Shown one piece after another: positions 1 to 64,000 of a stretch of DNA of 64,000 nucleotides. The stretch is from Polynucleobacter sp. es-MAR-4. Its GTDB lineage: Bacteria; Pseudomonadota; Gammaproteobacteria; Burkholderiales; Burkholderiaceae. The notes beneath the pieces are model-generated. The model was not told the origin of the DNA. It was given only the letters and a program-made list of their open reading frames with translations, and did no database searches. Numbering within the stretch: the stretch's first letter is position 1; each line of letters starts with the position of its first letter. The stretch is taken from positions 930,001-994,000 of the forward strand of contig NZ_JACVPF010000001.1 of NCBI RefSeq assembly GCF_018882055.1. The letters are read 5' to 3'. A program made the position numbers and the translations under genes.

Positions 1-305
1 AAATGACTCAATGCGTGGGTCACTTCACCGAGATCAGCCATCCCATTCAGATCTCGATAGGCAACCCAAAGCATGAGACGTTGTCTTGCTAACCTTAGAT
101 CGGCCATAAACTGAGCCTCGTCTTGCTCTGGAGCCCCCAGAGCTTCCTGACAAGGTCTTAATAAACCCCGAATTCCTGCGACATCGACTTTAGAAGCGCC
201 TTGGGACCGGAGCCAATCCACCCATTCAGGGCGAGAATGGAGCCAACGCTGAGCGTAGCTAGAGTGCTGCTTTAGAAATTCAATTTGGTCAGGAAAATTG
301 CTCAT
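1..305 (-). CDS. glnE: Glutamine synthetase adenylyltransferase GlnE, N-terminal part
   Basis: The minus-strand frame opens with ATG at 305 and runs off the left edge without a stop, giving about 101 residues. The translation begins MSNFPDQIEFLKQH and contains LRLARQRLMLWVAYRDLNGM, which resembles the LR..R...L..IA.RDL.G start of the GlnE nucleotidyltransferase region. GlnE adds and removes AMP on glutamine synthetase in response to nitrogen status. A GGAG sequence lies just before the ATG on the minus strand. It is divergent from yhdP. The catalytic domains are outside the window, so the call rests on this short segment. Confidence 0.72.
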   Translation of the reverse strand, partial: MSNFPDQIEFLKQHSSYAQRWLHSRPEWVDWLRSQGASKVDVAGIRGLLRPCQEALGAPEQDEAQFMADLRLARQRLMLWVAYRDLNGMADLGEVTHALSH

Positions 306-347
306 TTCTCCATCTTAATCCGACTCCAAACTCAAACTCGCAGAAGC

Positions 348-377
348 TTGGCGATAGCCCAATAGCTGACGGATAAT
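348..377 (+). promoter_or_regulatory. Candidate sigma-70 promoter of yhdP
   Basis: TTGGCG at 348-353 and GATAAT at 372-377 are separated by 18 bases. The -10 hexamer ends seven bases before the yhdP ATG at 385, so transcription would start at or within a base or two of the start codon. No Shine-Dalgarno sequence is evident, so the message may be leaderless. This is inferred from motif positions only. Confidence 0.4.
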
Positions 378-384
378 AGAGCCT

Positions 385-3300
385 ATGCTTCGAAACATTA
401 TCCGGACTCGCCTGCAGAGCGTGCTTCAAAAACGTCCTCCAGGTTCTGGCGGTCGTTGGCGCAAACGCGCCCTGATTCTTGCCGGTTTTACTGCAGCTTT
501 TTTTGTACTTGGCCACCTTGGAGTGCGCTTTGTTTTATGGCCTCAGATTGAGAAATCTAAGCCCGCTTTAGAGCGCTTAATGAGCGCTCGCTTGGGCACC
601 AATGTCACGATGGATGCAGTGCAAGTTTCCTGGACCGGAATTCGCCCCAGCTTCGCAATTGAAGGCTTACGCTTTAATAATGAAAGCACCCCTACCCAAG
701 CCTTAGTTGTTAAAAGCATCAAAGGGCAGCTCAGCTGGATATCTTTTTACCATTTAGCACCCTACTTTCACGAGATCACATTTGATCAGATTCAACTGTA
801 CGCACAAAGAGATGCAAAAGGCATTGTCTCTATTGCTGGAATTCCGATTCACAGCAGCGGGGATAATTTTGCAACTGAGAACTGGCTGCTTGCTCGAAAC
901 GATATTCAAATTAACAATGCCCAAATTTTTTGGGAAGACCAACAGGGTCGAAATTTAAAGACCTCGATTGAGGTTCAAAGCCTTCACATCAGCAATGGTA
1001 TGCGCAGTCATGAGGCTCAATTAGTCGCTCAAACTCCCTGGAGTCCAAATCCAATTAAGCTCCAAGCCGACTTTGTACATCATCTTGGTGGGCAAGCAGG
1101 CGATTGGCGCGATTGGGTAGGAAAATTTTCATGGGACTTTGCTGAACTCAAGCTCAATCAAATTGCCAAAGATCTCAGCCTGCCACTCCATGATCTCGAT
1201 GGCAATATCAACTCTAAGGGTAGCCTAAAGCTCGACGGTGGCAAGGCAAATGGTGGACAAATGTCTTTGGTAGCCGACAATCTCCGGCTACAGTTAAATA
1301 AAGGTGAGGAGCCCGTTGAATTTGGCAGACTGGAAACCGATCTTGTTCAAGAGACGGATGGCGGCCTCAATTCCATTACAACAAAAACCTTGTCTTGGCG
1401 TAGTATCGACAGCCCCAGCAATGCACCCCTGGATAAATTAAGCCCAATTACTTTCCGCTGGCGTCCACCAAAAGATGGTGGTGAGATTAAAGAGTTTGGC
1501 TTCTCCTCGCCAAAAATACAGGTAGAAGATATTGCACTCTTTGCACTCAATCTTCCTTTGCCGAAAAAAATTCATCAGTGGATTAAGATTTCTGAGGCGG
1601 ATGGTGAACTACAGAATTTAGATATGAATTGGTCCGAAAGCCAATCTGCTCTATCAGCTCTACCAATACCGGGAAATTGGTTTTCTTCTAATAAGCTCGA
1701 TTTCACAATCAGTGCAAAGCTCAATGACATTAGCTTTACCGGGGTCAACAAATCAATGCCCTCGGCCTCGCATTTGTCCGGCAACTTAGTCAGCAATCAG
1801 AAGCAAGGTAACTTCACACTAAATTCCAGCAATCTTGAATTGGAGATGAATGATTTCTTGTCTGATCCCGAGATTCAATTAGATCGCGCAAGAGGTGAGA
1901 TTAGCTGGTCCAAACAAAAAGGTGGTTGGCAAATTAATGCCAAGAAAATGCAGCTCAGTAACCCCGAAATCACGACCAACTTTGATCTGAGCTATTTGAT
2001 TGGCGCCCCCAACCAACCTGATCAAATGACGCTGGACATGGAATTCGTTAAGGCTAAATTAGCAACAGCGCATCGCTATCTTCCGGTTGGGATGGATAAG
2101 GATAGCCGCCTATACCTAAGCAAAGCTTTTGAGTCTGGTGAAATTCAAAACGGCTCCCTCCGCATTAAAGGGGACCCTGATCAAGTACCTTTCCCCACAG
2201 GAACAACTGGCGAACTTGCCCTCAATTTGCCTTTCTCAAAGGCCACCTTTAAGCCAGCCCCCTTACTCCCCAAAAGCCAAGGGGTTTGGCAGGCATTCAG
2301 TAATGTCAGCGGCAATATTCAAATGAAGCAAGCGATTCTGAATGTGAATGTTGATAAAGCAAACTATAAAAAAGTCGCGCTTACGAATGTCAAATCACAA
2401 ATACCCAACCTCAGCGCTAAAAACCTGACTCTACTTATTGGAGGCTCAGTTGATGGTGATGGCTCCGAAATCCTCGAATATGTATTCACATCACCAGTAG
2501 GCTTACAACAAGCCAATCTAGCTAAGAATCTCACCTTAAAGGGTCCAGTTAGCCTGGGTCTTGATCTAAAGATTCCACTATCTGGAAGTGATGATGTGAA
2601 CTTTGATGCAAAAATTACCCTTCCGGGAAATCAGGTGCAATGGGGAGAAGTTCCTCCGCTTGAAAACCTCAAGGGCAAAGTGCGCATTACTGAAGTCAAT
2701 CCCGAGTTTGAAGATGTTACGGCAAACTTTTTGGGGGGAGCCTTTAAGATCACGAGCGCACCCTCTGCAACTGGAAATACTAGTTTCAACATTGGGGGGG
2801 ACATCAATGCCAGCTTCATTAAAGATTATGTTTCAGGAAATCTAAAATCTCGCGCCCATCCAGCGTTGCTGAGTGCAATGAGTGGATCAGCTAAATATGA
2901 AGGCTTGATCAACTTTAATAAAGCAGGAAGTCAAACCAGTCTAAAGTTTGATTTACGAAATTGGGCCAGCTCCGCCCCTGCTCCCGCAAAGAAATCAGCA
3001 GGAGCTCCGATGTTTGGTGAGTTCAATGTAAAAACTTACCCAGTAAGCAAAAATAATCTAATGCGTGCTGATTGGTCTGGAAAATTGGGGGATCAATATT
3101 TCATTCAAGGCAACCTGAATTCCGCCAATGAAGTAAAAAATGCATTAGGGGTGGGATCGCCAATACCATTACCTCAAAAAGGCACTTCACTTCACCTAAC
3201 AAGCAACGAACTCAATCTTGATCAATGGGTAGAGTTTTTGGGGGCAGGAAAACCCCAAACCAAGTCTAGCGACATCAAACGGTCAGATACCCCAGAAGAA

Positions 3301-4554
3301 GATATACAGATCTCCGCTCAAGTTAATAAATTAATTGCCCTAGATCGAGATTGGACCGAAGTAAGCTTGCAGTCCCAGAAAAAGAACATGATCTGGCAAC
3401 TACGTTTAAATGCACCCCAAATTGCTGGTCAAGTTCAATGGCACCCTACCAGCAGCGATCACCCGAGCGGGCTGATTGCTGGAAGACTTTCGCGCCTAAA
3501 GGTGCCAGACCAACGTCCATCGCCAGACGCTCCTGCCAAAGATGATGGTCCTCAAAAAATATCCTCTCTAAAAGTCCCAGTCAGTCCAAATGCTATTCCC
3601 AGTCTAGATTTGGCGATTGATGATTTAAGCTGGACAAGGGCAAAACTCGGTGCAGCGAAGATTAAATCCAGAACTAGTCAGGACCTGATGAAGGTCGAGT
3701 CTATTCAGATTAACAATCCTCAAGGTAACTCGACAATTAAAGGGCAATGGAATGCGCGCACTCCAAATGCTGCCGAGCAAAGCGCCGTCTCAGTAGATAT
3801 GAATATCAAAGATGCAGGCCAGATTATTGCGCACTGGAGTAATGCCAAATCTGTAGAGGGGGGAGAGGGAAAACTAAACGCCTCTCTCTCATGGTCTGGG
3901 CCGCTCTTTGCTCCTGACTTCGGCTCTCTTACCGGTGACGTCAGCCTTGATCTTGCCAAAGGTCGTTTGCTTGAAGTCAACAGTGATGGAGCAAAATTAC
4001 TTGATGTTTTGAGTCTGCAAAGTTTGTTTAGATTTGCAACTCTGGACTTAAAAGGCAGTCTAGGAAATCTAGCCACTAAAGGCACCCCATTTAATTCCAT
4101 TACTAGTAATTTTGAAATTACTCAAGGCATCGCGCAAACAAAACAGTTCACTATGATTCTCGATCAAGCCCGTGTGGCGATGACAGGGCAAATTAATGTG
4201 CCCAAAGAAACTCAAGATTTACGCATTACTATTTTCCCAACAATTGATGCCACAGCTGGCTCGCTGGCTGCATTTATGATTAATCCCATCATCGGCCTAG
4301 GGGCCGTCGTAGGCCAATACCTTATTACCAATCAAATAAACCGCAGCATGCAAAGTGATTATTTAATTCAGGGGTCTTGGGAAAATCCTGAAGTGATACC
4401 CCTCGATCAGAAGGGTCAACCACTTGATGCAAAAACCTTAGAGACGATTCGCACTAAAAATCTATTAAAAGAACAAACTAAACCAGACTCACCCAATTCT
4501 GCTCCTGCAAACCCACCTACAAACCAAAACAATGCCACCCAAAGTCCAGGCTAA
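385..4554 (+). CDS. yhdP: YhdP family AsmA-like envelope protein
   Basis: A 1389-residue protein with one N-terminal membrane segment (about residues 28-52, ALILAGFTAAFFVLGHLGVR) followed by a very long, beta-rich region of the DUF3971/AsmA-like type. The C-terminal AsmA-like part includes a hydrophobic stretch (FMINPIIGLGAVVGQYLITN) and ends in a Pro/Asn-rich tail. YhdP proteins are inner-membrane-anchored bridges implicated in moving phospholipid to the outer membrane. Length is close to the family (about 1270 in E. coli). The downstream amidase and tldD match the order seen in relatives, and the three genes are probably co-transcribed. It starts at the first ATG, with a promoter immediately upstream. 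Confidence 0.88.
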   Translation: MLRNIIRTRLQSVLQKRPPGSGGRWRKRALILAGFTAAFFVLGHLGVRFVLWPQIEKSKPALERLMSARLGTNVTMDAVQVSWTGIRPSFAIEGLRFNNESTPTQALVVKSIKGQLSWISFYHLAPYFHEITFDQIQLYAQRDAKGIVSIAGIPIHSSGDNFATENWLLARNDIQINNAQIFWEDQQGRNLKTSIEVQSLHISNGMRSHEAQLVAQTPWSPNPIKLQADFVHHLGGQAGDWRDWVGKFSWDFAELKLNQIAKDLSLPLHDLDGNINSKGSLKLDGGKANGGQMSLVADNLRLQLNKGEEPVEFGRLETDLVQETDGGLNSITTKTLSWRSIDSPSNAPLDKLSPITFRWRPPKDGGEIKEFGFSSPKIQVEDIALFALNLPLPKKIHQWIKISEADGELQNLDMNWSESQSALSALPIPGNWFSSNKLDFTISAKLNDISFTGVNKSMPSASHLSGNLVSNQKQGNFTLNSSNLELEMNDFLSDPEIQLDRARGEISWSKQKGGWQINAKKMQLSNPEITTNFDLSYLIGAPNQPDQMTLDMEFVKAKLATAHRYLPVGMDKDSRLYLSKAFESGEIQNGSLRIKGDPDQVPFPTGTTGELALNLPFSKATFKPAPLLPKSQGVWQAFSNVSGNIQMKQAILNVNVDKANYKKVALTNVKSQIPNLSAKNLTLLIGGSVDGDGSEILEYVFTSPVGLQQANLAKNLTLKGPVSLGLDLKIPLSGSDDVNFDAKITLPGNQVQWGEVPPLENLKGKVRITEVNPEFEDVTANFLGGAFKITSAPSATGNTSFNIGGDINASFIKDYVSGNLKSRAHPALLSAMSGSAKYEGLINFNKAGSQTSLKFDLRNWASSAPAPAKKSAGAPMFGEFNVKTYPVSKNNLMRADWSGKLGDQYFIQGNLNSANEVKNALGVGSPIPLPQKGTSLHLTSNELNLDQWVEFLGAGKPQTKSSDIKRSDTPEEDIQISAQVNKLIALDRDWTEVSLQSQKKNMIWQLRLNAPQIAGQVQWHPTSSDHPSGLIAGRLSRLKVPDQRPSPDAPAKDDGPQKISSLKVPVSPNAIPSLDLAIDDLSWTRAKLGAAKIKSRTSQDLMKVESIQINNPQGNSTIKGQWNARTPNAAEQSAVSVDMNIKDAGQIIAHWSNAKSVEGGEGKLNASLSWSGPLFAPDFGSLTGDVSLDLAKGRLLEVNSDGAKLLDVLSLQSLFRFATLDLKGSLGNLATKGTPFNSITSNFEITQGIAQTKQFTMILDQARVAMTGQINVPKETQDLRITIFPTIDATAGSLAAFMINPIIGLGAVVGQYLITNQINRSMQSDYLIQGSWENPEVIPLDQKGQPLDAKTLETIRTKNLLKEQTKPDSPNSAPANPPTNQNNATQSPG

Positions 4555-4564
4555 ATAAATAGAT

Positions 4565-5392
4565 ATGCCCAGCAATAATTCTGAATTTAATATGGCATCG
4601 ATACAGATGGTATCGACCCCTAACCTCAATGAAAATCTTGAGACTGCTGCACGCTTGATTAAAGCTGCTGCGAATTGTGGCGCTCAAATTGCAGTTCTGC
4701 CGGAATATTTTTGTTTAATGGGATTGAAAGATACCGACAAGGTAAATGTACGAGAGGCACCTGGATCCGGCCCGATTCAAGAACGGATAGCTGCAATGGC
4801 AGAAGAAAATTGTATTTATCTGGTTGCTGGCAGTATTCCTTTAGAAGCAAAAGAGTCCAATAAGGTGCTCAATACCTCTCTGGTGTTTGATCCATTGGGT
4901 CAGCAAATCGCTCGCTACGACAAAATGCATTTATTTGGCTTTCAAACCGAAACGGAACGTTACGAAGAATCTGAAACTATTGCGGCTGGCAGTCAACCGG
5001 GTCAGTTCACCATCAACACCAATGGTATCGATTGGGCCTTTGGCTTAAGCATTTGTTATGACTTACGTTTTCCAGAGTTATATCGCGCTCTCGGGCAAGT
5101 GGATTGCCACATTATTCCAGCTGCATTTACTTACACCACAGGTAAGGACCATTGGGAAATCCTGCTACGCGCTCGCGCTATTGAAAACCAATGCTATGTC
5201 TTGGCTTCGGCCCAAGGTGGACTTCATCTAAATCAACGTCGCACCTGGGGTCAGAGCATGCTAATTGATCCTTGGGGTGAGATATTGAGCAATCTTTCTG
5301 AAGGCGAAGGCTTTATTCAAGGCACACTCAGCAAAGATAAATTAAAAGAGGTACGCTCTAAGCTACCCGCACTAAAACACCGCAGGCTTTAA
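4565..5392 (+). CDS. Carbon-nitrogen hydrolase, Nit1-type amidase
   Basis: A 275-residue nitrilase-superfamily enzyme. The catalytic triad is visible as Glu47 (LPEYF), Lys120 (YDKMHLF) and Cys164 (SICYDLRFPE). The YDKMHLFGF and CYDLRFPELYR signatures are those of the Nit1/NitFhit branch, whose members act as deaminated-glutathione amidase or omega-amidase. The exact substrate cannot be read from the sequence. The gene lies 10 bases after yhdP and 24 before tldD, so it is likely in the same operon. The protein should be cytosolic; no signal peptide is seen. Confidence 0.85.
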   Translation: MPSNNSEFNMASIQMVSTPNLNENLETAARLIKAAANCGAQIAVLPEYFCLMGLKDTDKVNVREAPGSGPIQERIAAMAEENCIYLVAGSIPLEAKESNKVLNTSLVFDPLGQQIARYDKMHLFGFQTETERYEESETIAAGSQPGQFTINTNGIDWAFGLSICYDLRFPELYRALGQVDCHIIPAAFTYTTGKDHWEILLRARAIENQCYVLASAQGGLHLNQRRTWGQSMLIDPWGEILSNLSEGEGFIQGTLSKDKLKEVRSKLPALKHRRL

Positions 5393-5416
5393 TACAGAAA
5401 GTTCAGCAAAATTAAG

Positions 5417-6907
5417 ATGAGAGCACCAGAAGCATTATTTCCGAGTGATTGGACGAAGCCTAAAAAGCAGGCCGACCTTCTTAAGCTGGCCAAATCTATT
5501 CTGCTTGAGCCAACCGGTCTTTCTGAGCAAGATTTACATCACACCTTTGGCAATATGTTTACGCACCAGCTAGACGATGCCGATCTTTACTTCCAGCACA
5601 CCCGTAGTGAGAGTTGGAGCCTGGAGGAAGGCATTGTGAAATCCGGTAGCTTTAGCATTGATCAAGGTGTTGGAGTGCGCGCAATTTATGGTGATAAAAC
5701 CGCCTTTGCTTACTCTGACGAAATTAATTTAGAAGCTCTCAACAAGGCGGCTAAATCTACCCGTGTGATTGGGCCTCAAGGCGGTACACGTGCTGTTGCG
5801 AGCAAAATATTTACACCCGTATCCAATGAACTCTACTCAGATTTAAATCCCTTAGATTCACTGTCACCACAAGAAAAGATTGCCTTACTTGAAGGCATTG
5901 AGCGTCGCGCAAAAGCCCGTGATCCCCGCATCATTCAAGTGATGGCTAGCTTGGCTGGTGAGTTTGATGTGGTGCTTGTAGTTCGAGCTGATGGCTTATT
6001 AGCGGCCGACGTGCGCCCTCTAGTACGAGTATCAGTGCATGTGATCGCCGAACAAAATGGCCGTCGCGAATCTGGATCCTCGGGTGGTGGTGCTCGTCAT
6101 GATTACCATTACTTCAATACAGAACTCATCAATCAATATGTTGATGAGGCTGTGGATGGCGCACTGATTAACTTAGACTCTCGCCCTGCTCCTGCCGGCC
6201 CAATGACAGTAGTTATGGGGCCTGGATGGCCAGGAGTGTTATTACATGAAGCGGTAGGTCATGGCCTTGAAGGCGACTTTAATCGCAAGGGCTCATCTGC
6301 TTTTGCAGGTTGTATCGGGCAGCGCGTTGCCGCTAAAGGCGTCACCGTGGTCGATGACGGAACACTTTCCGGTCGTCGGGGCTCGCTCAATATTGATGAT
6401 GAGGGCACGCCTACCCAGTGCACCACCCTGATTGAAGATGGTATTTTGAAGGGATATATTCAGGACAGCCTGAATGCCCGACTAATGAATATGCCTCTTA
6501 CCGGAAATGGTCGACGCGAAAGCTTTGCCTCACTACCCATGCCCCGCATGACGAATACTTACATGCTAGCCGGCAAGGATGATCCCCAAGAGATCGTCGC
6601 CAGCATTAAGCGCGGTCTTTATGCGGTGAACTTTGGGGGTGGTCAAGTCGACATTACAAGCGGTAAATTTGTCTTTTCAGCTTCCGAAGCCTATTGGGTG
6701 GAAAACGGCAAAATTCAATACCCCGTCAAAGGCGCGACCATCATTGGCAGCGGTCCTGAGTCCTTAAAACAGGTTTCCATGATCGGAAATGACCTGAAAT
6801 TAGACGGTGGCATTGGGGTTTGTGGCAAAGAAGGACAGAGCGTTCCAGTGGGTGTTGGACAGCCAACTTTACGTATTGACAGCCTGACTGTCGGGGGAAC
6901 CGCTTAA
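5417..6907 (+). CDS. tldD: Metalloprotease TldD
   Basis: A 496-residue TldD/PmbA family protein. The HExxxH zinc-binding motif is at residues 277-282 (HEAVGHGLEGDF) and the C-terminal half has the family's glycine-rich strands (SGKFVFSASEAYWVENG, GVCGKEGQSVPVGVGQPTLR). TldD works with TldE/PmbA as a heterodimeric protease that unfolds and degrades small or modified peptides, for example in microcin maturation. A partner PmbA gene is not in the window. Length is normal (E. coli 481). It is the third gene of the yhdP group. Confidence 0.93.
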   Translation: MRAPEALFPSDWTKPKKQADLLKLAKSILLEPTGLSEQDLHHTFGNMFTHQLDDADLYFQHTRSESWSLEEGIVKSGSFSIDQGVGVRAIYGDKTAFAYSDEINLEALNKAAKSTRVIGPQGGTRAVASKIFTPVSNELYSDLNPLDSLSPQEKIALLEGIERRAKARDPRIIQVMASLAGEFDVVLVVRADGLLAADVRPLVRVSVHVIAEQNGRRESGSSGGGARHDYHYFNTELINQYVDEAVDGALINLDSRPAPAGPMTVVMGPGWPGVLLHEAVGHGLEGDFNRKGSSAFAGCIGQRVAAKGVTVVDDGTLSGRRGSLNIDDEGTPTQCTTLIEDGILKGYIQDSLNARLMNMPLTGNGRRESFASLPMPRMTNTYMLAGKDDPQEIVASIKRGLYAVNFGGGQVDITSGKFVFSASEAYWVENGKIQYPVKGATIIGSGPESLKQVSMIGNDLKLDGGIGVCGKEGQSVPVGVGQPTLRIDSLTVGGTA

Positions 6908-6928
6908 TACGGCTTAAAATAGCCGTAT
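6907..6928 (+). promoter_or_regulatory. Inverted repeat spanning the aroG start codon
   Basis: ATACGGCT at 6907-6914 and AGCCGTAT at 6921-6928 form a perfect 8-bp inverted repeat around TAAAAT. It includes the last base of the tldD stop and the first two bases of the aroG ATG at 6927. As RNA it could hide the start codon. Alternatively, TAAAAT at 6915-6920 could be a -10 element six bases before the ATG, making a leaderless transcript. The sequence cannot decide between these. Confidence 0.4.
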
Positions 6929-8051
6929 GAGCCAACAAAACACCAATCCCGCAAACTGGTACGCTGCCGTTGATAAAACGTCAGATACGGATGATCAACG
7001 CATTCATAACATTACTGTTCTGCCACCACCAGAGCATTTGATTCGCTTCTTTCCGATCTCAGGAACTCCAACCGAAGCCCTGATCAGCAAAACTCGTAAA
7101 AAGATTCGCGACATCATTCATGGAAAAGATGATCGCCTACTCGTCATCATCGGACCTTGCTCGATTCACGATCCCCGTGCAGCAGTAGAGTACTGCCAAC
7201 GACTGCTCGCAGAGCGCGATCGTTTTTCTGGTGAACTCGAAATTGTGATGCGCGTCTATTTTGAAAAACCACGCACAACTGTGGGTTGGAAGGGTTTAAT
7301 TAACGACCCATACTTAGACGAGAGCTATCGCATTGAAGAGGGTCTACGCATTGCTCGTCAAGTGTTGATGGAAATCAACCGTCTCGGCATGCCTGCGGGT
7401 AGCGAATTCTTGGACGTTATCTCTCCGCAATATATTGCCGACCTCATTTCTTGGGGCGCTATTGGAGCACGAACAACAGAAAGTCAAGTTCATCGCGAAC
7501 TCGCTTCAGGCCTCTCCGCACCAATCGGATTTAAGAACGGCACTGATGGCAATATCAAAATTGCTACCGATGCTATTCAAGCAGCCAGCCGCCCACACCA
7601 TTTCTTATCAGTACATAAGAATGGTCAAGTTTCTATCGTGGAAACTAAAGGCAACAAAGACTGTCACGTTATTTTGCGTGGCGGCAAAGAGCCTAACTAT
7701 GAAGCTCAATATGTACAGGCAGCCTGCTCGGAGCTAGAAGCAGCAAAGCTTCCAGCCAGCTTGATGGTTGACTTATCACATGCAAACTCCAGCAAAAAAC
7801 ATGAGCGTCAAATTGTGGTGGCGGAAAATATTGCCGAGCAAATTGAATCTGGCTCAAATCAAATTTTTGGTGTGATGATCGAGAGCCACTTGAATGATGG
7901 CGCTCAGAAGTTCTCACCTGGAAAAGATGATCCGAGCAAACTGGAGTATGGCAAAAGCATTACTGATGCCTGCATTAACTGGGAAGACTCAGTTAATGTA
8001 TTGCAACGCTTAGCTTTGGCTGTAAAGAACCGCAGAAAAGCAAAGAAATAA
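6927..8051 (+). CDS. aroG: 3-deoxy-7-phosphoheptulonate (DAHP) synthase, class I
   Basis: A 374-residue class I (AroF/G/H type) DAHP synthase that condenses phosphoenolpyruvate and erythrose 4-phosphate in the first step of the shikimate pathway. Recognisable blocks are LLVIIGPCSIHDPRAAVEYC, RVYFEKPRTTVGWKGLINDP, SPQYIADLISWGAIGARTTES and the metal-binding DLSHANSSKKHERQ near the C-terminus. The N-terminal extension typical of feedback-regulated enzymes is present, but which aromatic amino acid inhibits it cannot be told. It starts 20 bases after tldD inside an inverted repeat and is followed by a strong terminator. Confidence 0.93.
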   Translation: MSQQNTNPANWYAAVDKTSDTDDQRIHNITVLPPPEHLIRFFPISGTPTEALISKTRKKIRDIIHGKDDRLLVIIGPCSIHDPRAAVEYCQRLLAERDRFSGELEIVMRVYFEKPRTTVGWKGLINDPYLDESYRIEEGLRIARQVLMEINRLGMPAGSEFLDVISPQYIADLISWGAIGARTTESQVHRELASGLSAPIGFKNGTDGNIKIATDAIQAASRPHHFLSVHKNGQVSIVETKGNKDCHVILRGGKEPNYEAQYVQAACSELEAAKLPASLMVDLSHANSSKKHERQIVVAENIAEQIESGSNQIFGVMIESHLNDGAQKFSPGKDDPSKLEYGKSITDACINWEDSVNVLQRLALAVKNRRKAKK

Positions 8052-8091
8052 GAAGTTGTGAAATAAAGCGAGGTTGCTTTATTGAATACAA

Positions 8092-8122
8092 AAGAGACTA
8101 ATTTATTTAGTCTCTTTTTTTT
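8092..8122. terminator. Bidirectional intrinsic terminator between aroG and the adenosyltransferase gene
   Basis: AAGAGACTAA (8092-8101) and TTAGTCTCTT (8107-8116) form a perfect 10-bp stem with a five-base loop, followed by a run of T to 8122. The A-rich left flank gives a weaker T run on the other strand. The stop codon of the minus-strand adenosyltransferase gene (8103-8105) sits in the loop, so both convergent genes share this hairpin. Confidence 0.88.
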
Positions 8123-8672
8123 CGTGCTTCCAAAGAACGTCTTGACCACCGGCTGCACGATTGAGTACGCGTGCTAATACAAACAAGAGATCGGATAAGC
8201 GATTGACGTATTGACGCGGAGCGTCGTACAAAGGCTCTTCCCAACCCAAACGCACGATCGAGCGCTCGGCACGCCTGCAAACTGTTCTGCATACGTGGGC
8301 CTGAGCAGCAGCACGCGTTCCACCCGGGAGAATAAATTCAGTGAGAGGCGGCAAAGTCGCATTGTATTTTTCAAGCCAGACATCAAGTTGGGCGACATGC
8401 TCTGGTTTGAGCAAGGTGTAATTAGGAATACAAAGTTCACCACCCAAATCAAATAAATCATGCTGCACTTGCAAAAATAAAGTTTTTAACTCCTCAGCAA
8501 GACTCTCTGGGATCGATTCAGTCATCAAAACACCGATTTCGGAGTTCAATTCATCCACATCGCCCATAGCGCAAATGCGCAAATGATCTTTTTCTACTCG
8601 GCTTCCATCACCAAGCCCGGTCATGCCCGCATCACCAGTTCTGGTGGCTATTTTTGAAAGTCGATTTCCCAT
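8103..8672 (-). CDS. PduO-type cob(I)alamin adenosyltransferase
   Basis: A 189-residue protein starting MGNRLSKIATRTGDAGMTGLG, the ATP-binding signature of PduO/MMAB-type corrinoid adenosyltransferases (TRTGDxGxTxL). Later blocks VDELNSEIGVL, LPGGTRAAAQAHVCRTVCRRAER and YVNRLSDLLFVLARVLN also fit. It transfers the adenosyl group of ATP to cob(I)alamin. A longer reading frame reaches 8801, but ATG at 8672 gives the family's usual N-terminus and has a TATAAT hexamer seven bases upstream. It is divergent from glcD with only 18 bases between the first ATGs. Confidence 0.92.
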   Translation of the reverse strand: MGNRLSKIATRTGDAGMTGLGDGSRVEKDHLRICAMGDVDELNSEIGVLMTESIPESLAEELKTLFLQVQHDLFDLGGELCIPNYTLLKPEHVAQLDVWLEKYNATLPPLTEFILPGGTRAAAQAHVCRTVCRRAERSIVRLGWEEPLYDAPRQYVNRLSDLLFVLARVLNRAAGGQDVLWKHEKKETK

Positions 8673-8708
8673 AAAACTAATTATAGGTAAATGGCTAAAA
8701 TGATTCCT
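8673..8708. promoter_or_regulatory. Overlapping divergent promoter region, adenosyltransferase / glcD
   Basis: On the minus strand TATAAT occurs seven bases before the adenosyltransferase ATG (8672). On the plus strand TAAAAT at 8696-8701 lies seven bases before ATG 8709, an internal in-frame Met of glcD. No clear -35 boxes are seen. The arrangement implies very short or absent 5' leaders on both sides and casts doubt on the first glcD ATG at 8691. Confidence 0.4.
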
Positions 8709-10205
8709 ATGAATATGGTGACCCCACCCCCCGAGCTTGCGGCAATTGCCGCCCTTCAGTCCAAATTGGTATCGGCCCTGCGCCCCATACTCCCGGAGCA
8801 TGCATTGCTGTGGGAGGCTGAGGACACGATTCCCTACGAATGTGACGGCTTAGCAGCCTATCGGCGCATGCCACTGGCAGTTGCCCTTCCAGAGACTGAG
8901 GAGCAGGTTGCCGAGATTCTGAAGGTTTGCTTTGAGATGCAAGTGCCCATCGTTCCACGCGGATCTGGCACAGGCTTATCTGGCGGCGCAATGCCTATTT
9001 CCCAGGGTTTAGTGCTCTCACTAGCCAAGCTCAAAAAGATCATCAGCATTGACCCATTCACCAGAACTGCGGTGGTTCAACCGGGGGTACGTAATTTGGC
9101 CATCTCCGAAGCAGTCGCCCATCTTGGACTCTATTACGCACCAGATCCATCATCACAGATTGCCTGCTCGATTGGCGGCAATGTGAATGAGAACTCTGGC
9201 GGTGTGCACTGCCTTAAGTATGGCCTCACGCTACATAACGTATTAAAAGTTCGCGGCATTTTGATGAACGGCGAGATTGTGGAATTTGGCAGCCTCGCGC
9301 CAGATTCTCCAGGACTCGATTTACTAGCAATTGTGATGGGTAGCGAAGGCATGCTTGCGGTTGTCACTGAGGTTACGGTGAAGCTGATTGCCAAACCAAA
9401 ATTAGCGCGCGTCATCATGGCCAGTTTCGATGACATTGAAAAAGGTGCTGATGCAGTTGCTGCCATCATTGCAGCCGGCATTATTCCTGCTGGCTTAGAA
9501 ATGATGGATAAAGCCACCACTCGCGCAGTCGAAGAATTCGTTCATGCGGGATATGACCTTGAAGCCGAGACCATTCTCCTGTGTGAGTCCGACGGTACGC
9601 CGGAAGAGGTTGCCGAAGAGATTGAGCGCATGACTAAAGTGTTGGAACAGGCTGGCGCCAGCGGTATTCAGATTTCTCAGAATGAAGCTGAGCGCCTCAA
9701 GTTCTGGAGCGGTCGGAAGAACGCCTTCCCTGCAGCAGGACGCTTGGCACCCGATTACTACTGTATGGACGGAACAATCCCACGCAGAAATATTGGCACC
9801 CTCCTAAGACGCATTCAGGGTATGGAAAAGAAATATGGCCTTGCTTGCTTAAACGTATTTCATGCGGGCGATGGCAATATGCATCCACTTATTTTGTTTA
9901 ATGGTGCCGATCAAGAAGAGTGGCATCGCGCCGAAGAGTTCGGCACTGAAATTTTGGAAGCCTGCGTTGAGTTAGATGGCACGATTACTGGTGAACATGG
10001 TGTTGGTATTGAAAAGATTAACTCCATGTGCGTTCAATTCGGTGAAGGTGAACGCGAATCCTTCTGGGGCGTTAAAGCAGCATTTGATCCTGAGCGATTA
10101 TTAAATCCCGACAAGGCTATCCCAACATTAAATCGTTGCGCTGAATATGGTCGCATGCGCATTAGTGGTGGCAACTTACCGCATCCTGAGTTGGAGCGCT
10201 TCTAA
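8691..10205 (+). CDS. glcD: Glycolate oxidase subunit GlcD (FAD-linked)
   Basis: A FAD-linked oxidase of up to 504 residues. The PCMH FAD-binding domain has VPRGSGTGLSGGAMP and GGNVNENSGGVHCLKYG, and the C-terminal oxidase domain has NVFHAGDGNMHP and GEHGVGIEK. GlcD oxidises glycolate to glyoxylate with GlcE and GlcF, feeding electrons to the respiratory chain. Four in-frame ATGs lie in the first nine codons (8691, 8700, 8709, 8715). The position of the divergent gene and a TAAAAT hexamer at 8696 favour 8709 or 8715 as the real start; the longest is listed. The stop overlaps the glcE start by one base. Confidence 0.93.
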   Translation: MAKMIPMNMVTPPPELAAIAALQSKLVSALRPILPEHALLWEAEDTIPYECDGLAAYRRMPLAVALPETEEQVAEILKVCFEMQVPIVPRGSGTGLSGGAMPISQGLVLSLAKLKKIISIDPFTRTAVVQPGVRNLAISEAVAHLGLYYAPDPSSQIACSIGGNVNENSGGVHCLKYGLTLHNVLKVRGILMNGEIVEFGSLAPDSPGLDLLAIVMGSEGMLAVVTEVTVKLIAKPKLARVIMASFDDIEKGADAVAAIIAAGIIPAGLEMMDKATTRAVEEFVHAGYDLEAETILLCESDGTPEEVAEEIERMTKVLEQAGASGIQISQNEAERLKFWSGRKNAFPAAGRLAPDYYCMDGTIPRRNIGTLLRRIQGMEKKYGLACLNVFHAGDGNMHPLILFNGADQEEWHRAEEFGTEILEACVELDGTITGEHGVGIEKINSMCVQFGEGERESFWGVKAAFDPERLLNPDKAIPTLNRCAEYGRMRISGGNLPHPELERF

Positions 10206-11353
10206 TGTCTACGGCTAATAATATGCACATTGATTTATTTCGCGAACAGATTCTGGCAGCAGCTAAAAACAAAACACCCTTATCCATTGAAGGTGGTGGC
10301 ACGAAGTCTTGGTATGGCAATGCCAACTCCTATGCCAAGCTGGATACTCGGCTTTACTCTGGCATCTTGGAGTACCAACCTGAGGAGCTGGTAATTACAG
10401 CCCGTACCGGCACACCATTAAAGGAAATTGAAGCGGCTCTGACCGAGAAGAATCAAGTGCTGGCTTTTGAGCCACCCCATTTTGGTGATAACGCTACTTT
10501 TGGTGGCGCCATCGCCGCAGGCTTAGCGGGACCTGGCCGCATTAGCGTTGGCAACTTACGTGATTTTGTTCTGGGTGCACGCATCTTGGATGGCAAAGGT
10601 CAGGACCTGTCTTTTGGCGGCAAGGTCATGAAGAACGTTGCTGGGTATGACGTTTCACGTTTGCTACCTGGATCCATGGGAACCTTGTCACTGTTACTAG
10701 AAGCTTCTGTAAAAGTACTACCAAAGCCAGCGGCGACAGCCACCTTGCGCTGCCAGCTCAGCCAAGAAAAAACTTTGCGCCTCTTAAATAAATGGGCAGG
10801 ACAGCCCTTACCACTCTCAGCTAGTTGCTGGATAGGAAATCCCAAAGGTGGTGATGGCGAACTTACGATTCGCTTGGCTGGTGCAGCTGCCGCTGTTAAA
10901 GCTGCGATTCCACTAATGAATGCCGCAATCGATGCCACTGAAATAGACCCAGCAGTTGCGCAGGTGTTTTGGAGTGACTTACGTGAACAGCGCTTAGCTG
11001 TTTTCACAGACCTAGATAGTGCTGACACACTCTATCGCTTAGCCCTACCAGCCGCATGTGGCCCACTAGCAATTGAGAATGCCGTGGGCGATATTGCCTT
11101 GGAATGGCATGGTCAGCAGCGCTGGATTAAAGCGCCGGGCGATGATGCCACTTTTGCATCCATCAAAGCTTTAGCCAATGCTAATGGTGGACATGCCACT
11201 CGCTTCAAGCAAGGAAACAATGTTGATCCAAGCAAGCAACGTTTTACCCTTCTAAGCGAGCAAGCGCACTCAACTGCTTTAGAGGCAGTACAAGCACGCC
11301 TAAGAGCCGCCTTTGATCCAGCAGGCGTATTTGCTACTTCACGCCTACCTTAA
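10205..11353 (+). CDS. glcE: Glycolate oxidase subunit GlcE (FAD-binding)
   Basis: A 382-residue FAD-binding subunit of glycolate oxidase. It has a PCMH-type domain with SIEGGGTKSWYG near the N-terminus and AFEPPHFGDNATFGGAIAAGLAGPGR and KVMKNVAGYDVSRLLPGSMG further on, both typical of GlcE. It lacks the full C-terminal oxidase domain of GlcD, as expected. The ATG overlaps the glcD stop (TAATG), implying coupled translation, and glcF follows 17 bases later. The C-terminal AFDPAGVFATSRLP matches the family's end. Confidence 0.92.
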   Translation: MSTANNMHIDLFREQILAAAKNKTPLSIEGGGTKSWYGNANSYAKLDTRLYSGILEYQPEELVITARTGTPLKEIEAALTEKNQVLAFEPPHFGDNATFGGAIAAGLAGPGRISVGNLRDFVLGARILDGKGQDLSFGGKVMKNVAGYDVSRLLPGSMGTLSLLLEASVKVLPKPAATATLRCQLSQEKTLRLLNKWAGQPLPLSASCWIGNPKGGDGELTIRLAGAAAAVKAAIPLMNAAIDATEIDPAVAQVFWSDLREQRLAVFTDLDSADTLYRLALPAACGPLAIENAVGDIALEWHGQQRWIKAPGDDATFASIKALANANGGHATRFKQGNNVDPSKQRFTLLSEQAHSTALEAVQARLRAAFDPAGVFATSRLP

Positions 11354-11370
11354 GTACTTTTAGTCTTCCT

Positions 11371-12651
11371 ATGCAAACTCAACTCGCCCCCCAATTCGCC
11401 AATACTCCTGAAGGTATAGAGGCCGCCAGAATTCTTGGAAAGTGCGTGCACTGTGGCTTCTGCACTGCTACTTGCCCCACCTATCAAATTCTAGGTGATG
11501 AACTCGATGGTCCGCGTGGTCGCATCTACCTAATTAAGCAGATTGCAGAAGGCCAAGTCCCGACTGAAAAAACGCGCATGCATTTAGATCGCTGCCTAAC
11601 TTGCCGCAATTGCGAAAGCACTTGCCCAAGCGGCGTGCAATATGGCAACTTAGTAGATATTGGTCGAAAGTGGGCAGAAGAAAATACGCCTGAACGCCCT
11701 ATTGGTCAGCGACTCACTCGCTGGGCCCTGAAAGAGGGCTTAACCAGTCCCAAGTTATTTAACTCTGCAATGGCAATTGGTCGCTTAGTTCGCCCACTCA
11801 TGCCAGCTGGTATCCAGCGAAAAATTCCAGAAGCAAAAAATAAAGCACTATCAAGTAACACTGACCCCTATGCCAGGCCACAAGTAAGTCACTCTCGTAA
11901 GATGCTCTTGCTCGAGGGTTGCGTACAGCCAGGCATGTTGCCAAACATCAACTCAGCAACCGCACGCGTTTTAGATGCACTCAAGATTGAATTGATTAGC
12001 GCGCCTAATGCCACTTGCTGTGGCGCATTGCGTTATCACCTAAACGATCAAGCTGGGGGCTTAGATAACGCCAAACAGAATATCGACGCTTGGTGGCCAC
12101 AAGTCGAGCAAGGTGTAGAAGCCATTGTGATGACAGCCTCTGGTTGCGGCGTGATGGTCAAAGACTATGGACATCTATTTGCAAATGACCCTCAATATGC
12201 AAGTAAAGCAAAAAAGATCTCCGATCTCACTAAAGATATTTCAGAAATCTTGCCAGCACTTGAGGGTGAGCTTGTTTCTCTTGTAGGAGCAGATCCTAAG
12301 CCTGGCGTGGTGTATCACCCGCCATGCACCCTGCAACATGGCCAGCAAATTCGGGGTAAGGTTGAAAGTCTTTTGTCTAGTATTGGCATTGGTGTACGCC
12401 TTTGTGCTGATAGCCATCTTTGCTGTGGCTCAGCAGGAACTTACTCCGTTACTCAGCCAGAGCTATCAGAGCAGTTGCGCCACAATAAACTCACCCATCT
12501 CAATGCTGCATGTGAAGAGTCCGGCGCTGAAGTGATTGTTTCTGGAAACATTGGTTGCATCACCCATCTTCAGCAAGAAGAAAATCCAGTTGTGCATTGG
12601 ATTGAGATCGTGGATCAACTGATTGCCCAGAAGAGTCTCATAAAACAATGA
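11371..12651 (+). CDS. glcF: Glycolate oxidase iron-sulfur subunit GlcF
   Basis: A 426-residue iron-sulfur protein. Two 4Fe-4S motifs are near the N-terminus (CVHCGFCTATCPTYQ and CLTCRNCESTCPSG), followed by two cysteine-rich CCG domains (TCCGALRYHLN and HLCCGSAGTYSV, with YHPPCTLQHGQ between). GlcF passes electrons from GlcDE to quinone at the membrane. It is the third gene of glcDEF. Its stop overlaps the next start (ATGA at 12648), so the PLP protein and proC are probably translated from the same message. Confidence 0.94.
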   Translation: MQTQLAPQFANTPEGIEAARILGKCVHCGFCTATCPTYQILGDELDGPRGRIYLIKQIAEGQVPTEKTRMHLDRCLTCRNCESTCPSGVQYGNLVDIGRKWAEENTPERPIGQRLTRWALKEGLTSPKLFNSAMAIGRLVRPLMPAGIQRKIPEAKNKALSSNTDPYARPQVSHSRKMLLLEGCVQPGMLPNINSATARVLDALKIELISAPNATCCGALRYHLNDQAGGLDNAKQNIDAWWPQVEQGVEAIVMTASGCGVMVKDYGHLFANDPQYASKAKKISDLTKDISEILPALEGELVSLVGADPKPGVVYHPPCTLQHGQQIRGKVESLLSSIGIGVRLCADSHLCCGSAGTYSVTQPELSEQLRHNKLTHLNAACEESGAEVIVSGNIGCITHLQQEENPVVHWIEIVDQLIAQKSLIKQ

Positions 12652-13373
12652 GCCAAGTTACCGCCAACTTAATGTTGGTAAAGCAAAGACTGGAGTTAGC
12701 TGCGCTAGCAGCAAAACGTGAGCCTGAAGATATTCAACTGCTTGCCGTTAGCAAAACTTTTCCGGCAATCGCTGTTGAGGAAGCCATGCACGCGGGGCAA
12801 ACTGCTTTTGGCGAGAATTACGTCCAAGAGGGTGTTGAGAAAATTCAACAACTAGCTAAATTGCGTCCATGGTTAGAGTGGCATTTCATTGGCCCTCTTC
12901 AAAGCAATAAGACACGCGATGTCGCAGAACACTTTGATTGGGTTCATAGTATCGATAGACTCAAAATTGCTGAACGTCTATCTAGTCAGCGCGGAGAGTT
13001 TCCAGACTTGGGCGACTTGCAGATATGCGTTCAAATCAATGTGAGTGAAGAAGAGTCCAAAAGCGGTATAGCACTTCAGGAAGTGGAAGCCCTTTGCGAT
13101 GCTGTTGCCAAGCTTCCAAAGCTTGTACTTCGTGGACTCATGGCTATTCCCGCACCTAGCGATGATGCAATTCAACAGCGCCAAGCCTTTGCGGCTGTTC
13201 GGGAGTGTTTTATCGGGATTAAAGCAAAGCACAGCAATGATATTGGCTATGATTTCTTTGATACCCTCTCCATGGGAATGTCAGATGATATGGAGGCAGC
13301 TATAGCTGAGGGCAGTACCATAGTACGTATTGGAAGTGCTATTTTTGGGAAGCGCGATAAGATAAAAGCATGA
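12648..13373 (+). CDS. yggS: YggS family pyridoxal phosphate homeostasis protein
   Basis: A 241-residue YggS/PROSC protein. The PLP lysine is in LLAVSKTFP; other family blocks are FGENYVQEG, WHFIGPLQSNKTR, LRGLMAIP and LSMGMSDDMEAAIAEGSTIVRIGSAIFG. YggS-type proteins bind PLP without known catalysis and buffer its level. Start and stop overlap glcF and proC by four bases each (ATGA), and the pairing with proC is common in bacteria. The protein is cytosolic. Confidence 0.92.
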   Translation: MSQVTANLMLVKQRLELAALAAKREPEDIQLLAVSKTFPAIAVEEAMHAGQTAFGENYVQEGVEKIQQLAKLRPWLEWHFIGPLQSNKTRDVAEHFDWVHSIDRLKIAERLSSQRGEFPDLGDLQICVQINVSEEESKSGIALQEVEALCDAVAKLPKLVLRGLMAIPAPSDDAIQQRQAFAAVRECFIGIKAKHSNDIGYDFFDTLSMGMSDDMEAAIAEGSTIVRIGSAIFGKRDKIKA

Positions 13374-14230
13374 GCACACAACAAACAAACAAAAATGCCC
13401 ACATCACCTTTATTGGTGGTGGCAACATGGGTCGCGCATTAATTAGTGGATTGCTAGCCAATGGTTTTGAAGCTAATCAACTTTCTGTAGTCGAAGCTAA
13501 CGCCAGTACCGGCCTGCAATTACATCAAGATTTTGGCGTACAGATCATCAGCGCTTTAGATCAAATTGCTTTTGATTTTTCCAAGAACAATGTTGTAGTT
13601 ATGGCTATCAAGCCCCAGGACTTCAATGTAGTTGCCAAATCCCTTAATGCCAAACTTAAACATGCAACGGCTCCAGGCCCCCTGATTCTGAGCATTGCTG
13701 CAGGTATCCGCCTCAAAGACATGAGTCGTTGGCTTGACCACGAGCGCTGCGTACGTGCGATGCCCAATACCCCCGCCCTGATCGGCAAAGGCATTACTGG
13801 TTTATTTGCAGATGCTGCTATCAACGCTTCCGACCGCACTCTAGCGGAAACCATTTGCAATGCAGTTGGACAAGCAGTATGGGTTAATGAAGAAAAACTG
13901 ATGGATGCTGTTACCGCTGTATCTGGAAGTGGCCCCGCCTATGTTTTTGCTTTCTTAGAAGCCATGCAATCGAGCGGCGAGAAACTTGGGCTTGATGCGG
14001 CTACCGCTCGTAAATTAGCTTATGCGACTTTAGAAGGCGCCACACAACTGGCCCATAACTCCGATGAGCATGCAGGCGTGTTGCGCGAGCGAGTTACCTC
14101 AAAGGGCGGCACAACCGCTGCTGCTCTCGATATGCTTAAGCAACTCGATTGGCATGGCGCGCTAGAAAAAGCGATTGATGCTGCAAGTCAACGTGGCAAA
14201 GCCATGGGTGATGAACTAGGCAAGAGCTAA
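13370..14230 (+). CDS. proC: Pyrroline-5-carboxylate reductase
   Basis: A 286-residue ProC, the last enzyme of proline synthesis, which reduces pyrroline-5-carboxylate with NAD(P)H. The Rossmann glycine motif is [15 protein letters not shown] at residues 14-28. The C-terminal domain carries [31 protein letters not shown] and [16 protein letters not shown], the family signature. It begins inside the yggS stop and its own stop overlaps the convergent ubiA stop by four bases, leaving no room for a terminator. Confidence 0.95.
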
Positions 14231-15084
14231 AAGCGAGCCAGTCCCAATAGGATTCCCAAGAATAGGAATCCGCCCAGCCAGTTGTTATGACGAAATGCCC
14301 TGAAGCAGTCATCGCGCTTGCGAGTAGATACTAATTTCAGATGATATACAGCGCAAGCTAAAGCCAGGCACCAGCCCGCCCAAAAGTAATTATTAAGATT
14401 TGCTAGCTGAGCAACCCAAACTTGACTCAGGAATAGCACACCATAACTCAGCGCAATTGCGAGCACATCAAAGCGACCAAAGGTAATCGCGGAGGTACGT
14501 AAACCTAAGCGTAAATCATCATCACGGTCAACCATGGCATAAGCCGTGTCATACGCAATAGCCCAGAAGATATTGCCGACAAATAAAACCCATGCCTCCA
14601 GCGGAATAAAGTCCAATACTGCTGCATAGGACATCGGAATCCCAAAGCCAAACGCAATACCAAGAACCGCTTGTGGAATTGCAAAGAAACGCTTGGTAAA
14701 TGGATAAACAATCGCAACCGCCAGCGCAAAAAAAGAAAGCTCTTTAGTGAGTGCATTTAAAGGCTGTATCAACAGGAAAGCTAATAGAGCAAGAGTTCCA
14801 GCCACCATCAACGCCTCTTTGCCAGAAATCTTGCCGCTGGTAATGGGACGATCTTTGGTCCTTAAGACATAGCGATCAAAATCTTGATCTGCATAGTCAT
14901 TGATAGCGCACCCTGCACTACGCATCAAAAATGTACCCAGAGTAAAAATAACAAACAGATGCCACTCAGGAAGGCCGCCACTCGCCAGCCAAAGTGCCCA
15001 CAAAGTTGGCCACAATAGCAGCAGCGTTCCAATAGGCTTATCCAGACGGATCAGATAGCTGTAAGCAACAATACGATCACGCAT
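14227..15084 (-). CDS. ubiA: 4-hydroxybenzoate octaprenyltransferase UbiA
   Basis: A 285-residue polytopic membrane prenyltransferase with about eight hydrophobic segments. It has two Asp-rich motifs that bind the prenyl diphosphate through magnesium: [19 protein letters not shown] in the N-terminal half and [14 protein letters not shown] in the second half. UbiA attaches the polyprenyl tail to 4-hydroxybenzoate in ubiquinone synthesis. The gene ends in a four-base overlap with proC and lies 48 bases downstream of recG on the same strand. Confidence 0.94.
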
Positions 15085-15132
15085 CAGATAAATGGTCTTT
15101 CTTTATTGGCAATCATGAGCATGAGGTAATTA

Positions 15133-17202
15133 TCAAGCTTTTAGAAATTCTGTACGAGATCCCAGCCAGCGCTCAAGATGTCTTTCCACTAGGTCGCCAT
15201 GCTCAGCTAGCAAGCGCCCTGCTGCGGTCTGCGCTAGCTCAATCAACCAGGCATCTCGCTGTAGATCCACAAATCGCAACATGGCATCGCCAGATTGTTT
15301 AGCTCCCAATAACTCTCCAGGACCGCGCAATGACAGGTCTCTCTCAGCAATTACAAAGCCATCTGAAGTTTCTCGTAAAGTTTGCAGTCGCTCCTTGGCG
15401 GCCATAGACAAGGGCTCGGCATACATCAAGATACAAACTGAATCTGCTGAGCCACGTCCAACGCGTCCACGCAACTGATGAATTTGCGCATAACCGAAAC
15501 GTTCGGCATGCTCGATCACCATCAGCGCCGCATTAGGCACATCCACACCAACTTCAATCACCGTAGTTGCTACCAACAGCTGAATCTCATTGGCCTTGAA
15601 TGCAGCCATCACTGCAGCCTTCTCTTCACTCTTTAAGCGGCCATGCACTAATCCCACTTTGAAAGTTGGCAATGCTTGAGTGAGTTGTTCAAAACTCTCA
15701 ACGGCCGTTTGTAATTGCAATACTTCTGACTCTTCAATTAAAGGACAGACCCAATAAGCTTGCAGTCCTTTTGCTAACCAATCATGTAGGCCGCTTATCA
15801 CCTCGTCCCTACGCGAAGCTTTGACTACCTTGGTAGTGATGGGCTTTCTTCCCGGAGGCAATTCATCAATAACAGATACATCTAAATCGGCGTAATAGGT
15901 CATCGCCAAGGTACGTGGAATTGGAGTGGCTGACATCATCAATTGGTGGCAATAAAATAATTCAGAACCAACGCGTTGCTGAATCTCTAAACGCTGTCTC
16001 ACACCAAATCGATGTTGTTCGTCGATTACCGCTAAACCTAGCTTGGCAAAACTTACCTTATCCTGAATCAGCGCATGCGTACCTATGATGAGCTGTGCAT
16101 CACCGCTCTCAATCATTTCCTGGGCAAGTCTTTTTTCCTTAGCCTTCAAGCTACCCGAGAGCCATGCAATCTTGACTCCTAAAGGCCCAAACCACTCCTG
16201 CATTTTGAGATAGTGCTGCTCCGCCAAGATTTCTGTAGGCGCCATGATGGCGGCCTGATAGCCGTGATCCATCGCACGCGCAGCAGCTAATGCGGCAATC
16301 ACCGTTTTTCCACTACCTACATCACCTTGTAGTAAACGATTCATTGGAAAGGTGTTGGATAAATCAAATCCAATCTCAGACCAAACGCGGGCTTGAGCAC
16401 CAGTTAGCTCGAACGGCAGGACTTTCAGTAAACCGTCTTCAATACTGGTGGTTTTTTGCGCTGTCTTCGCAAAACTAGGGGCACGTCTTTCCCTCCGAAT
16501 GGCATGAGCCCGCTTGAGAGAAATCTGCTGCGCAAGCAATTCTTCGAACTGCACACGACGCCACGCTGGATGAGTGCGCTCTAGTAGTGATTGAGTGTTG
16601 GCGTCAGCCGGCGGCTGGTGCAAATAGGCAATCGCATCTTGCAGCGGCGGCCAATCATTGGTTGGCAATATTGCTGCCATCAATTTGGGCGGCAGAAACT
16701 CTGCCAAACTTTCTTTCAGACTTGCATCACGTAAAGCTTGTAAAACTGCCTTGCGAATAATTGCTTGTGAGACACCAGCGCTGGCCGGATACACCGGCGT
16801 TAAGCTCGCTGGCAATGGGGAGTCAGGTGGGACAGCGCGAACAGTGGGATGAACCATCTCAGCCCCTTGATAACCCTCTCGAACCTCCCCCCGCACCCGC
16901 ACATGAGCACCCACTGCCATTTGCTTTTGCTGGCTGGGGTAGAAATTCAGGAAACGGAGTTGCAATGAAGCGGTGTCATCCTCAATCGTGACCAAGAGCT
17001 GCCTTCTGGGGCGAAACATGACTTGATTGCGTATGACGATGCCTTGAGTTTGAATAGAGTGAAACCTTCCCAAGCCTAGGGCTTCCTCGATGGTGAAGAG
17101 TTCAGTCTCATCCTCGTAACGGGATGGCAAGTGCAAAGCAAGTGCCATAGGGCTGTTTAAACCCATTTTTTCGAGTGCAGTTGGCGGTCGCTTAGTCGTC
17201 AT
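15133..17202 (-). CDS. recG: ATP-dependent DNA helicase RecG
   Basis: A 689-residue RecG. An N-terminal wedge/OB domain is followed by a superfamily 2 helicase core: Walker A LLQGDVGSGKT, the DEQH box (VIDEQHRFGVRQR), SATPIPRT, and motif VI HQLRGRVGRG. RecG remodels stalled forks and branched DNA. A longer frame starts at 17238, but that would overlap the divergent queA start. ATG at 17202 (MTTKRPPTALEKMG) fits the family N-terminus and leaves a 30-bp divergent intergenic space. Confidence 0.95.
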   Translation of the reverse strand: MTTKRPPTALEKMGLNSPMALALHLPSRYEDETELFTIEEALGLGRFHSIQTQGIVIRNQVMFRPRRQLLVTIEDDTASLQLRFLNFYPSQQKQMAVGAHVRVRGEVREGYQGAEMVHPTVRAVPPDSPLPASLTPVYPASAGVSQAIIRKAVLQALRDASLKESLAEFLPPKLMAAILPTNDWPPLQDAIAYLHQPPADANTQSLLERTHPAWRRVQFEELLAQQISLKRAHAIRRERRAPSFAKTAQKTTSIEDGLLKVLPFELTGAQARVWSEIGFDLSNTFPMNRLLQGDVGSGKTVIAALAAARAMDHGYQAAIMAPTEILAEQHYLKMQEWFGPLGVKIAWLSGSLKAKEKRLAQEMIESGDAQLIIGTHALIQDKVSFAKLGLAVIDEQHRFGVRQRLEIQQRVGSELFYCHQLMMSATPIPRTLAMTYYADLDVSVIDELPPGRKPITTKVVKASRRDEVISGLHDWLAKGLQAYWVCPLIEESEVLQLQTAVESFEQLTQALPTFKVGLVHGRLKSEEKAAVMAAFKANEIQLLVATTVIEVGVDVPNAALMVIEHAERFGYAQIHQLRGRVGRGSADSVCILMYAEPLSMAAKERLQTLRETSDGFVIAERDLSLRGPGELLGAKQSGDAMLRFVDLQRDAWLIELAQTAAGRLLAEHGDLVERHLERWLGSRTEFLKA

Positions 17203-17232
17203 CGTTAAAATCCAATACCTGATGGTAATGCT

Positions 17233-19423
<2,191 letters not shown>

Positions 19424-19545
19424 TACCCCTAGGGCAGTAAATCAGCCCTCAAAGCCCCATACAGTTTAGAATTGCGGGTTTACGGCTTCGCTTTAACAGC
19501 CTAAAACTGAAGCAGTTTCCAATTGGTAATTAATGGAGGTTTTGT

Positions 19546-19872
19546 ATGTGGATTAGTAACGCTTTTGCCCAGGCTCCAGCTGCGGGCGCAGATTCTGGTG
19601 GCTTGATGAGCTTCCTTCCTTTGATTTTGATGTTTGCAGTGCTGTACTTCATCATGATTCGCCCACAAATGAAGCGTCAAAAAGAAACTAAAGCAATGCT
19701 TGAGTCTCTCTCCGTCGGCGATGAAGTAGTGACAGTTGGCGGCATCATCGGCAAAGTGACTGCATTGAAAGATCAAGTAGTGACTGTTGAAATTTCTGCT
19801 GGCACTGAAGTGCAAATGCAAAAAGGTGCAATCACAACAGTATTGCCAAAAGGCTCACTGAAGTCTGCTTAA
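19546..19872 (+). CDS. yajC: Preprotein translocase subunit YajC
   Basis: A 108-residue single-span inner membrane protein. One membrane segment (about residues 22-40, MSFLPLILMFAVLYFIMIRP) is followed by the YajC signature RPQMKRQKETKAMLESLSVGDEVVTVGGIIGKV. YajC associates with SecDF and aids protein export. A GGAGG sequence lies 9-13 bases before the ATG. Together with secD and secF downstream this is the standard queA-tgt-yajC-secD-secF arrangement. Confidence 0.95.
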   Translation: MWISNAFAQAPAAGADSGGLMSFLPLILMFAVLYFIMIRPQMKRQKETKAMLESLSVGDEVVTVGGIIGKVTALKDQVVTVEISAGTEVQMQKGAITTVLPKGSLKSA

Positions 19873-19897
19873 TACGTTTGTTTAAAAGTACCTCAAT

Positions 19898-21757
19898 ATG
19901 AATCGCTACCCTCTCTGGAAATACATAGTCATCCTATTTGCTTTATTAATTGGGGGACTATATTCATTACCCAATTTCTACGGAGAGGCTCCAGCGGTTC
20001 AAGTCTCGTCCGCCAAGCCAACCATCAAGGTTGATTTGGCGACACAGTCTCGAGTTGAAAAGATTCTGACTGATGACAACATTAGCAATACCGGCATCTT
20101 CTTTGAATCCGCAGGCAACGTAGGTTCAATCAAAATTCGTTTTAACAATACCGACATTCAATTGCGTGCCCGCGATTTGCTGCAACAAAAATTGAACATC
20201 GATCAGAACGAACCCAATTTCACGGTTGCGTTAAATCTGCTCTCTAATACTCCGAGCTGGTTGAATGCACTGAATGCTTTACCAATGCCGCTTGGTCTTG
20301 ACTTGCGTGGCGGCGTTTACTTTCTGCTGCAAGTGGATATGAAGGGCGCAGTTCAAAAGAAGGTGACTTCTTTAGCAACTGATATTCGCAGCCAGTTACG
20401 TGACAAATCAATTCGTCAGCAAGGTATCGAGCGCGGCCAAGACTCCATCACTTTGACTTTCGGCAGCACTGAAGATGCTGAAAAGGCGCGCTCTGTCTTG
20501 ATGACTAGCCAGCCTGATCTCACCTGGCAAATCAAGCCTACTGGCTTATCTCCAAAACTCGTTGGCGAATTTAAACCTACCGCCTTAAAAGAAATTCAAG
20601 ATAACGCCGTAAAACAAAATATCGTCACACTCAATAAGCGCGTGAATGAATTGGCTGTTAAAGAGCCAGTAATCCAGCAACAAGGCGCTGAGCGTATCGT
20701 GGTGCAATTACCGGGCGTTCAAGACACTGCGCGCGCTAAGGACATTATCGGGCGTACCGCAACACTCGAATCGAGATTGGCAGACCCCATTGTTTCTACC
20801 ATCGCCATTGGTGAGACCCCTCCCCCAGGCATGGATGTTTTCCGCTTTGGCGAAAACCGTCAAGGTGTATTTAAAAAATCCGTCATCTTCAGTGGCGATC
20901 GCATTACCGATGCAAGCGCCGGCTTCGATCAGAACCAACGTCCTGCTGTCAACATCTCCCTGGATGCTGCCGGTGGTCGCGTGATGCAAGAAGTAACCCG
21001 TGAAAACATCGGCAAACCGATGGGCATGATCTTGTTTGAAAAAGGTAAGGGCGAGGTTCTCACCATCGCCACAATTCAAGGTGAGTTTGGCTCTAAGTTT
21101 CAAATTACTGGCCAACCAACTACCGAGAGCGCAAATGACTTAGCCCTCTTGTTGCGTGCAGGTTCACTAGCAGCACCAATGGAAATCATTGAAGAGCGTA
21201 CGATTGGGCCAAGCCTAGGCGCAGAAAATATTGAGAAAGGCTTCAAATCCCTCATCATTGGCTTTGGTGCTATTTCCATCTTCATGATTGCTTACTACTT
21301 GCTGTTTGGCACCTTCTCAGTAGTAGCTCTGGCAGTGAACTTACTGCTCTTGATTTCTGTATTGTCGATGTTGCAGGCTACCCTGACCTTGCCAGGTATC
21401 GCTGCGATGGCCTTGGCACTCGGTATGGCGATTGACTCCAACGTCTTGATTAACGAACGTATTCGTGAAGAGTTGCGCAATGGCGCTGCCCCGCAAACAG
21501 CCATTGCTGTGGGCTTTGATAAAGCTTGGGCAACCATCCTGGATTCAAACGTCACTACCTTAATTGCTGGTCTTGCATTACTCGCATTTGGCTCTGGCCC
21601 AATCAAAGGCTTCGCGGTAGTGCATTGCCTTGGTATTTTGACTTCTATGTTTTCAGCAGTATTTTTCTCACGTGGCCTGGTTAATCTCTGGTACGGCAGA
21701 GGTAAAAAAGTTCAGAAACTCGCTATCGGCCAAGTTTGGCGTCCACAGGAGAAATAA
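19898..21757 (+). CDS. secD: Protein translocase subunit SecD
   Basis: A 619-residue SecD. It has an N-terminal membrane segment (WKYIVILFALLIGGLYSLP), a large periplasmic region with LGLDLRGGVYFLLQVD, and a C-terminal five-span RND-like core with ERTIGPSLGAENIEKG, MALALGMAIDSNVLINERIREEL and the glycine-rich final spans. SecD and SecF use the proton gradient to pull exported proteins to the periplasmic side. It lies 25 bases after yajC and three before secF. Confidence 0.96.
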   Translation: MNRYPLWKYIVILFALLIGGLYSLPNFYGEAPAVQVSSAKPTIKVDLATQSRVEKILTDDNISNTGIFFESAGNVGSIKIRFNNTDIQLRARDLLQQKLNIDQNEPNFTVALNLLSNTPSWLNALNALPMPLGLDLRGGVYFLLQVDMKGAVQKKVTSLATDIRSQLRDKSIRQQGIERGQDSITLTFGSTEDAEKARSVLMTSQPDLTWQIKPTGLSPKLVGEFKPTALKEIQDNAVKQNIVTLNKRVNELAVKEPVIQQQGAERIVVQLPGVQDTARAKDIIGRTATLESRLADPIVSTIAIGETPPPGMDVFRFGENRQGVFKKSVIFSGDRITDASAGFDQNQRPAVNISLDAAGGRVMQEVTRENIGKPMGMILFEKGKGEVLTIATIQGEFGSKFQITGQPTTESANDLALLLRAGSLAAPMEIIEERTIGPSLGAENIEKGFKSLIIGFGAISIFMIAYYLLFGTFSVVALAVNLLLLISVLSMLQATLTLPGIAAMALALGMAIDSNVLINERIREELRNGAAPQTAIAVGFDKAWATILDSNVTTLIAGLALLAFGSGPIKGFAVVHCLGILTSMFSAVFFSRGLVNLWYGRGKKVQKLAIGQVWRPQEK

Positions 21758-21760
21758 GCC

Positions 21761-22735
21761 ATGGAATTTTTCCGGATTAAAAAAGATATTCCCTTTATGC
21801 GCCATGCATTGGCGCTCAATGCGGTTTCTCTCATTACCTTCTTAGCTGCTGTTTTCTTCCTTTGGCATAACGGCCTTCATCTGTCGATTGAGTTCACTGG
21901 CGGTACGGTGATGGAGGTGACTTATCCTCAGACCGCCCCCTTGGACTCCATTAGAACGAATGTAGAAAAGTTAGGTTACTCTGATACCCAGATTCAGAAC
22001 TTTGGTAGCTCACGTGATGTGATGATTCGCCTGCCACTACAAAAAGATGCTGAAGGAAAAATGATTTCCTCCGCAGATCAAAGTGCAGCAGTGATGAAGG
22101 CGCTTGAACCAGCAACTTCTGGAGTGAAATTACAACGAGTCGAGTTCGTCGGTCCACAGGTTGGGCGTGAGCTGGCAATCGATGGATTGATGGCGCTCTT
22201 ATTTGTGATCATCGGCATTGTGATTTACCTCTCTTTCCGTTTTGAGTGGAAATTTGCCGTCGCCGGCATCATCGCGAACTTGCATGACATCGTCATTATT
22301 CTTGGCTTCTTCGCGTTCTTCCAATGGGAATTCTCGCTCTCCGTCTTGGCTGCCGTATTGGCTGTATTGGGTTACTCGGTAAACGAGTCTGTGGTGATCT
22401 TTGACCGTATTCGCGAAAACTTCCGCAAATACCGCAAGATGAATACTCGCGAGATTATTGATAACGCCATTACCAGCACGATCAGCCGTACTGTGATTAC
22501 TCACGGTAGTACAGAAATGATGGTCTTGGCAATGTTGATTTTTGGTGGCCCTACCCTCTTCTACTTTGCCCTGGCGCTCACCATTGGTATCTTGTTCGGC
22601 ATCTACTCTTCAGTATTCGTGGCAGCAGCATTGGCCATGTGGCTTGGCGTAACTCGTGAAGATTTGGTAAAGGGTGAACGTAAGCCTGACGATGCTGCCC
22701 GTAATGATGATCCGAACTTTGGGGCGCAGGTCTAA
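21761..22735 (+). CDS. secF: Protein translocase subunit SecF
   Basis: A 324-residue SecF with six predicted membrane spans. Near the N-terminus is the family motif HLSIEFTGGTVMEV, and later VEFVGPQVGRELA and GYSVNESVVIFDRIRENFRKYR. It forms the SecDF complex. Three bases separate it from secD. The convergent waaA ends 15 bases downstream with no hairpin in between. Confidence 0.96.
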   Translation: MEFFRIKKDIPFMRHALALNAVSLITFLAAVFFLWHNGLHLSIEFTGGTVMEVTYPQTAPLDSIRTNVEKLGYSDTQIQNFGSSRDVMIRLPLQKDAEGKMISSADQSAAVMKALEPATSGVKLQRVEFVGPQVGRELAIDGLMALLFVIIGIVIYLSFRFEWKFAVAGIIANLHDIVIILGFFAFFQWEFSLSVLAAVLAVLGYSVNESVVIFDRIRENFRKYRKMNTREIIDNAITSTISRTVITHGSTEMMVLAMLIFGGPTLFYFALALTIGILFGIYSSVFVAAALAMWLGVTREDLVKGERKPDDAARNDDPNFGAQV

Positions 22736-22750
22736 GTTTTACCTGAGTCG

Positions 22751-26197
<3,447 letters not shown>

Positions 26198-26234
26198 ATC
26201 GTGAGTTGCTCGTGAAATATTGGGAAAGGTTTAT

Positions 26235-27350
26235 TTAGGCGGAAATAATTCCGCCGCCTAGGCAAATTTCACCGTCGTACAAAACGGCAGACTGACCTGG
26301 GGTCACTGCCCACTGGGCCTCCGGAAAAGCCAATTCAAAACTGAGGGGCCCTTCCAATCCTGCTGCAAGCGAGCACGCAGAGTCTGCTTGGCGATATCGG
26401 GTTTTTGCTGAATATTGTCCTGGCGTAGGAGCTGCGCCAGCAACCCAACTAGCGTCAATCGCAGATAGCTGATTAGCCAGTAGCCATGGATGCTCATGGC
26501 CTTGAGCAACATAAAGGGTGTTGTTAAGAACATCTTTGCGTGCAACATACCAAGCATCGCCATTGCCATCTTGACTACCGCCTAGGCCAATGCCTTTACG
26601 CTGCCCCAAGGTAAAGAAGGCAAGACCCATATGCTCTCCCACCGTTTTACCTTCAGGGGTTTTGATGGGTCCAGGCGTGCGGGGCAAGTATCGATTTAAG
26701 AACTCACGGAAGGGACGCTCGCCGATAAAGCAAATCCCTGTCGAATCTTTTTTACGCGCATTGTGTAAACCAATTTGCTCAGCGATCTTCCGCACTTCCG
26801 TCTTTGGGATCTCCCCCAGAGGGAAAAGAACATTTGCTAACTGACTTTGGGTTAAACGATGTAAGAAATAACTTTGATCTTTGCTTGCATCAAGCGCCTT
26901 TAATAATTGTGTCTGACCACCCTCATGACGCACCCGCGCATAGTGCCCCGTCGCAATGGCATCTGCACCCAAGCTCATAGCATGATCTAAAAAGGCTTTG
27001 AACTTAATTTCCGCATTGCACAATACATCTGGATTGGGTGTCCTACCAGCGGCATATTCACGTAAAAACTCCGCAAATACGCGCTCACGATATTCCTCGG
27101 CAAAGTTCACTGCCTCAACATCTATCCCAATGAGATCGGCTACCGAAACAACATCAAGCCAATCCTGGCGTGCGGAACAGTATTCATCACTGTCATCGTC
27201 TTCCCAGTTTTTCATGAAAAGGCCAATTACCTCATAGCCTTGCTGCTTCAGCATCCAGGCTGCAACGGACGAATCAACCCCTCCAGACATCCCAACGACG
27301 ACTTTGGATGGCTTTGAAGCGGGTATTGAGGAAGAATTGAGCGGGATCAT
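26235..27350 (-). CDS. mnmA: tRNA-specific 2-thiouridylase MnmA
   Basis: A 371-residue MnmA that thiolates the wobble uridine of Lys, Glu and Gln tRNAs. The ATP PP-loop is [18 protein letters not shown]. The two catalytic cysteines are visible in [12 protein letters not shown] and [28 protein letters not shown] and the C-terminal GGGIISA also fit. ATG at 27389 gives 13 extra residues; the Met at 27350 brings the start closer to the usual N-terminus. Neither has a clear Shine-Dalgarno sequence. Confidence 0.94.
26238..26255. terminator. Perfect stem-loop overlapping the mnmA 3' end
   Basis: GGCGGAA (26238-26244) and TTCCGCC (26249-26255) form a 7-bp perfect stem with a four-base loop. It covers the last codons of mnmA next to its stop and lies downstream of the convergent gst. 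There is no T run on either side, so it may be a weak or factor-dependent end point, or an mRNA-stabilising hairpin. Confidence 0.35.
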
Positions 27351-27448
27351 CAAAAAATGCGAGAATTCAATATAAGCTGAAAACCCCATTGTAGAAGCCT
27401 TAACTCAAGTTAGCCTCGAGAGCTGAACTGAGGTGGATAAAACATAAG

Positions 27449-27484
27449 GGTATCCATATATATGTGTATTCGCGTATATATACC
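27449..27484. promoter_or_regulatory. AT-rich dyad upstream of pntAA
   Basis: GGTAT at 27449-27453 and ATACC at 27480-27484 bracket alternating TATATA tracts around TTCGCG, an imperfect dyad 40-75 bases before the pntAA ATG. TAAAAT at 27485-27490 could be a -10 element. The dyad could be an operator or simply flexible promoter DNA; no regulator is known from the sequence. Confidence 0.3.
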
Positions 27485-27525
27485 TAAAATAGATTTTTTG
27501 AAACATTAGCATTTGGAGACATGCC

Positions 27526-28656
27526 ATGCGCATAGGCGTACCGCTGGAAATGAGAACCGGGGAAACTCGTGTTGCCGCCACACCAGAAACTGTAAAGAAA
27601 CTGATTAGCCAAGGCCATACAGTAGTTGTTCAAAAGGATGCAGGCGTTACAGCCAGTCAACCAGACTCTGCGTATGAAGCAGTTGGCGCAAGCATTGGAA
27701 GTGCAGCCGATGCCTTTGGAGCAGAAATCGTTCTCAAGGTGCGCGCACCTGAAGCTGCTGAGCTCAAACAAATTAAATCTGGCAGCGTGCTGATTGGCAT
27801 GCTCGATCCATTTGATAACGACAACATTGCCGCTATGGCCGCACAAGGCGTGACTGCATTCTCGCTAGAGGCTGCCCCTCGTACTACACGCGCTCAAAGT
27901 ATGGACGTCTTATCTTCACAAGCCAATATCGCAGGATACAAAGCGGTAATGGTTGCCGCTAATGAATATCAGCGCTTTATGCCAATGCTCATGACTGCAG
28001 CAGGAACAGTTAAAGCTGCACGCGTGCTGATCTTGGGTGCTGGTGTTGCCGGTCTTCAAGCCATCGCAACAGCGAAGCGCTTAGGCGCTGTCATCGAAGC
28101 ATCTGATGTACGCCCTGCCGCTAAAGAGCAAATCGAATCTCTCGGCGCGAAGTTTGTTGATGTTCCCTATGAGACTGATGAAGAACGTGAAATCGCTCAA
28201 GGTGTTGGTGGCTATGCCCGCCCAATGCCAGAAGCCTGGATGAAGCGTCAAGCAGCCCTGGTTGCCGAACGTGCCCAGCAGGCTGACATCGTGATTACTA
28301 CTGCTTTGATTCCAGGTCGCAAGCCACCAGTCTTACTGCATAGCGATACCGTTGCCAATATGAAACCGGGCTCTATCGTGATCGACTTAGCAGCTGGTCG
28401 TGGTGATAACGGTTCAGGTAACTGTCCTTTGACAGAGGCAGATAAGATTGTTGAAAAAAATGGTGTGAAGATCATTGGTTACACGAATCTTGCGAGCATG
28501 GTGGCTGCAGATGCCTCTGCTTTGTACGCACGCAACCTACTCGACTTCATGAAACTCATTGTTGATCCAGAAGCGAAGTTAGTCATCCCAACCGATGACG
28601 ACATCGTCACTGCCTGCCTCATGTGTCGTGACGGCCAAGCTGTCCGCAAAAACTAA
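27526..28656 (+). CDS. pntAA: Proton-translocating NAD(P)+ transhydrogenase subunit alpha part 1
   Basis: A 376-residue soluble NAD(H)-binding domain (dI) of transhydrogenase. It begins MRIGVPLEMRTGETRVAATP, has the Rossmann motif VLILGAGVAGLQAIATAKRLGA, and the mobile-loop region with ALIPGRKPPVLL and GSIVIDLAAGRGDNGSGN. Splitting alpha into two proteins (this and PntAB) is the Rhodospirillum-type arrangement, unlike the single E. coli PntA. A GGAG sequence precedes the ATG. The complex couples hydride transfer from NADH to NADP with proton movement. Confidence 0.95.
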   Translation: MRIGVPLEMRTGETRVAATPETVKKLISQGHTVVVQKDAGVTASQPDSAYEAVGASIGSAADAFGAEIVLKVRAPEAAELKQIKSGSVLIGMLDPFDNDNIAAMAAQGVTAFSLEAAPRTTRAQSMDVLSSQANIAGYKAVMVAANEYQRFMPMLMTAAGTVKAARVLILGAGVAGLQAIATAKRLGAVIEASDVRPAAKEQIESLGAKFVDVPYETDEEREIAQGVGGYARPMPEAWMKRQAALVAERAQQADIVITTALIPGRKPPVLLHSDTVANMKPGSIVIDLAAGRGDNGSGNCPLTEADKIVEKNGVKIIGYTNLASMVAADASALYARNLLDFMKLIVDPEAKLVIPTDDDIVTACLMCRDGQAVRKN

Positions 28657-28680
28657 TACAGAATTTTCAAAGGAAATATC

Positions 28681-29019
28681 ATGGATCTCGCTGCTTTTCA
28701 AAGCATCCTCACAGTCCAAAACATCACCGTGTTTGTGCTGGCTATATTTGTTGGTTACCACGTGGTCTGGAATGTCACTCCTGCACTGCATACGCCACTC
28801 ATGGCAGTTACTAATGCCATCTCTGGAATCATTATTGTTGGTGCCTTACTTCAAACTGAAGTGATTGGTGGCGATGAGATCACCCTCACCAGCATCATTG
28901 GTGCAGTGGCGGTCTTCTTGGCATCCATCAATATTTTTGGTGGCTTTATGGTCACCCGTCGCATGCTTGAAATGTTCAAGAAAAAAGCCCCTAAAGCTGA
29001 TGCGGCAGGAACTAAGTAA
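28681..29019 (+). CDS. pntAB: NAD(P)+ transhydrogenase subunit alpha part 2
   Basis: A 112-residue membrane protein corresponding to the membrane part of the alpha chain. It shows three hydrophobic spans ([63 protein letters not shown]). The [19 protein letters not shown] segment is characteristic. It sits 24 bases after pntAA with AGGA before the ATG, and pntB follows after 32 bases. Confidence 0.95.
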
Positions 29020-29051
29020 AACTAGAACAAGATCTTATAGAGACCACAATA

Positions 29052-30419
29052 ATGTCAAACATAACAGCGATTTCCTATCTCATTTCATCGGTATTGTTCA
29101 TCCTCGCTTTGCGTGGACTGTCATCACCAACAACATCACGCCAAGGCAATACCTTCGGCATGATCGGCATGCTACTTGCCGTGATCACCACCTTTATGAT
29201 CCCCGACTTTAAGCCAGTCTTCTCATTGATTATTGGTGCGATTGTTGGTGGCGCCATCATTGGAACGCTTGCCGCTAAGCGCGTCCAGATGACCAAGATG
29301 CCAGAGCTCGTAGCGCTTATGCACTCCTTTGTTGGTTTATCAGCCGTGTTGATTGCGATTGCAGCGGTATACAACCCAGCTCATGACCATACCGGCGCGC
29401 AAAAGATTGAACTCTTTATCGGCGCATTTATCGGCGCAATTACCTTTACCGCCTCTGTCATCGCCTTCGGAAAACTATCCGGCAAGGTTAGTGGCAAGCC
29501 AGTAACTTTTGCTGGTCAACATTTACTCAATCTGATTCTTGCTGTTGGCATGGTTTCTGGTGGCGTGATGTACTTCATGACCGGCAGCCACGAAGCATTC
29601 CTAGTAATGTGTGCGATTGCTTTGGTATTGGGCGTGACTTTGATCATCCCAATCGGCGGTGCTGATATGCCAGTTGTTGTGTCTATGCTCAATAGCTACT
29701 CCGGCTGGGCAGCAGCAGGTATTGGTTTCACATTGAATAACCCAGTACTCATTATTGCTGGTGCTTGCGTAGGCTCCTCTGGTGCGATCTTGTCTTACAT
29801 CATGTGTAAGGCAATGAACCGCTCCATCTTGGCAGTATTGCTTGGCGGCTTTGGCGCTGAAGCTTCTGCTGGCGGCGCTGATGATGGTGGTCCAAAGAAC
29901 TACAAAACTGGCTCTCCAGAAGATGCAGCTTTTCTCATGGAGAATGCTGACACCGTGGTGATTGTTCCTGGTTACGGTTTAGCGGTTGCTCGTGCTCAGC
30001 ATGCTCTTAAAGAATTGACAGAGAAGTTAACTCATCATGGCGTGACCGTGAAGTATGCGATTCACCCAGTGGCAGGTCGTATGCCTGGTCACATGAACGT
30101 ACTCCTAGCTGAGGCTGAAGTTCCTTATGATCAAGTGTTTGAGATGGAAGACATCAACAGCGATTTTGGTCAGGCTGATGTGGTGTTAGTACTTGGCGCA
30201 AACGACGTTGTTAACCCAGCCGCTCGTACGCCAGGTAGCCCAATCTTTGGAATGCCAATTTTAGAAGCCTTTAAAGCTAAAACCATTATTGTGAACAAGC
30301 GTTCAATGGCGGCTGGTTATGCCGGCCTTGATAACGAACTCTTCTATATGGATAAAACCATGATGGTCTTCGGTGATGCGAAAAAAGTTGTTGAAGATAT
30401 GGTGAAGTCTGTAAGTTAA
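29052..30419 (+). CDS. pntB: NAD(P)+ transhydrogenase subunit beta (3' end is the attachment site)
   Basis: A 455-residue PntB with an N-terminal membrane domain of about nine spans and a C-terminal NADP(H)-binding domain containing VIVPGYGLAVARAQHALKEL, HPVAGRMPGHMNVLLAEA and VLVLGANDVVNPAARTPGSP. The last 54 bases (30366-30419) are repeated exactly at 44096-44149, so an element has integrated into the 3' end and the coding sequence is kept intact by the copy at the junction. The original downstream chromosome resumes at 44150. Confidence 0.96.
   Translation: MSNITAISYLISSVLFILALRGLSSPTTSRQGNTFGMIGMLLAVITTFMIPDFKPVFSLIIGAIVGGAIIGTLAAKRVQMTKMPELVALMHSFVGLSAVLIAIAAVYNPAHDHTGAQKIELFIGAFIGAITFTASVIAFGKLSGKVSGKPVTFAGQHLLNLILAVGMVSGGVMYFMTGSHEAFLVMCAIALVLGVTLIIPIGGADMPVVVSMLNSYSGWAAAGIGFTLNNPVLIIAGACVGSSGAILSYIMCKAMNRSILAVLLGGFGAEASAGGADDGGPKNYKTGSPEDAAFLMENADTVVIVPGYGLAVARAQHALKELTEKLTHHGVTVKYAIHPVAGRMPGHMNVLLAEAEVPYDQVFEMEDINSDFGQADVVLVLGANDVVNPAARTPGSPIFGMPILEAFKAKTIIVNKRSMAAGYAGLDNELFYMDKTMMVFGDAKKVVEDMVKSVS
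30366..30419. repeat. Left attachment repeat in pntB 3' end (54 bp, perfect)
   Basis: Starts GTCTTCGGTGATGCG and ends GTAAGTTAA, including the pntB stop codon. It is identical to 44096-44149, and the two copies diverge immediately outside these limits on both sides. It is read as the hybrid attachment site made by the adjacent integrase. Confidence 0.93.
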
Positions 30420-30548
30420 TTAAACAGCGAGATGCATTTAGTCCAAACCTAAATGTAATAAGAATCAGATGGGGTGGTTAAAAGCGGGTTAGCAATAACT
30501 TACTTTCCACTCCATTTTCACACCTACAAATCAGCATAAAAACGATTC

Positions 30549-30566
30549 TGTCCAATTCCTGTCCAA
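30549..30566. repeat. Paired TGTCCAA motif, left end
   Basis: TGTCCAA at 30549-30555 and again at 30560-30566, 11 bases apart start to start, just before the integrase start. The same pair with the same 11-base phasing is at 43974-43991 near the right end. One-helical-turn spacing at both ends suggests integrase arm-type binding sites; this is inferred. Confidence 0.5.
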
Positions 30567-30579
30567 CTGGAGAGGAAAC

Positions 30580-31566
30580 ATGGCATCAATACGCAATCGT
30601 CAAGGCAAATGGCAAGCCCGAATTATCAGAAAAGGCTATGCACCAATCACCAAATCTTTTTTAGCTAAGCAAGATGCTGAACGGTGGGCAAGGCAAATTG
30701 AATCCGATATAGATAAGGGCAGCTACACCAATTCGGTATTCGCCGACAGAACGACGTTTAGCGAAGTTATACAGCGCTATATTCAGGAGGTCGTAAGCAA
30801 GGGTCGTGGCTATAAGGAACATTCCTACCGGCTTAAAGCGCTAGCAAAACGTCCCATAGCTCAACTACGCATGACTGCCCTCACCCCTTTAAAAGTAGCG
30901 GAGTATCGTGATGAGAGGGCAAAGGTTATCGCTCCAGCCACACTGATTCATGAACTCGCTTACTTTTCTGCCATCATCAACCATGCAAAGCGGGAATGGG
31001 GTATTAGCATCATCAATCCAATTCCGATGGTTAAAAAGCCCCCAATGCCTCAGGGGCGAAATCGAATTCTCAATGAAGAGGAGCTTAGTCGACTGTATAC
31101 AGCACTTACTCCCAGGGTAAAGAATGCGAACCACTGGATACTGCCCTTGACAAAATTTGCCTTGGAGAGCGCCATGAGACGAGGCGAAATACTGGGGCTA
31201 CGTTGGGAGGAGATCGATCTCGAAAAACGCATAGCCTTTATTCCACTCACTAAAAATGGTGAGTCACGCACAGTGCCACTCAGCACGGCTGCAGTTGAAA
31301 TACTGAAAACCCTGCCAAGAAATCTACATGGAGAAGTTTTTCCAGTAAATCGTACAGCTTTGTCAGCAGCAATAGAGAGAGCCAGGATAAAAGCGGAACT
31401 TAGTGATTTTCATTTCCACGACCTGAGACACATGGCCATAACACGACTTGCTGAAAAGCTCCCAAACCTCATTGAACTATCAGCCGTGTCTGGCCATAAG
31501 AGCCTTGCAATGCTTAAGCGCTACTATCATCCAAACCCCGAACTTCTCGCACAAAAGCTTGGGTAA
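30580..31566 (+). CDS. Tyrosine-type site-specific integrase
   Basis: A 328-residue phage-type integrase. The N-terminal part (MASIRNRQGKWQARIIRKGY) resembles an arm-binding domain, a SAM-like core-binding domain follows, and the catalytic domain has Arg200 (ESAMRRGEILGLRW), Lys225, His280-x-x-Arg283 (HFHDLRHMAITRL), His306 (SGHKSL) and the nucleophile Tyr315 (KRYYHP). It should catalyse integration at and excision from the pntB 3' end. A GGAG lies before the ATG. The position next to the repeat, transcribed into the element, is standard. Confidence 0.95.
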   Translation: MASIRNRQGKWQARIIRKGYAPITKSFLAKQDAERWARQIESDIDKGSYTNSVFADRTTFSEVIQRYIQEVVSKGRGYKEHSYRLKALAKRPIAQLRMTALTPLKVAEYRDERAKVIAPATLIHELAYFSAIINHAKREWGISIINPIPMVKKPPMPQGRNRILNEEELSRLYTALTPRVKNANHWILPLTKFALESAMRRGEILGLRWEEIDLEKRIAFIPLTKNGESRTVPLSTAAVEILKTLPRNLHGEVFPVNRTALSAAIERARIKAELSDFHFHDLRHMAITRLAEKLPNLIELSAVSGHKSLAMLKRYYHPNPELLAQKLG

Positions 31567-31838
31567 TTAATTCAATCAAAGGTGTGTATATTTTCATAGC
31601 ATAAGAAAGTTGAGCAATGTCTATTAATTTATGGTTGAATCTAGGGGTACAATGAAAATTGCATTGACCATCGAACGGGGCGGCTGTCCCAAAATGCAGA
31701 GCATAAACTAGCCAGCGGTAGTCGTTTGCCTTAGTCCAAACGGTAGCTTAAAAAAGATTGGTCTCCAACAGCGTTGGGGGGCTTGTCTTTTATAGCTTGA
31801 CCTCCAACTTTTAAAACTAGAAAGTTTTGGAGATTCAA
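31567..31838. other. Non-coding gap between integrase and replication gene
   Basis: 272 bases with no convincing gene. It holds a few partial inverted repeats, among them CCAACTTT near 31804 facing AAAGTTTTGG at 31821-31830. The right arm carries the GGAG that serves the next gene, so this structure could affect its translation. No clear promoter was identified. Confidence 0.4.
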
Positions 31839-33875
31839 GTGAACCAACAAATAAATGTATTAACACCAACCCCAAGCAAAATTCCGGAGCTCTTAAAAAA
31901 GCGGTCAAACTGGATTTGTTGGAAAAAAAGTGGTGCAAAACCAAATGGTAGGTATGGAAAATTACCCGCCAATATCAAGGGCACAGTAATTAATGCTCAC
32001 GATGTTAACCATCATGTTGATCTAGAGACCGCATACCAAAGCTACGACTCAAATAAGTTCCAACTCGCCGGAATTGCCATCGATCTTCCGACCAACCCAG
32101 GTATTTACGGTTATACCGATGATGGCGAGCCTTTGTACCTGATTGGTGGAGACATCGATGAGTGCATAACCATTAAAGACAGCAAACTGGTAATAAGCGA
32201 ACAAGCAAAGAGTGATTTAAAGGCGCTGTGTCAGCCATATTGGGAAATCTCACCCTCTGGCACTGGAATTAGATGGTTCGGCTTACATACAAGGCCACTT
32301 AAAGGTGGCAATAAAAATGGTCGTGAAATGTATTCGAGCGGTCGGTTCTTAACTGTCACCGGGAAGAGCAAAGGCGGCCAAATAACTACCCTACCATCTA
32401 ATATCGAAGCTCTGGAGCAAGAGTGGTTTAGATCAACCAAATCTGCAGACATTAATGGCGATCTACTGGCGCATCTTCAAAGAGAGTCATATCAAGAGCC
32501 AGAACTAATCAATGATGGTGAAGGACGTAATATTGGGATCCTAAAGCATGCCGGACACTTAAGAGCGCAGGGATTATCTCAAGACGAAATTGAAGAAGCG
32601 TGTCTGGCCTTTAATCACAAAAAGCTAAATCCTCCTTTAGAAGAATGGCAAGTATTAGATATTGCTAGACGCTACGCTGAAGAAAAATCGACCCCCTACA
32701 TAGTGGAACCAATTGACGCTGCACACACCACCAAGAAAGAGTTTGAGCTCAATTTAAATTCAGGGCTCATTAAGCTTGTTGCCTCATCACCTAAAAGACC
32801 ATTTATTGCTGGGATTGATGTTATTCCCCTTGGTACATACAGCGCACTAGCAGGCTGGGGTGGGGTTGGAAAGACTAACCTCATCATATCTCTAGCGACA
32901 CAAGCATCAATTGGTGGATCATTCGCAGACAGGGTATGCAAAGAAACGTGTGTACTCATGCTCGCCTGTGAAGATAGTGAAGCTGAGATTAATGCTCGAT
33001 TTTGCGCTGCTATCGAAAACCTTCCCAAGGAAAAGCAGGAGCAGGCGCTCAGAAACACTAGGGTATTTAGTCTGGTTGGTCAAGATGTGCATATGGTGAA
33101 GATGGTCGGAAGAAATGCCGAACCGACTGGAAAATCCATCGTGCTGATCAATGCGGTAAATGAGCTTAAACAGCAAACTGGTGTTGATAGGTGTCTTGTC
33201 ATCATTGATCATGCCCGGATGATTGCCAGCGTAGATTGGAATGACTCCGCTCAAGCAACTGTCTTTACAAGAGAGATGCAGCACATTGCTTCAGAGACTG
33301 GCGCAGGTTTAGTTGTTTTAACCCATACCAATAAAGCTTCAATGAAGGCTGATCACAATTCCAATCAAGGGGATGTCTCAGGCTCTACTGCAATTGTTGA
33401 TAACGCTCGTTGGGTTGCTTTAGTTCGCACCATGGGTGATGCAGACGCTAAATCTCTTGGGATCGAAGTAGAGGCAAGACAAAACTACGTTTCACTGGAA
33501 ATTATTAAGACTAACTATTGTGCAATGGGAAGAGTTGGTTGGTTTTTAAAACGCACTGTGGAGCATCACTCGGTATCAGTGCTCGAGCCTGTTGAGTTAG
33601 CTAAACCCACCCTATCAAAGCCAGGAGATAACGCTCTTGAAAAACGACTCATTGAATACCTGAAAAGTCATTCAGGCCTAACTATCAACAAGATCAAGGG
33701 ATTTGCAGGTACCAAAGGTGTATTTAAGGCCAGTGAAAAAGCAGTTATCTCTGCCATTCAAGAGTTGATTGACAAAGACATGGTCAAACTAGAAATACCT
33801 TCAGATGAGCAACGTAAAGAGTTGGGTTTGCCCAAAAATACTGCAGGAGTTCTGATTGTTTCGGAGGGGGTTTAA
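31839..33875 (+). CDS. Primase-helicase replication protein (PrimPol-like N-terminus, RepA-type ATPase)
   Basis: A 678-residue protein. The N-terminal about 200 residues look like a prophage/plasmid primase-polymerase domain (NWICWKKSGAKPNGRYGKLP, GGDIDEC acidic site, SGTGIRWFG). A PriCT-like helical linker follows (EGRNIGILKHAGHLRAQGLS). The C-terminal half is a RecA-like ATPase with Walker A GWGGVGKT at about 339-346, Walker B LVIIDHARM at about 457, and VVLTHTNK. A longer TTG start at 31827 exists, but GTG at 31839 has GGAG seven bases upstream and is preferred. Its role is probably replication of the excised element. Confidence 0.82.
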   Translation: MNQQINVLTPTPSKIPELLKKRSNWICWKKSGAKPNGRYGKLPANIKGTVINAHDVNHHVDLETAYQSYDSNKFQLAGIAIDLPTNPGIYGYTDDGEPLYLIGGDIDECITIKDSKLVISEQAKSDLKALCQPYWEISPSGTGIRWFGLHTRPLKGGNKNGREMYSSGRFLTVTGKSKGGQITTLPSNIEALEQEWFRSTKSADINGDLLAHLQRESYQEPELINDGEGRNIGILKHAGHLRAQGLSQDEIEEACLAFNHKKLNPPLEEWQVLDIARRYAEEKSTPYIVEPIDAAHTTKKEFELNLNSGLIKLVASSPKRPFIAGIDVIPLGTYSALAGWGGVGKTNLIISLATQASIGGSFADRVCKETCVLMLACEDSEAEINARFCAAIENLPKEKQEQALRNTRVFSLVGQDVHMVKMVGRNAEPTGKSIVLINAVNELKQQTGVDRCLVIIDHARMIASVDWNDSAQATVFTREMQHIASETGAGLVVLTHTNKASMKADHNSNQGDVSGSTAIVDNARWVALVRTMGDADAKSLGIEVEARQNYVSLEIIKTNYCAMGRVGWFLKRTVEHHSVSVLEPVELAKPTLSKPGDNALEKRLIEYLKSHSGLTINKIKGFAGTKGVFKASEKAVISAIQELIDKDMVKLEIPSDEQRKELGLPKNTAGVLIVSEGV

Positions 33876-34142
33876 ATGACGCTACATCACATCCCCCAGG
33901 TAAGAAAACTGCCAAGTGCAACATTGCGGAAGACTCAAAAACCAGGCGTAAAACCAAGCTGGATATACGTTTGCGCCGGGTTTTTACCCCCAGGTAAATT
34001 AAGCATCTCAAAACCTGGCGCCGGGGCCAATAAATATAAGGGTTTGCGCCGGGTAATTTTCTCTTACGTCCTTACGGACGGTGCGTGCCCTTACCCACAC
34101 GTCACCGATCCTTCGTCTAAGGGGACTTTGCATGCGCTCTAA
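33876..34142 (+). CDS. Hypothetical protein, uncertain, 88 aa
   Basis: The ATG directly abuts the stop of the replication gene (TAAATG) and is preceded by an excellent GGAGGGGG five bases upstream, so translation is plausible. The product (MTLHHIPQVRKLPSATLRKT...) matches no family I recognise and has a basic N-terminus. It is translated across a structured, GC-rich segment with a 13-bp direct repeat, so the reading frame may be incidental to a regulatory or origin function. It overlaps the next gene by 11 bases. Confidence 0.35.
   Translation: MTLHHIPQVRKLPSATLRKTQKPGVKPSWIYVCAGFLPPGKLSISKPGAGANKYKGLRRVIFSYVLTDGACPYPHVTDPSSKGTLHAL
33969..34080. repeat. Structured GC-rich segment with 13-bp direct repeat
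   Basis: GTTTGCGCCGGGT occurs exactly at 33969-33981 and 34042-34054. Between and after lie GGGT-TTTT-ACCC (33978-33989), CCAGGT...ACCTGG, and CGTCC-TTAC-GGACG (34067-34080). This stands out in an otherwise AT-rich element. Directly downstream of the replication gene it could be an origin with iterons or an mRNA control region. No function is proven. Confidence 0.45.
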
Positions 34143-34497
34143 CCCTATGCTGCCACCACTCACAAACATCCCTTTGTATCTCCAGATTCAACGCCTAAAA
34201 GAAGAGGCTGCATCTGACTTAAAGAAGGGCTCAGCCAGCACCCTACCCACATACACACTTGAAGAAAAGTTAGTGCTGTGGATTCAATCGCTCACGCCAG
34301 CGCAGCTACAAAGATCTTACACAACTATAGAAGTCATCAAACTAGCTTTGCTCACTGGTAAATACCGAAGCCGCCCTGCACTGCAAGAAGTGGCTCAGTT
34401 ACTGCGAAAGCATGGGTTTGAACATAAGCGCAGCTGGACTAATGCCAGTCGAAATCAACGTTATTGGAAATTTATAGGAACAAAAAATGATCAATAA
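34132..34497 (+). CDS. Hypothetical element protein, 121 aa
   Basis: The chosen ATG at 34132 has AGGGGA eight bases upstream; an in-frame start at 34081 lacks this. The C-terminal half (SYTTIEVIKLALLTGKYRSRPALQEVAQLLRKHGFEHKRSWTNASRNQRYWKF) reads like a compact winged-helix or primase-associated DNA-binding module as found on other integrative elements, but I cannot name the family. Basic and probably cytosolic. The next gene starts within its last 11 bases. Confidence 0.6.
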   Translation: MRSNPMLPPLTNIPLYLQIQRLKEEAASDLKKGSASTLPTYTLEEKLVLWIQSLTPAQLQRSYTTIEVIKLALLTGKYRSRPALQEVAQLLRKHGFEHKRSWTNASRNQRYWKFIGTKNDQ

Positions 34498-35077
34498 AGA
34501 CAATACTATTGCAGCAAGAGTGGCCGCGAGGCTACAAAACCAATCAGTCTTTAACTACCCACGTAGTGGCGCATTTGACTCGGCAGCTTTCGCTAAGACC
34601 TATCGCGGTAAAAGACTGGACTTCACCCGCAAACTAAGGGAATGTGAAATAAGTGGGGAGTCATTCCAAGGGCAAATCCTATTAGCAGAACACCATATTT
34701 ATGAGGCGCTGACAAAAATAAGGTATTACCAAAATCAATGGTACATAAAGGGAGAGAAATCGTATTTTGAAACAGATCAAGATGCATGTCGCATCATCAA
34801 GAATTTAGATAGCTCAATTTTTGATAGGCTCTCGCCTGCATTTATCGCCTTAGATTCAGCTGATCCCCTGCACACCATAAGATCTGAATACAAAAAATTG
34901 CAAAGGGCATTTATAGTCGCCCTCGATTCAGCTGACGTTAACTATTCGACTGGAAAGGGCAAATACGCCAAACGCTTGTTTAAGTACAACCCTGCAGCCA
35001 AAGAATATCTGGAGAGCACTAGAAATTTATGCGAAAAAATTCTAGAGGAGGCATTTAAGCGCCAAAACAACGAATAA
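34487..35077 (+). CDS. Hypothetical element protein, 196 aa
   Basis: Starts inside the end of the preceding gene (overlap 34487-34497), so the two are likely translated together. The product (MINKDNTIAARVAARLQNQS...) is charged, helical in character, and without signal peptide or membrane segment. A near-repeat FIALDSADPLHTIRSEYKKLQRAFIVALDSADVNY is visible around residues 118-150. Family and function are not recognised. Confidence 0.6.
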   Translation: MINKDNTIAARVAARLQNQSVFNYPRSGAFDSAAFAKTYRGKRLDFTRKLRECEISGESFQGQILLAEHHIYEALTKIRYYQNQWYIKGEKSYFETDQDACRIIKNLDSSIFDRLSPAFIALDSADPLHTIRSEYKKLQRAFIVALDSADVNYSTGKGKYAKRLFKYNPAAKEYLESTRNLCEKILEEAFKRQNNE

Positions 35078-35140
35078 CCCCCGCCACTTAACACCCTGCC
35101 CAGGGAATAAAGCCATCCATCACATCCTTAAAGGAGTTTT

Positions 35141-35467
35141 ATGCTCGATCACTTCCTTGAAGCTCAAAACCCAATATATGATCAAGTTCTTAATGAACTA
35201 CGTAATTGCCGCAAGCAAACTCACTGGATGTGGTTTATTTATCCACAACCAAAAGGCCTTGGCACTAGCCCCATGTCAGTACGTTATGCAATAGAAGACG
35301 AAAAGCAAGCAAAGGAATACTGGGATCACCCCATTTTGGGTAAAAGATTGCGAGAATGTTTTGGTCTAGTAGAAAACAGTGGCAAGACTCCAGAACAGAT
35401 ATTCAGCCCAACTGATGCACTGAAATACCGTAGCTGCAAAGCTCTATTTAGCCAATTTATGGGTTAA
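35141..35467 (+). CDS. DUF1810 family protein, C-terminally short
   Basis: A 108-residue protein with the DUF1810 signature: FLEAQNPIYDQVLNELRNCRKQTHWMWFIYPQPKGLG, YAIEDEKQAKEYWDHPILGKRLREC and the SCKALF motif. Family members are usually around 140 residues with a further helix after this point, whereas this one stops at SQFMG. It may be a degraded copy. AAGGAG lies before the ATG. The biochemical function of the family is not known to me. Confidence 0.75.
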   Translation: MLDHFLEAQNPIYDQVLNELRNCRKQTHWMWFIYPQPKGLGTSPMSVRYAIEDEKQAKEYWDHPILGKRLRECFGLVENSGKTPEQIFSPTDALKYRSCKALFSQFMG

Positions 35468-35616
35468 AAACTCCGCAATCCTTACTACACCTCTCTACGG
35501 CTAGCGATGTGAGACCTATTGGTAAGTTTATTCATCTATCTCATATAGTGAAATGAAGATAGCGTATGCTGGTTATAAGACTATTTTTTATAAGCACTTA
35601 GGAATCTGCCTGGCAT

Positions 35617-35790
35617 ATGGAACACCAGATCAAACCCAAGTCCCCATCCGATGGCTTAACACTCAAAGAAGTAGGAGATGTTATTGGTGTCACTCGTGAA
35701 CGAGTTCGGCAAATAGAGGCCAAGGCACTCATCAAACTACAAAAACAATTAGATCTTCGCAACCTGAAGCACATAAATCAAATTATCTAA
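35617..35790 (+). CDS. Stand-alone sigma-70 region 4 helix-turn-helix protein, 57 aa
   Basis: A short frame from ATG 35617 to TAA 35790. Residues 14-42 (LTLKEVGDVIGVTRERVRQI then EAKALIKLQ) are a near-perfect sigma-70 region 4.2 helix-turn-helix, as in RpoD or RpoH, with nothing of regions 1-3. An in-frame stop at 35599 closes the frame upstream, so it is not simply a misread longer sigma factor. It could bind -35 elements or the RNA polymerase flap, or be a sigma-gene fragment. Ribosome binding site is weak. Confidence 0.6.
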   Translation: MEHQIKPKSPSDGLTLKEVGDVIGVTRERVRQIEAKALIKLQKQLDLRNLKHINQII

Positions 35791-35820
35791 CCCCAATATA
35801 ACTACCCGTAGGAAGCGCAT

Positions 35821-36027
35821 ATGAATAGTTCTTACTCAACTGAAGATGACTCAGAGCACATTGAAGATGTACCCACCCTCTCAGCACGATTTAAAGCCAC
35901 TAGAGCCATACTAAATGCTGTTACTCAGGCAAAAATTACAGACGGTACTTGCAAGCCAGAAAAAATTATTTGCAGATTTACACCCAGCGGGTCATTCAGT
36001 AGATGGCTAGATCAAGATACTGATTAG
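35821..36027 (+). CDS. Small hypothetical protein, paralog of 36678 gene
   Basis: A 68-residue acidic-to-basic protein (MNSSYSTEDDSEHIEDVPTL...). It shares the pattern L-S-x-x-F-x-A-x-R-A-x-L-N-A-x-x-x-A-K-I-T-D-G-T-x-K-P-x-x-I-I-x-R with the gene at 36678-36893, so the two are paralogs. AGGA lies about eight bases upstream of the ATG. No family recognised. Confidence 0.6.
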   Translation: MNSSYSTEDDSEHIEDVPTLSARFKATRAILNAVTQAKITDGTCKPEKIICRFTPSGSFSRWLDQDTD

Positions 36028-36111
36028 GGGGGGTCGAAGTAAAGACATTAGCAAGACGAAAAGCGCTGGGTATTAGTAAACAAGACTTAACTTACATTGG
36101 GGACATTTAAG

Positions 36112-36441
36112 GTGAAAAATATATTCCTTATGACTGTTTTTATCTCAAGCATATCTCTCGCTCAAACAACCTATTACTCTGATCAATATGGCATGCCTCA
36201 GGGATCCGCAACACGGACAGGCAACACTACTTACTACTCGAACCAATATGGAATGCCCCAGGGAACGGCTACCCAGTCAGGAAATACAACTTACTACAGT
36301 AATCAATATGGGATGCCGCAAGGGACTGCCACACAGTCGGGGGGCACCACCTACTACAACAATCAATATGGGATGCCGCAAGGTTCAGCAACAACTATAG
36401 GGCCCGCCCCCATCCAGCCAATAAGGCCTTATGGAAGATAA
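36112..36441 (+). CDS. Exported Tyr-rich tandem-repeat protein
   Basis: GTG start at 36112 with GGGGA upstream gives 109 residues. Residues 1-18 (MKNIFLMTVFISSISLAQ) are a signal peptide. Four 20-residue repeats follow at 19-38, 39-58, 59-78 and 79-98, consensus TTYYSNQYGMPQGTATQSGN, then a Pro-rich end. The DNA repeat period is 60 bp. The mature protein has four YY pairs and four QYGMPQG motifs and no cysteine. Similar short YY/GxPxG repeats occur in proteobacterial envelope proteins, but no function is known to me. Confidence 0.7.
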   Translation: MKNIFLMTVFISSISLAQTTYYSDQYGMPQGSATRTGNTTYYSNQYGMPQGTATQSGNTTYYSNQYGMPQGTATQSGGTTYYNNQYGMPQGSATTIGPAPIQPIRPYGR

Positions 36442-36669
36442 ATGGATATCCTGGATAAACATAAATTTGACTCAATAGTCGCCCAATTGAGGCTCGATCT
36501 CCCAAATCACTCAGAAGAGGAAACGACTAAATATATTGATTTGCTGGATATTGTGCTGGAAGACCACATGGTTGAGGAACTTGAGGTCAATGGCGGCAAG
36601 CATAACTTTGCTCGATTCATTGATAACTATGCTGAGAGACTTTTGGAATGGAAATACAAATCAATTTAA
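36442..36669 (+). CDS. Small hypothetical protein, 75 aa
   Basis: The ATG follows the stop of the repeat-protein gene without a gap (GGAAG lies just upstream). The product (MDILDKHKFDSIVAQLRLDL...) is acidic and helical, with no export signal, and ends NYAERLLEWKYKSI. Not recognised. Likely co-transcribed with its neighbours. Confidence 0.6.
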   Translation: MDILDKHKFDSIVAQLRLDLPNHSEEETTKYIDLLDIVLEDHMVEELEVNGGKHNFARFIDNYAERLLEWKYKSI

Positions 36670-36677
36670 GGGTATGA

Positions 36678-36893
36678 ATGAATAGAAATAATCACAGTTT
36701 GATAGAAGATGACCCAGAAGATATAAATGACTACCCGCTCTCTGTGCAATTTTCAGCTCGCAGGGCATTACTGAATGCAGAAGTAAAGGCAAAAATAACT
36801 GATGGAACCTATAAGCCGAAGCTAATTATCAATCGAATTCCAAACCACACCATACCGACCGACTATCACTTGAAGCTAAGAAAGGCAGATTAG
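36678..36893 (+). CDS. Small hypothetical protein, paralog of 35821 gene
   Basis: A 71-residue protein (MNRNNHSLIEDDPEDINDYP...). It carries the same core as the 35821 gene: LSVQFSARRALLNAEVKAKI followed by TDGTYKPKLIINR. The paralogs are about 650 bases apart with two unrelated genes between them. An ATG four bases earlier leads straight to a stop. No family recognised. Confidence 0.6.
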   Translation: MNRNNHSLIEDDPEDINDYPLSVQFSARRALLNAEVKAKITDGTYKPKLIINRIPNHTIPTDYHLKLRKAD

Positions 36894-36897
36894 TTCA

Positions 36898-37365
36898 ATG
36901 AGCTTCTCAAACATAAAAATAATACTTGCTTGCAGTGCATTAATTGTTGGACTACAGGGTTGTGCAAACTCAAGCATCGACTGGGCGCACTCAAAAGTAT
37001 TAAGTACTCTGCCAGCCAGCCTGCAAGGCTCAACTGTGGCCATTTACCCATTAGATAAAGATAAAGCGGGGAAAATTGAAACCGTAGCTATACAGAACCA
37101 CATAACAACTGAACTCAATAAAATGGGGGTGAAATCAGTTAATCCACGTCAAGAAGTGCCAACATATTTCGTTTTATTTGATTATGCGAATGAGTTGGGA
37201 ATAGCGGCTAACTATGAGCAAGTTTTTCTTTTAATTGCCTACTCATCAACAAATCCACCACAGCAGGTTTACAAAGCAAAACTATCAATAGATAGCAAGA
37301 ACAATAATACTGTTGAAAATGTAAATATTGCTGTTACGACCCTATTTGATAGAGCGCCAAAATAA
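36898..37365 (+). CDS. Predicted lipoprotein, 155 aa
   Basis: A lipoprotein signal is clear: hydrophobic stretch IIIACS-type core ending GLQGC with the lipidated Cys22. The mature part (STVAIYPLDKDKAGKIETVAI, YFVLFDYANE) recalls DUF4136-like periplasmic lipoproteins that fold as a small alpha/beta domain, but the match is by eye only. Residue 24 onwards has no Asp at +2, consistent with outer-membrane sorting. It sits in a run of envelope-targeted genes. Confidence 0.7.
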   Translation: MSFSNIKIILACSALIVGLQGCANSSIDWAHSKVLSTLPASLQGSTVAIYPLDKDKAGKIETVAIQNHITTELNKMGVKSVNPRQEVPTYFVLFDYANELGIAANYEQVFLLIAYSSTNPPQQVYKAKLSIDSKNNNTVENVNIAVTTLFDRAPK

Positions 37366-37374
37366 GGTAACTCA

Positions 37375-37701
37375 ATGAAAAAAAACTTTTTATATTCAAG
37401 CCTACTGGTGACGATGTTAATTACAAGTAATGTCCAAGCGCAGAATGCAGGCGCATTTGCTGGGGGTTTTACAGATGGCTTAAATCGAGGGCTATCTAGT
37501 GGGTCAAATGCTGCAAATGTCCAAATGCTTATCCTGCAGCAACGTCTAGAAAACAGGAAGCAATACGGTACAAGAGAAATACAAAGATTAGATGCTTTAG
37601 AAAAGAATTCAGACGCTAGACTACGAGAAATCTTTGGACAACTAAGTGGGTCAGATCCACAAATACCAAATCAAACACCTGCACGAACAAGGCAGTTCTA
37701 A
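37375..37701 (+). CDS. Small secreted protein, 108 aa
   Basis: N-terminal signal peptide (MKKNFLYSSLLVTMLITSNVQAQ). The mature region is Gly/Ala/Asn-rich at first (AGAFAGGFTDGLNRGLSSGSNAAN), then a charged helix (LQQRLENRKQYGTREIQRLDALEKNSDARL) that could form a coiled coil. AAGG precedes the ATG. Not recognised. Confidence 0.6.
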   Translation: MKKNFLYSSLLVTMLITSNVQAQNAGAFAGGFTDGLNRGLSSGSNAANVQMLILQQRLENRKQYGTREIQRLDALEKNSDARLREIFGQLSGSDPQIPNQTPARTRQF

Positions 37702-37727
37702 TTACCTGATCAAACAATGTGACCCAT

Positions 37728-38156
37728 ATGAAATTGATACCTACCTCCTTGCTTTCACTGTTACTTATCTTACCTCTGCCTACATATGCGCAAACCACTT
37801 CTCTGGCATGCAACCTTCCTAGTGGAAAGGAATGGGGAACACTAAAGATAGACTTAAAGCAAAAAACAATAATTGATAAGAATGTTCTTCAAAAGGCATC
37901 TGCTGACTATCTTGAGAGATGGAACGAGAAATATTATCGCGAAAAAGGCAAGGAGTATAAAACTCAACCATTTAACCCTGATAAAAGTGCCACCATATTT
38001 AAGATCACCAAAATTAATGACGAAACAATTTTTGGCGAGTCTCACTCATTAAGCTATAAATCAATCGAAATTAATAGGTACACCTTACAAATGAAGTATC
38101 CAGAAATGCCATCCGACGACATATTCCAATGCTCAAAAATAGAGAAAGCTTTTTAA
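37728..38156 (+). CDS. Small secreted protein, 142 aa
   Basis: ATG at 37728 is preferred over an upstream GTG at 37719. The signal peptide (MKLIPTSLLSLLLILPLPTYAQ) is obvious. The mature protein has two cysteines, one at each end (SLACNLPSG and IFQCSKIE), which may pair as a disulfide in the periplasm. It is abutted by the next gene without gap. Not recognised. Confidence 0.6.
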   Translation: MKLIPTSLLSLLLILPLPTYAQTTSLACNLPSGKEWGTLKIDLKQKTIIDKNVLQKASADYLERWNEKYYREKGKEYKTQPFNPDKSATIFKITKINDETIFGESHSLSYKSIEINRYTLQMKYPEMPSDDIFQCSKIEKAF

Positions 38157-38393
38157 ATGATTTACATCTACTTTTATTTAGCAATAGGAGTTATTGTTAC
38201 AGCAGCATCTTATATATCTTACGAGCATAAAGAAAAAGATATTTCCGAGGTTGTTCACGATAAATTACATGAGTTACGTGATGATGGTTCATTCTCATTT
38301 CAAAGTGCCAACATCCTGGGGCATCTATTCGCTTTCACTTTCAGCATACTTCTTTGGCCTACTTTAATCATTAAGAAAATTCTTTGTTACTAG
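38157..38393 (+). CDS. Small membrane protein, 78 aa
   Basis: ATG begins in the base after the previous stop. There are two hydrophobic segments, residues 1-20 (MIYIYFYLAIGVIVTAASYI) and about 54-74 (HLFAFTFSILLWPTLIIKKI), separated by a charged loop. Probably an inner-membrane hairpin. Not recognised. Confidence 0.55.
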   Translation: MIYIYFYLAIGVIVTAASYISYEHKEKDISEVVHDKLHELRDDGSFSFQSANILGHLFAFTFSILLWPTLIIKKILCY

Positions 38394-38571
38394 ATATTCG
38401 GATCGATGGCGGCTCTAGATTGAAGGCAAATAAGTATTTTGAAATCAGTAGACGGCTTTGCTGGCTTATCAGGGACTACCCTTAGAAATAAATTTTAAAC
38501 TTTGCTCACCCCAGATTAGTCTTTATGTTCTAAAATCCATAATGAAGTTACTTTTTTAATCGGGGTCACTT
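38394..38571 (+). promoter_or_regulatory. Intergenic region ahead of the Hxs operon
   Basis: 178 bases without a gene, the largest gap in this half of the element, so the likely site of the operon promoter. Candidate -10 hexamers are TAAAAT at about 38532 and CATAAT at about 38539, both without a good -35. A GGGG at about 38563 could serve as the ribosome-binding site. No operator is evident. Confidence 0.35.
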
Positions 38572-38859
38572 ATGTCTAAAAAATTCCTAGTTCCTGTAAG
38601 TGCGGCTATTGCAGCTTTGGCTGGCAATAATGCAAGTGCTACAGCGCCGACAGTGGGTAGTCAAGATTTGGCAAGCCGCCCAGTAAACACAACAAGTTCA
38701 AGCTTGATGAGTGGTAGTCCAATCCAATCCGTAGAGTATGTAAAAAATGGAGAGGCCCACCTCCTAATGATGAAGAAGATTGATGCTGGACAAGTACTCG
38801 CATATCACTCTTCGCATGCTTCTCACGCCTCACACAGCTCGCATAGATCTGGAAGATAA
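38572..38859 (+). CDS. hxsA: His-Xaa-Ser repeat precursor peptide (HxsA-like, short form)
   Basis: A 95-residue protein. The N-terminus (MSKKFLVPVSAAIAALAGNN) is basic then hydrophobic, and may be a leader or signal. The C-terminus, residues 79-93, is five perfect H-x-S triplets (HSS HAS HAS HSS HRS) followed by Gly-Arg, preceded by a Tyr. Position ahead of hxsD, hxsB and hxsC marks it as the substrate of the radical SAM pair. As I recall, reference HxsA proteins also contain a peptidoglycan-binding-like domain; this one does not, and such a domain is encoded separately at 41762. The modification made is not known. Confidence 0.82.
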   Translation: MSKKFLVPVSAAIAALAGNNASATAPTVGSQDLASRPVNTTSSSLMSGSPIQSVEYVKNGEAHLLMMKKIDAGQVLAYHSSHASHASHSSHRSGR

Positions 38860-38872
38860 ATGAAAGTCGTTA

Positions 38873-39172
38873 ATGGAATCAAGGTTGCTGTTTGATAAAA
38901 ATGTGTATTCCATTGAGGCCTTAAAAAAAGCTTCATATAGAAACATTGCAAACTATTCAGTAGTAATAAAAAAAGAAGGTGCTCAGTTGGAGTGCCTTTT
39001 TTCATTTCCAGCCAAAACCTCAGATGAAAAAGTCCTAGAATATTTGGATGATTTCAAAAAGGAAGTGCTTGATCAAGACTTGCGCGAAATCATCAAGCGA
39101 GAAACTGAAGGGGTTAGAAATCTAATTTTGTCTCATGCCTTTTCAAAGACAGGGCTTACTGGGGATGAGTAA
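38873..39172 (+). CDS. hxsD: His-Xaa-Ser system protein HxsD
   Basis: A 99-residue cytosolic protein. The C-terminal block VLDQDLREIIKRETEGVRNL followed by ILSHAFSKTGL matches my memory of the HxsD family motif (LLNDYxLRE and RNLIL.HAF). The N-terminus VYSIEALKKASYRNI also fits. Its small size and constant pairing with HxsB/HxsC suggest a role as substrate-recognition or adaptor protein, which is inference. It lies 13 bases after the precursor gene and overlaps hxsB by eight bases. Confidence 0.85.
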   Translation: MESRLLFDKNVYSIEALKKASYRNIANYSVVIKKEGAQLECLFSFPAKTSDEKVLEYLDDFKKEVLDQDLREIIKRETEGVRNLILSHAFSKTGLTGDE

Positions 39173-40622
39173 GTTTCAGAGTGTTGAGTTTTTCAAGAAA
39201 AAGAAAAATGAATATTCGCTGTTGCCATTTAGGTTCGAAAGACTGGATGATCAGAGGCGAGTTTTAACTAACTTAGCTGGTGAATATCTTGTTATTAATG
39301 AAGGTGAGTTAAAGGCTTTCGTTAATCATGCACTAGAAGAGCAATCAGATGCTTATATAAATCTGAGAGCGAAACATTTTTTGATTGACGAAAAGAGCGA
39401 GATGGCTAAAGAGCTCTTAGAAATCAAACTACGAACAAAATACTCAAATTTATCTGAATTCACTGCATTGCATATGTTCGTTGTTACGCTGAGGTGTGAA
39501 CATAGTTGCCCATATTGTCAGGTCTCAAGGCAATCAGATGACAAGCTGAAATTTGATATGACAGAAGAAATAGCTGATAAGGCTATTGATTTCGCACTTC
39601 GTTCGCCAGCTAGGGCTATAAAGATTGAGTTTCAAGGTGGTGAGCCGCTATTGAATTTCCCAATCATTCAATATGTTGTTGAGGAAGCCAATCGAAGGAA
39701 AAATGATAAGAACGTTAGTTATGTGATAGCTACGAATCTCGCCTTGATTGATAAAAACATATTGAAGTATTGCAAAGAGAAGTCTATTCAAATCTCTACT
39801 TCTTTGGATGGCCCAGAAGATCTGCATAATAATAATCGCCCTAGGCCTGGAAAGAATAGCTACGAGAAGGCTATTTCAGGCATCAAAATGGTCAGAGAAT
39901 ATTTAGGCGTTGATGCAGTTTCAGCTTTAATGACAACAACAAGATCTAGCTTGAATCGAGTTAAAGAAATTATTGATGAATATCTTGATCAAGACATGGA
40001 AGGGATCTTCCTTAGGCCTCTGTCGCCCTATGGTTTTGCATTAAAAACCAAATCATTTAAAGCGTATGGTGTTGAGGAATGGAATAAGTTCTATGAACAA
40101 GGGCTTGAATATATTATTGAACTCAATAAAAAAGGTGTGGAGTTCAAGGAATACTATACTGCCACCATTCTTGCCAAAATGTTTACCAGTCAAGATCCTG
40201 GTTATGTGGATTTAATGAGTCCTGCTGGCATTGGAATAAGCGCCATAATTTATAACTACGACGGAGTAGTTTATCCATCCGATGAAAGCAGAATGCTTGC
40301 TGAGATGGGCGATCACTCATTTAGGTTGGGGAATGTCTTAACCAATAGTTATGAAGAAATTTTTCTAAATGAGGCTTTGCTAGGACCAATCGAAGAGTCA
40401 TTTGCATATAGCGTACCCATGTGTAATGAGTGTGCGTTTGAGGATTATTGCGGTGCTGACCCAGTATTTCACCATGGCGTTCACAAGGATTTTGTCGCTA
40501 GAAAGCCTGAATCTCAGTTCTGCAATCGAAATATGACCATATTTATGTATCTGATTAACCGCATGGAATCAGATCAGTTTGTGAAAGAGCTTTTTATGAA
40601 ATGGGGGCAACCTCATGCTTAA
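39165..40622 (+). CDS. hxsB: His-Xaa-Ser system radical SAM maturase HxsB
   Basis: A 485-residue radical SAM enzyme; the ATG at 39165 was chosen because it overlaps the hxsD end by only eight bases. The SAM-binding 4Fe-4S site is C111-x3-C115-x2-C118 (RCEHSCPYCQ). QGGEPLLNFP and TSLDGP are classical radical SAM motifs. A C-terminal SPASM-like region has C420, C423, C429 and C453 (CNECAFEDYCGADP), probably an auxiliary cluster as in peptide-modifying family members. It should act on the H-x-S tail together with HxsC. Confidence 0.9.
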   Translation: MSKFQSVEFFKKKKNEYSLLPFRFERLDDQRRVLTNLAGEYLVINEGELKAFVNHALEEQSDAYINLRAKHFLIDEKSEMAKELLEIKLRTKYSNLSEFTALHMFVVTLRCEHSCPYCQVSRQSDDKLKFDMTEEIADKAIDFALRSPARAIKIEFQGGEPLLNFPIIQYVVEEANRRKNDKNVSYVIATNLALIDKNILKYCKEKSIQISTSLDGPEDLHNNNRPRPGKNSYEKAISGIKMVREYLGVDAVSALMTTTRSSLNRVKEIIDEYLDQDMEGIFLRPLSPYGFALKTKSFKAYGVEEWNKFYEQGLEYIIELNKKGVEFKEYYTATILAKMFTSQDPGYVDLMSPAGIGISAIIYNYDGVVYPSDESRMLAEMGDHSFRLGNVLTNSYEEIFLNEALLGPIEESFAYSVPMCNECAFEDYCGADPVFHHGVHKDFVARKPESQFCNRNMTIFMYLINRMESDQFVKELFMKWGQPHA

Positions 40623-41772
40623 GCTTCATGGAAATGCATTAAGTGCAAAGATAAAACTGGGTAACCATTCCCTTCTGACGGTTACTCGGACAAATTGCTC
40701 TGATGAAGCTAAAGGCTCATATGCCTATTTGATGGATGGACAAACCCCCGATTCTGGTTATGGCTGTTATTTGGATTTCGGCGGGCGATTGAATAATTTT
40801 TCGTCAATTGATGGATATTTAAATTTACCGCTTGAGATGGGCTATCTAGAAGAGGGTGACATTATTAGCGTGGAGTCATCTGGTCACACCAACGTAGTGT
40901 TTCGACGCAATTCCCCTCATAACACCATCTTACTGACCGAGCGATGCAATCATTATTGCCTTATGTGTTCGCAGCCACCAAAGGATGTTGATGATTCATG
41001 GCTGATGAATGAGGCGATGAAGCTATTAGATTTAATACCAAAGGAAACAGGAAATATTGGTTTTTCTGGTGGTGAGCCTACTTTGTATGGTGATGACTTC
41101 ATAAGCTTGATTAAAAAGGCCAAATCAAGCCTTCCAAATACCGCAATTGATGTATTGACTAACGGCAGAAGATTTAGCGATCCAAAATTTGCCAAAGCAT
41201 ATGCAGATATCAATCACCCAGACTGCTTATTGGGTATTCCGATTTATTCGGATGATCCAGTGAGGCACAACTATGTTGTGCAGGCTGATGGGGCATTTGA
41301 TGAAACCATTAAAGGCATATTGAACTTAAAAAAATATGGGCAAAAGGTTGAAATTCGGATAGTTATTCATAAGCAGACTATAGGACGCTTAGTTGAGACC
41401 TGCGAATTTATTGCTCGTAACTTATTGTTCGTTGATCATGTTGCACTAATGGGTCTTGAAATGATGGGGTTTACTAGGGCAAATCTGGATAGCTTGTGGA
41501 TTGACCCATTGGAATATAAAGATATATTAAGTAGAGCAGTGAAAGTTCTTAATGCTTACGGCATTAGAGCTTCGGTATATAACCATCAGTTATGTTTGGT
41601 TAATCCGGATGTTTTGCCAAATTATGTGAAGTCTATAAGTGACTGGAAAAATGAGTTTGTTGATGAGTGTGAGCCCTGCTTGAGAAAGTCTGAGTGTGGC
41701 GGGTTCTTTTCCTCATCAAAAATTCATAGATACAGCGACAACATTAGCCCTTTTACTAGTCATGCAAAGTAA
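40615..41772 (+). CDS. hxsC: His-Xaa-Ser system radical SAM maturase HxsC
   Basis: A 385-residue radical SAM enzyme with C111-x3-C115-x2-C118 (ERCNHYCLMCSQPP) and GFSGGEPTLYGDD. The N-terminal about 100 residues lack SAM motifs and may bind substrate. The C-terminus has C352, C355 and C361 (CEPCLRKSECGGFF), an incomplete auxiliary cluster site. The start overlaps hxsB by eight bases and the next gene starts inside its end, so the operon is tightly coupled. Assignment as HxsC rests on context and these motifs. Confidence 0.9.
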   Translation: MLKLHGNALSAKIKLGNHSLLTVTRTNCSDEAKGSYAYLMDGQTPDSGYGCYLDFGGRLNNFSSIDGYLNLPLEMGYLEEGDIISVESSGHTNVVFRRNSPHNTILLTERCNHYCLMCSQPPKDVDDSWLMNEAMKLLDLIPKETGNIGFSGGEPTLYGDDFISLIKKAKSSLPNTAIDVLTNGRRFSDPKFAKAYADINHPDCLLGIPIYSDDPVRHNYVVQADGAFDETIKGILNLKKYGQKVEIRIVIHKQTIGRLVETCEFIARNLLFVDHVALMGLEMMGFTRANLDSLWIDPLEYKDILSRAVKVLNAYGIRASVYNHQLCLVNPDVLPNYVKSISDWKNEFVDECEPCLRKSECGGFFSSSKIHRYSDNISPFTSHAK

Positions 41773-42163
41773 AGTTAGAAAATTAGTAACCTTTTTAACA
41801 ACGGCATTCATTGGGGTATCGGCTTACTCTTTGTATCAGATATTTCTTTTTGATAACCCAAGATATGCAGTTTCGGATGAGTCTGATCCTGAAAGAAATG
41901 AGCAGAGTACCCCAAGATCATTTGTCCTGCCCGCAACTCCCGCTATAGCCATTGAGCAAGAGCAAAGAGCTAAAGAGCTACGTGCTGGGCTGAGTAGTGA
42001 GAAATGTATCAGTAAGTTGCGAGATATGGGCTATCAAATTGATGACATGGACGCCTCATTTAATGCAACATATATCAGGGCAGTAATTGAGTATCAAAAA
42101 GCTAATAACTTGAAAGTTACTGGCGTTCCTGATGTCGAGACTAGGAAAAGGATGGGTTGTTAA
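41762..42163 (+). CDS. Membrane-anchored peptidoglycan-binding-like protein of the Hxs operon
   Basis: ATG at 41762 lies within the last 11 bases of hxsC and gives 133 residues. Residues 1-25 form an N-terminal anchor (VRKLVTFLTTAFIGVSAYSL). After a variable linker the C-terminal about 60 residues (CISKLRDMGYQIDDMDASFN, AVIEYQKANNLKVTGVPDVE) follow the peptidoglycan-binding domain 1 pattern, ending in Cys. A second Cys begins that domain, so a disulfide is possible. This is the domain I recall as fused to the H-x-S region in reference HxsA proteins, here on its own gene. Confidence 0.7.
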   Translation: MQSKVRKLVTFLTTAFIGVSAYSLYQIFLFDNPRYAVSDESDPERNEQSTPRSFVLPATPAIAIEQEQRAKELRAGLSSEKCISKLRDMGYQIDDMDASFNATYIRAVIEYQKANNLKVTGVPDVETRKRMGC

Positions 42164-42552
42164 TGAAATTTGACAAATATTTAATCGCGTTAAACGTTCT
42201 AGCATCAATTGCCTGTATTTCATTGGCACTCAAATATATTGCGGTACCTTATGCAGCCTCCGGTATCTACAAGGAAAGATATAAAGAACTGGTATTTGCT
42301 TGTGACAATGTCATGAGAGACCATTTAATAGCAAAAAATAAGGTAGTCAACGAAAAATCAGAGCAATCTATAAAGCAGCTCAAGGCTGCTGAACTTGGCC
42401 TATTAACTTGTGATGATTACGATAGGCTGCGAAAGAAAATGATTGATTTAGGAGTTTCCGAAGGTAGATTGTCAATGTACGGATTAGAGGCGATTGAAGA
42501 AAAGTCGGAGGATGTAAGAACTTTTGTGAGAACACATGAATTTAAATACTAA
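42163..42552 (+). CDS. Unknown anchored protein of the Hxs operon, 129 aa
   Basis: Start ATG overlaps the preceding stop by one base. It has an N-terminal membrane anchor (YLIALNVLASIACISLALKY) and then a charged helical domain, presumably periplasmic, with two cysteines (FACDNV and LLTCDDY). The MauG-like gene begins 17 bases before its end. Not recognised; its place in the operon suggests it acts on or with the modified peptide. Confidence 0.6.
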   Translation: MKFDKYLIALNVLASIACISLALKYIAVPYAASGIYKERYKELVFACDNVMRDHLIAKNKVVNEKSEQSIKQLKAAELGLLTCDDYDRLRKKMIDLGVSEGRLSMYGLEAIEEKSEDVRTFVRTHEFKY

Positions 42553-43786
42553 AACCTTACTTTTAAGTTTTTTCATAATTCATTGCAGTAATCTTGCTGT
42601 TGCTGTAACTGCTGAAGAAAAAATAGTCAAAGAACAAATTAAAGCTGCAGGTTTTGTTCCGGCCGCGGATTTATATCGGAACCCCGATGAATCACTGTTC
42701 GATCTCGGTAAGGTGTTCTTTGAAAGTAATAAAGGACTAAGTCTAAACGGCAATATTTCGTGCAGAACTTGTCATCAAGATAAATTTGGCTCAGCAGATG
42801 GAATTCCTAATGCTGCAGCAATTGGTGGTGGCGACGGAGCTACAAAAGTGGGTCCAGAGAGGTTGATGAATGGCGCAAAACAACTACCAAGGAATACTCT
42901 GGCTTTCTGGGGTAGGGGTGCAAAGGGGTTTGATGTTTTCTTTTGGGATGGTCGGGTAGATTTTTCCTCGTCAAAGAAGCTTACTCAGTTTGGCTCTAAA
43001 ATACCTTCAAATGATGCGCTTATTACTGCCGTTCACTTACCGGTTGTCGAAGTGCGAGAAATGCTAGACGAGGATGACTTTGTTAGAAAGCATAAGGTTG
43101 AGTCTGTAGAAAAATCCAAGGCGGTATATCAAGCAATTGCTAATAATTTAAGGTCCGTTGAATCCAAGGCAAGTCAGGACCTAGCAAATAGATTAAATAA
43201 AAAACCTCAAAATTTAGAGTATGTCGACTATGCAAGGGCAATAGCTTCCTTCATTAGAAGTGAATTTAGACTAAAGGAAACTAAGCTAGAGAGGGTTATG
43301 CGTGGTTCTGAGGGCTTTTCAGAGGCTGAATTAAAAGGGGCTCGTATTTTTTATGGGAAAGGCGCTTGTGTTACCTGTCATTCTGGCCCACATTTTTCAG
43401 ACTTTAGTTTTTATACCGTGCCATTTCCGCAATTGGGGTTTGGTAAAAATGGTTTTGGTGTTGATTACGGAAGATATAACACCACCTTTAACACTAAGGA
43501 CCTTTACAAGTTCAGAACAGCGCCTTTGTATAACGTTGAAAAGACTGCGCCATATGGACACTCAGGCTCTGTTAATACTTTAAATGAGGCAATAGTTGCC
43601 CACTACGACCCTTTGTCTCTAGTATCCGTGGATAAGCTCAATAGATTTGATCGTTATGAGCTTGCAAAGAGACTCGGTTATGCAGACAGCACTAGTCGAG
43701 TTGGGTACTTAACACCAGAAGAGGTTTCTCAGGTGGCAAGCTTTTTGAAAACCTTAAGCTTTGATAAAGACAATCTGAAAAATTAA
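42536..43786 (+). CDS. Hxs-associated MauG-like di-heme cytochrome c
   Basis: A 416-residue exported protein with a signal peptide (residues 1 to about 24, LLLSFFIIHCSNLAVAVTA). It has two c-type haem sites, C76-R-T-C-H80 and C278-V-T-C-H282, the spacing of the bacterial di-haem cytochrome c peroxidase/MauG family. Other family segments are LPRNTLAFWGRG, FFWDGR and TAPLYNVEKTAPYGHSGSV. MauG oxidises a partner protein's residues rather than detoxifying peroxide. I recall a MauG-like family named as Hxs-associated, which this fits. It probably oxidises the radical-SAM-modified product in the periplasm (inference). Confidence 0.85.
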   Translation: MNLNTKTLLLSFFIIHCSNLAVAVTAEEKIVKEQIKAAGFVPAADLYRNPDESLFDLGKVFFESNKGLSLNGNISCRTCHQDKFGSADGIPNAAAIGGGDGATKVGPERLMNGAKQLPRNTLAFWGRGAKGFDVFFWDGRVDFSSSKKLTQFGSKIPSNDALITAVHLPVVEVREMLDEDDFVRKHKVESVEKSKAVYQAIANNLRSVESKASQDLANRLNKKPQNLEYVDYARAIASFIRSEFRLKETKLERVMRGSEGFSEAELKGARIFYGKGACVTCHSGPHFSDFSFYTVPFPQLGFGKNGFGVDYGRYNTTFNTKDLYKFRTAPLYNVEKTAPYGHSGSVNTLNEAIVAHYDPLSLVSVDKLNRFDRYELAKRLGYADSTSRVGYLTPEEVSQVASFLKTLSFDKDNLKN

Positions 43787-44095
43787 GAAAATGCTGCAAC
43801 GTGTGTATGCGTCTTATTTTTACCAGTGCTCTATATGAGATGCCTAAACCTACCCCCCTAGCATGCGTTAAATGGTCCATCCCACCCTCCATCTAGCCCA
43901 CCTGCCCAAGGCATATATAAAGAACTCGCATTAATTAACTAAATTTCTATACAGGTCTGATATGGATTATGCTTGTCCAAATTCTGTCCAAGTCACAGCA
44001 TTAAATACGTTAATATTTAGTCCCAAGGAATTGAAAGATAATTTTTTTATTGCTGTAAGTTGTTGATTCTTATTACACTCGTAAAATATTGATAT
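43787..44095. other. Right end of the element, no gene
   Basis: 309 bases between the MauG-like gene and the right attachment repeat. It contains the paired TGTCCAA motif at 43974-43991, an AT-rich patch with TTAATTAA at about 43931, and TTTTTTT at about 44043. No hairpin terminator for the Hxs operon was found. This looks like an integrase-binding arm rather than coding DNA. Confidence 0.5.
43974..43991. repeat. Paired TGTCCAA motif, right end
   Basis: TGTCCAA at 43974-43980 and 43985-43991, with ATTC between, 11 bases apart. It mirrors in the same orientation the pair at 30549-30566 (TTCC between). Probable arm-type sites for the element integrase. Confidence 0.5.
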
Positions 44096-44149
44096 GTCTT
44101 CGGTGATGCGAAAAAAGTTGTTGAAGATATGGTGAAGTCTGTAAGTTAA
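44096..44149. repeat. Right attachment repeat (54 bp, perfect copy of pntB 3' end)
   Basis: Identical to 30366-30419 including the stop codon, but with no reading frame in front of it. The sequence to its right is therefore the chromosome that originally followed pntB. Confidence 0.93.
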
Positions 44150-44153
44150 CTGG

Positions 44154-44181
44154 TGCCAGCCTTACTCAGTAGGGCTTGGCA
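44154..44181. terminator. Probable original pntB terminator, now separated from pntB
   Basis: TGCCAGCCTTAC and GTAGGGCTTGGCA pair with one bulge and a G-T pair around a three-base loop. It begins five bases after the right repeat, so before integration it would have followed the pntB stop directly. There is no strong T run. It also lies downstream of the leftward TPR gene. Confidence 0.4.
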
Positions 44182-44218
44182 GCAGAAAAACTTAATGAAA
44201 TCTTGCTGTATGCCAGAC

Positions 44219-46516
44219 TTATGCCCCAATAGAGATATGGTCTGGCGGCAAATCTAACTGATATCGCTCATACATTCTCAAATACACTGCTTCAAGATTT
44301 TTAGTAAAGAGGGGGGTATCAAATAAAGGGGCCGTCAACAGATTGCTGGCCAATTTAAGTTTGATATCCGCCAATTTCTCAGGCTTTGTAGCCAGCTCTA
44401 TTGCCAAAGCTGCATATTCTTCCTCATTTGTAGTGATGAGCTCAGGCAAACCAATTGCATTTAACAAGCTGGCAGCAACCCGACTAGGGAAAGACTGGCC
44501 CATTAGGGTGAGGAGTGGTACTCCTGCCTTCAGAGAATCAACCGCTGTAGTATGAGCACCATAGGGGTATGTATCCAAAAATAGATCTGCCAATCTATAT
44601 CTTGCTAAATAGTCAGCCATTGAATCCACTCTTTGGGCAAAAATAATTCTGGATGACGCAATGTGACATTTTTCGAATTCGGCTTTGATATTTTCTTGAA
44701 AATCTTTGTTATTTTTCGAGATCCATAAAACACTATTTTCTACTGTCAGCAAAATTCTTGACCAAACATCTAGGACGTGTGGATTAAATTTGAAGTCATT
44801 ATTAAAGCAACAGAAAATAAATGCATCTTCTGGCAAACCACACTCCTCTCTTGTAAATACCCTAGAAGAAGGCAGTCTCATGGAATCATCAACCATGTAT
44901 GTATCAGGAAGATGTACTATTTTTTCAGCATAAAAATCCCGATGAGATTCAGGAATAATTGCTCTATCAGCCACGATATAGTCTATAAAGTCAGCCCCAA
45001 TTGTTCCCGGATAACCCAGCCAGTTAACTTGAATAGGCGCGGCCCTATAGGAGAAAATTCCCACTCTTGAGTTCTGCGTGAAGCCAGCTAAATCAATTGC
45101 AATATCAATACCCAGATCACGAGCTAGCCCAGCAATTTCTTGATCCGACAGATTATCAACCTCAATGAATTTATCAAATCCTTGCTTGAGACGTAAATTC
45201 ATCTCATCACCAACAGGAGCTTTTTGTAATGCAAAAGCGACTACCTCAAACCGAGATCGATCATGTATTTCAAAAAGTTCGGCAGTTAAAAAAGAAACGG
45301 GGTGATTACGAAAATCTGGCGAAAAATATGCAATCCGAATTTTCTCGTTTTTTCCATGCTTAGGAATCGGCTCAAGATCCAAGTTTGATAAAAATTGATT
45401 TTTGGCAAAAATATTAGCGGCTTGCCTATTCAATACAGGATCATCATTCAAAGATAGCAAATCAAAAGGTCTAATCGCTTTCTTATTTGCCAATATTTTT
45501 ATAAAAATATTTTCTAATATGCCTGCAAATCCTGACCAGCTGGCTATTTTCATTCTCAGATGAATCAAGTATCCATCCACCCAGTCTAGGTCGGGCACCA
45601 AGCTGAGGGCCTTTTGACAGCAAGTAATAGCTTCATCATAACGAGCAAGTGCATTTAAGGTCAGACCCTTATTCAGCCAACTCTCAGCCCTGTCAGAATT
45701 CAGGGCTAGGGCTTTATCATGCTGTGTTATTGCCTCATCAAACTGCTTTAGGTCATGCAAAGCATAGCCTTTACATGAATAGGCCTCTGCAAAGGCAGAA
45801 TCAAGACTAAGGGCATGATCATAATAAGCAATTGCCTCTTCAAAACGCTTCATTTTCTGAAGAGTATTGCCTTTGCTGGCATATGCTTTTACATATTCAG
45901 GCTTTAGGCCAAGGGCCTGATCATAATGGGCAATTGCCTCTTCAAAACGCTTTACCTCTTGAAGAGCATTGCCTTTATTAGACCAAGCCTCAGCATAGTT
46001 AGGCCTTAACTGTAGTGCCTGGTCATAATGAGTAAGAGCCTCTTCAAAACGCTTTACCTCTTGAAGAGCATTTCCCTTATTGGACCAAGCCTCGGCTGAG
46101 TTAGGCGTTAAAGTTATCGCCTGATCGTAATGAGTAATTGCCTCTTCAAAACGCTTGAGCTCCTGTAGAACATTACCTTTGTTAGACCAAGCCTCGGCAT
46201 ATTTTGGCTCTATCTTTATAGATTTATCATAAGCATCAAGAGCTTTTTCAAACTCCTTCAGCTCAAGATAAATATTACCTAGATTGCTCAAGGTTATTGG
46301 ATTCTTGGGCAGAGCCTTTAGAGAATCATTTGTATATTTCAAAGCCTCTGGATAGAGCCCTTTCTTCGCAGAAACAATTCCCAAGAGCCCCAAAACATGA
46401 GGATTTTTAGCTTCTAACTTGAGGGCTTGCTTTAAATATAATTCCGCTGATACTAAATTAGAATTCTCAAGGGATTCAATTGATTTGTGTAAAAGAAAAC
46501 CTATTTGTGGATTCAT
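44219..46516 (-). CDS. TPR repeat protein with GT41 (OGT/SPINDLY-like) glycosyltransferase domain
   Basis: A 765-residue cytosolic protein. Residues about 5-330 are about nine 34-residue TPR units, several nearly identical (AEAWSNKGNALQEVKRFEEA). Residues about 380-750 are a GT41-type glycosyltransferase with KIRIAYFSPDFRNHPVSFLT, APIQVNWLGYPGTIGADFIDY, FNNDFKFNPHVLDVWSRIL, DLFLDTYPYGAHTTAVDSL and GVPLLTLMGQSFPSRVAASL. Such enzymes transfer a sugar, usually GlcNAc, to proteins; the target here is unknown. It lies between the element and groEL, on the groEL strand. Confidence 0.9.
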   Translation of the reverse strand: MNPQIGFLLHKSIESLENSNLVSAELYLKQALKLEAKNPHVLGLLGIVSAKKGLYPEALKYTNDSLKALPKNPITLSNLGNIYLELKEFEKALDAYDKSIKIEPKYAEAWSNKGNVLQELKRFEEAITHYDQAITLTPNSAEAWSNKGNALQEVKRFEEALTHYDQALQLRPNYAEAWSNKGNALQEVKRFEEAIAHYDQALGLKPEYVKAYASKGNTLQKMKRFEEAIAYYDHALSLDSAFAEAYSCKGYALHDLKQFDEAITQHDKALALNSDRAESWLNKGLTLNALARYDEAITCCQKALSLVPDLDWVDGYLIHLRMKIASWSGFAGILENIFIKILANKKAIRPFDLLSLNDDPVLNRQAANIFAKNQFLSNLDLEPIPKHGKNEKIRIAYFSPDFRNHPVSFLTAELFEIHDRSRFEVVAFALQKAPVGDEMNLRLKQGFDKFIEVDNLSDQEIAGLARDLGIDIAIDLAGFTQNSRVGIFSYRAAPIQVNWLGYPGTIGADFIDYIVADRAIIPESHRDFYAEKIVHLPDTYMVDDSMRLPSSRVFTREECGLPEDAFIFCCFNNDFKFNPHVLDVWSRILLTVENSVLWISKNNKDFQENIKAEFEKCHIASSRIIFAQRVDSMADYLARYRLADLFLDTYPYGAHTTAVDSLKAGVPLLTLMGQSFPSRVAASLLNAIGLPELITTNEEEYAALAIELATKPEKLADIKLKLASNLLTAPLFDTPLFTKNLEAVYLRMYERYQLDLPPDHISIGA
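45829..46258. repeat. Near-identical 102-bp tandem repeats encoding TPRs
   Basis: The sequence GCCTCTTCAAAACGCTT recurs starting at 45834, 45936, 46038 and 46140, exactly 102 bases apart, each unit encoding one 34-residue TPR. The closeness at DNA level suggests recent duplication or gene conversion within the gene. Confidence 0.85.
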
Positions 46517-46588
46517 ATTTGAATATTACAGCGAGATAATTAAACTAAAAAGTTGGCCATACAAAATAATATATGCGTCAACTGTACC

Positions 46589-46623
46589 AAAAAAAACGCC
46601 CAGTCTTTTGAACCAGGCGTTTT
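46589..46623 (-). terminator. Intrinsic terminator of groES-groEL
   Basis: On the minus strand AAAACGCC (46616-46623 complement) pairs with GGCGTTTT (46593-46600 complement) and is followed by a run of T ending at 46589. It lies about 40 bases after the groEL stop, with a 15-base loop region. Confidence 0.8.
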
Positions 46624-46660
46624 AGTTTCTACAGCTTAGTAGCCGATGGAATTACGGCTA

Positions 46661-48328
<1,668 letters not shown>

Positions 48329-48339
48329 TTAGGTACCGA

Positions 48340-48630
48340 TTACTTCTGTACAACAGCCATGATGTCTTCTTCGCGCATTACGAGAAGCTCGTCGCTGCCG
48401 ACCTTAACTGTTTGACCTGCATATTTGCCGAATAACACGCGATCGCCAACTTTGACGTCTGGTGCATTCAACTTGCCACTGTCATCACGTTTGCCTGGGC
48501 CAACTGCCAATACTTCGCCTTGGTCTGGCTTTTCAGCAGCAGCATCCGGAATGATGATTCCAGAGGCAGTTTTTGATTCTTGATCTAAACGTTTAATGAT
48601 TACGCGATCATGTAAAGGACGCAGATTCAT
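48340..48630 (-). CDS. groES: Co-chaperonin GroES
   Basis: A 96-residue Hsp10. It starts [20 protein letters not shown] and contains the mobile loop [18 protein letters not shown] and [16 protein letters not shown]. It caps GroEL. It is the first gene of the operon, with a leader of about 130 bases after the CIRCE element and AGGAG before the ATG. Confidence 0.98.
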
Positions 48631-48739
48631 TCCTTCTCCTATGTTAGTAAGTGTTAACTAATTAAAAAACCAATATAAATCAATATGTTGCAATCTCTTA
48701 ACACGAAGGCAACAAGCTTTTCAGCTGAATAAGCCTGTT

Positions 48740-48766
48740 TTAGCACTCGCGTGTAGGGAGTGCTGA
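48740..48766. promoter_or_regulatory. CIRCE operator (HrcA binding site) of groESL
   Basis: TTAGCACTC at 48740-48748, nine bases, then GAGTGCTGA at 48758-48766: one mismatch from the canonical CIRCE inverted repeat. It overlaps the downstream edge of the -10 box, the usual place for repression by HrcA. hrcA itself is not in the window. Confidence 0.95.
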
Positions 48767-48795
48767 TTATATAGGTCTGAAACCAGGGATTTCAA
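48766..48795 (-). promoter_or_regulatory. Sigma-70 promoter of groES-groEL
   Basis: On the minus strand TTGAAA (complement of 48790-48795) and TATAAT (complement of 48766-48771) are 18 bases apart. The -10 touches the CIRCE operator, so HrcA would block initiation. Confidence 0.8.
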
Positions 48796-48899
48796 GGGCA
48801 GATTCACCTTAAATTTCAACTGGGCATCGCGCACTTTCTATAATGAAGGCAGGCAAGTAGGTAGATTCCTACATATAAATAAGCCTTAAGCCCTTACTG

Positions 48900-48941
48900 C
48901 TCCAATCTGTCCTGCCTAGACTGGCTATTCAACGATTGGAG
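48900..48941 (+). promoter_or_regulatory. Inverted repeat sequestering the ribosome-binding site of the EAL-like gene
   Basis: CTCCAATC at 48900-48907 is the exact complement of GATTGGAG at 48934-48941; the latter contains the GGAG Shine-Dalgarno sequence seven bases before ATG 48949. A small inner stem (GCC-TAGACT-GGC) lies in the loop. Pairing would hide the ribosome-binding site, so translation may depend on temperature, a ligand or a second RNA. Confidence 0.5.
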
Positions 48942-48948
48942 AATGCTG

Positions 48949-49776
48949 ATGAGCCCGAAATCCCGGCTGTACACGCTTGTAAAGGCTTGGAAGAACAAAC
49001 CCTTCCAAGAAGTGCGCGACGCCTGCGGCCAGCCCTGGCTAGGTCTTGGTGGTGAAGCGCTCGAAGAACACCAATCCTGGTCCCAGCGACAAGAGATTAG
49101 TAACGAACCCATCTTTAACAGTCAAGGAACTAAGCTGACGAGCTCTTTATTTAGGCCATTACTGACCGCCACCGACACGCAGTTCCTCAGATTGTTTATG
49201 GAGGGTTTGGATACGATTACGTATTGGTACCGTAGCGGCCGTTTCATACCAAGCATCTTGCCTCTACCGGCGAAACACCTAGCATCCAACAACTTCATAG
49301 ACGCATTAAGTGACCTCATTCTGAACTCACGGCTTCCTGTTGGTCTCGTAAGTTTAGGTGTGCATCAAGTCAATGATTCTGACTCCATGGATTCCTGCGT
49401 AGAGGGGCTATTGCGCATGCGCCGTCTTGGCGTCTTAATCCATCTTCTGGATTTTTCTGTAGCTGGTTCGCAAATCCACTGGATCAAGGAGATGGAGCCC
49501 GAGGGCATTCATATTGAGATGGGGCAATTTAGAGTGGATGGCTTGCCAAATGCAATGATTTCTCTCGATCAAAAATTCCACGCGCAAATCTATGCCAGCA
49601 ACATCACCCTGGTGAAAGATTTGGAAAATGCCATGGCAATTGGATCACACCACTGTTATGGCGGGCTGATGATGCCGCCGGTAAGCCGACATCAAATGCT
49701 ACACACAAGTGATAGCCGCATCGCAAAAGCCATTTTTTCGCTGCACCCTCATAAAAACCCAAACGGAGACAAGTAA
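48949..49776 (+). CDS. Degenerate EAL-domain-like signalling protein
   Basis: A 275-residue protein. ATG 48949 is preferred over 48943 because it has GGAG at a proper distance. The C-terminal 150 residues follow the EAL fold order (LPVGLVSLGVHQ, LRMRRLGVLIHLLDF, EPEGIHIEMGQF, ISLDQKFHAQIYASNI and a final HHCYGGLMMPPV), but the E-A-L motif, the metal-binding acidic residues and the DDFGTG loop are missing. It probably cannot hydrolyse cyclic di-GMP and may bind it or a partner. It is translationally coupled to the response regulator by a one-base overlap. Confidence 0.6.
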   Translation: MSPKSRLYTLVKAWKNKPFQEVRDACGQPWLGLGGEALEEHQSWSQRQEISNEPIFNSQGTKLTSSLFRPLLTATDTQFLRLFMEGLDTITYWYRSGRFIPSILPLPAKHLASNNFIDALSDLILNSRLPVGLVSLGVHQVNDSDSMDSCVEGLLRMRRLGVLIHLLDFSVAGSQIHWIKEMEPEGIHIEMGQFRVDGLPNAMISLDQKFHAQIYASNITLVKDLENAMAIGSHHCYGGLMMPPVSRHQMLHTSDSRIAKAIFSLHPHKNPNGDK

Positions 49777-50399
49777 TGAGAAAACGCGTGATGTTGGTAG
49801 ATGACCATCCAGCTATGTTGATGGCATTGAAAAGTATGCTGCAAGATCAATTGCTTTTTGAGATAGCAGGGCAAGCGCAACATGGAGAAGAGTGCCTTCG
49901 CTCAATCAAAGAAGTTAATCCCAATATGGTGATCTTAGATTTAGACATGCCCAAGACGGATGGCTTTGATGTGATCCGCCGAATTGGGTTGATGCATCCA
50001 GAAGTTCGCATACTGGTTCTATCTAGCCTAGATGAAGCAGTGTACGGCGGCAGAGTTCGATCTTTGGGTGCCCATGGATTTGTCAATAAGACTGCCGGTG
50101 CCGATGTCATTTTGGCTGCATGCGTTGCTATTTCGCAGGGATATACCTTCTTCACGCACGGGAAGAACGGAAATACTTCCTTGAGCGATAACGATAAGTT
50201 GGCATTGATATCTGATCGAGAGCTGCAGGTCATGAAATATCTAGGTAAAGGCAATACCAACCAACAGATATCGGACTTACTGCATATTAGCAATAAGACT
50301 GTAGCAACCTACAAGACAAGAGTCTTTGACAAACTAGGCATTAACAATATTGCTGATTTGATCTTGTTCTGCCGTATGAACAACATCATCGAAAGCTAA
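49776..50399 (+). CDS. NarL/LuxR-type response regulator
   Basis: A 207-residue two-domain regulator. The receiver has the acidic pair VDDHPA (residues 9-10), phospho-accepting Asp55 in VILDLDMP and the conserved Lys in GFVNKTAG. The output domain is a LuxR helix-turn-helix (LSDRELQVMKYLGKGNTNQQ, ISNKTVATYKTRVFDKLGIN). It is the middle gene of a three-gene operon and likely the target of the hybrid kinase seven bases downstream. Target genes unknown. Confidence 0.93.
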   Translation: MRKRVMLVDDHPAMLMALKSMLQDQLLFEIAGQAQHGEECLRSIKEVNPNMVILDLDMPKTDGFDVIRRIGLMHPEVRILVLSSLDEAVYGGRVRSLGAHGFVNKTAGADVILAACVAISQGYTFFTHGKNGNTSLSDNDKLALISDRELQVMKYLGKGNTNQQISDLLHISNKTVATYKTRVFDKLGINNIADLILFCRMNNIIES

Positions 50400-50405
50400 A
50401 ACGGT

Positions 50406-52835
50406 ATGCATCGATTCATTTTGAAAAAAGCACTCGCACTCTGCTCTGCTTATGTGGGACTCACGTATGCCGGACCTTTTAGCACTGCAGAGCAATCATG
50501 GATCGATGCCCATCCAGTTGTACGATTTAGTATTCACGAAAAATATGCGCCCTATCTCACGCCAAAAAACACTCAAGGGGATACGGGGCCCTTTAAAGCA
50601 CTACTGTCAAAAATTGAAGAATGCACGCGACAGCAATATGTAGCAGTATGGAGAAAATCCGATCACGAAGGTTTAAGACAACTCAGTAAAGGCGAGGTAG
50701 ATTTCATCATCGACCCCCCAAGTATTAACAGCCACGTATTGCAGTTTGGCTCCCTATCAGAAGCCATCTTCTGGGGTCATGATGCAGTTGTCACCAAAGC
50801 CTCCACTAGACTGGACTCGCCCAACCCAAAAATTGCTTACTTCGATCGTGGGCTCGAGAATACGCCCATCGCCGTTGATGACCCTAACAAGAGCAATGAG
50901 ACGCAGTCCCCCGATGACTTAATTCAATCGCTTATCAAAAGTGATATCGAGGCACTAGTCATGCCTATTCGCTTAGCGCGTCGATTGATACAGGAAACTC
51001 AAAATTCAGATCTAAAAATTGATGGTCTATACAGTCGAGAGCCATTTGCCTATCGCTGGTTAATCTCTGATCAAGATGCTCCCTTACATGATGTACTAAA
51101 TCACTTCCTAAATGACTTGGATCCCATTGCATCACGTCAGCTTTTTTCTTTAGGCGATGAGCCCAATCCAAAGTCAAACGCACTACTGTGGCTAAGCACT
51201 ATTTTTGCACTCATTATTGGTGGAGTGATGTTCTATCAACTCCAAAGAAAATATTTTCATCAGAAGCAAGTTGCTCTTGAATTGCTGCACTCTAAGGAGG
51301 CGGCTGAAAAAGCAAATGCTGCCAAATCTGCATTTTTGGCAACGATGAGTCACGAAATTCGTACGCCTATGAATGCCATTCTCGGAGTCCAAGAGCTGCT
51401 GCTGGGCAGCTCGCAGTTCCCCAAGAAAGATAAGTCTTTACTAAAGAGTGCCCAAGCCTCAGCTGAGTCTCTTTTGGGGATGCTAAATCAAGTATTGGAC
51501 ATCTCCAAGATTGAGGCTGGCAAACTCACGCTCAATTTAGAACCCTGCAATCCACATCAATTGCTGATGGATATTCATGCGGCATTTTCTACGGTGGCTC
51601 AGAAGCAGAATCTACTACTCCACACCTCGATTGATCCCAGAATTGCCGAAGTACTGATGATTGATTCCTTGCGTCTACGACAAGTTCTGCAAAATTTACT
51701 CAGCAATGCAATTAAGTTCACCAACAAGGGTGAGGTGTATTTTTCAATTACCGTACTCGCAGATGATCATGCTGGTCAATTAATCGAGTTCAGGGTAATT
51801 GATACTGGAATTGGTATGGGCGAAGAGCAAATCAAAGTGGCTCTAGAAGCCTTTGAGCAGGTGCCATTGACGCATGAGTCTTACCAATCCGAGCAAGAAA
51901 GAGGTACGGGCCTTGGGCTCACCATCACCAGTCATCTAGTGAGCTCGATGAACAGCCACCTCTATTTTGAAAGCGCTCCTGGATTTGGAAGTAATGTTCA
52001 TTTTTCAGTGGCCTTTCCCAGGACTAGCATTGCAGCTCCCCAGACCGCCAGTTTTGATTCACTTGCAACAGTATCCAGAAACTTAATTTCCAAAACAGTA
52101 GGGCGAAAGAAATGTGGCATCCGTGCTCTGGTGGTTGAAGATCACCCAGCGAGCCGTCAAATTTTGTCTCTGCAATTAGAAGCACTCGGAATCAATACTT
52201 GCGTTTGTGAAAATGCCGCCATTGCGCTAGCGTTGCTGAAAGACCATCACTTTGATCTCATGCTGACAGATCAATCTATGCCTGGCATGCAAGGCTCTGA
52301 ATTAGCTAAACAAATTCGATCTCTAGGTAATCGTGACTTGGTCATTATTGGCGTCACGGCTGATATTTATGCCCTAGACTCACGTCATCAATTTTTATCA
52401 TCTGGTATGAATGGTGTACTCATCAAGCCGCTAAGTTTGGGCGCTCTTGAGAATGAACTAATGCGCTATTTTGAAAGCAGTCAAGATTCTGTCTGCGCTA
52501 ATGAGGTCTATTCATTTGACGCCTTCTCCAATCTCATTAAAGACGATCCACTCCAAATCATGGTGATCTTGGACGAAATTGAAAAAGTCCACCTAGATAC
52601 TCTAAGTCAATTAGGTTCGGGTGGGATGCAAACCCCCATTGATGAAGCGCAGTTTCAGGGCCTGGTTCATAAAGTCAAAGGTGGGGCGCAACTGTTGCAG
52701 GCCACCCAATTCATCCATGACTGCCAAGTCCTTGAGCTTAATGGTCCGATTTCTGAACGTATTGAGCAATTTATTGCTCTTCTTGAGAAGCAAAACCAAA
52801 TCATTCGAACTTATAAGAAAAGTTATCAACAGTAA
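50406..52835 (+). CDS. BvgS/EvgS-like hybrid sensor histidine kinase
   Basis: An 809-residue hybrid kinase. Order: signal peptide (1 to about 22), one periplasmic solute-binding-like (Venus flytrap) domain about 28-250, membrane span about 259-278, HisKA with His316 (ATMSHEIRTPMN), HATPase (N434 box LLSNAIKFTNKG, DTGIGM, GTGLGL), receiver with Asp622 (LMLTDQSMPG) and an Hpt domain with His755 (LVHKVKGGA). This supports a His-Asp-His-Asp phosphorelay ending on the upstream NarL-type regulator. BvgS usually has two flytrap domains; one is seen here. Signal unknown. Confidence 0.92.
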   Translation: MHRFILKKALALCSAYVGLTYAGPFSTAEQSWIDAHPVVRFSIHEKYAPYLTPKNTQGDTGPFKALLSKIEECTRQQYVAVWRKSDHEGLRQLSKGEVDFIIDPPSINSHVLQFGSLSEAIFWGHDAVVTKASTRLDSPNPKIAYFDRGLENTPIAVDDPNKSNETQSPDDLIQSLIKSDIEALVMPIRLARRLIQETQNSDLKIDGLYSREPFAYRWLISDQDAPLHDVLNHFLNDLDPIASRQLFSLGDEPNPKSNALLWLSTIFALIIGGVMFYQLQRKYFHQKQVALELLHSKEAAEKANAAKSAFLATMSHEIRTPMNAILGVQELLLGSSQFPKKDKSLLKSAQASAESLLGMLNQVLDISKIEAGKLTLNLEPCNPHQLLMDIHAAFSTVAQKQNLLLHTSIDPRIAEVLMIDSLRLRQVLQNLLSNAIKFTNKGEVYFSITVLADDHAGQLIEFRVIDTGIGMGEEQIKVALEAFEQVPLTHESYQSEQERGTGLGLTITSHLVSSMNSHLYFESAPGFGSNVHFSVAFPRTSIAAPQTASFDSLATVSRNLISKTVGRKKCGIRALVVEDHPASRQILSLQLEALGINTCVCENAAIALALLKDHHFDLMLTDQSMPGMQGSELAKQIRSLGNRDLVIIGVTADIYALDSRHQFLSSGMNGVLIKPLSLGALENELMRYFESSQDSVCANEVYSFDAFSNLIKDDPLQIMVILDEIEKVHLDTLSQLGSGGMQTPIDEAQFQGLVHKVKGGAQLLQATQFIHDCQVLELNGPISERIEQFIALLEKQNQIIRTYKKSYQQ

Positions 52836-52883
52836 TTTAGGGCTACTTTATGTTGATGGTCGCCAAGGTTTATCCTATGGGGA

Positions 52884-54449
52884 ATGCGTACTCAGAACCC
52901 CTTGTCCTCTGCCCTTGCCCTGCCAACCATCCTATTGGCTAGCCTAGCTATTCTGGTGATTAGCCTGCAGTCGTATGCTGTAGAGCCAGCCTCCCAAGAG
53001 GCTGCACCTCAATACATCCCTAAGACTGTAGCTGCTAGTCTTGAAAAAAATCAGATCCCCAAAGAGGCAATCAGCATTTCAGTGGTGGAGATTGAGCAAG
53101 GTCGACCAGGGAAAGTCACAGCAAAAAAAGAAGTAGATTGGCGCTCCAAGCAGGCAATGAATCCTGCCTCCACGATGAAGCTATTAACTACCTTGAGCGG
53201 TTTGGATATTTTGGGGCCGCAATATCGTTGGCGCACCAATATTTATACCGACGGCATTATTCGACAGGGAGTATTGAAGGGTAATTTGTATTTACAGGGT
53301 ACTGGCGACCCTAAACTAGTTCCCGAAGAACTTGCCAAGATGATGAAGGAATTACAAAATCTTGGCATTCAGAAAATTGATGGCAACCTCTTTTTTGATC
53401 GGAGTGCCTATGCGCCCAGCGTCATGGAGCACAACACGATCGATGGTGAATCTTTGCGCGCTTATAACGTTCCGCCAGATCCATTGCTCTATGCCTTTAG
53501 AACCCTTTCCTTTCAGTTAAGTAAATCACGTACTGCGGACTTTATTGATCTGAGTTACACGCCAGCACTATCGCAACTGAAGGTAGTCAATCAAATGCAG
53601 CTGGTTGATCGTTCCTGCGATAACTGGAAAAGTAATATTCGTTTTAATTTAGATCCAGAGGGTATCAGCAATACCGATCAAGCTCTAACAGCCCAGTTCT
53701 CTGGCGCATTTCCGAGTGCCTGCAAAGGCGTGAACTTTAATATTGTCGCTTTAGATGCCAATACTTTTTTAACGCAAGGTTTTGCAGCTGCATGGGAGCT
53801 AGCAGGTGGGGCGTGGACTCAACCCCCAATTGGCAAAGACGGTACTGTACCACTGGCAGCTCGACTTTTATTGCAGTTTGAAGGCATCAAGCTTGCTGAT
53901 GATGTTGTAGACATCAATAAATACTCTAACAATGTAATGGCACGCCAAGTTCTTTTGACTTTGGCATTAGAGAAAATGGGTAAACCCGCAACAACTGCTA
54001 ATGGTGATTTAGTAATTCAGAGTTGGTTAAAGCAAAACGGCTTGAATTTTACGGACTTAGTAATTGAAAATGGGTCTGGGCTATCTCGCAATGAGGCTAT
54101 CTCTGCGGAGCAAATGAATCAACTTCTCTTAACAGCGCGCAATCTTCCCGTAGCAGAAGTGTTCTACAACAGCCTCCCGATAGCAGGAACCGATGGCACG
54201 ATGCGTAATAGACTCATGGCACATCTACGAAAATTTCTGCATTTGAAGAAAAAGCCTGAGGCACGCATCAAAACAGGTTCACTTGCCGACGTCAGAGCGA
54301 TATCAGGCTATGTAATGAGTAAGTCCGGAAAGATGTATGCGGTGACCTCATTCATAAACCACCCCAATGCATGGCGAGGCTTAGAGTCGCACGATCAATT
54401 ATTGGCGTGGCTACTGGACGATGGTCCGGAACCAAAACACGCGCGCTGA
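52884..54449 (+). CDS. dacB: D-alanyl-D-alanine carboxypeptidase/endopeptidase (PBP4, DacB)
   Basis: A 521-residue low-molecular-mass penicillin-binding protein (peptidase S13). Signal peptide about 1-32. The active-site motifs are S96-T-M-K99 (NPASTMKLL), SNN (KYSNNVMAR) and KTG (RIKTGSLAD). It trims and cleaves peptidoglycan crosslinks in the periplasm. The 3' end overlaps the convergent tsaC gene by 55 bases, which is unusual. The length is close to E. coli DacB (477). Confidence 0.94.
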   Translation: MRTQNPLSSALALPTILLASLAILVISLQSYAVEPASQEAAPQYIPKTVAASLEKNQIPKEAISISVVEIEQGRPGKVTAKKEVDWRSKQAMNPASTMKLLTTLSGLDILGPQYRWRTNIYTDGIIRQGVLKGNLYLQGTGDPKLVPEELAKMMKELQNLGIQKIDGNLFFDRSAYAPSVMEHNTIDGESLRAYNVPPDPLLYAFRTLSFQLSKSRTADFIDLSYTPALSQLKVVNQMQLVDRSCDNWKSNIRFNLDPEGISNTDQALTAQFSGAFPSACKGVNFNIVALDANTFLTQGFAAAWELAGGAWTQPPIGKDGTVPLAARLLLQFEGIKLADDVVDINKYSNNVMARQVLLTLALEKMGKPATTANGDLVIQSWLKQNGLNFTDLVIENGSGLSRNEAISAEQMNQLLLTARNLPVAEVFYNSLPIAGTDGTMRNRLMAHLRKFLHLKKKPEARIKTGSLADVRAISGYVMSKSGKMYAVTSFINHPNAWRGLESHDQLLAWLLDDGPEPKHAR

Positions 54450-55489
54450 AGCCGATCTCTCACACCATCCCACTCTTCCCCTGCTGGCGGCTCTGGAAAA
54501 AGAATTAAATCCCAGCCCTGCTGATCCAAGTCTCGTAATGAGCGATACAGCCGACTTGCAAATGAAGCGCTATCGCTAGGCACGATTACTTCCTCAAAAT
54601 GTACTGATGGATGCCCATCTTCACTTAATGAGGAATCTGAATCCCATACCGCAACTGCGACCCTAGACTTGATATCCGGAAACTCACTGAGTGCATCCAA
54701 GACTCTGCCTGGGGCATACATTCTTAAGGGGGTTGTCGGGGCGTAATGGGCACGCAGACTGCCAGAGACCCTTGGCAGGCCATCATCTTGCTTAGTTGCA
54801 TTAGCTTCACCAGGCAAATAGACCTTGATACCAGTCTTGGAAAAAATCTCTCCGGGAGTAATGAGGCCTGGGCGCAATAAGACTGGATGATCGCCTGAGG
54901 ATAAATCAATGATGGTTGATTCAATACCGACTTCGCAATCGCCACCATCCAAAATCATGAGATCCAGCATGCCCTCAAATTCACTTCGGACATCAGCAGC
55001 GCTCGTAGGAGACACTTTTCCGAAGCGGTTAGCCGAAGGAGCAACTACTCCGCCTTTAAATTTACGCAACAATTCTTGTGCGATTGGGTGGGCAGGCGCC
55101 CGAATCGCTACAGTATCTTGGCCACCAGTTAGTTCATTTAAAACACTTTTATCTTTTTTAAAGACTAAGGTTAGTGGGCCAGGCCAAAAAGCATTGATCA
55201 GTTTTAATGCATCTTCCGATAAATCCCTTACCCAGGGCGCTAGTACCGGAACCCAATCGACTTGTGCTTGATCAAATTTATCAGGGGCTGCCAAGTGAAC
55301 AATGAGCGGGTGATTGGATGGCCTTCCCTTGGCAGTGAAAATTTGTTTGATTGCCTCAGGGTTCTTCGCATCAGCACCCAAGCCATAAACCGTCTCAGTT
55401 GGGAAGGCAACTAAGCCACCATCTCGCAAAGTTTGAACTGCTTCGTTAATTACTGCAGATGTTTGCAGTGCACTACTCTCGCTGGACAT
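54395..55489 (-). CDS. tsaC: L-threonylcarbamoyladenylate synthase, Sua5 type
   Basis: A 364-residue YrdC/Sua5 protein making threonylcarbamoyl-AMP for the t6A modification of tRNA. The YrdC domain is at the N-terminus (GGLVAFPTETVYGLGADAKN, KGRPSNHPLIVH, VAPSANRFGKVSPTSAADV, STIIDLS), and a C-terminal Sua5 domain follows (about 230-350). The three-prime end runs 55 bases into dacB on the opposite strand. It is the last gene of the leftward pgk-to-tsaC set, three bases after purK. Confidence 0.93.
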   Translation of the reverse strand: MSSESSALQTSAVINEAVQTLRDGGLVAFPTETVYGLGADAKNPEAIKQIFTAKGRPSNHPLIVHLAAPDKFDQAQVDWVPVLAPWVRDLSEDALKLINAFWPGPLTLVFKKDKSVLNELTGGQDTVAIRAPAHPIAQELLRKFKGGVVAPSANRFGKVSPTSAADVRSEFEGMLDLMILDGGDCEVGIESTIIDLSSGDHPVLLRPGLITPGEIFSKTGIKVYLPGEANATKQDDGLPRVSGSLRAHYAPTTPLRMYAPGRVLDALSEFPDIKSRVAVAVWDSDSSLSEDGHPSVHFEEVIVPSDSASFASRLYRSLRDLDQQGWDLILFPEPPAGEEWDGVRDRLQRACFGSGPSSSSHANN

Positions 55490-55491
55490 TT

Positions 55492-56676
55492 CTAGGGCTC
55501 GATCCCTAATTCAACAGCGACGGCTGCGCAATTTTGGCGCGCTTGATTCAGCGACTCACCCAAACAGTTGATATGACCCATCTTGCGACCCATGCGTGGA
55601 TCGGATTTTCCATACAGATGTAACTTCGCATCCGGATGTGAAAGCACCTTATCCCAAGCTGGCTCTCTTGTTTTATCTTCACTACCCTCGTACCAAAGAT
55701 CACCCAAGAGATTAAGCATAGAAACGGGTGCTAGCAAGCGGGTATCACCCAGGGGTAGACGAGCCATGCTTCGAACCTGCTGCTCAAACTGACTGCTGAC
55801 AGAGGCATCCATAGTGTAATGGCCTGAATTATGTGGACGCGGAGCGATTTCATTTGCAACGATGTCGCCACTCTTGAGTACGAAGAACTCCACACACAGT
55901 ACACCCACGTAATCAATCTTACGAATGAGCGCTTTAGCTGCTTCAATAATTTTTTTCTCTTGAGCAGGCTTCAGTGATGGCGCCGGCACAGTCGAGGTAT
56001 GCAAAATACCGTCGCGATGGATATTTTGAGAAACAGGATATGCCACTACCGCATCATCATATCCACGTACCACCAAAGCAGACACCTCAAAATCTAAATC
56101 CATGCGCTTTTCAAGAACGCAAGGCACTTTACCCAATTCAGCCCAAGCAGCAACTAGATTGGCAGAGTCATAAACCGTTATTTGACCTTTGCCGTCGTAA
56201 CCCATACGAGCGGTTTTCAGAATGCCCGGAAATAAATCGCCAGGAACATGCTCAATATCTGCATCACGTTCAACTACACAATAGGGAGCAGGGCCAATAT
56301 TGGTTTCTGCTTTCCAGGTAGCTAAGAACTTTTTCTCAGCAACGCGATTTTGAGCCAAAGAAACGCAACTACTGCGAGGCGCAACGAATACGCCTAAAGA
56401 CTCGAGCTCATCTAAAGCTTGAGCAGGAACATTTTCAAATTCGGTGCTTACAGATTTGCACAATGTCGCCATCTCTTTCAATGCAGCAGAGTTGGTGTAA
56501 TCAGCTTGAATGAATTTTTCTGCAATAGAGCCGGCAGGACTATCTGATCCAGGATCTAGAACGCAGACCTTGTAGCCCATCGCTTGAGCGGCCTGCGTAA
56601 ACATACGCCCCAATTGACCGCCACCCAAAATTCCTAAATACGAGCCCGGCAAAATGGGCTCTAAATGATCCGCCAT
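55492..56676 (-). CDS. purK: 5-(carboxyamino)imidazole ribonucleotide synthase PurK
   Basis: A 394-residue ATP-grasp enzyme that carboxylates aminoimidazole ribonucleotide using bicarbonate and ATP. It begins with YLGILGGGQLGRMFTQAAQ and has VLEKRMDLDFEVSALVVR, GVLCVEFFVLKSG and EIAPRPHNSGHYTMDASVSS near the active site. It acts just before PurE, encoded four bases upstream on the same strand. Confidence 0.96.
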   Translation of the reverse strand: MADHLEPILPGSYLGILGGGQLGRMFTQAAQAMGYKVCVLDPGSDSPAGSIAEKFIQADYTNSAALKEMATLCKSVSTEFENVPAQALDELESLGVFVAPRSSCVSLAQNRVAEKKFLATWKAETNIGPAPYCVVERDADIEHVPGDLFPGILKTARMGYDGKGQITVYDSANLVAAWAELGKVPCVLEKRMDLDFEVSALVVRGYDDAVVAYPVSQNIHRDGILHTSTVPAPSLKPAQEKKIIEAAKALIRKIDYVGVLCVEFFVLKSGDIVANEIAPRPHNSGHYTMDASVSSQFEQQVRSMARLPLGDTRLLAPVSMLNLLGDLWYEGSEDKTREPAWDKVLSHPDAKLHLYGKSDPRMGRKMGHINCLGESLNQARQNCAAVAVELGIEP

Positions 56677-56680
56677 CTTC

Positions 56681-57175
56681 TTAATATCCTGGCAAATTCA
56701 TGGAGCGCGCAGTATCGGACTGCTTTGCACGAAACTCTTCTAACTGTTTTGCTAAAGCAGCATCATTGACTGCTAAATTAGCAATCACATGCAAAGCTGC
56801 ATTTGCAGCTCCCGCTTCACCAATAGCAAACGTCGCCACTGGAATGCCCTTAGGCATTTGCACGATGGAATACAAAGAATCTTCACCACGCAAATATTTG
56901 CTGGCAACTGGAACGCCGTAGATTGGAACAATGGTTTTTGATGCCAGCATGCCTGGCAAATGCGCAGCACCACCTGCACCAGCAATAATCGCCTTAAGTC
57001 CATTTTTGGAAGCATTTTCTGCATACACAAACATATCGTCTGGCATGCGATGAGCTGAAACCACTTTAGCTTCATGAGCAATACCAAATTGCTCTAGCAT
57101 TTGAGCTGCGTGCTGCATGGTGTCCCAATCCGAATTGGATCCCATGACAATTCCGACTACTGGCTTTTTGCTCAT
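56681..57175 (-). CDS. purE: 5-(carboxyamino)imidazole ribonucleotide mutase PurE
   Basis: A 164-residue class I PurE. It has VGIVMGSNSDWDTMQHAAQM, KVVSAHRMPDDMFVYA with the catalytic His, and AGAGGAAHLPGMLASKTIVP. It moves the carboxyl group in purine synthesis. The gene precedes purK by four bases. Upstream lie 81 bases before purC; GATAAT on the minus strand there could be part of an internal promoter. Confidence 0.96.
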   Translation of the reverse strand: MSKKPVVGIVMGSNSDWDTMQHAAQMLEQFGIAHEAKVVSAHRMPDDMFVYAENASKNGLKAIIAGAGGAAHLPGMLASKTIVPIYGVPVASKYLRGEDSLYSIVQMPKGIPVATFAIGEAGAANAALHVIANLAVNDAALAKQLEEFRAKQSDTARSMNLPGY

Positions 57176-57256
57176 TTACCTCTCCAAATGCCCTGATTTA
57201 CATCGTTAATTTATCTAAGGCCTCATTATCCCAGCCTTTTTAGGCCCTCAAGAAAA

Positions 57257-58153
57257 TTACGCCTTAGTTAAGCGAGCAAGGGCTTCGCGATACTTTTCTG
57301 CTGTTTTATCAATTACATCCGCCGGTAATTCAGGTGCTGGGGCTGTTTTTGGCCATAGCTTACCGTCAACCATGGCTGTTTCAAGCCAATCGCGGACAAA
57401 TTGCTTGTCATATGAAGGGGGATTTGCGCCTACATAGTAGGTTTCAGCAGGCCAAAATCGGGAAGAATCAGCAGTAAGGATTTCATCCATCAAGACCAAC
57501 TGACCAGCATCATCTAAACCAAATTCAAACTTGGTATCAGCAATGATGATTCCACGAGTCGCAGCAAATTCAGAAGCTTCTTTGTACAAACGAATGCTGA
57601 CTTCACGAATCTGATTAGCCAACTTCTCACCAATCATCTCGATTACTTTTTCAAAGGAGATATTTTCATCATGCTCACCTACCTCAGCTTTAGCAGCGGG
57701 GGTAAAAATTGGCTCTGGCAACTTCTGGGCATTTTCCAAGCCCTCGGGCAACGCAATACCACAAACCTTACCAGTTTCCTTATAGTCTTTCCAGCCGCTT
57801 CCAGCGAGGTAACCGCGCACTACTGCCTCGACCAAGATTGGCTTCAATCGTTTAGCCACGACTGCACGACCTTTAACTTGATCAACTTCGTCAGCAGGTA
57901 CAACGCTTTCAGGATCAACACCAGTCAAATGATTTGGTATCACCTTAGCCAGCTTCTCGAACCAAAAGTTAGCCATTTGATTGAGCACAACGCCCTTCTC
58001 AGGAATAGGCTGACCCATGACAACATCAAAAGCAGATAAGCGATCGGTGGTGATCATGAGTAGCTTGTCATCACCCAGTGCGTATACATCACGCACTTTT
58101 CCTTTTGAGAGTAAAGGCAATGACTTGATAGAAGTGGCATACAAAGCTCGCAT
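57257..58153 (-). CDS. purC: SAICAR synthase PurC
   Basis: A 298-residue SAICAR synthase (yeast Ade1-like length). Typical blocks are [52 protein letters not shown] and [16 protein letters not shown]. It adds aspartate to CAIR, the product of PurE. It begins seven bases after the fba stop. Confidence 0.96.
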
Positions 58154-58160
58154 ATTTATC

Positions 58161-59225
58161 TCACTTAATGATCTGGGCTAATTTGCCACTCTTGTACAAC
58201 TCAGCCATTTTTTCCAGGGGAATTGGCTTAATTTTGGACGCTTGGCCTGAACTACCAAATGCATTGAAGCGGGCAATACATACTTTCTTGGCAGCTTCAC
58301 GTGCAGGCTTTAAATAATCGCGTGGATCAAACTTACTTGGGTTCTCGAACATGTAACGGCGGATAGCGCCAGTCATTGCCAAGCGAATATCGGTATCAAT
58401 ATTAATTTTGCGAACACCATTTTTAATGCCTTCTTGAATTTCCTCAACAGGCACACCGTAAGTTTCTTTCATATCGCCACCAAACTCACGAATCTCTGCA
58501 AGTAATTCTTGTGGAACGCTAGAAGAACCATGCATTACTAAATGCGTATTCGGAATACGAGTGTGAATTTCTTTAATGCGCTCGATTGCCAAGATGTCGC
58601 CAGTAGGCTTCTTAGTAAATTTATAGGCACCATGACTAGTACCAATCGCAATGGCTAATGCATCACACTGTGTAGCCTTCACAAAATCAGCAGCCTGCTC
58701 AACGTCTGTCAACAATTGTTCGCGCGTCATCTTGCCATCGGCACCATGACCATCTTCTTTATCGCCCTGCATAGTCTCTAACGAACCGAGAACACCTAAC
58801 TCAGCTTCAACGGTAACTCCAATAGAGTGGGAGAACTTCACCACTTCTCTAGATACATCGACGTTGTATTCATAACTGGCAACCGTCTTACCATCAGCCT
58901 CTAAAGAGCCATCCATCATCACACTAGTAAAGCCACTCTTAATCGCAGCCATACAGACTGCTGGGCTTTGACCATGATCTTGATGCATCACAACTGGAAT
59001 ATGTGGGTAAGCCTCAACTGCAGCAGAAATCAAATGACGTAAGAATGATTCACCCGCATATTTACGAGCACCAGCAGATGCTTGCATGATGACTGGAGAA
59101 TCTGCTTCATTAGCCGCCTCCATGATCGCTGTTACTTGCTCTAAATTGTTAACGTTAAACGCCGGCAAGCCATAGCCATTTTCAGCAGCGTGATCCAAGA
59201 GTTGTCGTAAAGATACTAAAGCCAT
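58161..59225 (-). CDS. fba: Class II fructose-bisphosphate aldolase
   Basis: A 354-residue zinc-dependent aldolase of the Calvin-cycle/proteobacterial subtype. Zinc ligands and active-site segments are visible: [61 protein letters not shown] and [15 protein letters not shown]. It splits fructose 1,6-bisphosphate or runs the reverse reaction. It lies between pyk and purC in the leftward set. Confidence 0.96.
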
Positions 59226-59287
59226 GATGGTCTCTTAATTAAAAATGTTAGTAATAAATAATGTGAATCAATATATTAGAAAGTGAA

Positions 59288-60724
59288 TTACTTCACCTGA
59301 ATAATCTTGAGTGAATTGGTGCCGCCAGGCTCACCCATAGGCTCACCTGAAGTCAACACTACTACATCACCCTTCTTCACCGCCCCTAACTTCTTGAGGC
59401 AATCCTCTACTTCTTGTAAGGCAGTATCACGTTGCTTGGTGTAATCCAAGCCAATAGGGAATACATTGCGATAGGTGCTCAAGGCGCGCTGAGTTGCAAT
59501 CTTTGAAGTTAAGGCAAAGATGGGTAAATGAATATTGTGGCGGCTCATCCAAACTGCAGTTGATCCTGAGTCTGTCAGAGCAGCAATCGCATTGGCATTA
59601 AGATGATGTGCTGTAAATAGCGCGCCCAAAGCAATCGTTTGATCAATGCGTGAGAAGGTTTGATCCAAGAAATCGGTATCTAGTTTTACGCGATCTGACT
59701 TTTCTGCTTCAACACAAATCTCTGCCATCGCCTTGATCGTTTGTACCGGGTACATACCTGCAGCAGATTCAGCAGACAGCATGACTGCATCCGTACCATC
59801 CAATACTGCATTAGCTACATCACTCACTTCAGCGCGAGTAGGCACTGGAGCATTAATCATGGACTCCATCATTTGCGTTGCCGTGATTGTAAATTTATCA
59901 GCTTCAAGCGCTAGCTTGATCATGCGCTTTTGCAAAGCCGGGACAGCAGCATTGCCAACCTCAATGGCTAAATCTCCGCGTGCGACCATAATGCCGTCGC
60001 TCTCCGCAATAATGCTATTAAGCGCATCAGGCTCAATAGCCTCAGCACGCTCCACTTTTGCAATCGTGCGCACTTTGCCAACACCATGCTTTGCACTAGC
60101 AGCATCCGCCAGCTTGCGAGCATAGGCCATATCTGCGCCATCTTTTGGAAAGCTAATCGCGAGGAAATCCACGCCCATCGCAATAGCTGCATCCAAATCA
60201 GCAATATCTTTTTCTGTCAGCGCTGGAGCAGTTAAACCACCACCAGCACGATTAATACCTTTGTTATTCGAGAGTGGGCCACCTTGCTCTACCAGGGTAA
60301 AGATCTCACCACCCTTTACGCCCTCGACGCGCAGCACAACCAAACCATCGTTCAATAAAAGACGATCGCCCGGCTTAACATCTTGTGGCAGCTCCTTGTA
60401 ATCCAATCCCACGCGCTCTTGATTGCCAAGCTCACACGCAACATCCAGAATAAATTGCGCACCTTCTTTTAGAAGAATTTTGCTATCAACAAATTTACCC
60501 ACGCGGATTTTTGGGCCCTGAAGATCGGCCATGATGCCAACCTCTTTACCAACTTCAGCAGAAATACTGCGCACTAAATCATGACGTGCTTTATGGTCAG
60601 CAACAGTGCCATGAGAAAAGTTCATCCTCACAACATCCACACCTGCACGAATCATTTCGCGCAAAACTTCAGGCTTTTCTGATGCAGGCCCCAATGTGGC
60701 AATGATCTTTGTTGCTCTCAACAT
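59288..60724 (-). CDS. pyk: Pyruvate kinase
   Basis: A 478-residue pyruvate kinase. TKIIATLGPASEKPEVL opens it; the substrate and metal site is in VDFLAISFPKDGADM, IAKVERAEAI and GIMVARGDLAIEVG, then ATQMMESMI and DGTDAVMLSAESAAGMYP. The C-terminal regulatory domain is present and ends SGEPMGEPGGTNSLKIIQV. The start is two bases after the pgk stop. Confidence 0.97.
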   Translation of the reverse strand: MLRATKIIATLGPASEKPEVLREMIRAGVDVVRMNFSHGTVADHKARHDLVRSISAEVGKEVGIMADLQGPKIRVGKFVDSKILLKEGAQFILDVACELGNQERVGLDYKELPQDVKPGDRLLLNDGLVVLRVEGVKGGEIFTLVEQGGPLSNNKGINRAGGGLTAPALTEKDIADLDAAIAMGVDFLAISFPKDGADMAYARKLADAASAKHGVGKVRTIAKVERAEAIEPDALNSIIAESDGIMVARGDLAIEVGNAAVPALQKRMIKLALEADKFTITATQMMESMINAPVPTRAEVSDVANAVLDGTDAVMLSAESAAGMYPVQTIKAMAEICVEAEKSDRVKLDTDFLDQTFSRIDQTIALGALFTAHHLNANAIAALTDSGSTAVWMSRHNIHLPIFALTSKIATQRALSTYRNVFPIGLDYTKQRDTALQEVEDCLKKLGAVKKGDVVVLTSGEPMGEPGGTNSLKIIQVK

Positions 60725-60726
60725 AT

Positions 60727-61938
60727 TTAGTCTTTCGCTCTTTCAGCTAGTACTGCAAAGGCTGGCAAGGTTTTGCCTTCTAAGAATTCCAAAAAGGCAC
60801 CGCCACCAGTAGAGATGTAATCCACTTGATTTTCAATACCGTACTTTGCAATTGCAGCTAAGGTATCGCCGCCACCTGCAATCGAGAACGCTGGCGAATG
60901 TGCAATCGCTGCTGCCAACATTTTAGTGCCGCCACCAAACTGATCAATCTCAAATACACCTAATGGGCCATTCCAAACAATGGTGCCGGCATGTGCCAAC
61001 ATAATCGATAGACGCGCAGCAGTCTTAGGACCAATATCCAAAATCATGTCATCTTCTGCAACTTGATCTGCGGGTACACGATTCGCACGCGCTAGTGGAG
61101 AGAGTTCATTGGCAACCACGACATCTTCAGGAATAGGAACATGCGCACCGCGCTTTTCCATAATCTCCATGATTTCTCGCGCCTCATCAACCAAGTCTGG
61201 CTCTGCTAATGACTTGCCAATGGGTAAGCCTTTGGCCAACATAAACGTATTTGCAATGCCGCCACCCACAATTAATTCATCCACCTTGTCAGCCAAAGCC
61301 TTAAGGATAGTGAGCTTTGAAGATACTTTAGAGCCCGCCACAATCGCTACCAGTGGGCGCTTAGGACTTGCTAACGCACGACTCAAGGCATCTAACTCTG
61401 CAGCCATCAAAGGACCAGCACAAGCGATTGGGGCAAATTTAGCCACGCCATTAGTCGTTGCCTCAGCGCGATGCGCAGTACCAAATGCATCATTGACATA
61501 GACATCACACAAAGCGGCAATCTTCTTGGCCAACTCGTCGTTATTCTTTTTCTCACCCACATTCAGGCGACAGTTCTCCAGTAAAACCAATTCGCCTGGA
61601 TTGACCTCAAATCCACCGTCTACCCAATCACTAATTAAAGGGACTTTGCGATTTAGGAGCGTAGCAATTCGATCGGCTACTGGCGCCAAACTATCTTCAG
61701 GTTTGAATTCGCCTTCGGTTGGGCGACCTAAGTGGGAGGTCACCATGACTGCAGCACCCGCATCCAAACACATTTGCACTGCCGGCATAGAAGCTCTAAT
61801 TCGGGTGTCTTCGGTGATATTACCTACATCATCCTGAGGAACATTGAGGTCGGCACGGATTAAAACCCGTTTTCCCTTAAGCAGACCTGCTGCGGCTAGT
61901 TCACTAAGGCGTTTTACTTTAAAGAGGGTTTCCGGCAT
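60727..61938 (-). CDS. pgk: Phosphoglycerate kinase
   Basis: A 403-residue Pgk. The frame is open back to 62118, but the Met at 61938 ([20 protein letters not shown]) gives the usual N-terminus just ahead of [12 protein letters not shown]. Other signatures are [44 protein letters not shown] and [12 protein letters not shown]. It is the first gene of the leftward set of central-carbon and purine genes and is divergent from ilvE. No Shine-Dalgarno sequence is evident at the chosen start. Confidence 0.94.
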
Positions 61939-62109
61939 GAGAATAGGCAAATTTAGTGGTTTACGGGGAATGCTCCATTCTAAATCGTCCGGGCTTTCTA
62001 CCCCAAAGGAATTGGGCTGCCTCACCACGCTCCCTGCTCTACAATAAAGGCTGAGACGTATTTCCAGACCCTGGGGCTCCCTAGTGGCTTGGCACCCTGT
62101 TTTAACGAA

Positions 62110-62137
62110 TTGAATCACCCAATTTATTACATATTTA
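62110..62137 (+). promoter_or_regulatory. Candidate promoter of ilvE
   Basis: TTGAAT at 62110-62115 and TATTTA at 62132-62137 are 16 bases apart and lie 14-40 bases before the ilvE ATG, with AGGTAGAG after them as a plausible ribosome-binding site. Confidence 0.4.
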
Positions 62138-62150
62138 AAAGGTAGAGAAA

Positions 62151-63074
62151 ATGTCGATGTCCGACCGCGATGGCTTTATTTGGTCCGATGGGAAGCTCAT
62201 TCCCTGGCGTGAGGCCAATATTCATGTGCTAACCCACAGTCTCCACTACGGAATGGGTGTTTTTGAGGGTATTCGTGCCTATAAAACCCCCCAAGGTACC
62301 GCCATTTTCCGCCTTCCAGAGCACGTTAAGCGCCTTTTCAATGGAACCAAGATCTTCCAGATGACCATGCCATGGACCCCTGATCAGATTACCAGCGGCA
62401 TTATTGATGTCGTTAATAGCAATAAGCTGGAATCTTGCTACATCCGCCCAATTATCTTTATTGGCTCCCAAAAGCTTGGAATCTCTCCAAAAGGCAATAG
62501 CATCCATACCGCGATCGCTGCCTGGGAATGGGGTGCTTATTTGGGTGAAGACGGTATTAACAAGGGCATCCGCGTTAAAACCTCCTCATTTACCCGCCAC
62601 TTCGTGAACTCCTCCTTGGTTCGCGCCAAAGCCTCCGGCTACTACATCAACTCCATTTTGGCGAACCAAGAAGTCACTGCTAATGGATATGACGAAGCCC
62701 TACTGCTTGATACAGAAGGCTATGTGTCTGAGGGTTCCGGTGAGAACATCTTTATCGTTAATAACGGCATTATTTACACTCCAGATCTAGCCTCTTGCTT
62801 AGATGGCATCACTCGTAACTCCATCATGCAAATCGCAAAAGATTTGGGCTACGAATTGCGTGAGAAACGCATTACTCGCGATGAAGTGTATTCAGCTGAT
62901 GAAGCTTTCTTTACTGGTACTGCCGCCGAAGTAACACCAATTCGCGAGTTGGATGATCGCACTATTGGTGACGGTAAGCGTGGCCCCATTACCGAGAAAA
63001 TTCAGAAGACCTACTTTGATGCGGTCTACGGCAGAAGTGATAAATACAAGTCTTGGTTAACTTACGTTAAGTAA
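62151..63074 (+). CDS. ilvE: Branched-chain amino acid aminotransferase
   Basis: A 307-residue fold-type IV PLP aminotransferase. It contains [37 protein letters not shown], the PLP-lysine segment [35 protein letters not shown] and [15 protein letters not shown]. It makes valine, leucine and isoleucine from their keto acids. An in-frame Met is also at codon 3 (62157). The zinc-finger gene follows after 14 bases. Confidence 0.96.
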
Positions 63075-63088
63075 TAGGAAATCAGAGA

Positions 63089-63280
63089 ATGAGTGAAGCT
63101 CAAGTTGTAATGGTGAATGGCAATACAGATTTGCCTTTGCATTGCCCAACCAATAAAACCCCTAACTGGAATTCACATCCACGTGTTTTTTTGGATGTTG
63201 CTAAAACGGGTGAAGCGAAGTGCCCTTATTGCGGCACTGAGTACAAACTCATTCCAGGTACAGAGCCCCACGGGCACTAA
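63089..63280 (+). CDS. Small zinc-finger (CHCC-type) protein
   Basis: A 63-residue protein. The pattern LHCPTN...HPRVFLDV...AKCPYCGTEYKL gives the Cys-His-Cys-Cys zinc site found in mitochondrial NDUFS6 and in short bacterial proteins often encoded next to ilvE and waaF in betaproteobacteria. Exact role unknown. AGGAAAT lies before the ATG. Confidence 0.88.
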   Translation: MSEAQVVMVNGNTDLPLHCPTNKTPNWNSHPRVFLDVAKTGEAKCPYCGTEYKLIPGTEPHGH

Positions 63281-63286
63281 ACCCAT

Positions 63287-63309
63287 CAGCACCCCAGAGC
63301 GGGGTGCTG
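63287..63309 (+). terminator. Perfect 9-bp stem-loop between the zinc-finger gene and waaF
   Basis: CAGCACCCC (63287-63295), loop AGAGC, GGGGTGCTG (63301-63309). It is strong and perfect but lacks a T run, so it may slow transcription or protect the upstream mRNA rather than fully terminate. Confidence 0.5.
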
Positions 63310-63325
63310 TGTCGGGATACCTCAC

Positions 63326-64000
63326 ATGAATCGTATTCTGATCATCGCCCCTAACTGGATTGGCGATGCAGTAATGTCCCAGCTCCTGCTGGCGAATCTC
63401 AAAGTCATCTACCCGCAGTCTCAGATTGATGTTTTAGCAAGTCCTTGGGTTGCACCCATCTATCGCGCGTGCACAGAAGTTCGCCAAGTCATTGAAGCGC
63501 GACTAGAGCACAAGCAATTGCAATGGGGCTTACGCAAGCAACTCGCAAAGCAATTGGAGCTAAATCAATACGATGCTTGCTTTGTACTGCCCAATAGCCT
63601 GAAGTCTGCGCTGATTCCTTGGCTTGCCAACATTCCGCTACGCATTGGTTATCGCGGAGAGATGCGCTTTGGACTAATCAATTTTTCTTTGGCCAATCCG
63701 AGCAAGACTAATCGTCCGCCCATGGCCAACCATTACCTTGCACTTTCCAATGTATTGGATCACTCACAAAATCTTGATATCAATCAGTCTGCAGACCCAA
63801 AACTCAATATCTCACTTGCAAGCCAAAAAGCTATTGACGCGAAGCTAGTAGCGGCGGCCATTAAGGAAAAAATAATCTACGTATTTTGTCCGGGTGCAGA
63901 GTATGGAGTGACAAAGCGTTGGCCTGCCGACCACTTCGCCAATCTTGCACAAGAATTAATCGCGAACAAATCAGATGCCCATGTAATTCTTTTAGGTAGT
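63326..64000 (+). CDS. waaF: ADP-heptose:LPS heptosyltransferase II, N-terminal part
   Basis: ATG at 63326 opens a frame that runs to the window edge (225 codons) without a stop. It begins MNRILIIAPNWIGDAVMSQL, the classic GT9 heptosyltransferase II N-terminus, and continues with FVLPNSLKSALIPWLANIPL and RIGYRGEMRFGL, then FCPGAEYGVTKRWP near the end. It adds the second heptose to the LPS inner core. GGGA lies upstream of the ATG. Incomplete at the right edge. Confidence 0.93.
   Translation, partial: MNRILIIAPNWIGDAVMSQLLLANLKVIYPQSQIDVLASPWVAPIYRACTEVRQVIEARLEHKQLQWGLRKQLAKQLELNQYDACFVLPNSLKSALIPWLANIPLRIGYRGEMRFGLINFSLANPSKTNRPPMANHYLALSNVLDHSQNLDINQSADPKLNISLASQKAIDAKLVAAAIKEKIIYVFCPGAEYGVTKRWPADHFANLAQELIANKSDAHVILLGS

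Follow-up and report, generated by a model that had tools for sequence, protein, structure and literature searches.

Hxs operons of two kinds stand closest to the locus considered here. Short-carrier systems, as on the Paraburkholderia plasmid pSYMBR3459 and in Pseudomonas and Mesorhizobium, have the gene order hxsA2-hxsD-hxsB-hxsC, beginning with a short carrier that ends in H-x-S triplets; our locus shares this order and this type of carrier, and in the three loci compared HxsB and HxsC are 57–59% and 48–55% identical to its own. Unlike our locus, these systems were not found to carry a tail of genes for a wall-binding anchor, a TIGR03982 protein and a MauG-like protein. The second kind, the MauG-type operons, do have the order hxsC, wall-binding protein, TIGR03982, MauG; four were found, namely ours and those of Tritonibacter (L102), Thioclava (L103) and a third locus, L140, and the MauG proteins of these three are 40–51% identical to ours. 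They differ in that the wall-binding slot holds a long, full HxsA with H-x-S repeats and a PF01471 domain in one protein, in that their HxsB and HxsC fall in another group, and in that HxsD was not detected in them.

Outside the family, the triceptide pathways (XncB, OscB, MscB, HaaB, YhhB) also use a SPASM-type radical SAM maturase, and H-x-S conforms to their pattern of an aromatic residue at position i with the target residue at i+2 (PMC11002830). HxsB is nevertheless distant from them (74.1 bits with the YhhB model, cut-off 445), and our locus has two radical SAM enzymes, HxsD and envelope features. The MbnP/MbnH pairs likewise couple a di-haem enzyme resembling MauG to a partner (PMC3621798), whereas the candidate substrate here carries H-x-S and not the Trp-to-kynurenine site described for MopE. 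Within the openly licensed literature searched, no report on Hxs chemistry or purpose turned up. Set beside these systems, the present operon looks like a mix-and-match version of a known system and seems new.

The operon and its mobile element

The window, by which we mean the whole 64,000-nucleotide stretch of Polynucleobacter DNA that was analysed, belongs to a small bacterial genome and contains a 13.7-kb element with perfect 54-bp end repeats of the pntB 3' end. The integrase lies at one end and the Hxs operon at the other, right end.

30366..30419, + strand: left end repeat (attL-like), the pntB 3' end including the stop codon; perfect 54-base direct repeat of 44096-44149
30549..30566, + strand: two TGTCCAA copies 11 bases apart, noted by eye; possible integrase arm site
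30580..31566, + strand: tyrosine integrase (PF00589, 104.5 bits; phrog_1)
31827..33875, + strand: primase/helicase-like replication protein of the element (AAA_25, DnaB_C, PriCT_1; phrog_1829 DNA primase)
43974..43991, + strand: two TGTCCAA copies 11 bases apart, noted by eye; possible integrase arm site
44096..44149, + strand: right end repeat (attR-like); perfect 54-base direct repeat of 30366-30419

With an integrase and a duplicated target at both ends, it qualifies as an integrative element. An earlier, sequence-only reading had described the region as integrase-bounded; it is an insertion with two att-like ends but a single integrase, and hence is not flanked by two integrases. The pntB integration site is reused, and HxsB scores above its cut-off in just one of 101 genomes of the genus, that of the window itself. 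Rfam gave no match in the window and a tRNA scan found none.

The same reading had recognized a Hxs operon at 38572-43786, with seven open reading frames on a single strand, tightly spaced or overlapping. Both the layout and the identification were confirmed, by the ORF list and by core genes that exceed their curated NCBIfam cut-offs.

38572..38859, + strand: HxsA2 carrier with five C-terminal H-x-S triplets (NF038296, 76.8 bits; cut-off 48)
38873..39172, + strand: HxsD (TIGR03976, 64.9 bits; cut-off 50)
39165..40622, + strand: HxsB, SPASM-type radical SAM maturase (TIGR03978, 614.9 bits; cut-off 370), with conserved cysteines
40615..41772, + strand: HxsC, second radical SAM maturase (TIGR03977, 401.3 bits; cut-off 267.9)
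41762..42163, + strand: wall-binding anchor (PF01471 and an HxsA-type linker; membrane segment by eye)
42157..42552, + strand: TIGR03982 Hxs-associated protein (102.3 bits; cut-off 40)
42536..43786, + strand: MauG-like di-haem protein with two CxxCH (TIGR03981, 329.4 bits; cut-off 340; alignment of four copies)

In the profile search that the reading had proposed, HxsA2, HxsD, HxsB, HxsC and the TIGR03982 protein thus pass and TIGR03981 falls just short; HxsB, HxsC and HxsD above their cut-offs, together with a tandem H-x-S carrier, place the locus in the Hxs system (HxsABCD). Two starts were judged by eye: HxsB, whose ORF as listed opens at 39135, probably begins at 39165, and the anchor probably begins at the ATG at 41762, which would give 133 aa and an 11-base overlap with hxsC. 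Between 38150 and 44230, promoter and terminator searches returned no more sites than shuffled sequence (10 versus a mean of 18.0, and 4 versus 4.7), and no promoter is therefore claimed.

The carrier had been described as a 95-aa protein ending in five triplets. The five are there (HSS HAS HAS HSS HRS), although two residues, G-R, follow the last. Because the triplets are encoded by mixed codons, and because 60 of the 62 further Hxs loci looked at also have tandem H-x-S arrays, with varying x (H and S being set by the search pattern), the tail is not a product of chance. At the N-terminus, a signal-like segment may be discerned by eye.

Ancestry of the two modules

By sequence comparison, a short-lineage module (hxsA2-hxsD-hxsB-hxsC) is joined here to an envelope module of a sort otherwise seen in long-HxsA operons, and the operon consequently looks like a chimera of two lineages, a feature that had escaped the first reading. 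The window's HxsB is 59% identical to that of Mesorhizobium (L067) versus 29% to that of L140; the best identities to the short-carrier lineage are 59% for HxsB and 56% for HxsC, against 27–33% for comparisons with the MauG-type operons. The MauG-like protein, by contrast, is 51% identical to that of L140, while L140 and Tritonibacter share 46% in HxsB and 46% in MauG. In the HxsB tree the window joins 30 short-carrier loci in a 31-row set (support 98/96) and in the HxsC tree 21 such loci in a 22-row set (100/98), and the three other MauG-type loci sit in a 7-row long group with 100/100 in both; the tree tool does warn that long branches meet and that the window's HxsB is unusual in letter composition.

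The fifth gene had rightly been seen as peptidoglycan-binding-like, as it matches PF01471 (PG_binding_1) at 35.1–35.6 bits (cut-off 23). The protein contains no His, has no TIGR03979 (HxsA) match at E 0.01 and so does not combine H-x-S repeats with a wall-binding domain as HxsA does. Since this His-free anchor occupies the slot of the long HxsA, the carrier tail and the anchor for the wall lie on two different proteins. Its linker, a stretch chosen after the alignment had been seen, scores 60 (z 9.3) with the HxsA of L140 and 54 (z 8.0) with that of L103, in each case reached by 0 of 500 shuffles, and at most 32 with the other 24 long HxsAs; one of these is the MauG-type HxsA of Tritonibacter (32, z 2.2, 23 of 500 shuffles). 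Over the whole protein, Tritonibacter HxsA ranks 13th of 26, and the non-MauG loci L094 and L081 third and fourth. The anchor looks like an HxsA without its H-x-S repeats, a likeness that the first reading did not remark on.

The first reading had also grouped a MauG-like partner with HxsA to HxsD in the Hxs system. In that form the statement finds no support, MauG not being a usual partner: a sequence search of 59 Hxs loci, several of which end early at contig ends, detected nothing homologous to the MauG, TIGR03982 or wall-binding genes of the window; of its picture of an Hxs operon on a mobile element, the complete core and the insertion stand. Among the 59 are 34 short-carrier loci, 33 of which belong to Pseudomonadota, cyanobacteria or organisms without a name, and the MauG tail is present in none. 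Such counts bear on the view that short-carrier operons possessing anchor, TIGR03982 and MauG form an old class of their own, thinly sampled, in which a His-free anchor is normal and the mechanism otherwise the same. Including the window's, there are just four MauG-type operons to go by; the window's genes overlap in the manner of a settled operon, and base composition runs without a break between the modules (GC3 34–38% in A2-D-B-C, 33–34% in the downstream three genes); GC3 was accordingly discarded as a marker of the join. Because no more than three further operons of the MauG type were found, sampling could have been too thin to reveal a MauG lineage with short carriers. An old class is nonetheless hard to square with the strong disagreement between HxsB/HxsC and MauG identities, with the tail's absence from the 59 loci, and with a linker matching long MauG-type HxsAs, from which it follows that the anchor had such a protein as its ancestor; we regard this view as unlikely, if a serious contender.

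The MauG-like protein itself has the two CxxCH motifs expected of the two-haem protein described, and TIGR03981 is by far its best match, but its score stays below the cut-off, so that it does not qualify for that family by score, although it adjoins a TIGR03982 gene. The MauG (TIGR03791) and MbnH (TIGR04039) models give 58.1 and 82 bits, below cut-offs of 443.85 and 362.85, and cytochrome c peroxidases rank before MauG in a PDB sequence search. All four aligned copies keep both CxxCH motifs. As to the sixth haem ligand, a His that follows TAPYxHSG is common to the four, and the Tyr next to it in the window's copy is not. The Cys and HExxY-type end of TIGR03982 are likewise kept in four of four. 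A MauG search returned 66 plasmid records in all, including Phaeobacter and other cytochrome c peroxidase matches, and no Hxs gene lay near such a match in the one plasmid record examined. Another candidate (G813/L105; TIGR03981, 231.8 bits) has no HxsB in its 19 kb and was left out of the Hxs counts.

Might the tail be a relic or bystander, with A2-D-B-C working alone and the H-x-S product unaffected by it? The 34 other short-carrier loci lack the tail and hence manage without it, and the MauG-like protein is below its cut-off. Against this, all three genes are open and overlapping, with conserved features in all four aligned copies, and we give a functionless tail little credence.

Proposed maturation and fate of the tail

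We lean, with modest confidence, towards a mobile chimeric Hxs operon of maturation and envelope modules, carried on an element at pntB and working as follows. HxsA2 would carry a Sec-type signal when synthesised. While it is still in the cytosol, its C-terminal triplets would be modified by HxsB, aided by HxsD, and by HxsC; the most plausible reaction is a bond from His(i) to the side chain of the Ser at i+2, by analogy with triceptide-forming radical SAM enzymes, for which links from His C2 to C-beta and from Phe to Ser C-beta between i and i+2 are precedents (PMC11002830). Once the modified product had been exported, the MauG-like enzyme would act together with TIGR03982 in the periplasm to oxidise the tail or its anchor, and the separate wall-binding protein would retain the complex at the wall. 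The outcome would be an envelope-bound, imidazole-rich tail, probably metal-binding or redox-active, with tail and wall anchor acting in trans, where an ordinary long HxsA has both in one protein. A bolder extension, which we consider doubtful, is that the separate tail and anchor are coupled oxidatively, or activated jointly, by the MauG-like enzyme in the periplasm, making a transferable wall module that can be plugged into different maturation modules.

Comparisons of the maturation proteins do not single out one type of bond. By fold, HxsB is nearest to sulfatase-maturating and thioether-forming enzymes; the matches cover mainly residues 96-472, and in PDB sequence searches CteB was best for HxsB and nothing was found for HxsC at E 0.001. 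In sequence, HxsB also resembles several radical SAM families, with scores well under the respective cut-offs. The strand and helix order of its modelled N-terminal part would allow a recognition (RRE) domain, which is a guess. HxsD is predicted with a mean pLDDT of 90.3 as a ferredoxin-like fold (strand-helix-strand-strand-helix). A PqqD-like recognition domain was rejected for HxsD: the best Foldseek E was 0.011 (Pcc1), and the nearest folds, with a best Z of 8.3 (rmsd 2.6, 68 aligned), are unrelated proteins and uninformative on function.

A retained tail contrasts with a released product that would act like a bacteriocin or in defence against phages, the element then carrying competition or defence cargo. 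Hxs does recur on mobile DNA, in 332 of 72,556 plasmid records (308 of them Klebsiella) and 2 of 50,697 phage records, and the integration site is a reused one. Among viral contigs, eight stretches matched a pattern and none encoded an HxsB relative. Release is improbable in our view, as the operon shows no obvious protease, dedicated exporter or immunity gene, the wall-binding domain in seven of seven long HxsAs scanned points to retention, and PADLOC gave only weak viperin cross-matches, from the two radical SAM proteins.

Natural recombination seems to have separated in this operon what is fused in others. This suggests that H-x-S maturation by A2-D-B-C forms a module independent of the wall/MauG part, and that the MauG part accompanies the wall-binding domain and not the H-x-S repeats. 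Hxs is here cargo at a reused insertion site, and HxsA2, with its 95 aa and five triplets, offers a small carrier well fitted to mass spectrometry.

An Hxs operon inside an integrated element

The Hxs system itself is already known: one published account credits Haft and Basu with the H-x-S motif and with HxsB and HxsC as its presumed maturases (PMC9062424), and another includes hxsA-D in a Pseudomonas aeruginosa genome gene list (PMC8446631). What is new, within the material searchable here, is the split, probably chimeric MauG form of the system, which is carried in the window by an element with the following features.

30366-30419, 3' end of pntB, left copy of a perfect 54-base direct repeat
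30580-31566, tyrosine integrase adjoining the left repeat copy
after the integrase, primase/helicase-like gene
38572-43786, plus strand, Hxs operon of seven ORFs: hxsA2, hxsD, hxsB, hxsC, wall-binding anchor, TIGR03982 (an Hxs-associated family) and MauG-like di-haem protein
44096-44149, right repeat copy, at a spacing of 13,730 bases and about 310 bases from the operon end

Inside each element end, two TGTCCAA copies found by eye lie 11 bases apart, and among the six plus-strand copies in the window these are the only pairs so spaced; they may be integrase arm sites. The pntB region was compared in 12 relatives of the genus. Eight have a pntB-to-groEL stretch devoid of integrase or Hxs matches, and the distance between these genes is 0.3-5.1 kb in them versus 16 kb in the window. 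Two others (G003 and G006) carry different elements at the site, each with a related integrase (63.6% alike across 992 bases; 72% and 67% in two segments) and with the pntB end duplicated, so the integration site is reused. In G001 the contigs break there, and the G009 contig stops soon after pntB. By eye, a lipoprotein-like ORF is among those of the G003 element, and carbonic-anhydrase-like and recombinase-like ORFs are among those of the G006 element. In the window, a small exported-looking protein (36097-36441) without a Pfam or PHROG match has four 20-residue repeats around QYGMPQG, encoded by 60-nt units 70-73% alike to the reference unit. Just beyond the right repeat lies a gene of 39.8% GC for a TPR and family-41 glycosyltransferase (OGT-like) protein (44219-46516), with no DNA match at the pntB site in the relatives compared.

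The sequence-only reading had recognized a complete Hxs operon. Curated NCBIfam profiles bear this out for HxsA2, HxsD, HxsB, HxsC and TIGR03982, all over their cut-offs, while the MauG-like protein falls just under (329.4 vs 340 bits); no genome among 300 from the order, including that of the window, exceeds the cut-off of its model, TIGR03981. The fifth gene, best read from the ATG at 41762 to give 133 aa, has a PF01471 peptidoglycan-binding domain over cut-off. Signal peptides and membrane segments of the operon proteins were called by eye. Codons of the five H-x-S triplets in HxsA2 are mixed, and the repeat is thus maintained at the protein level. Across 16 aligned HxsB copies (numbering from 39165), the radical SAM cysteines C111, C115 and C118 are invariant, as are C420, C423, C429 and C453.

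Short carriers, long carriers and a histidine-free anchor

For comparison, 62 further loci were assembled: genome contigs gave 24, family and phylum searches 18, and plasmid and phage records 17, and three are of MauG type. In 34 loci, 16 of them from Pseudomonas so that the counts are non-independent, the carrier is short, its H-x-S array ending at most 15 residues from the C-terminus; another 26 have a long carrier, in which 108-175 residues follow the array; and no array was seen in two myxobacterial loci. PF01471 is present in all seven long HxsAs scanned and absent from both short carriers scanned and from the window's HxsA2. The central residue of the triplet is mostly S, R, A, Y or T (61 arrays, the window's included; H and S were set by the search pattern). 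HxsD was not detected in the long-carrier group L082-L085, L102, L103 and L140. An 89-aa ORF ahead of hxsB in L140 has no NCBIfam match at E 0.01. A Hymenobacter carrier (L092, 6818-7579) combines ten H-x-S matches in two arrays with a wall-binding domain, and its gene lies ahead of hxsD, the short-carrier order.

The window's anchor contains no His, and TIGR03979 does not match it at E 0.01. In an alignment, its stretch RNEQSTPRSFVLPATPAI pairs with RNDESTPPNSVLPSSPAI of L140, which lies downstream of the H-x-S array in that protein, and with a comparable segment of Thioclava HxsA (L103). This linker, picked post hoc once the alignment had been seen, scores 60 against L140 and 54 against L103 (0/500 shuffles for each), and at most 32 against the remaining 24 long HxsAs, Tritonibacter included (z 2.2, 23/500 shuffles). 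Ranking of all 26 whole proteins places L103 first (z 12.2) and L140 second (z 11.7), followed by the non-MauG loci L094 (z 10.5) and L081 (z 8.9), with Tritonibacter 13th (z 3.8). By these alignments, the anchor is most likely a MauG-type HxsA minus its H-x-S array, which HxsA2 would supply in trans; either deletion of the array or replacement of the gene's front could have produced it.

Maturation genes and MauG tail

One gene order, hxsB, hxsC, long HxsA, TIGR03982, MauG, is common to the loci of MauG type: L102 of Tritonibacter, L103 of Thioclava and L140 of genome G1123. The Thioclava hxsB is shortened (L103, 7178-7963) and annotated as a 261-aa hypothetical protein. Iterated searches from the window's proteins recovered no anchor, TIGR03982 or MauG homologue in the 59 non-MauG-type loci, several of which are truncated where their contig stops. 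TIGR03982 is found in 1 of 398 genomes of the phylum (the window's own), 1 of 289 in the class of genome G527, and 2 of 72,556 plasmid records, the same two being recovered with the Tritonibacter query.

Trees group the window's HxsB (98/96, 63 proteins) and HxsC (100/98, 62 proteins) among short-carrier loci and set the MauG-type loci apart in a cluster of seven with long carriers (100/100 for each protein), with the caveats that long branches meet in both trees and that the letter make-up of the window's HxsB is unusual. Identities agree with this placement: HxsB is 59% identical to that of Mesorhizobium L067 and 29%, 31% and 27% to those of L140, L102 and L103, and HxsC is 55% identical to those of L024 and L086 and 56% to that of L031 (in the tree), and 33%, 27% and 30% to the same three. 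By contrast, the window's MauG is 51% identical to that of L140, 41% to L102 and 40% to L103, whereas L140 and Tritonibacter share 46% for both MauG and HxsB; the maturation genes and the MauG tail of the window's operon thus probably come from different lineages, making it a likely chimera.

Mobility and possible chemistry of Hxs

Hxs is widespread on mobile DNA, occurring in 332 of 72,556 plasmid and 2 of 50,697 phage records. HxsB exceeds its cut-off in 1 of 101 genus, 5 of 299 family and 14 of 398 phylum genomes, counts that all include the window's own genome. The HxsBs of two family members (G377, G143) are near-identical to those on Paraburkholderia and Cupriavidus plasmids. Klebsiella accounts for 308 of the plasmid records, the one examined (L065) being of the long-HxsA type; a related operon resides on E. 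coli chromosomes (153/5426 genomes, identity 60% to over 99%), and a Leptospira phage record (KF114877, L064) has a short-carrier hxsA-D-B-C operon aboard.

The structures nearest to the predicted HxsB model (mean pLDDT 76.6) are radical SAM enzymes that mature sulfatases or form thioethers (4k39: Z 29.2, rmsd 3.2, 338 aligned; 5wgg: Z 27.8, rmsd 3.2, 334 aligned). Triceptide radical SAM enzymes link an aromatic residue at i to the C-beta at i+2, for example at His C2 (HaaB, YhhB) or from Phe to Ser (MscB) (PMC11002830). H-x-S fits this i/i+2 pattern, which favours His-to-Ser cross-linking by HxsB and HxsC as the leading guess, with oxidation of the Ser ranked second. Exported copper proteins have MauG-like partners (PMC3621798), and copper binding by noursin requires a His cross-link (PMC10206099). 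By analogy with these cases, the Hxs product may bind metal or be redox-active at the wall.
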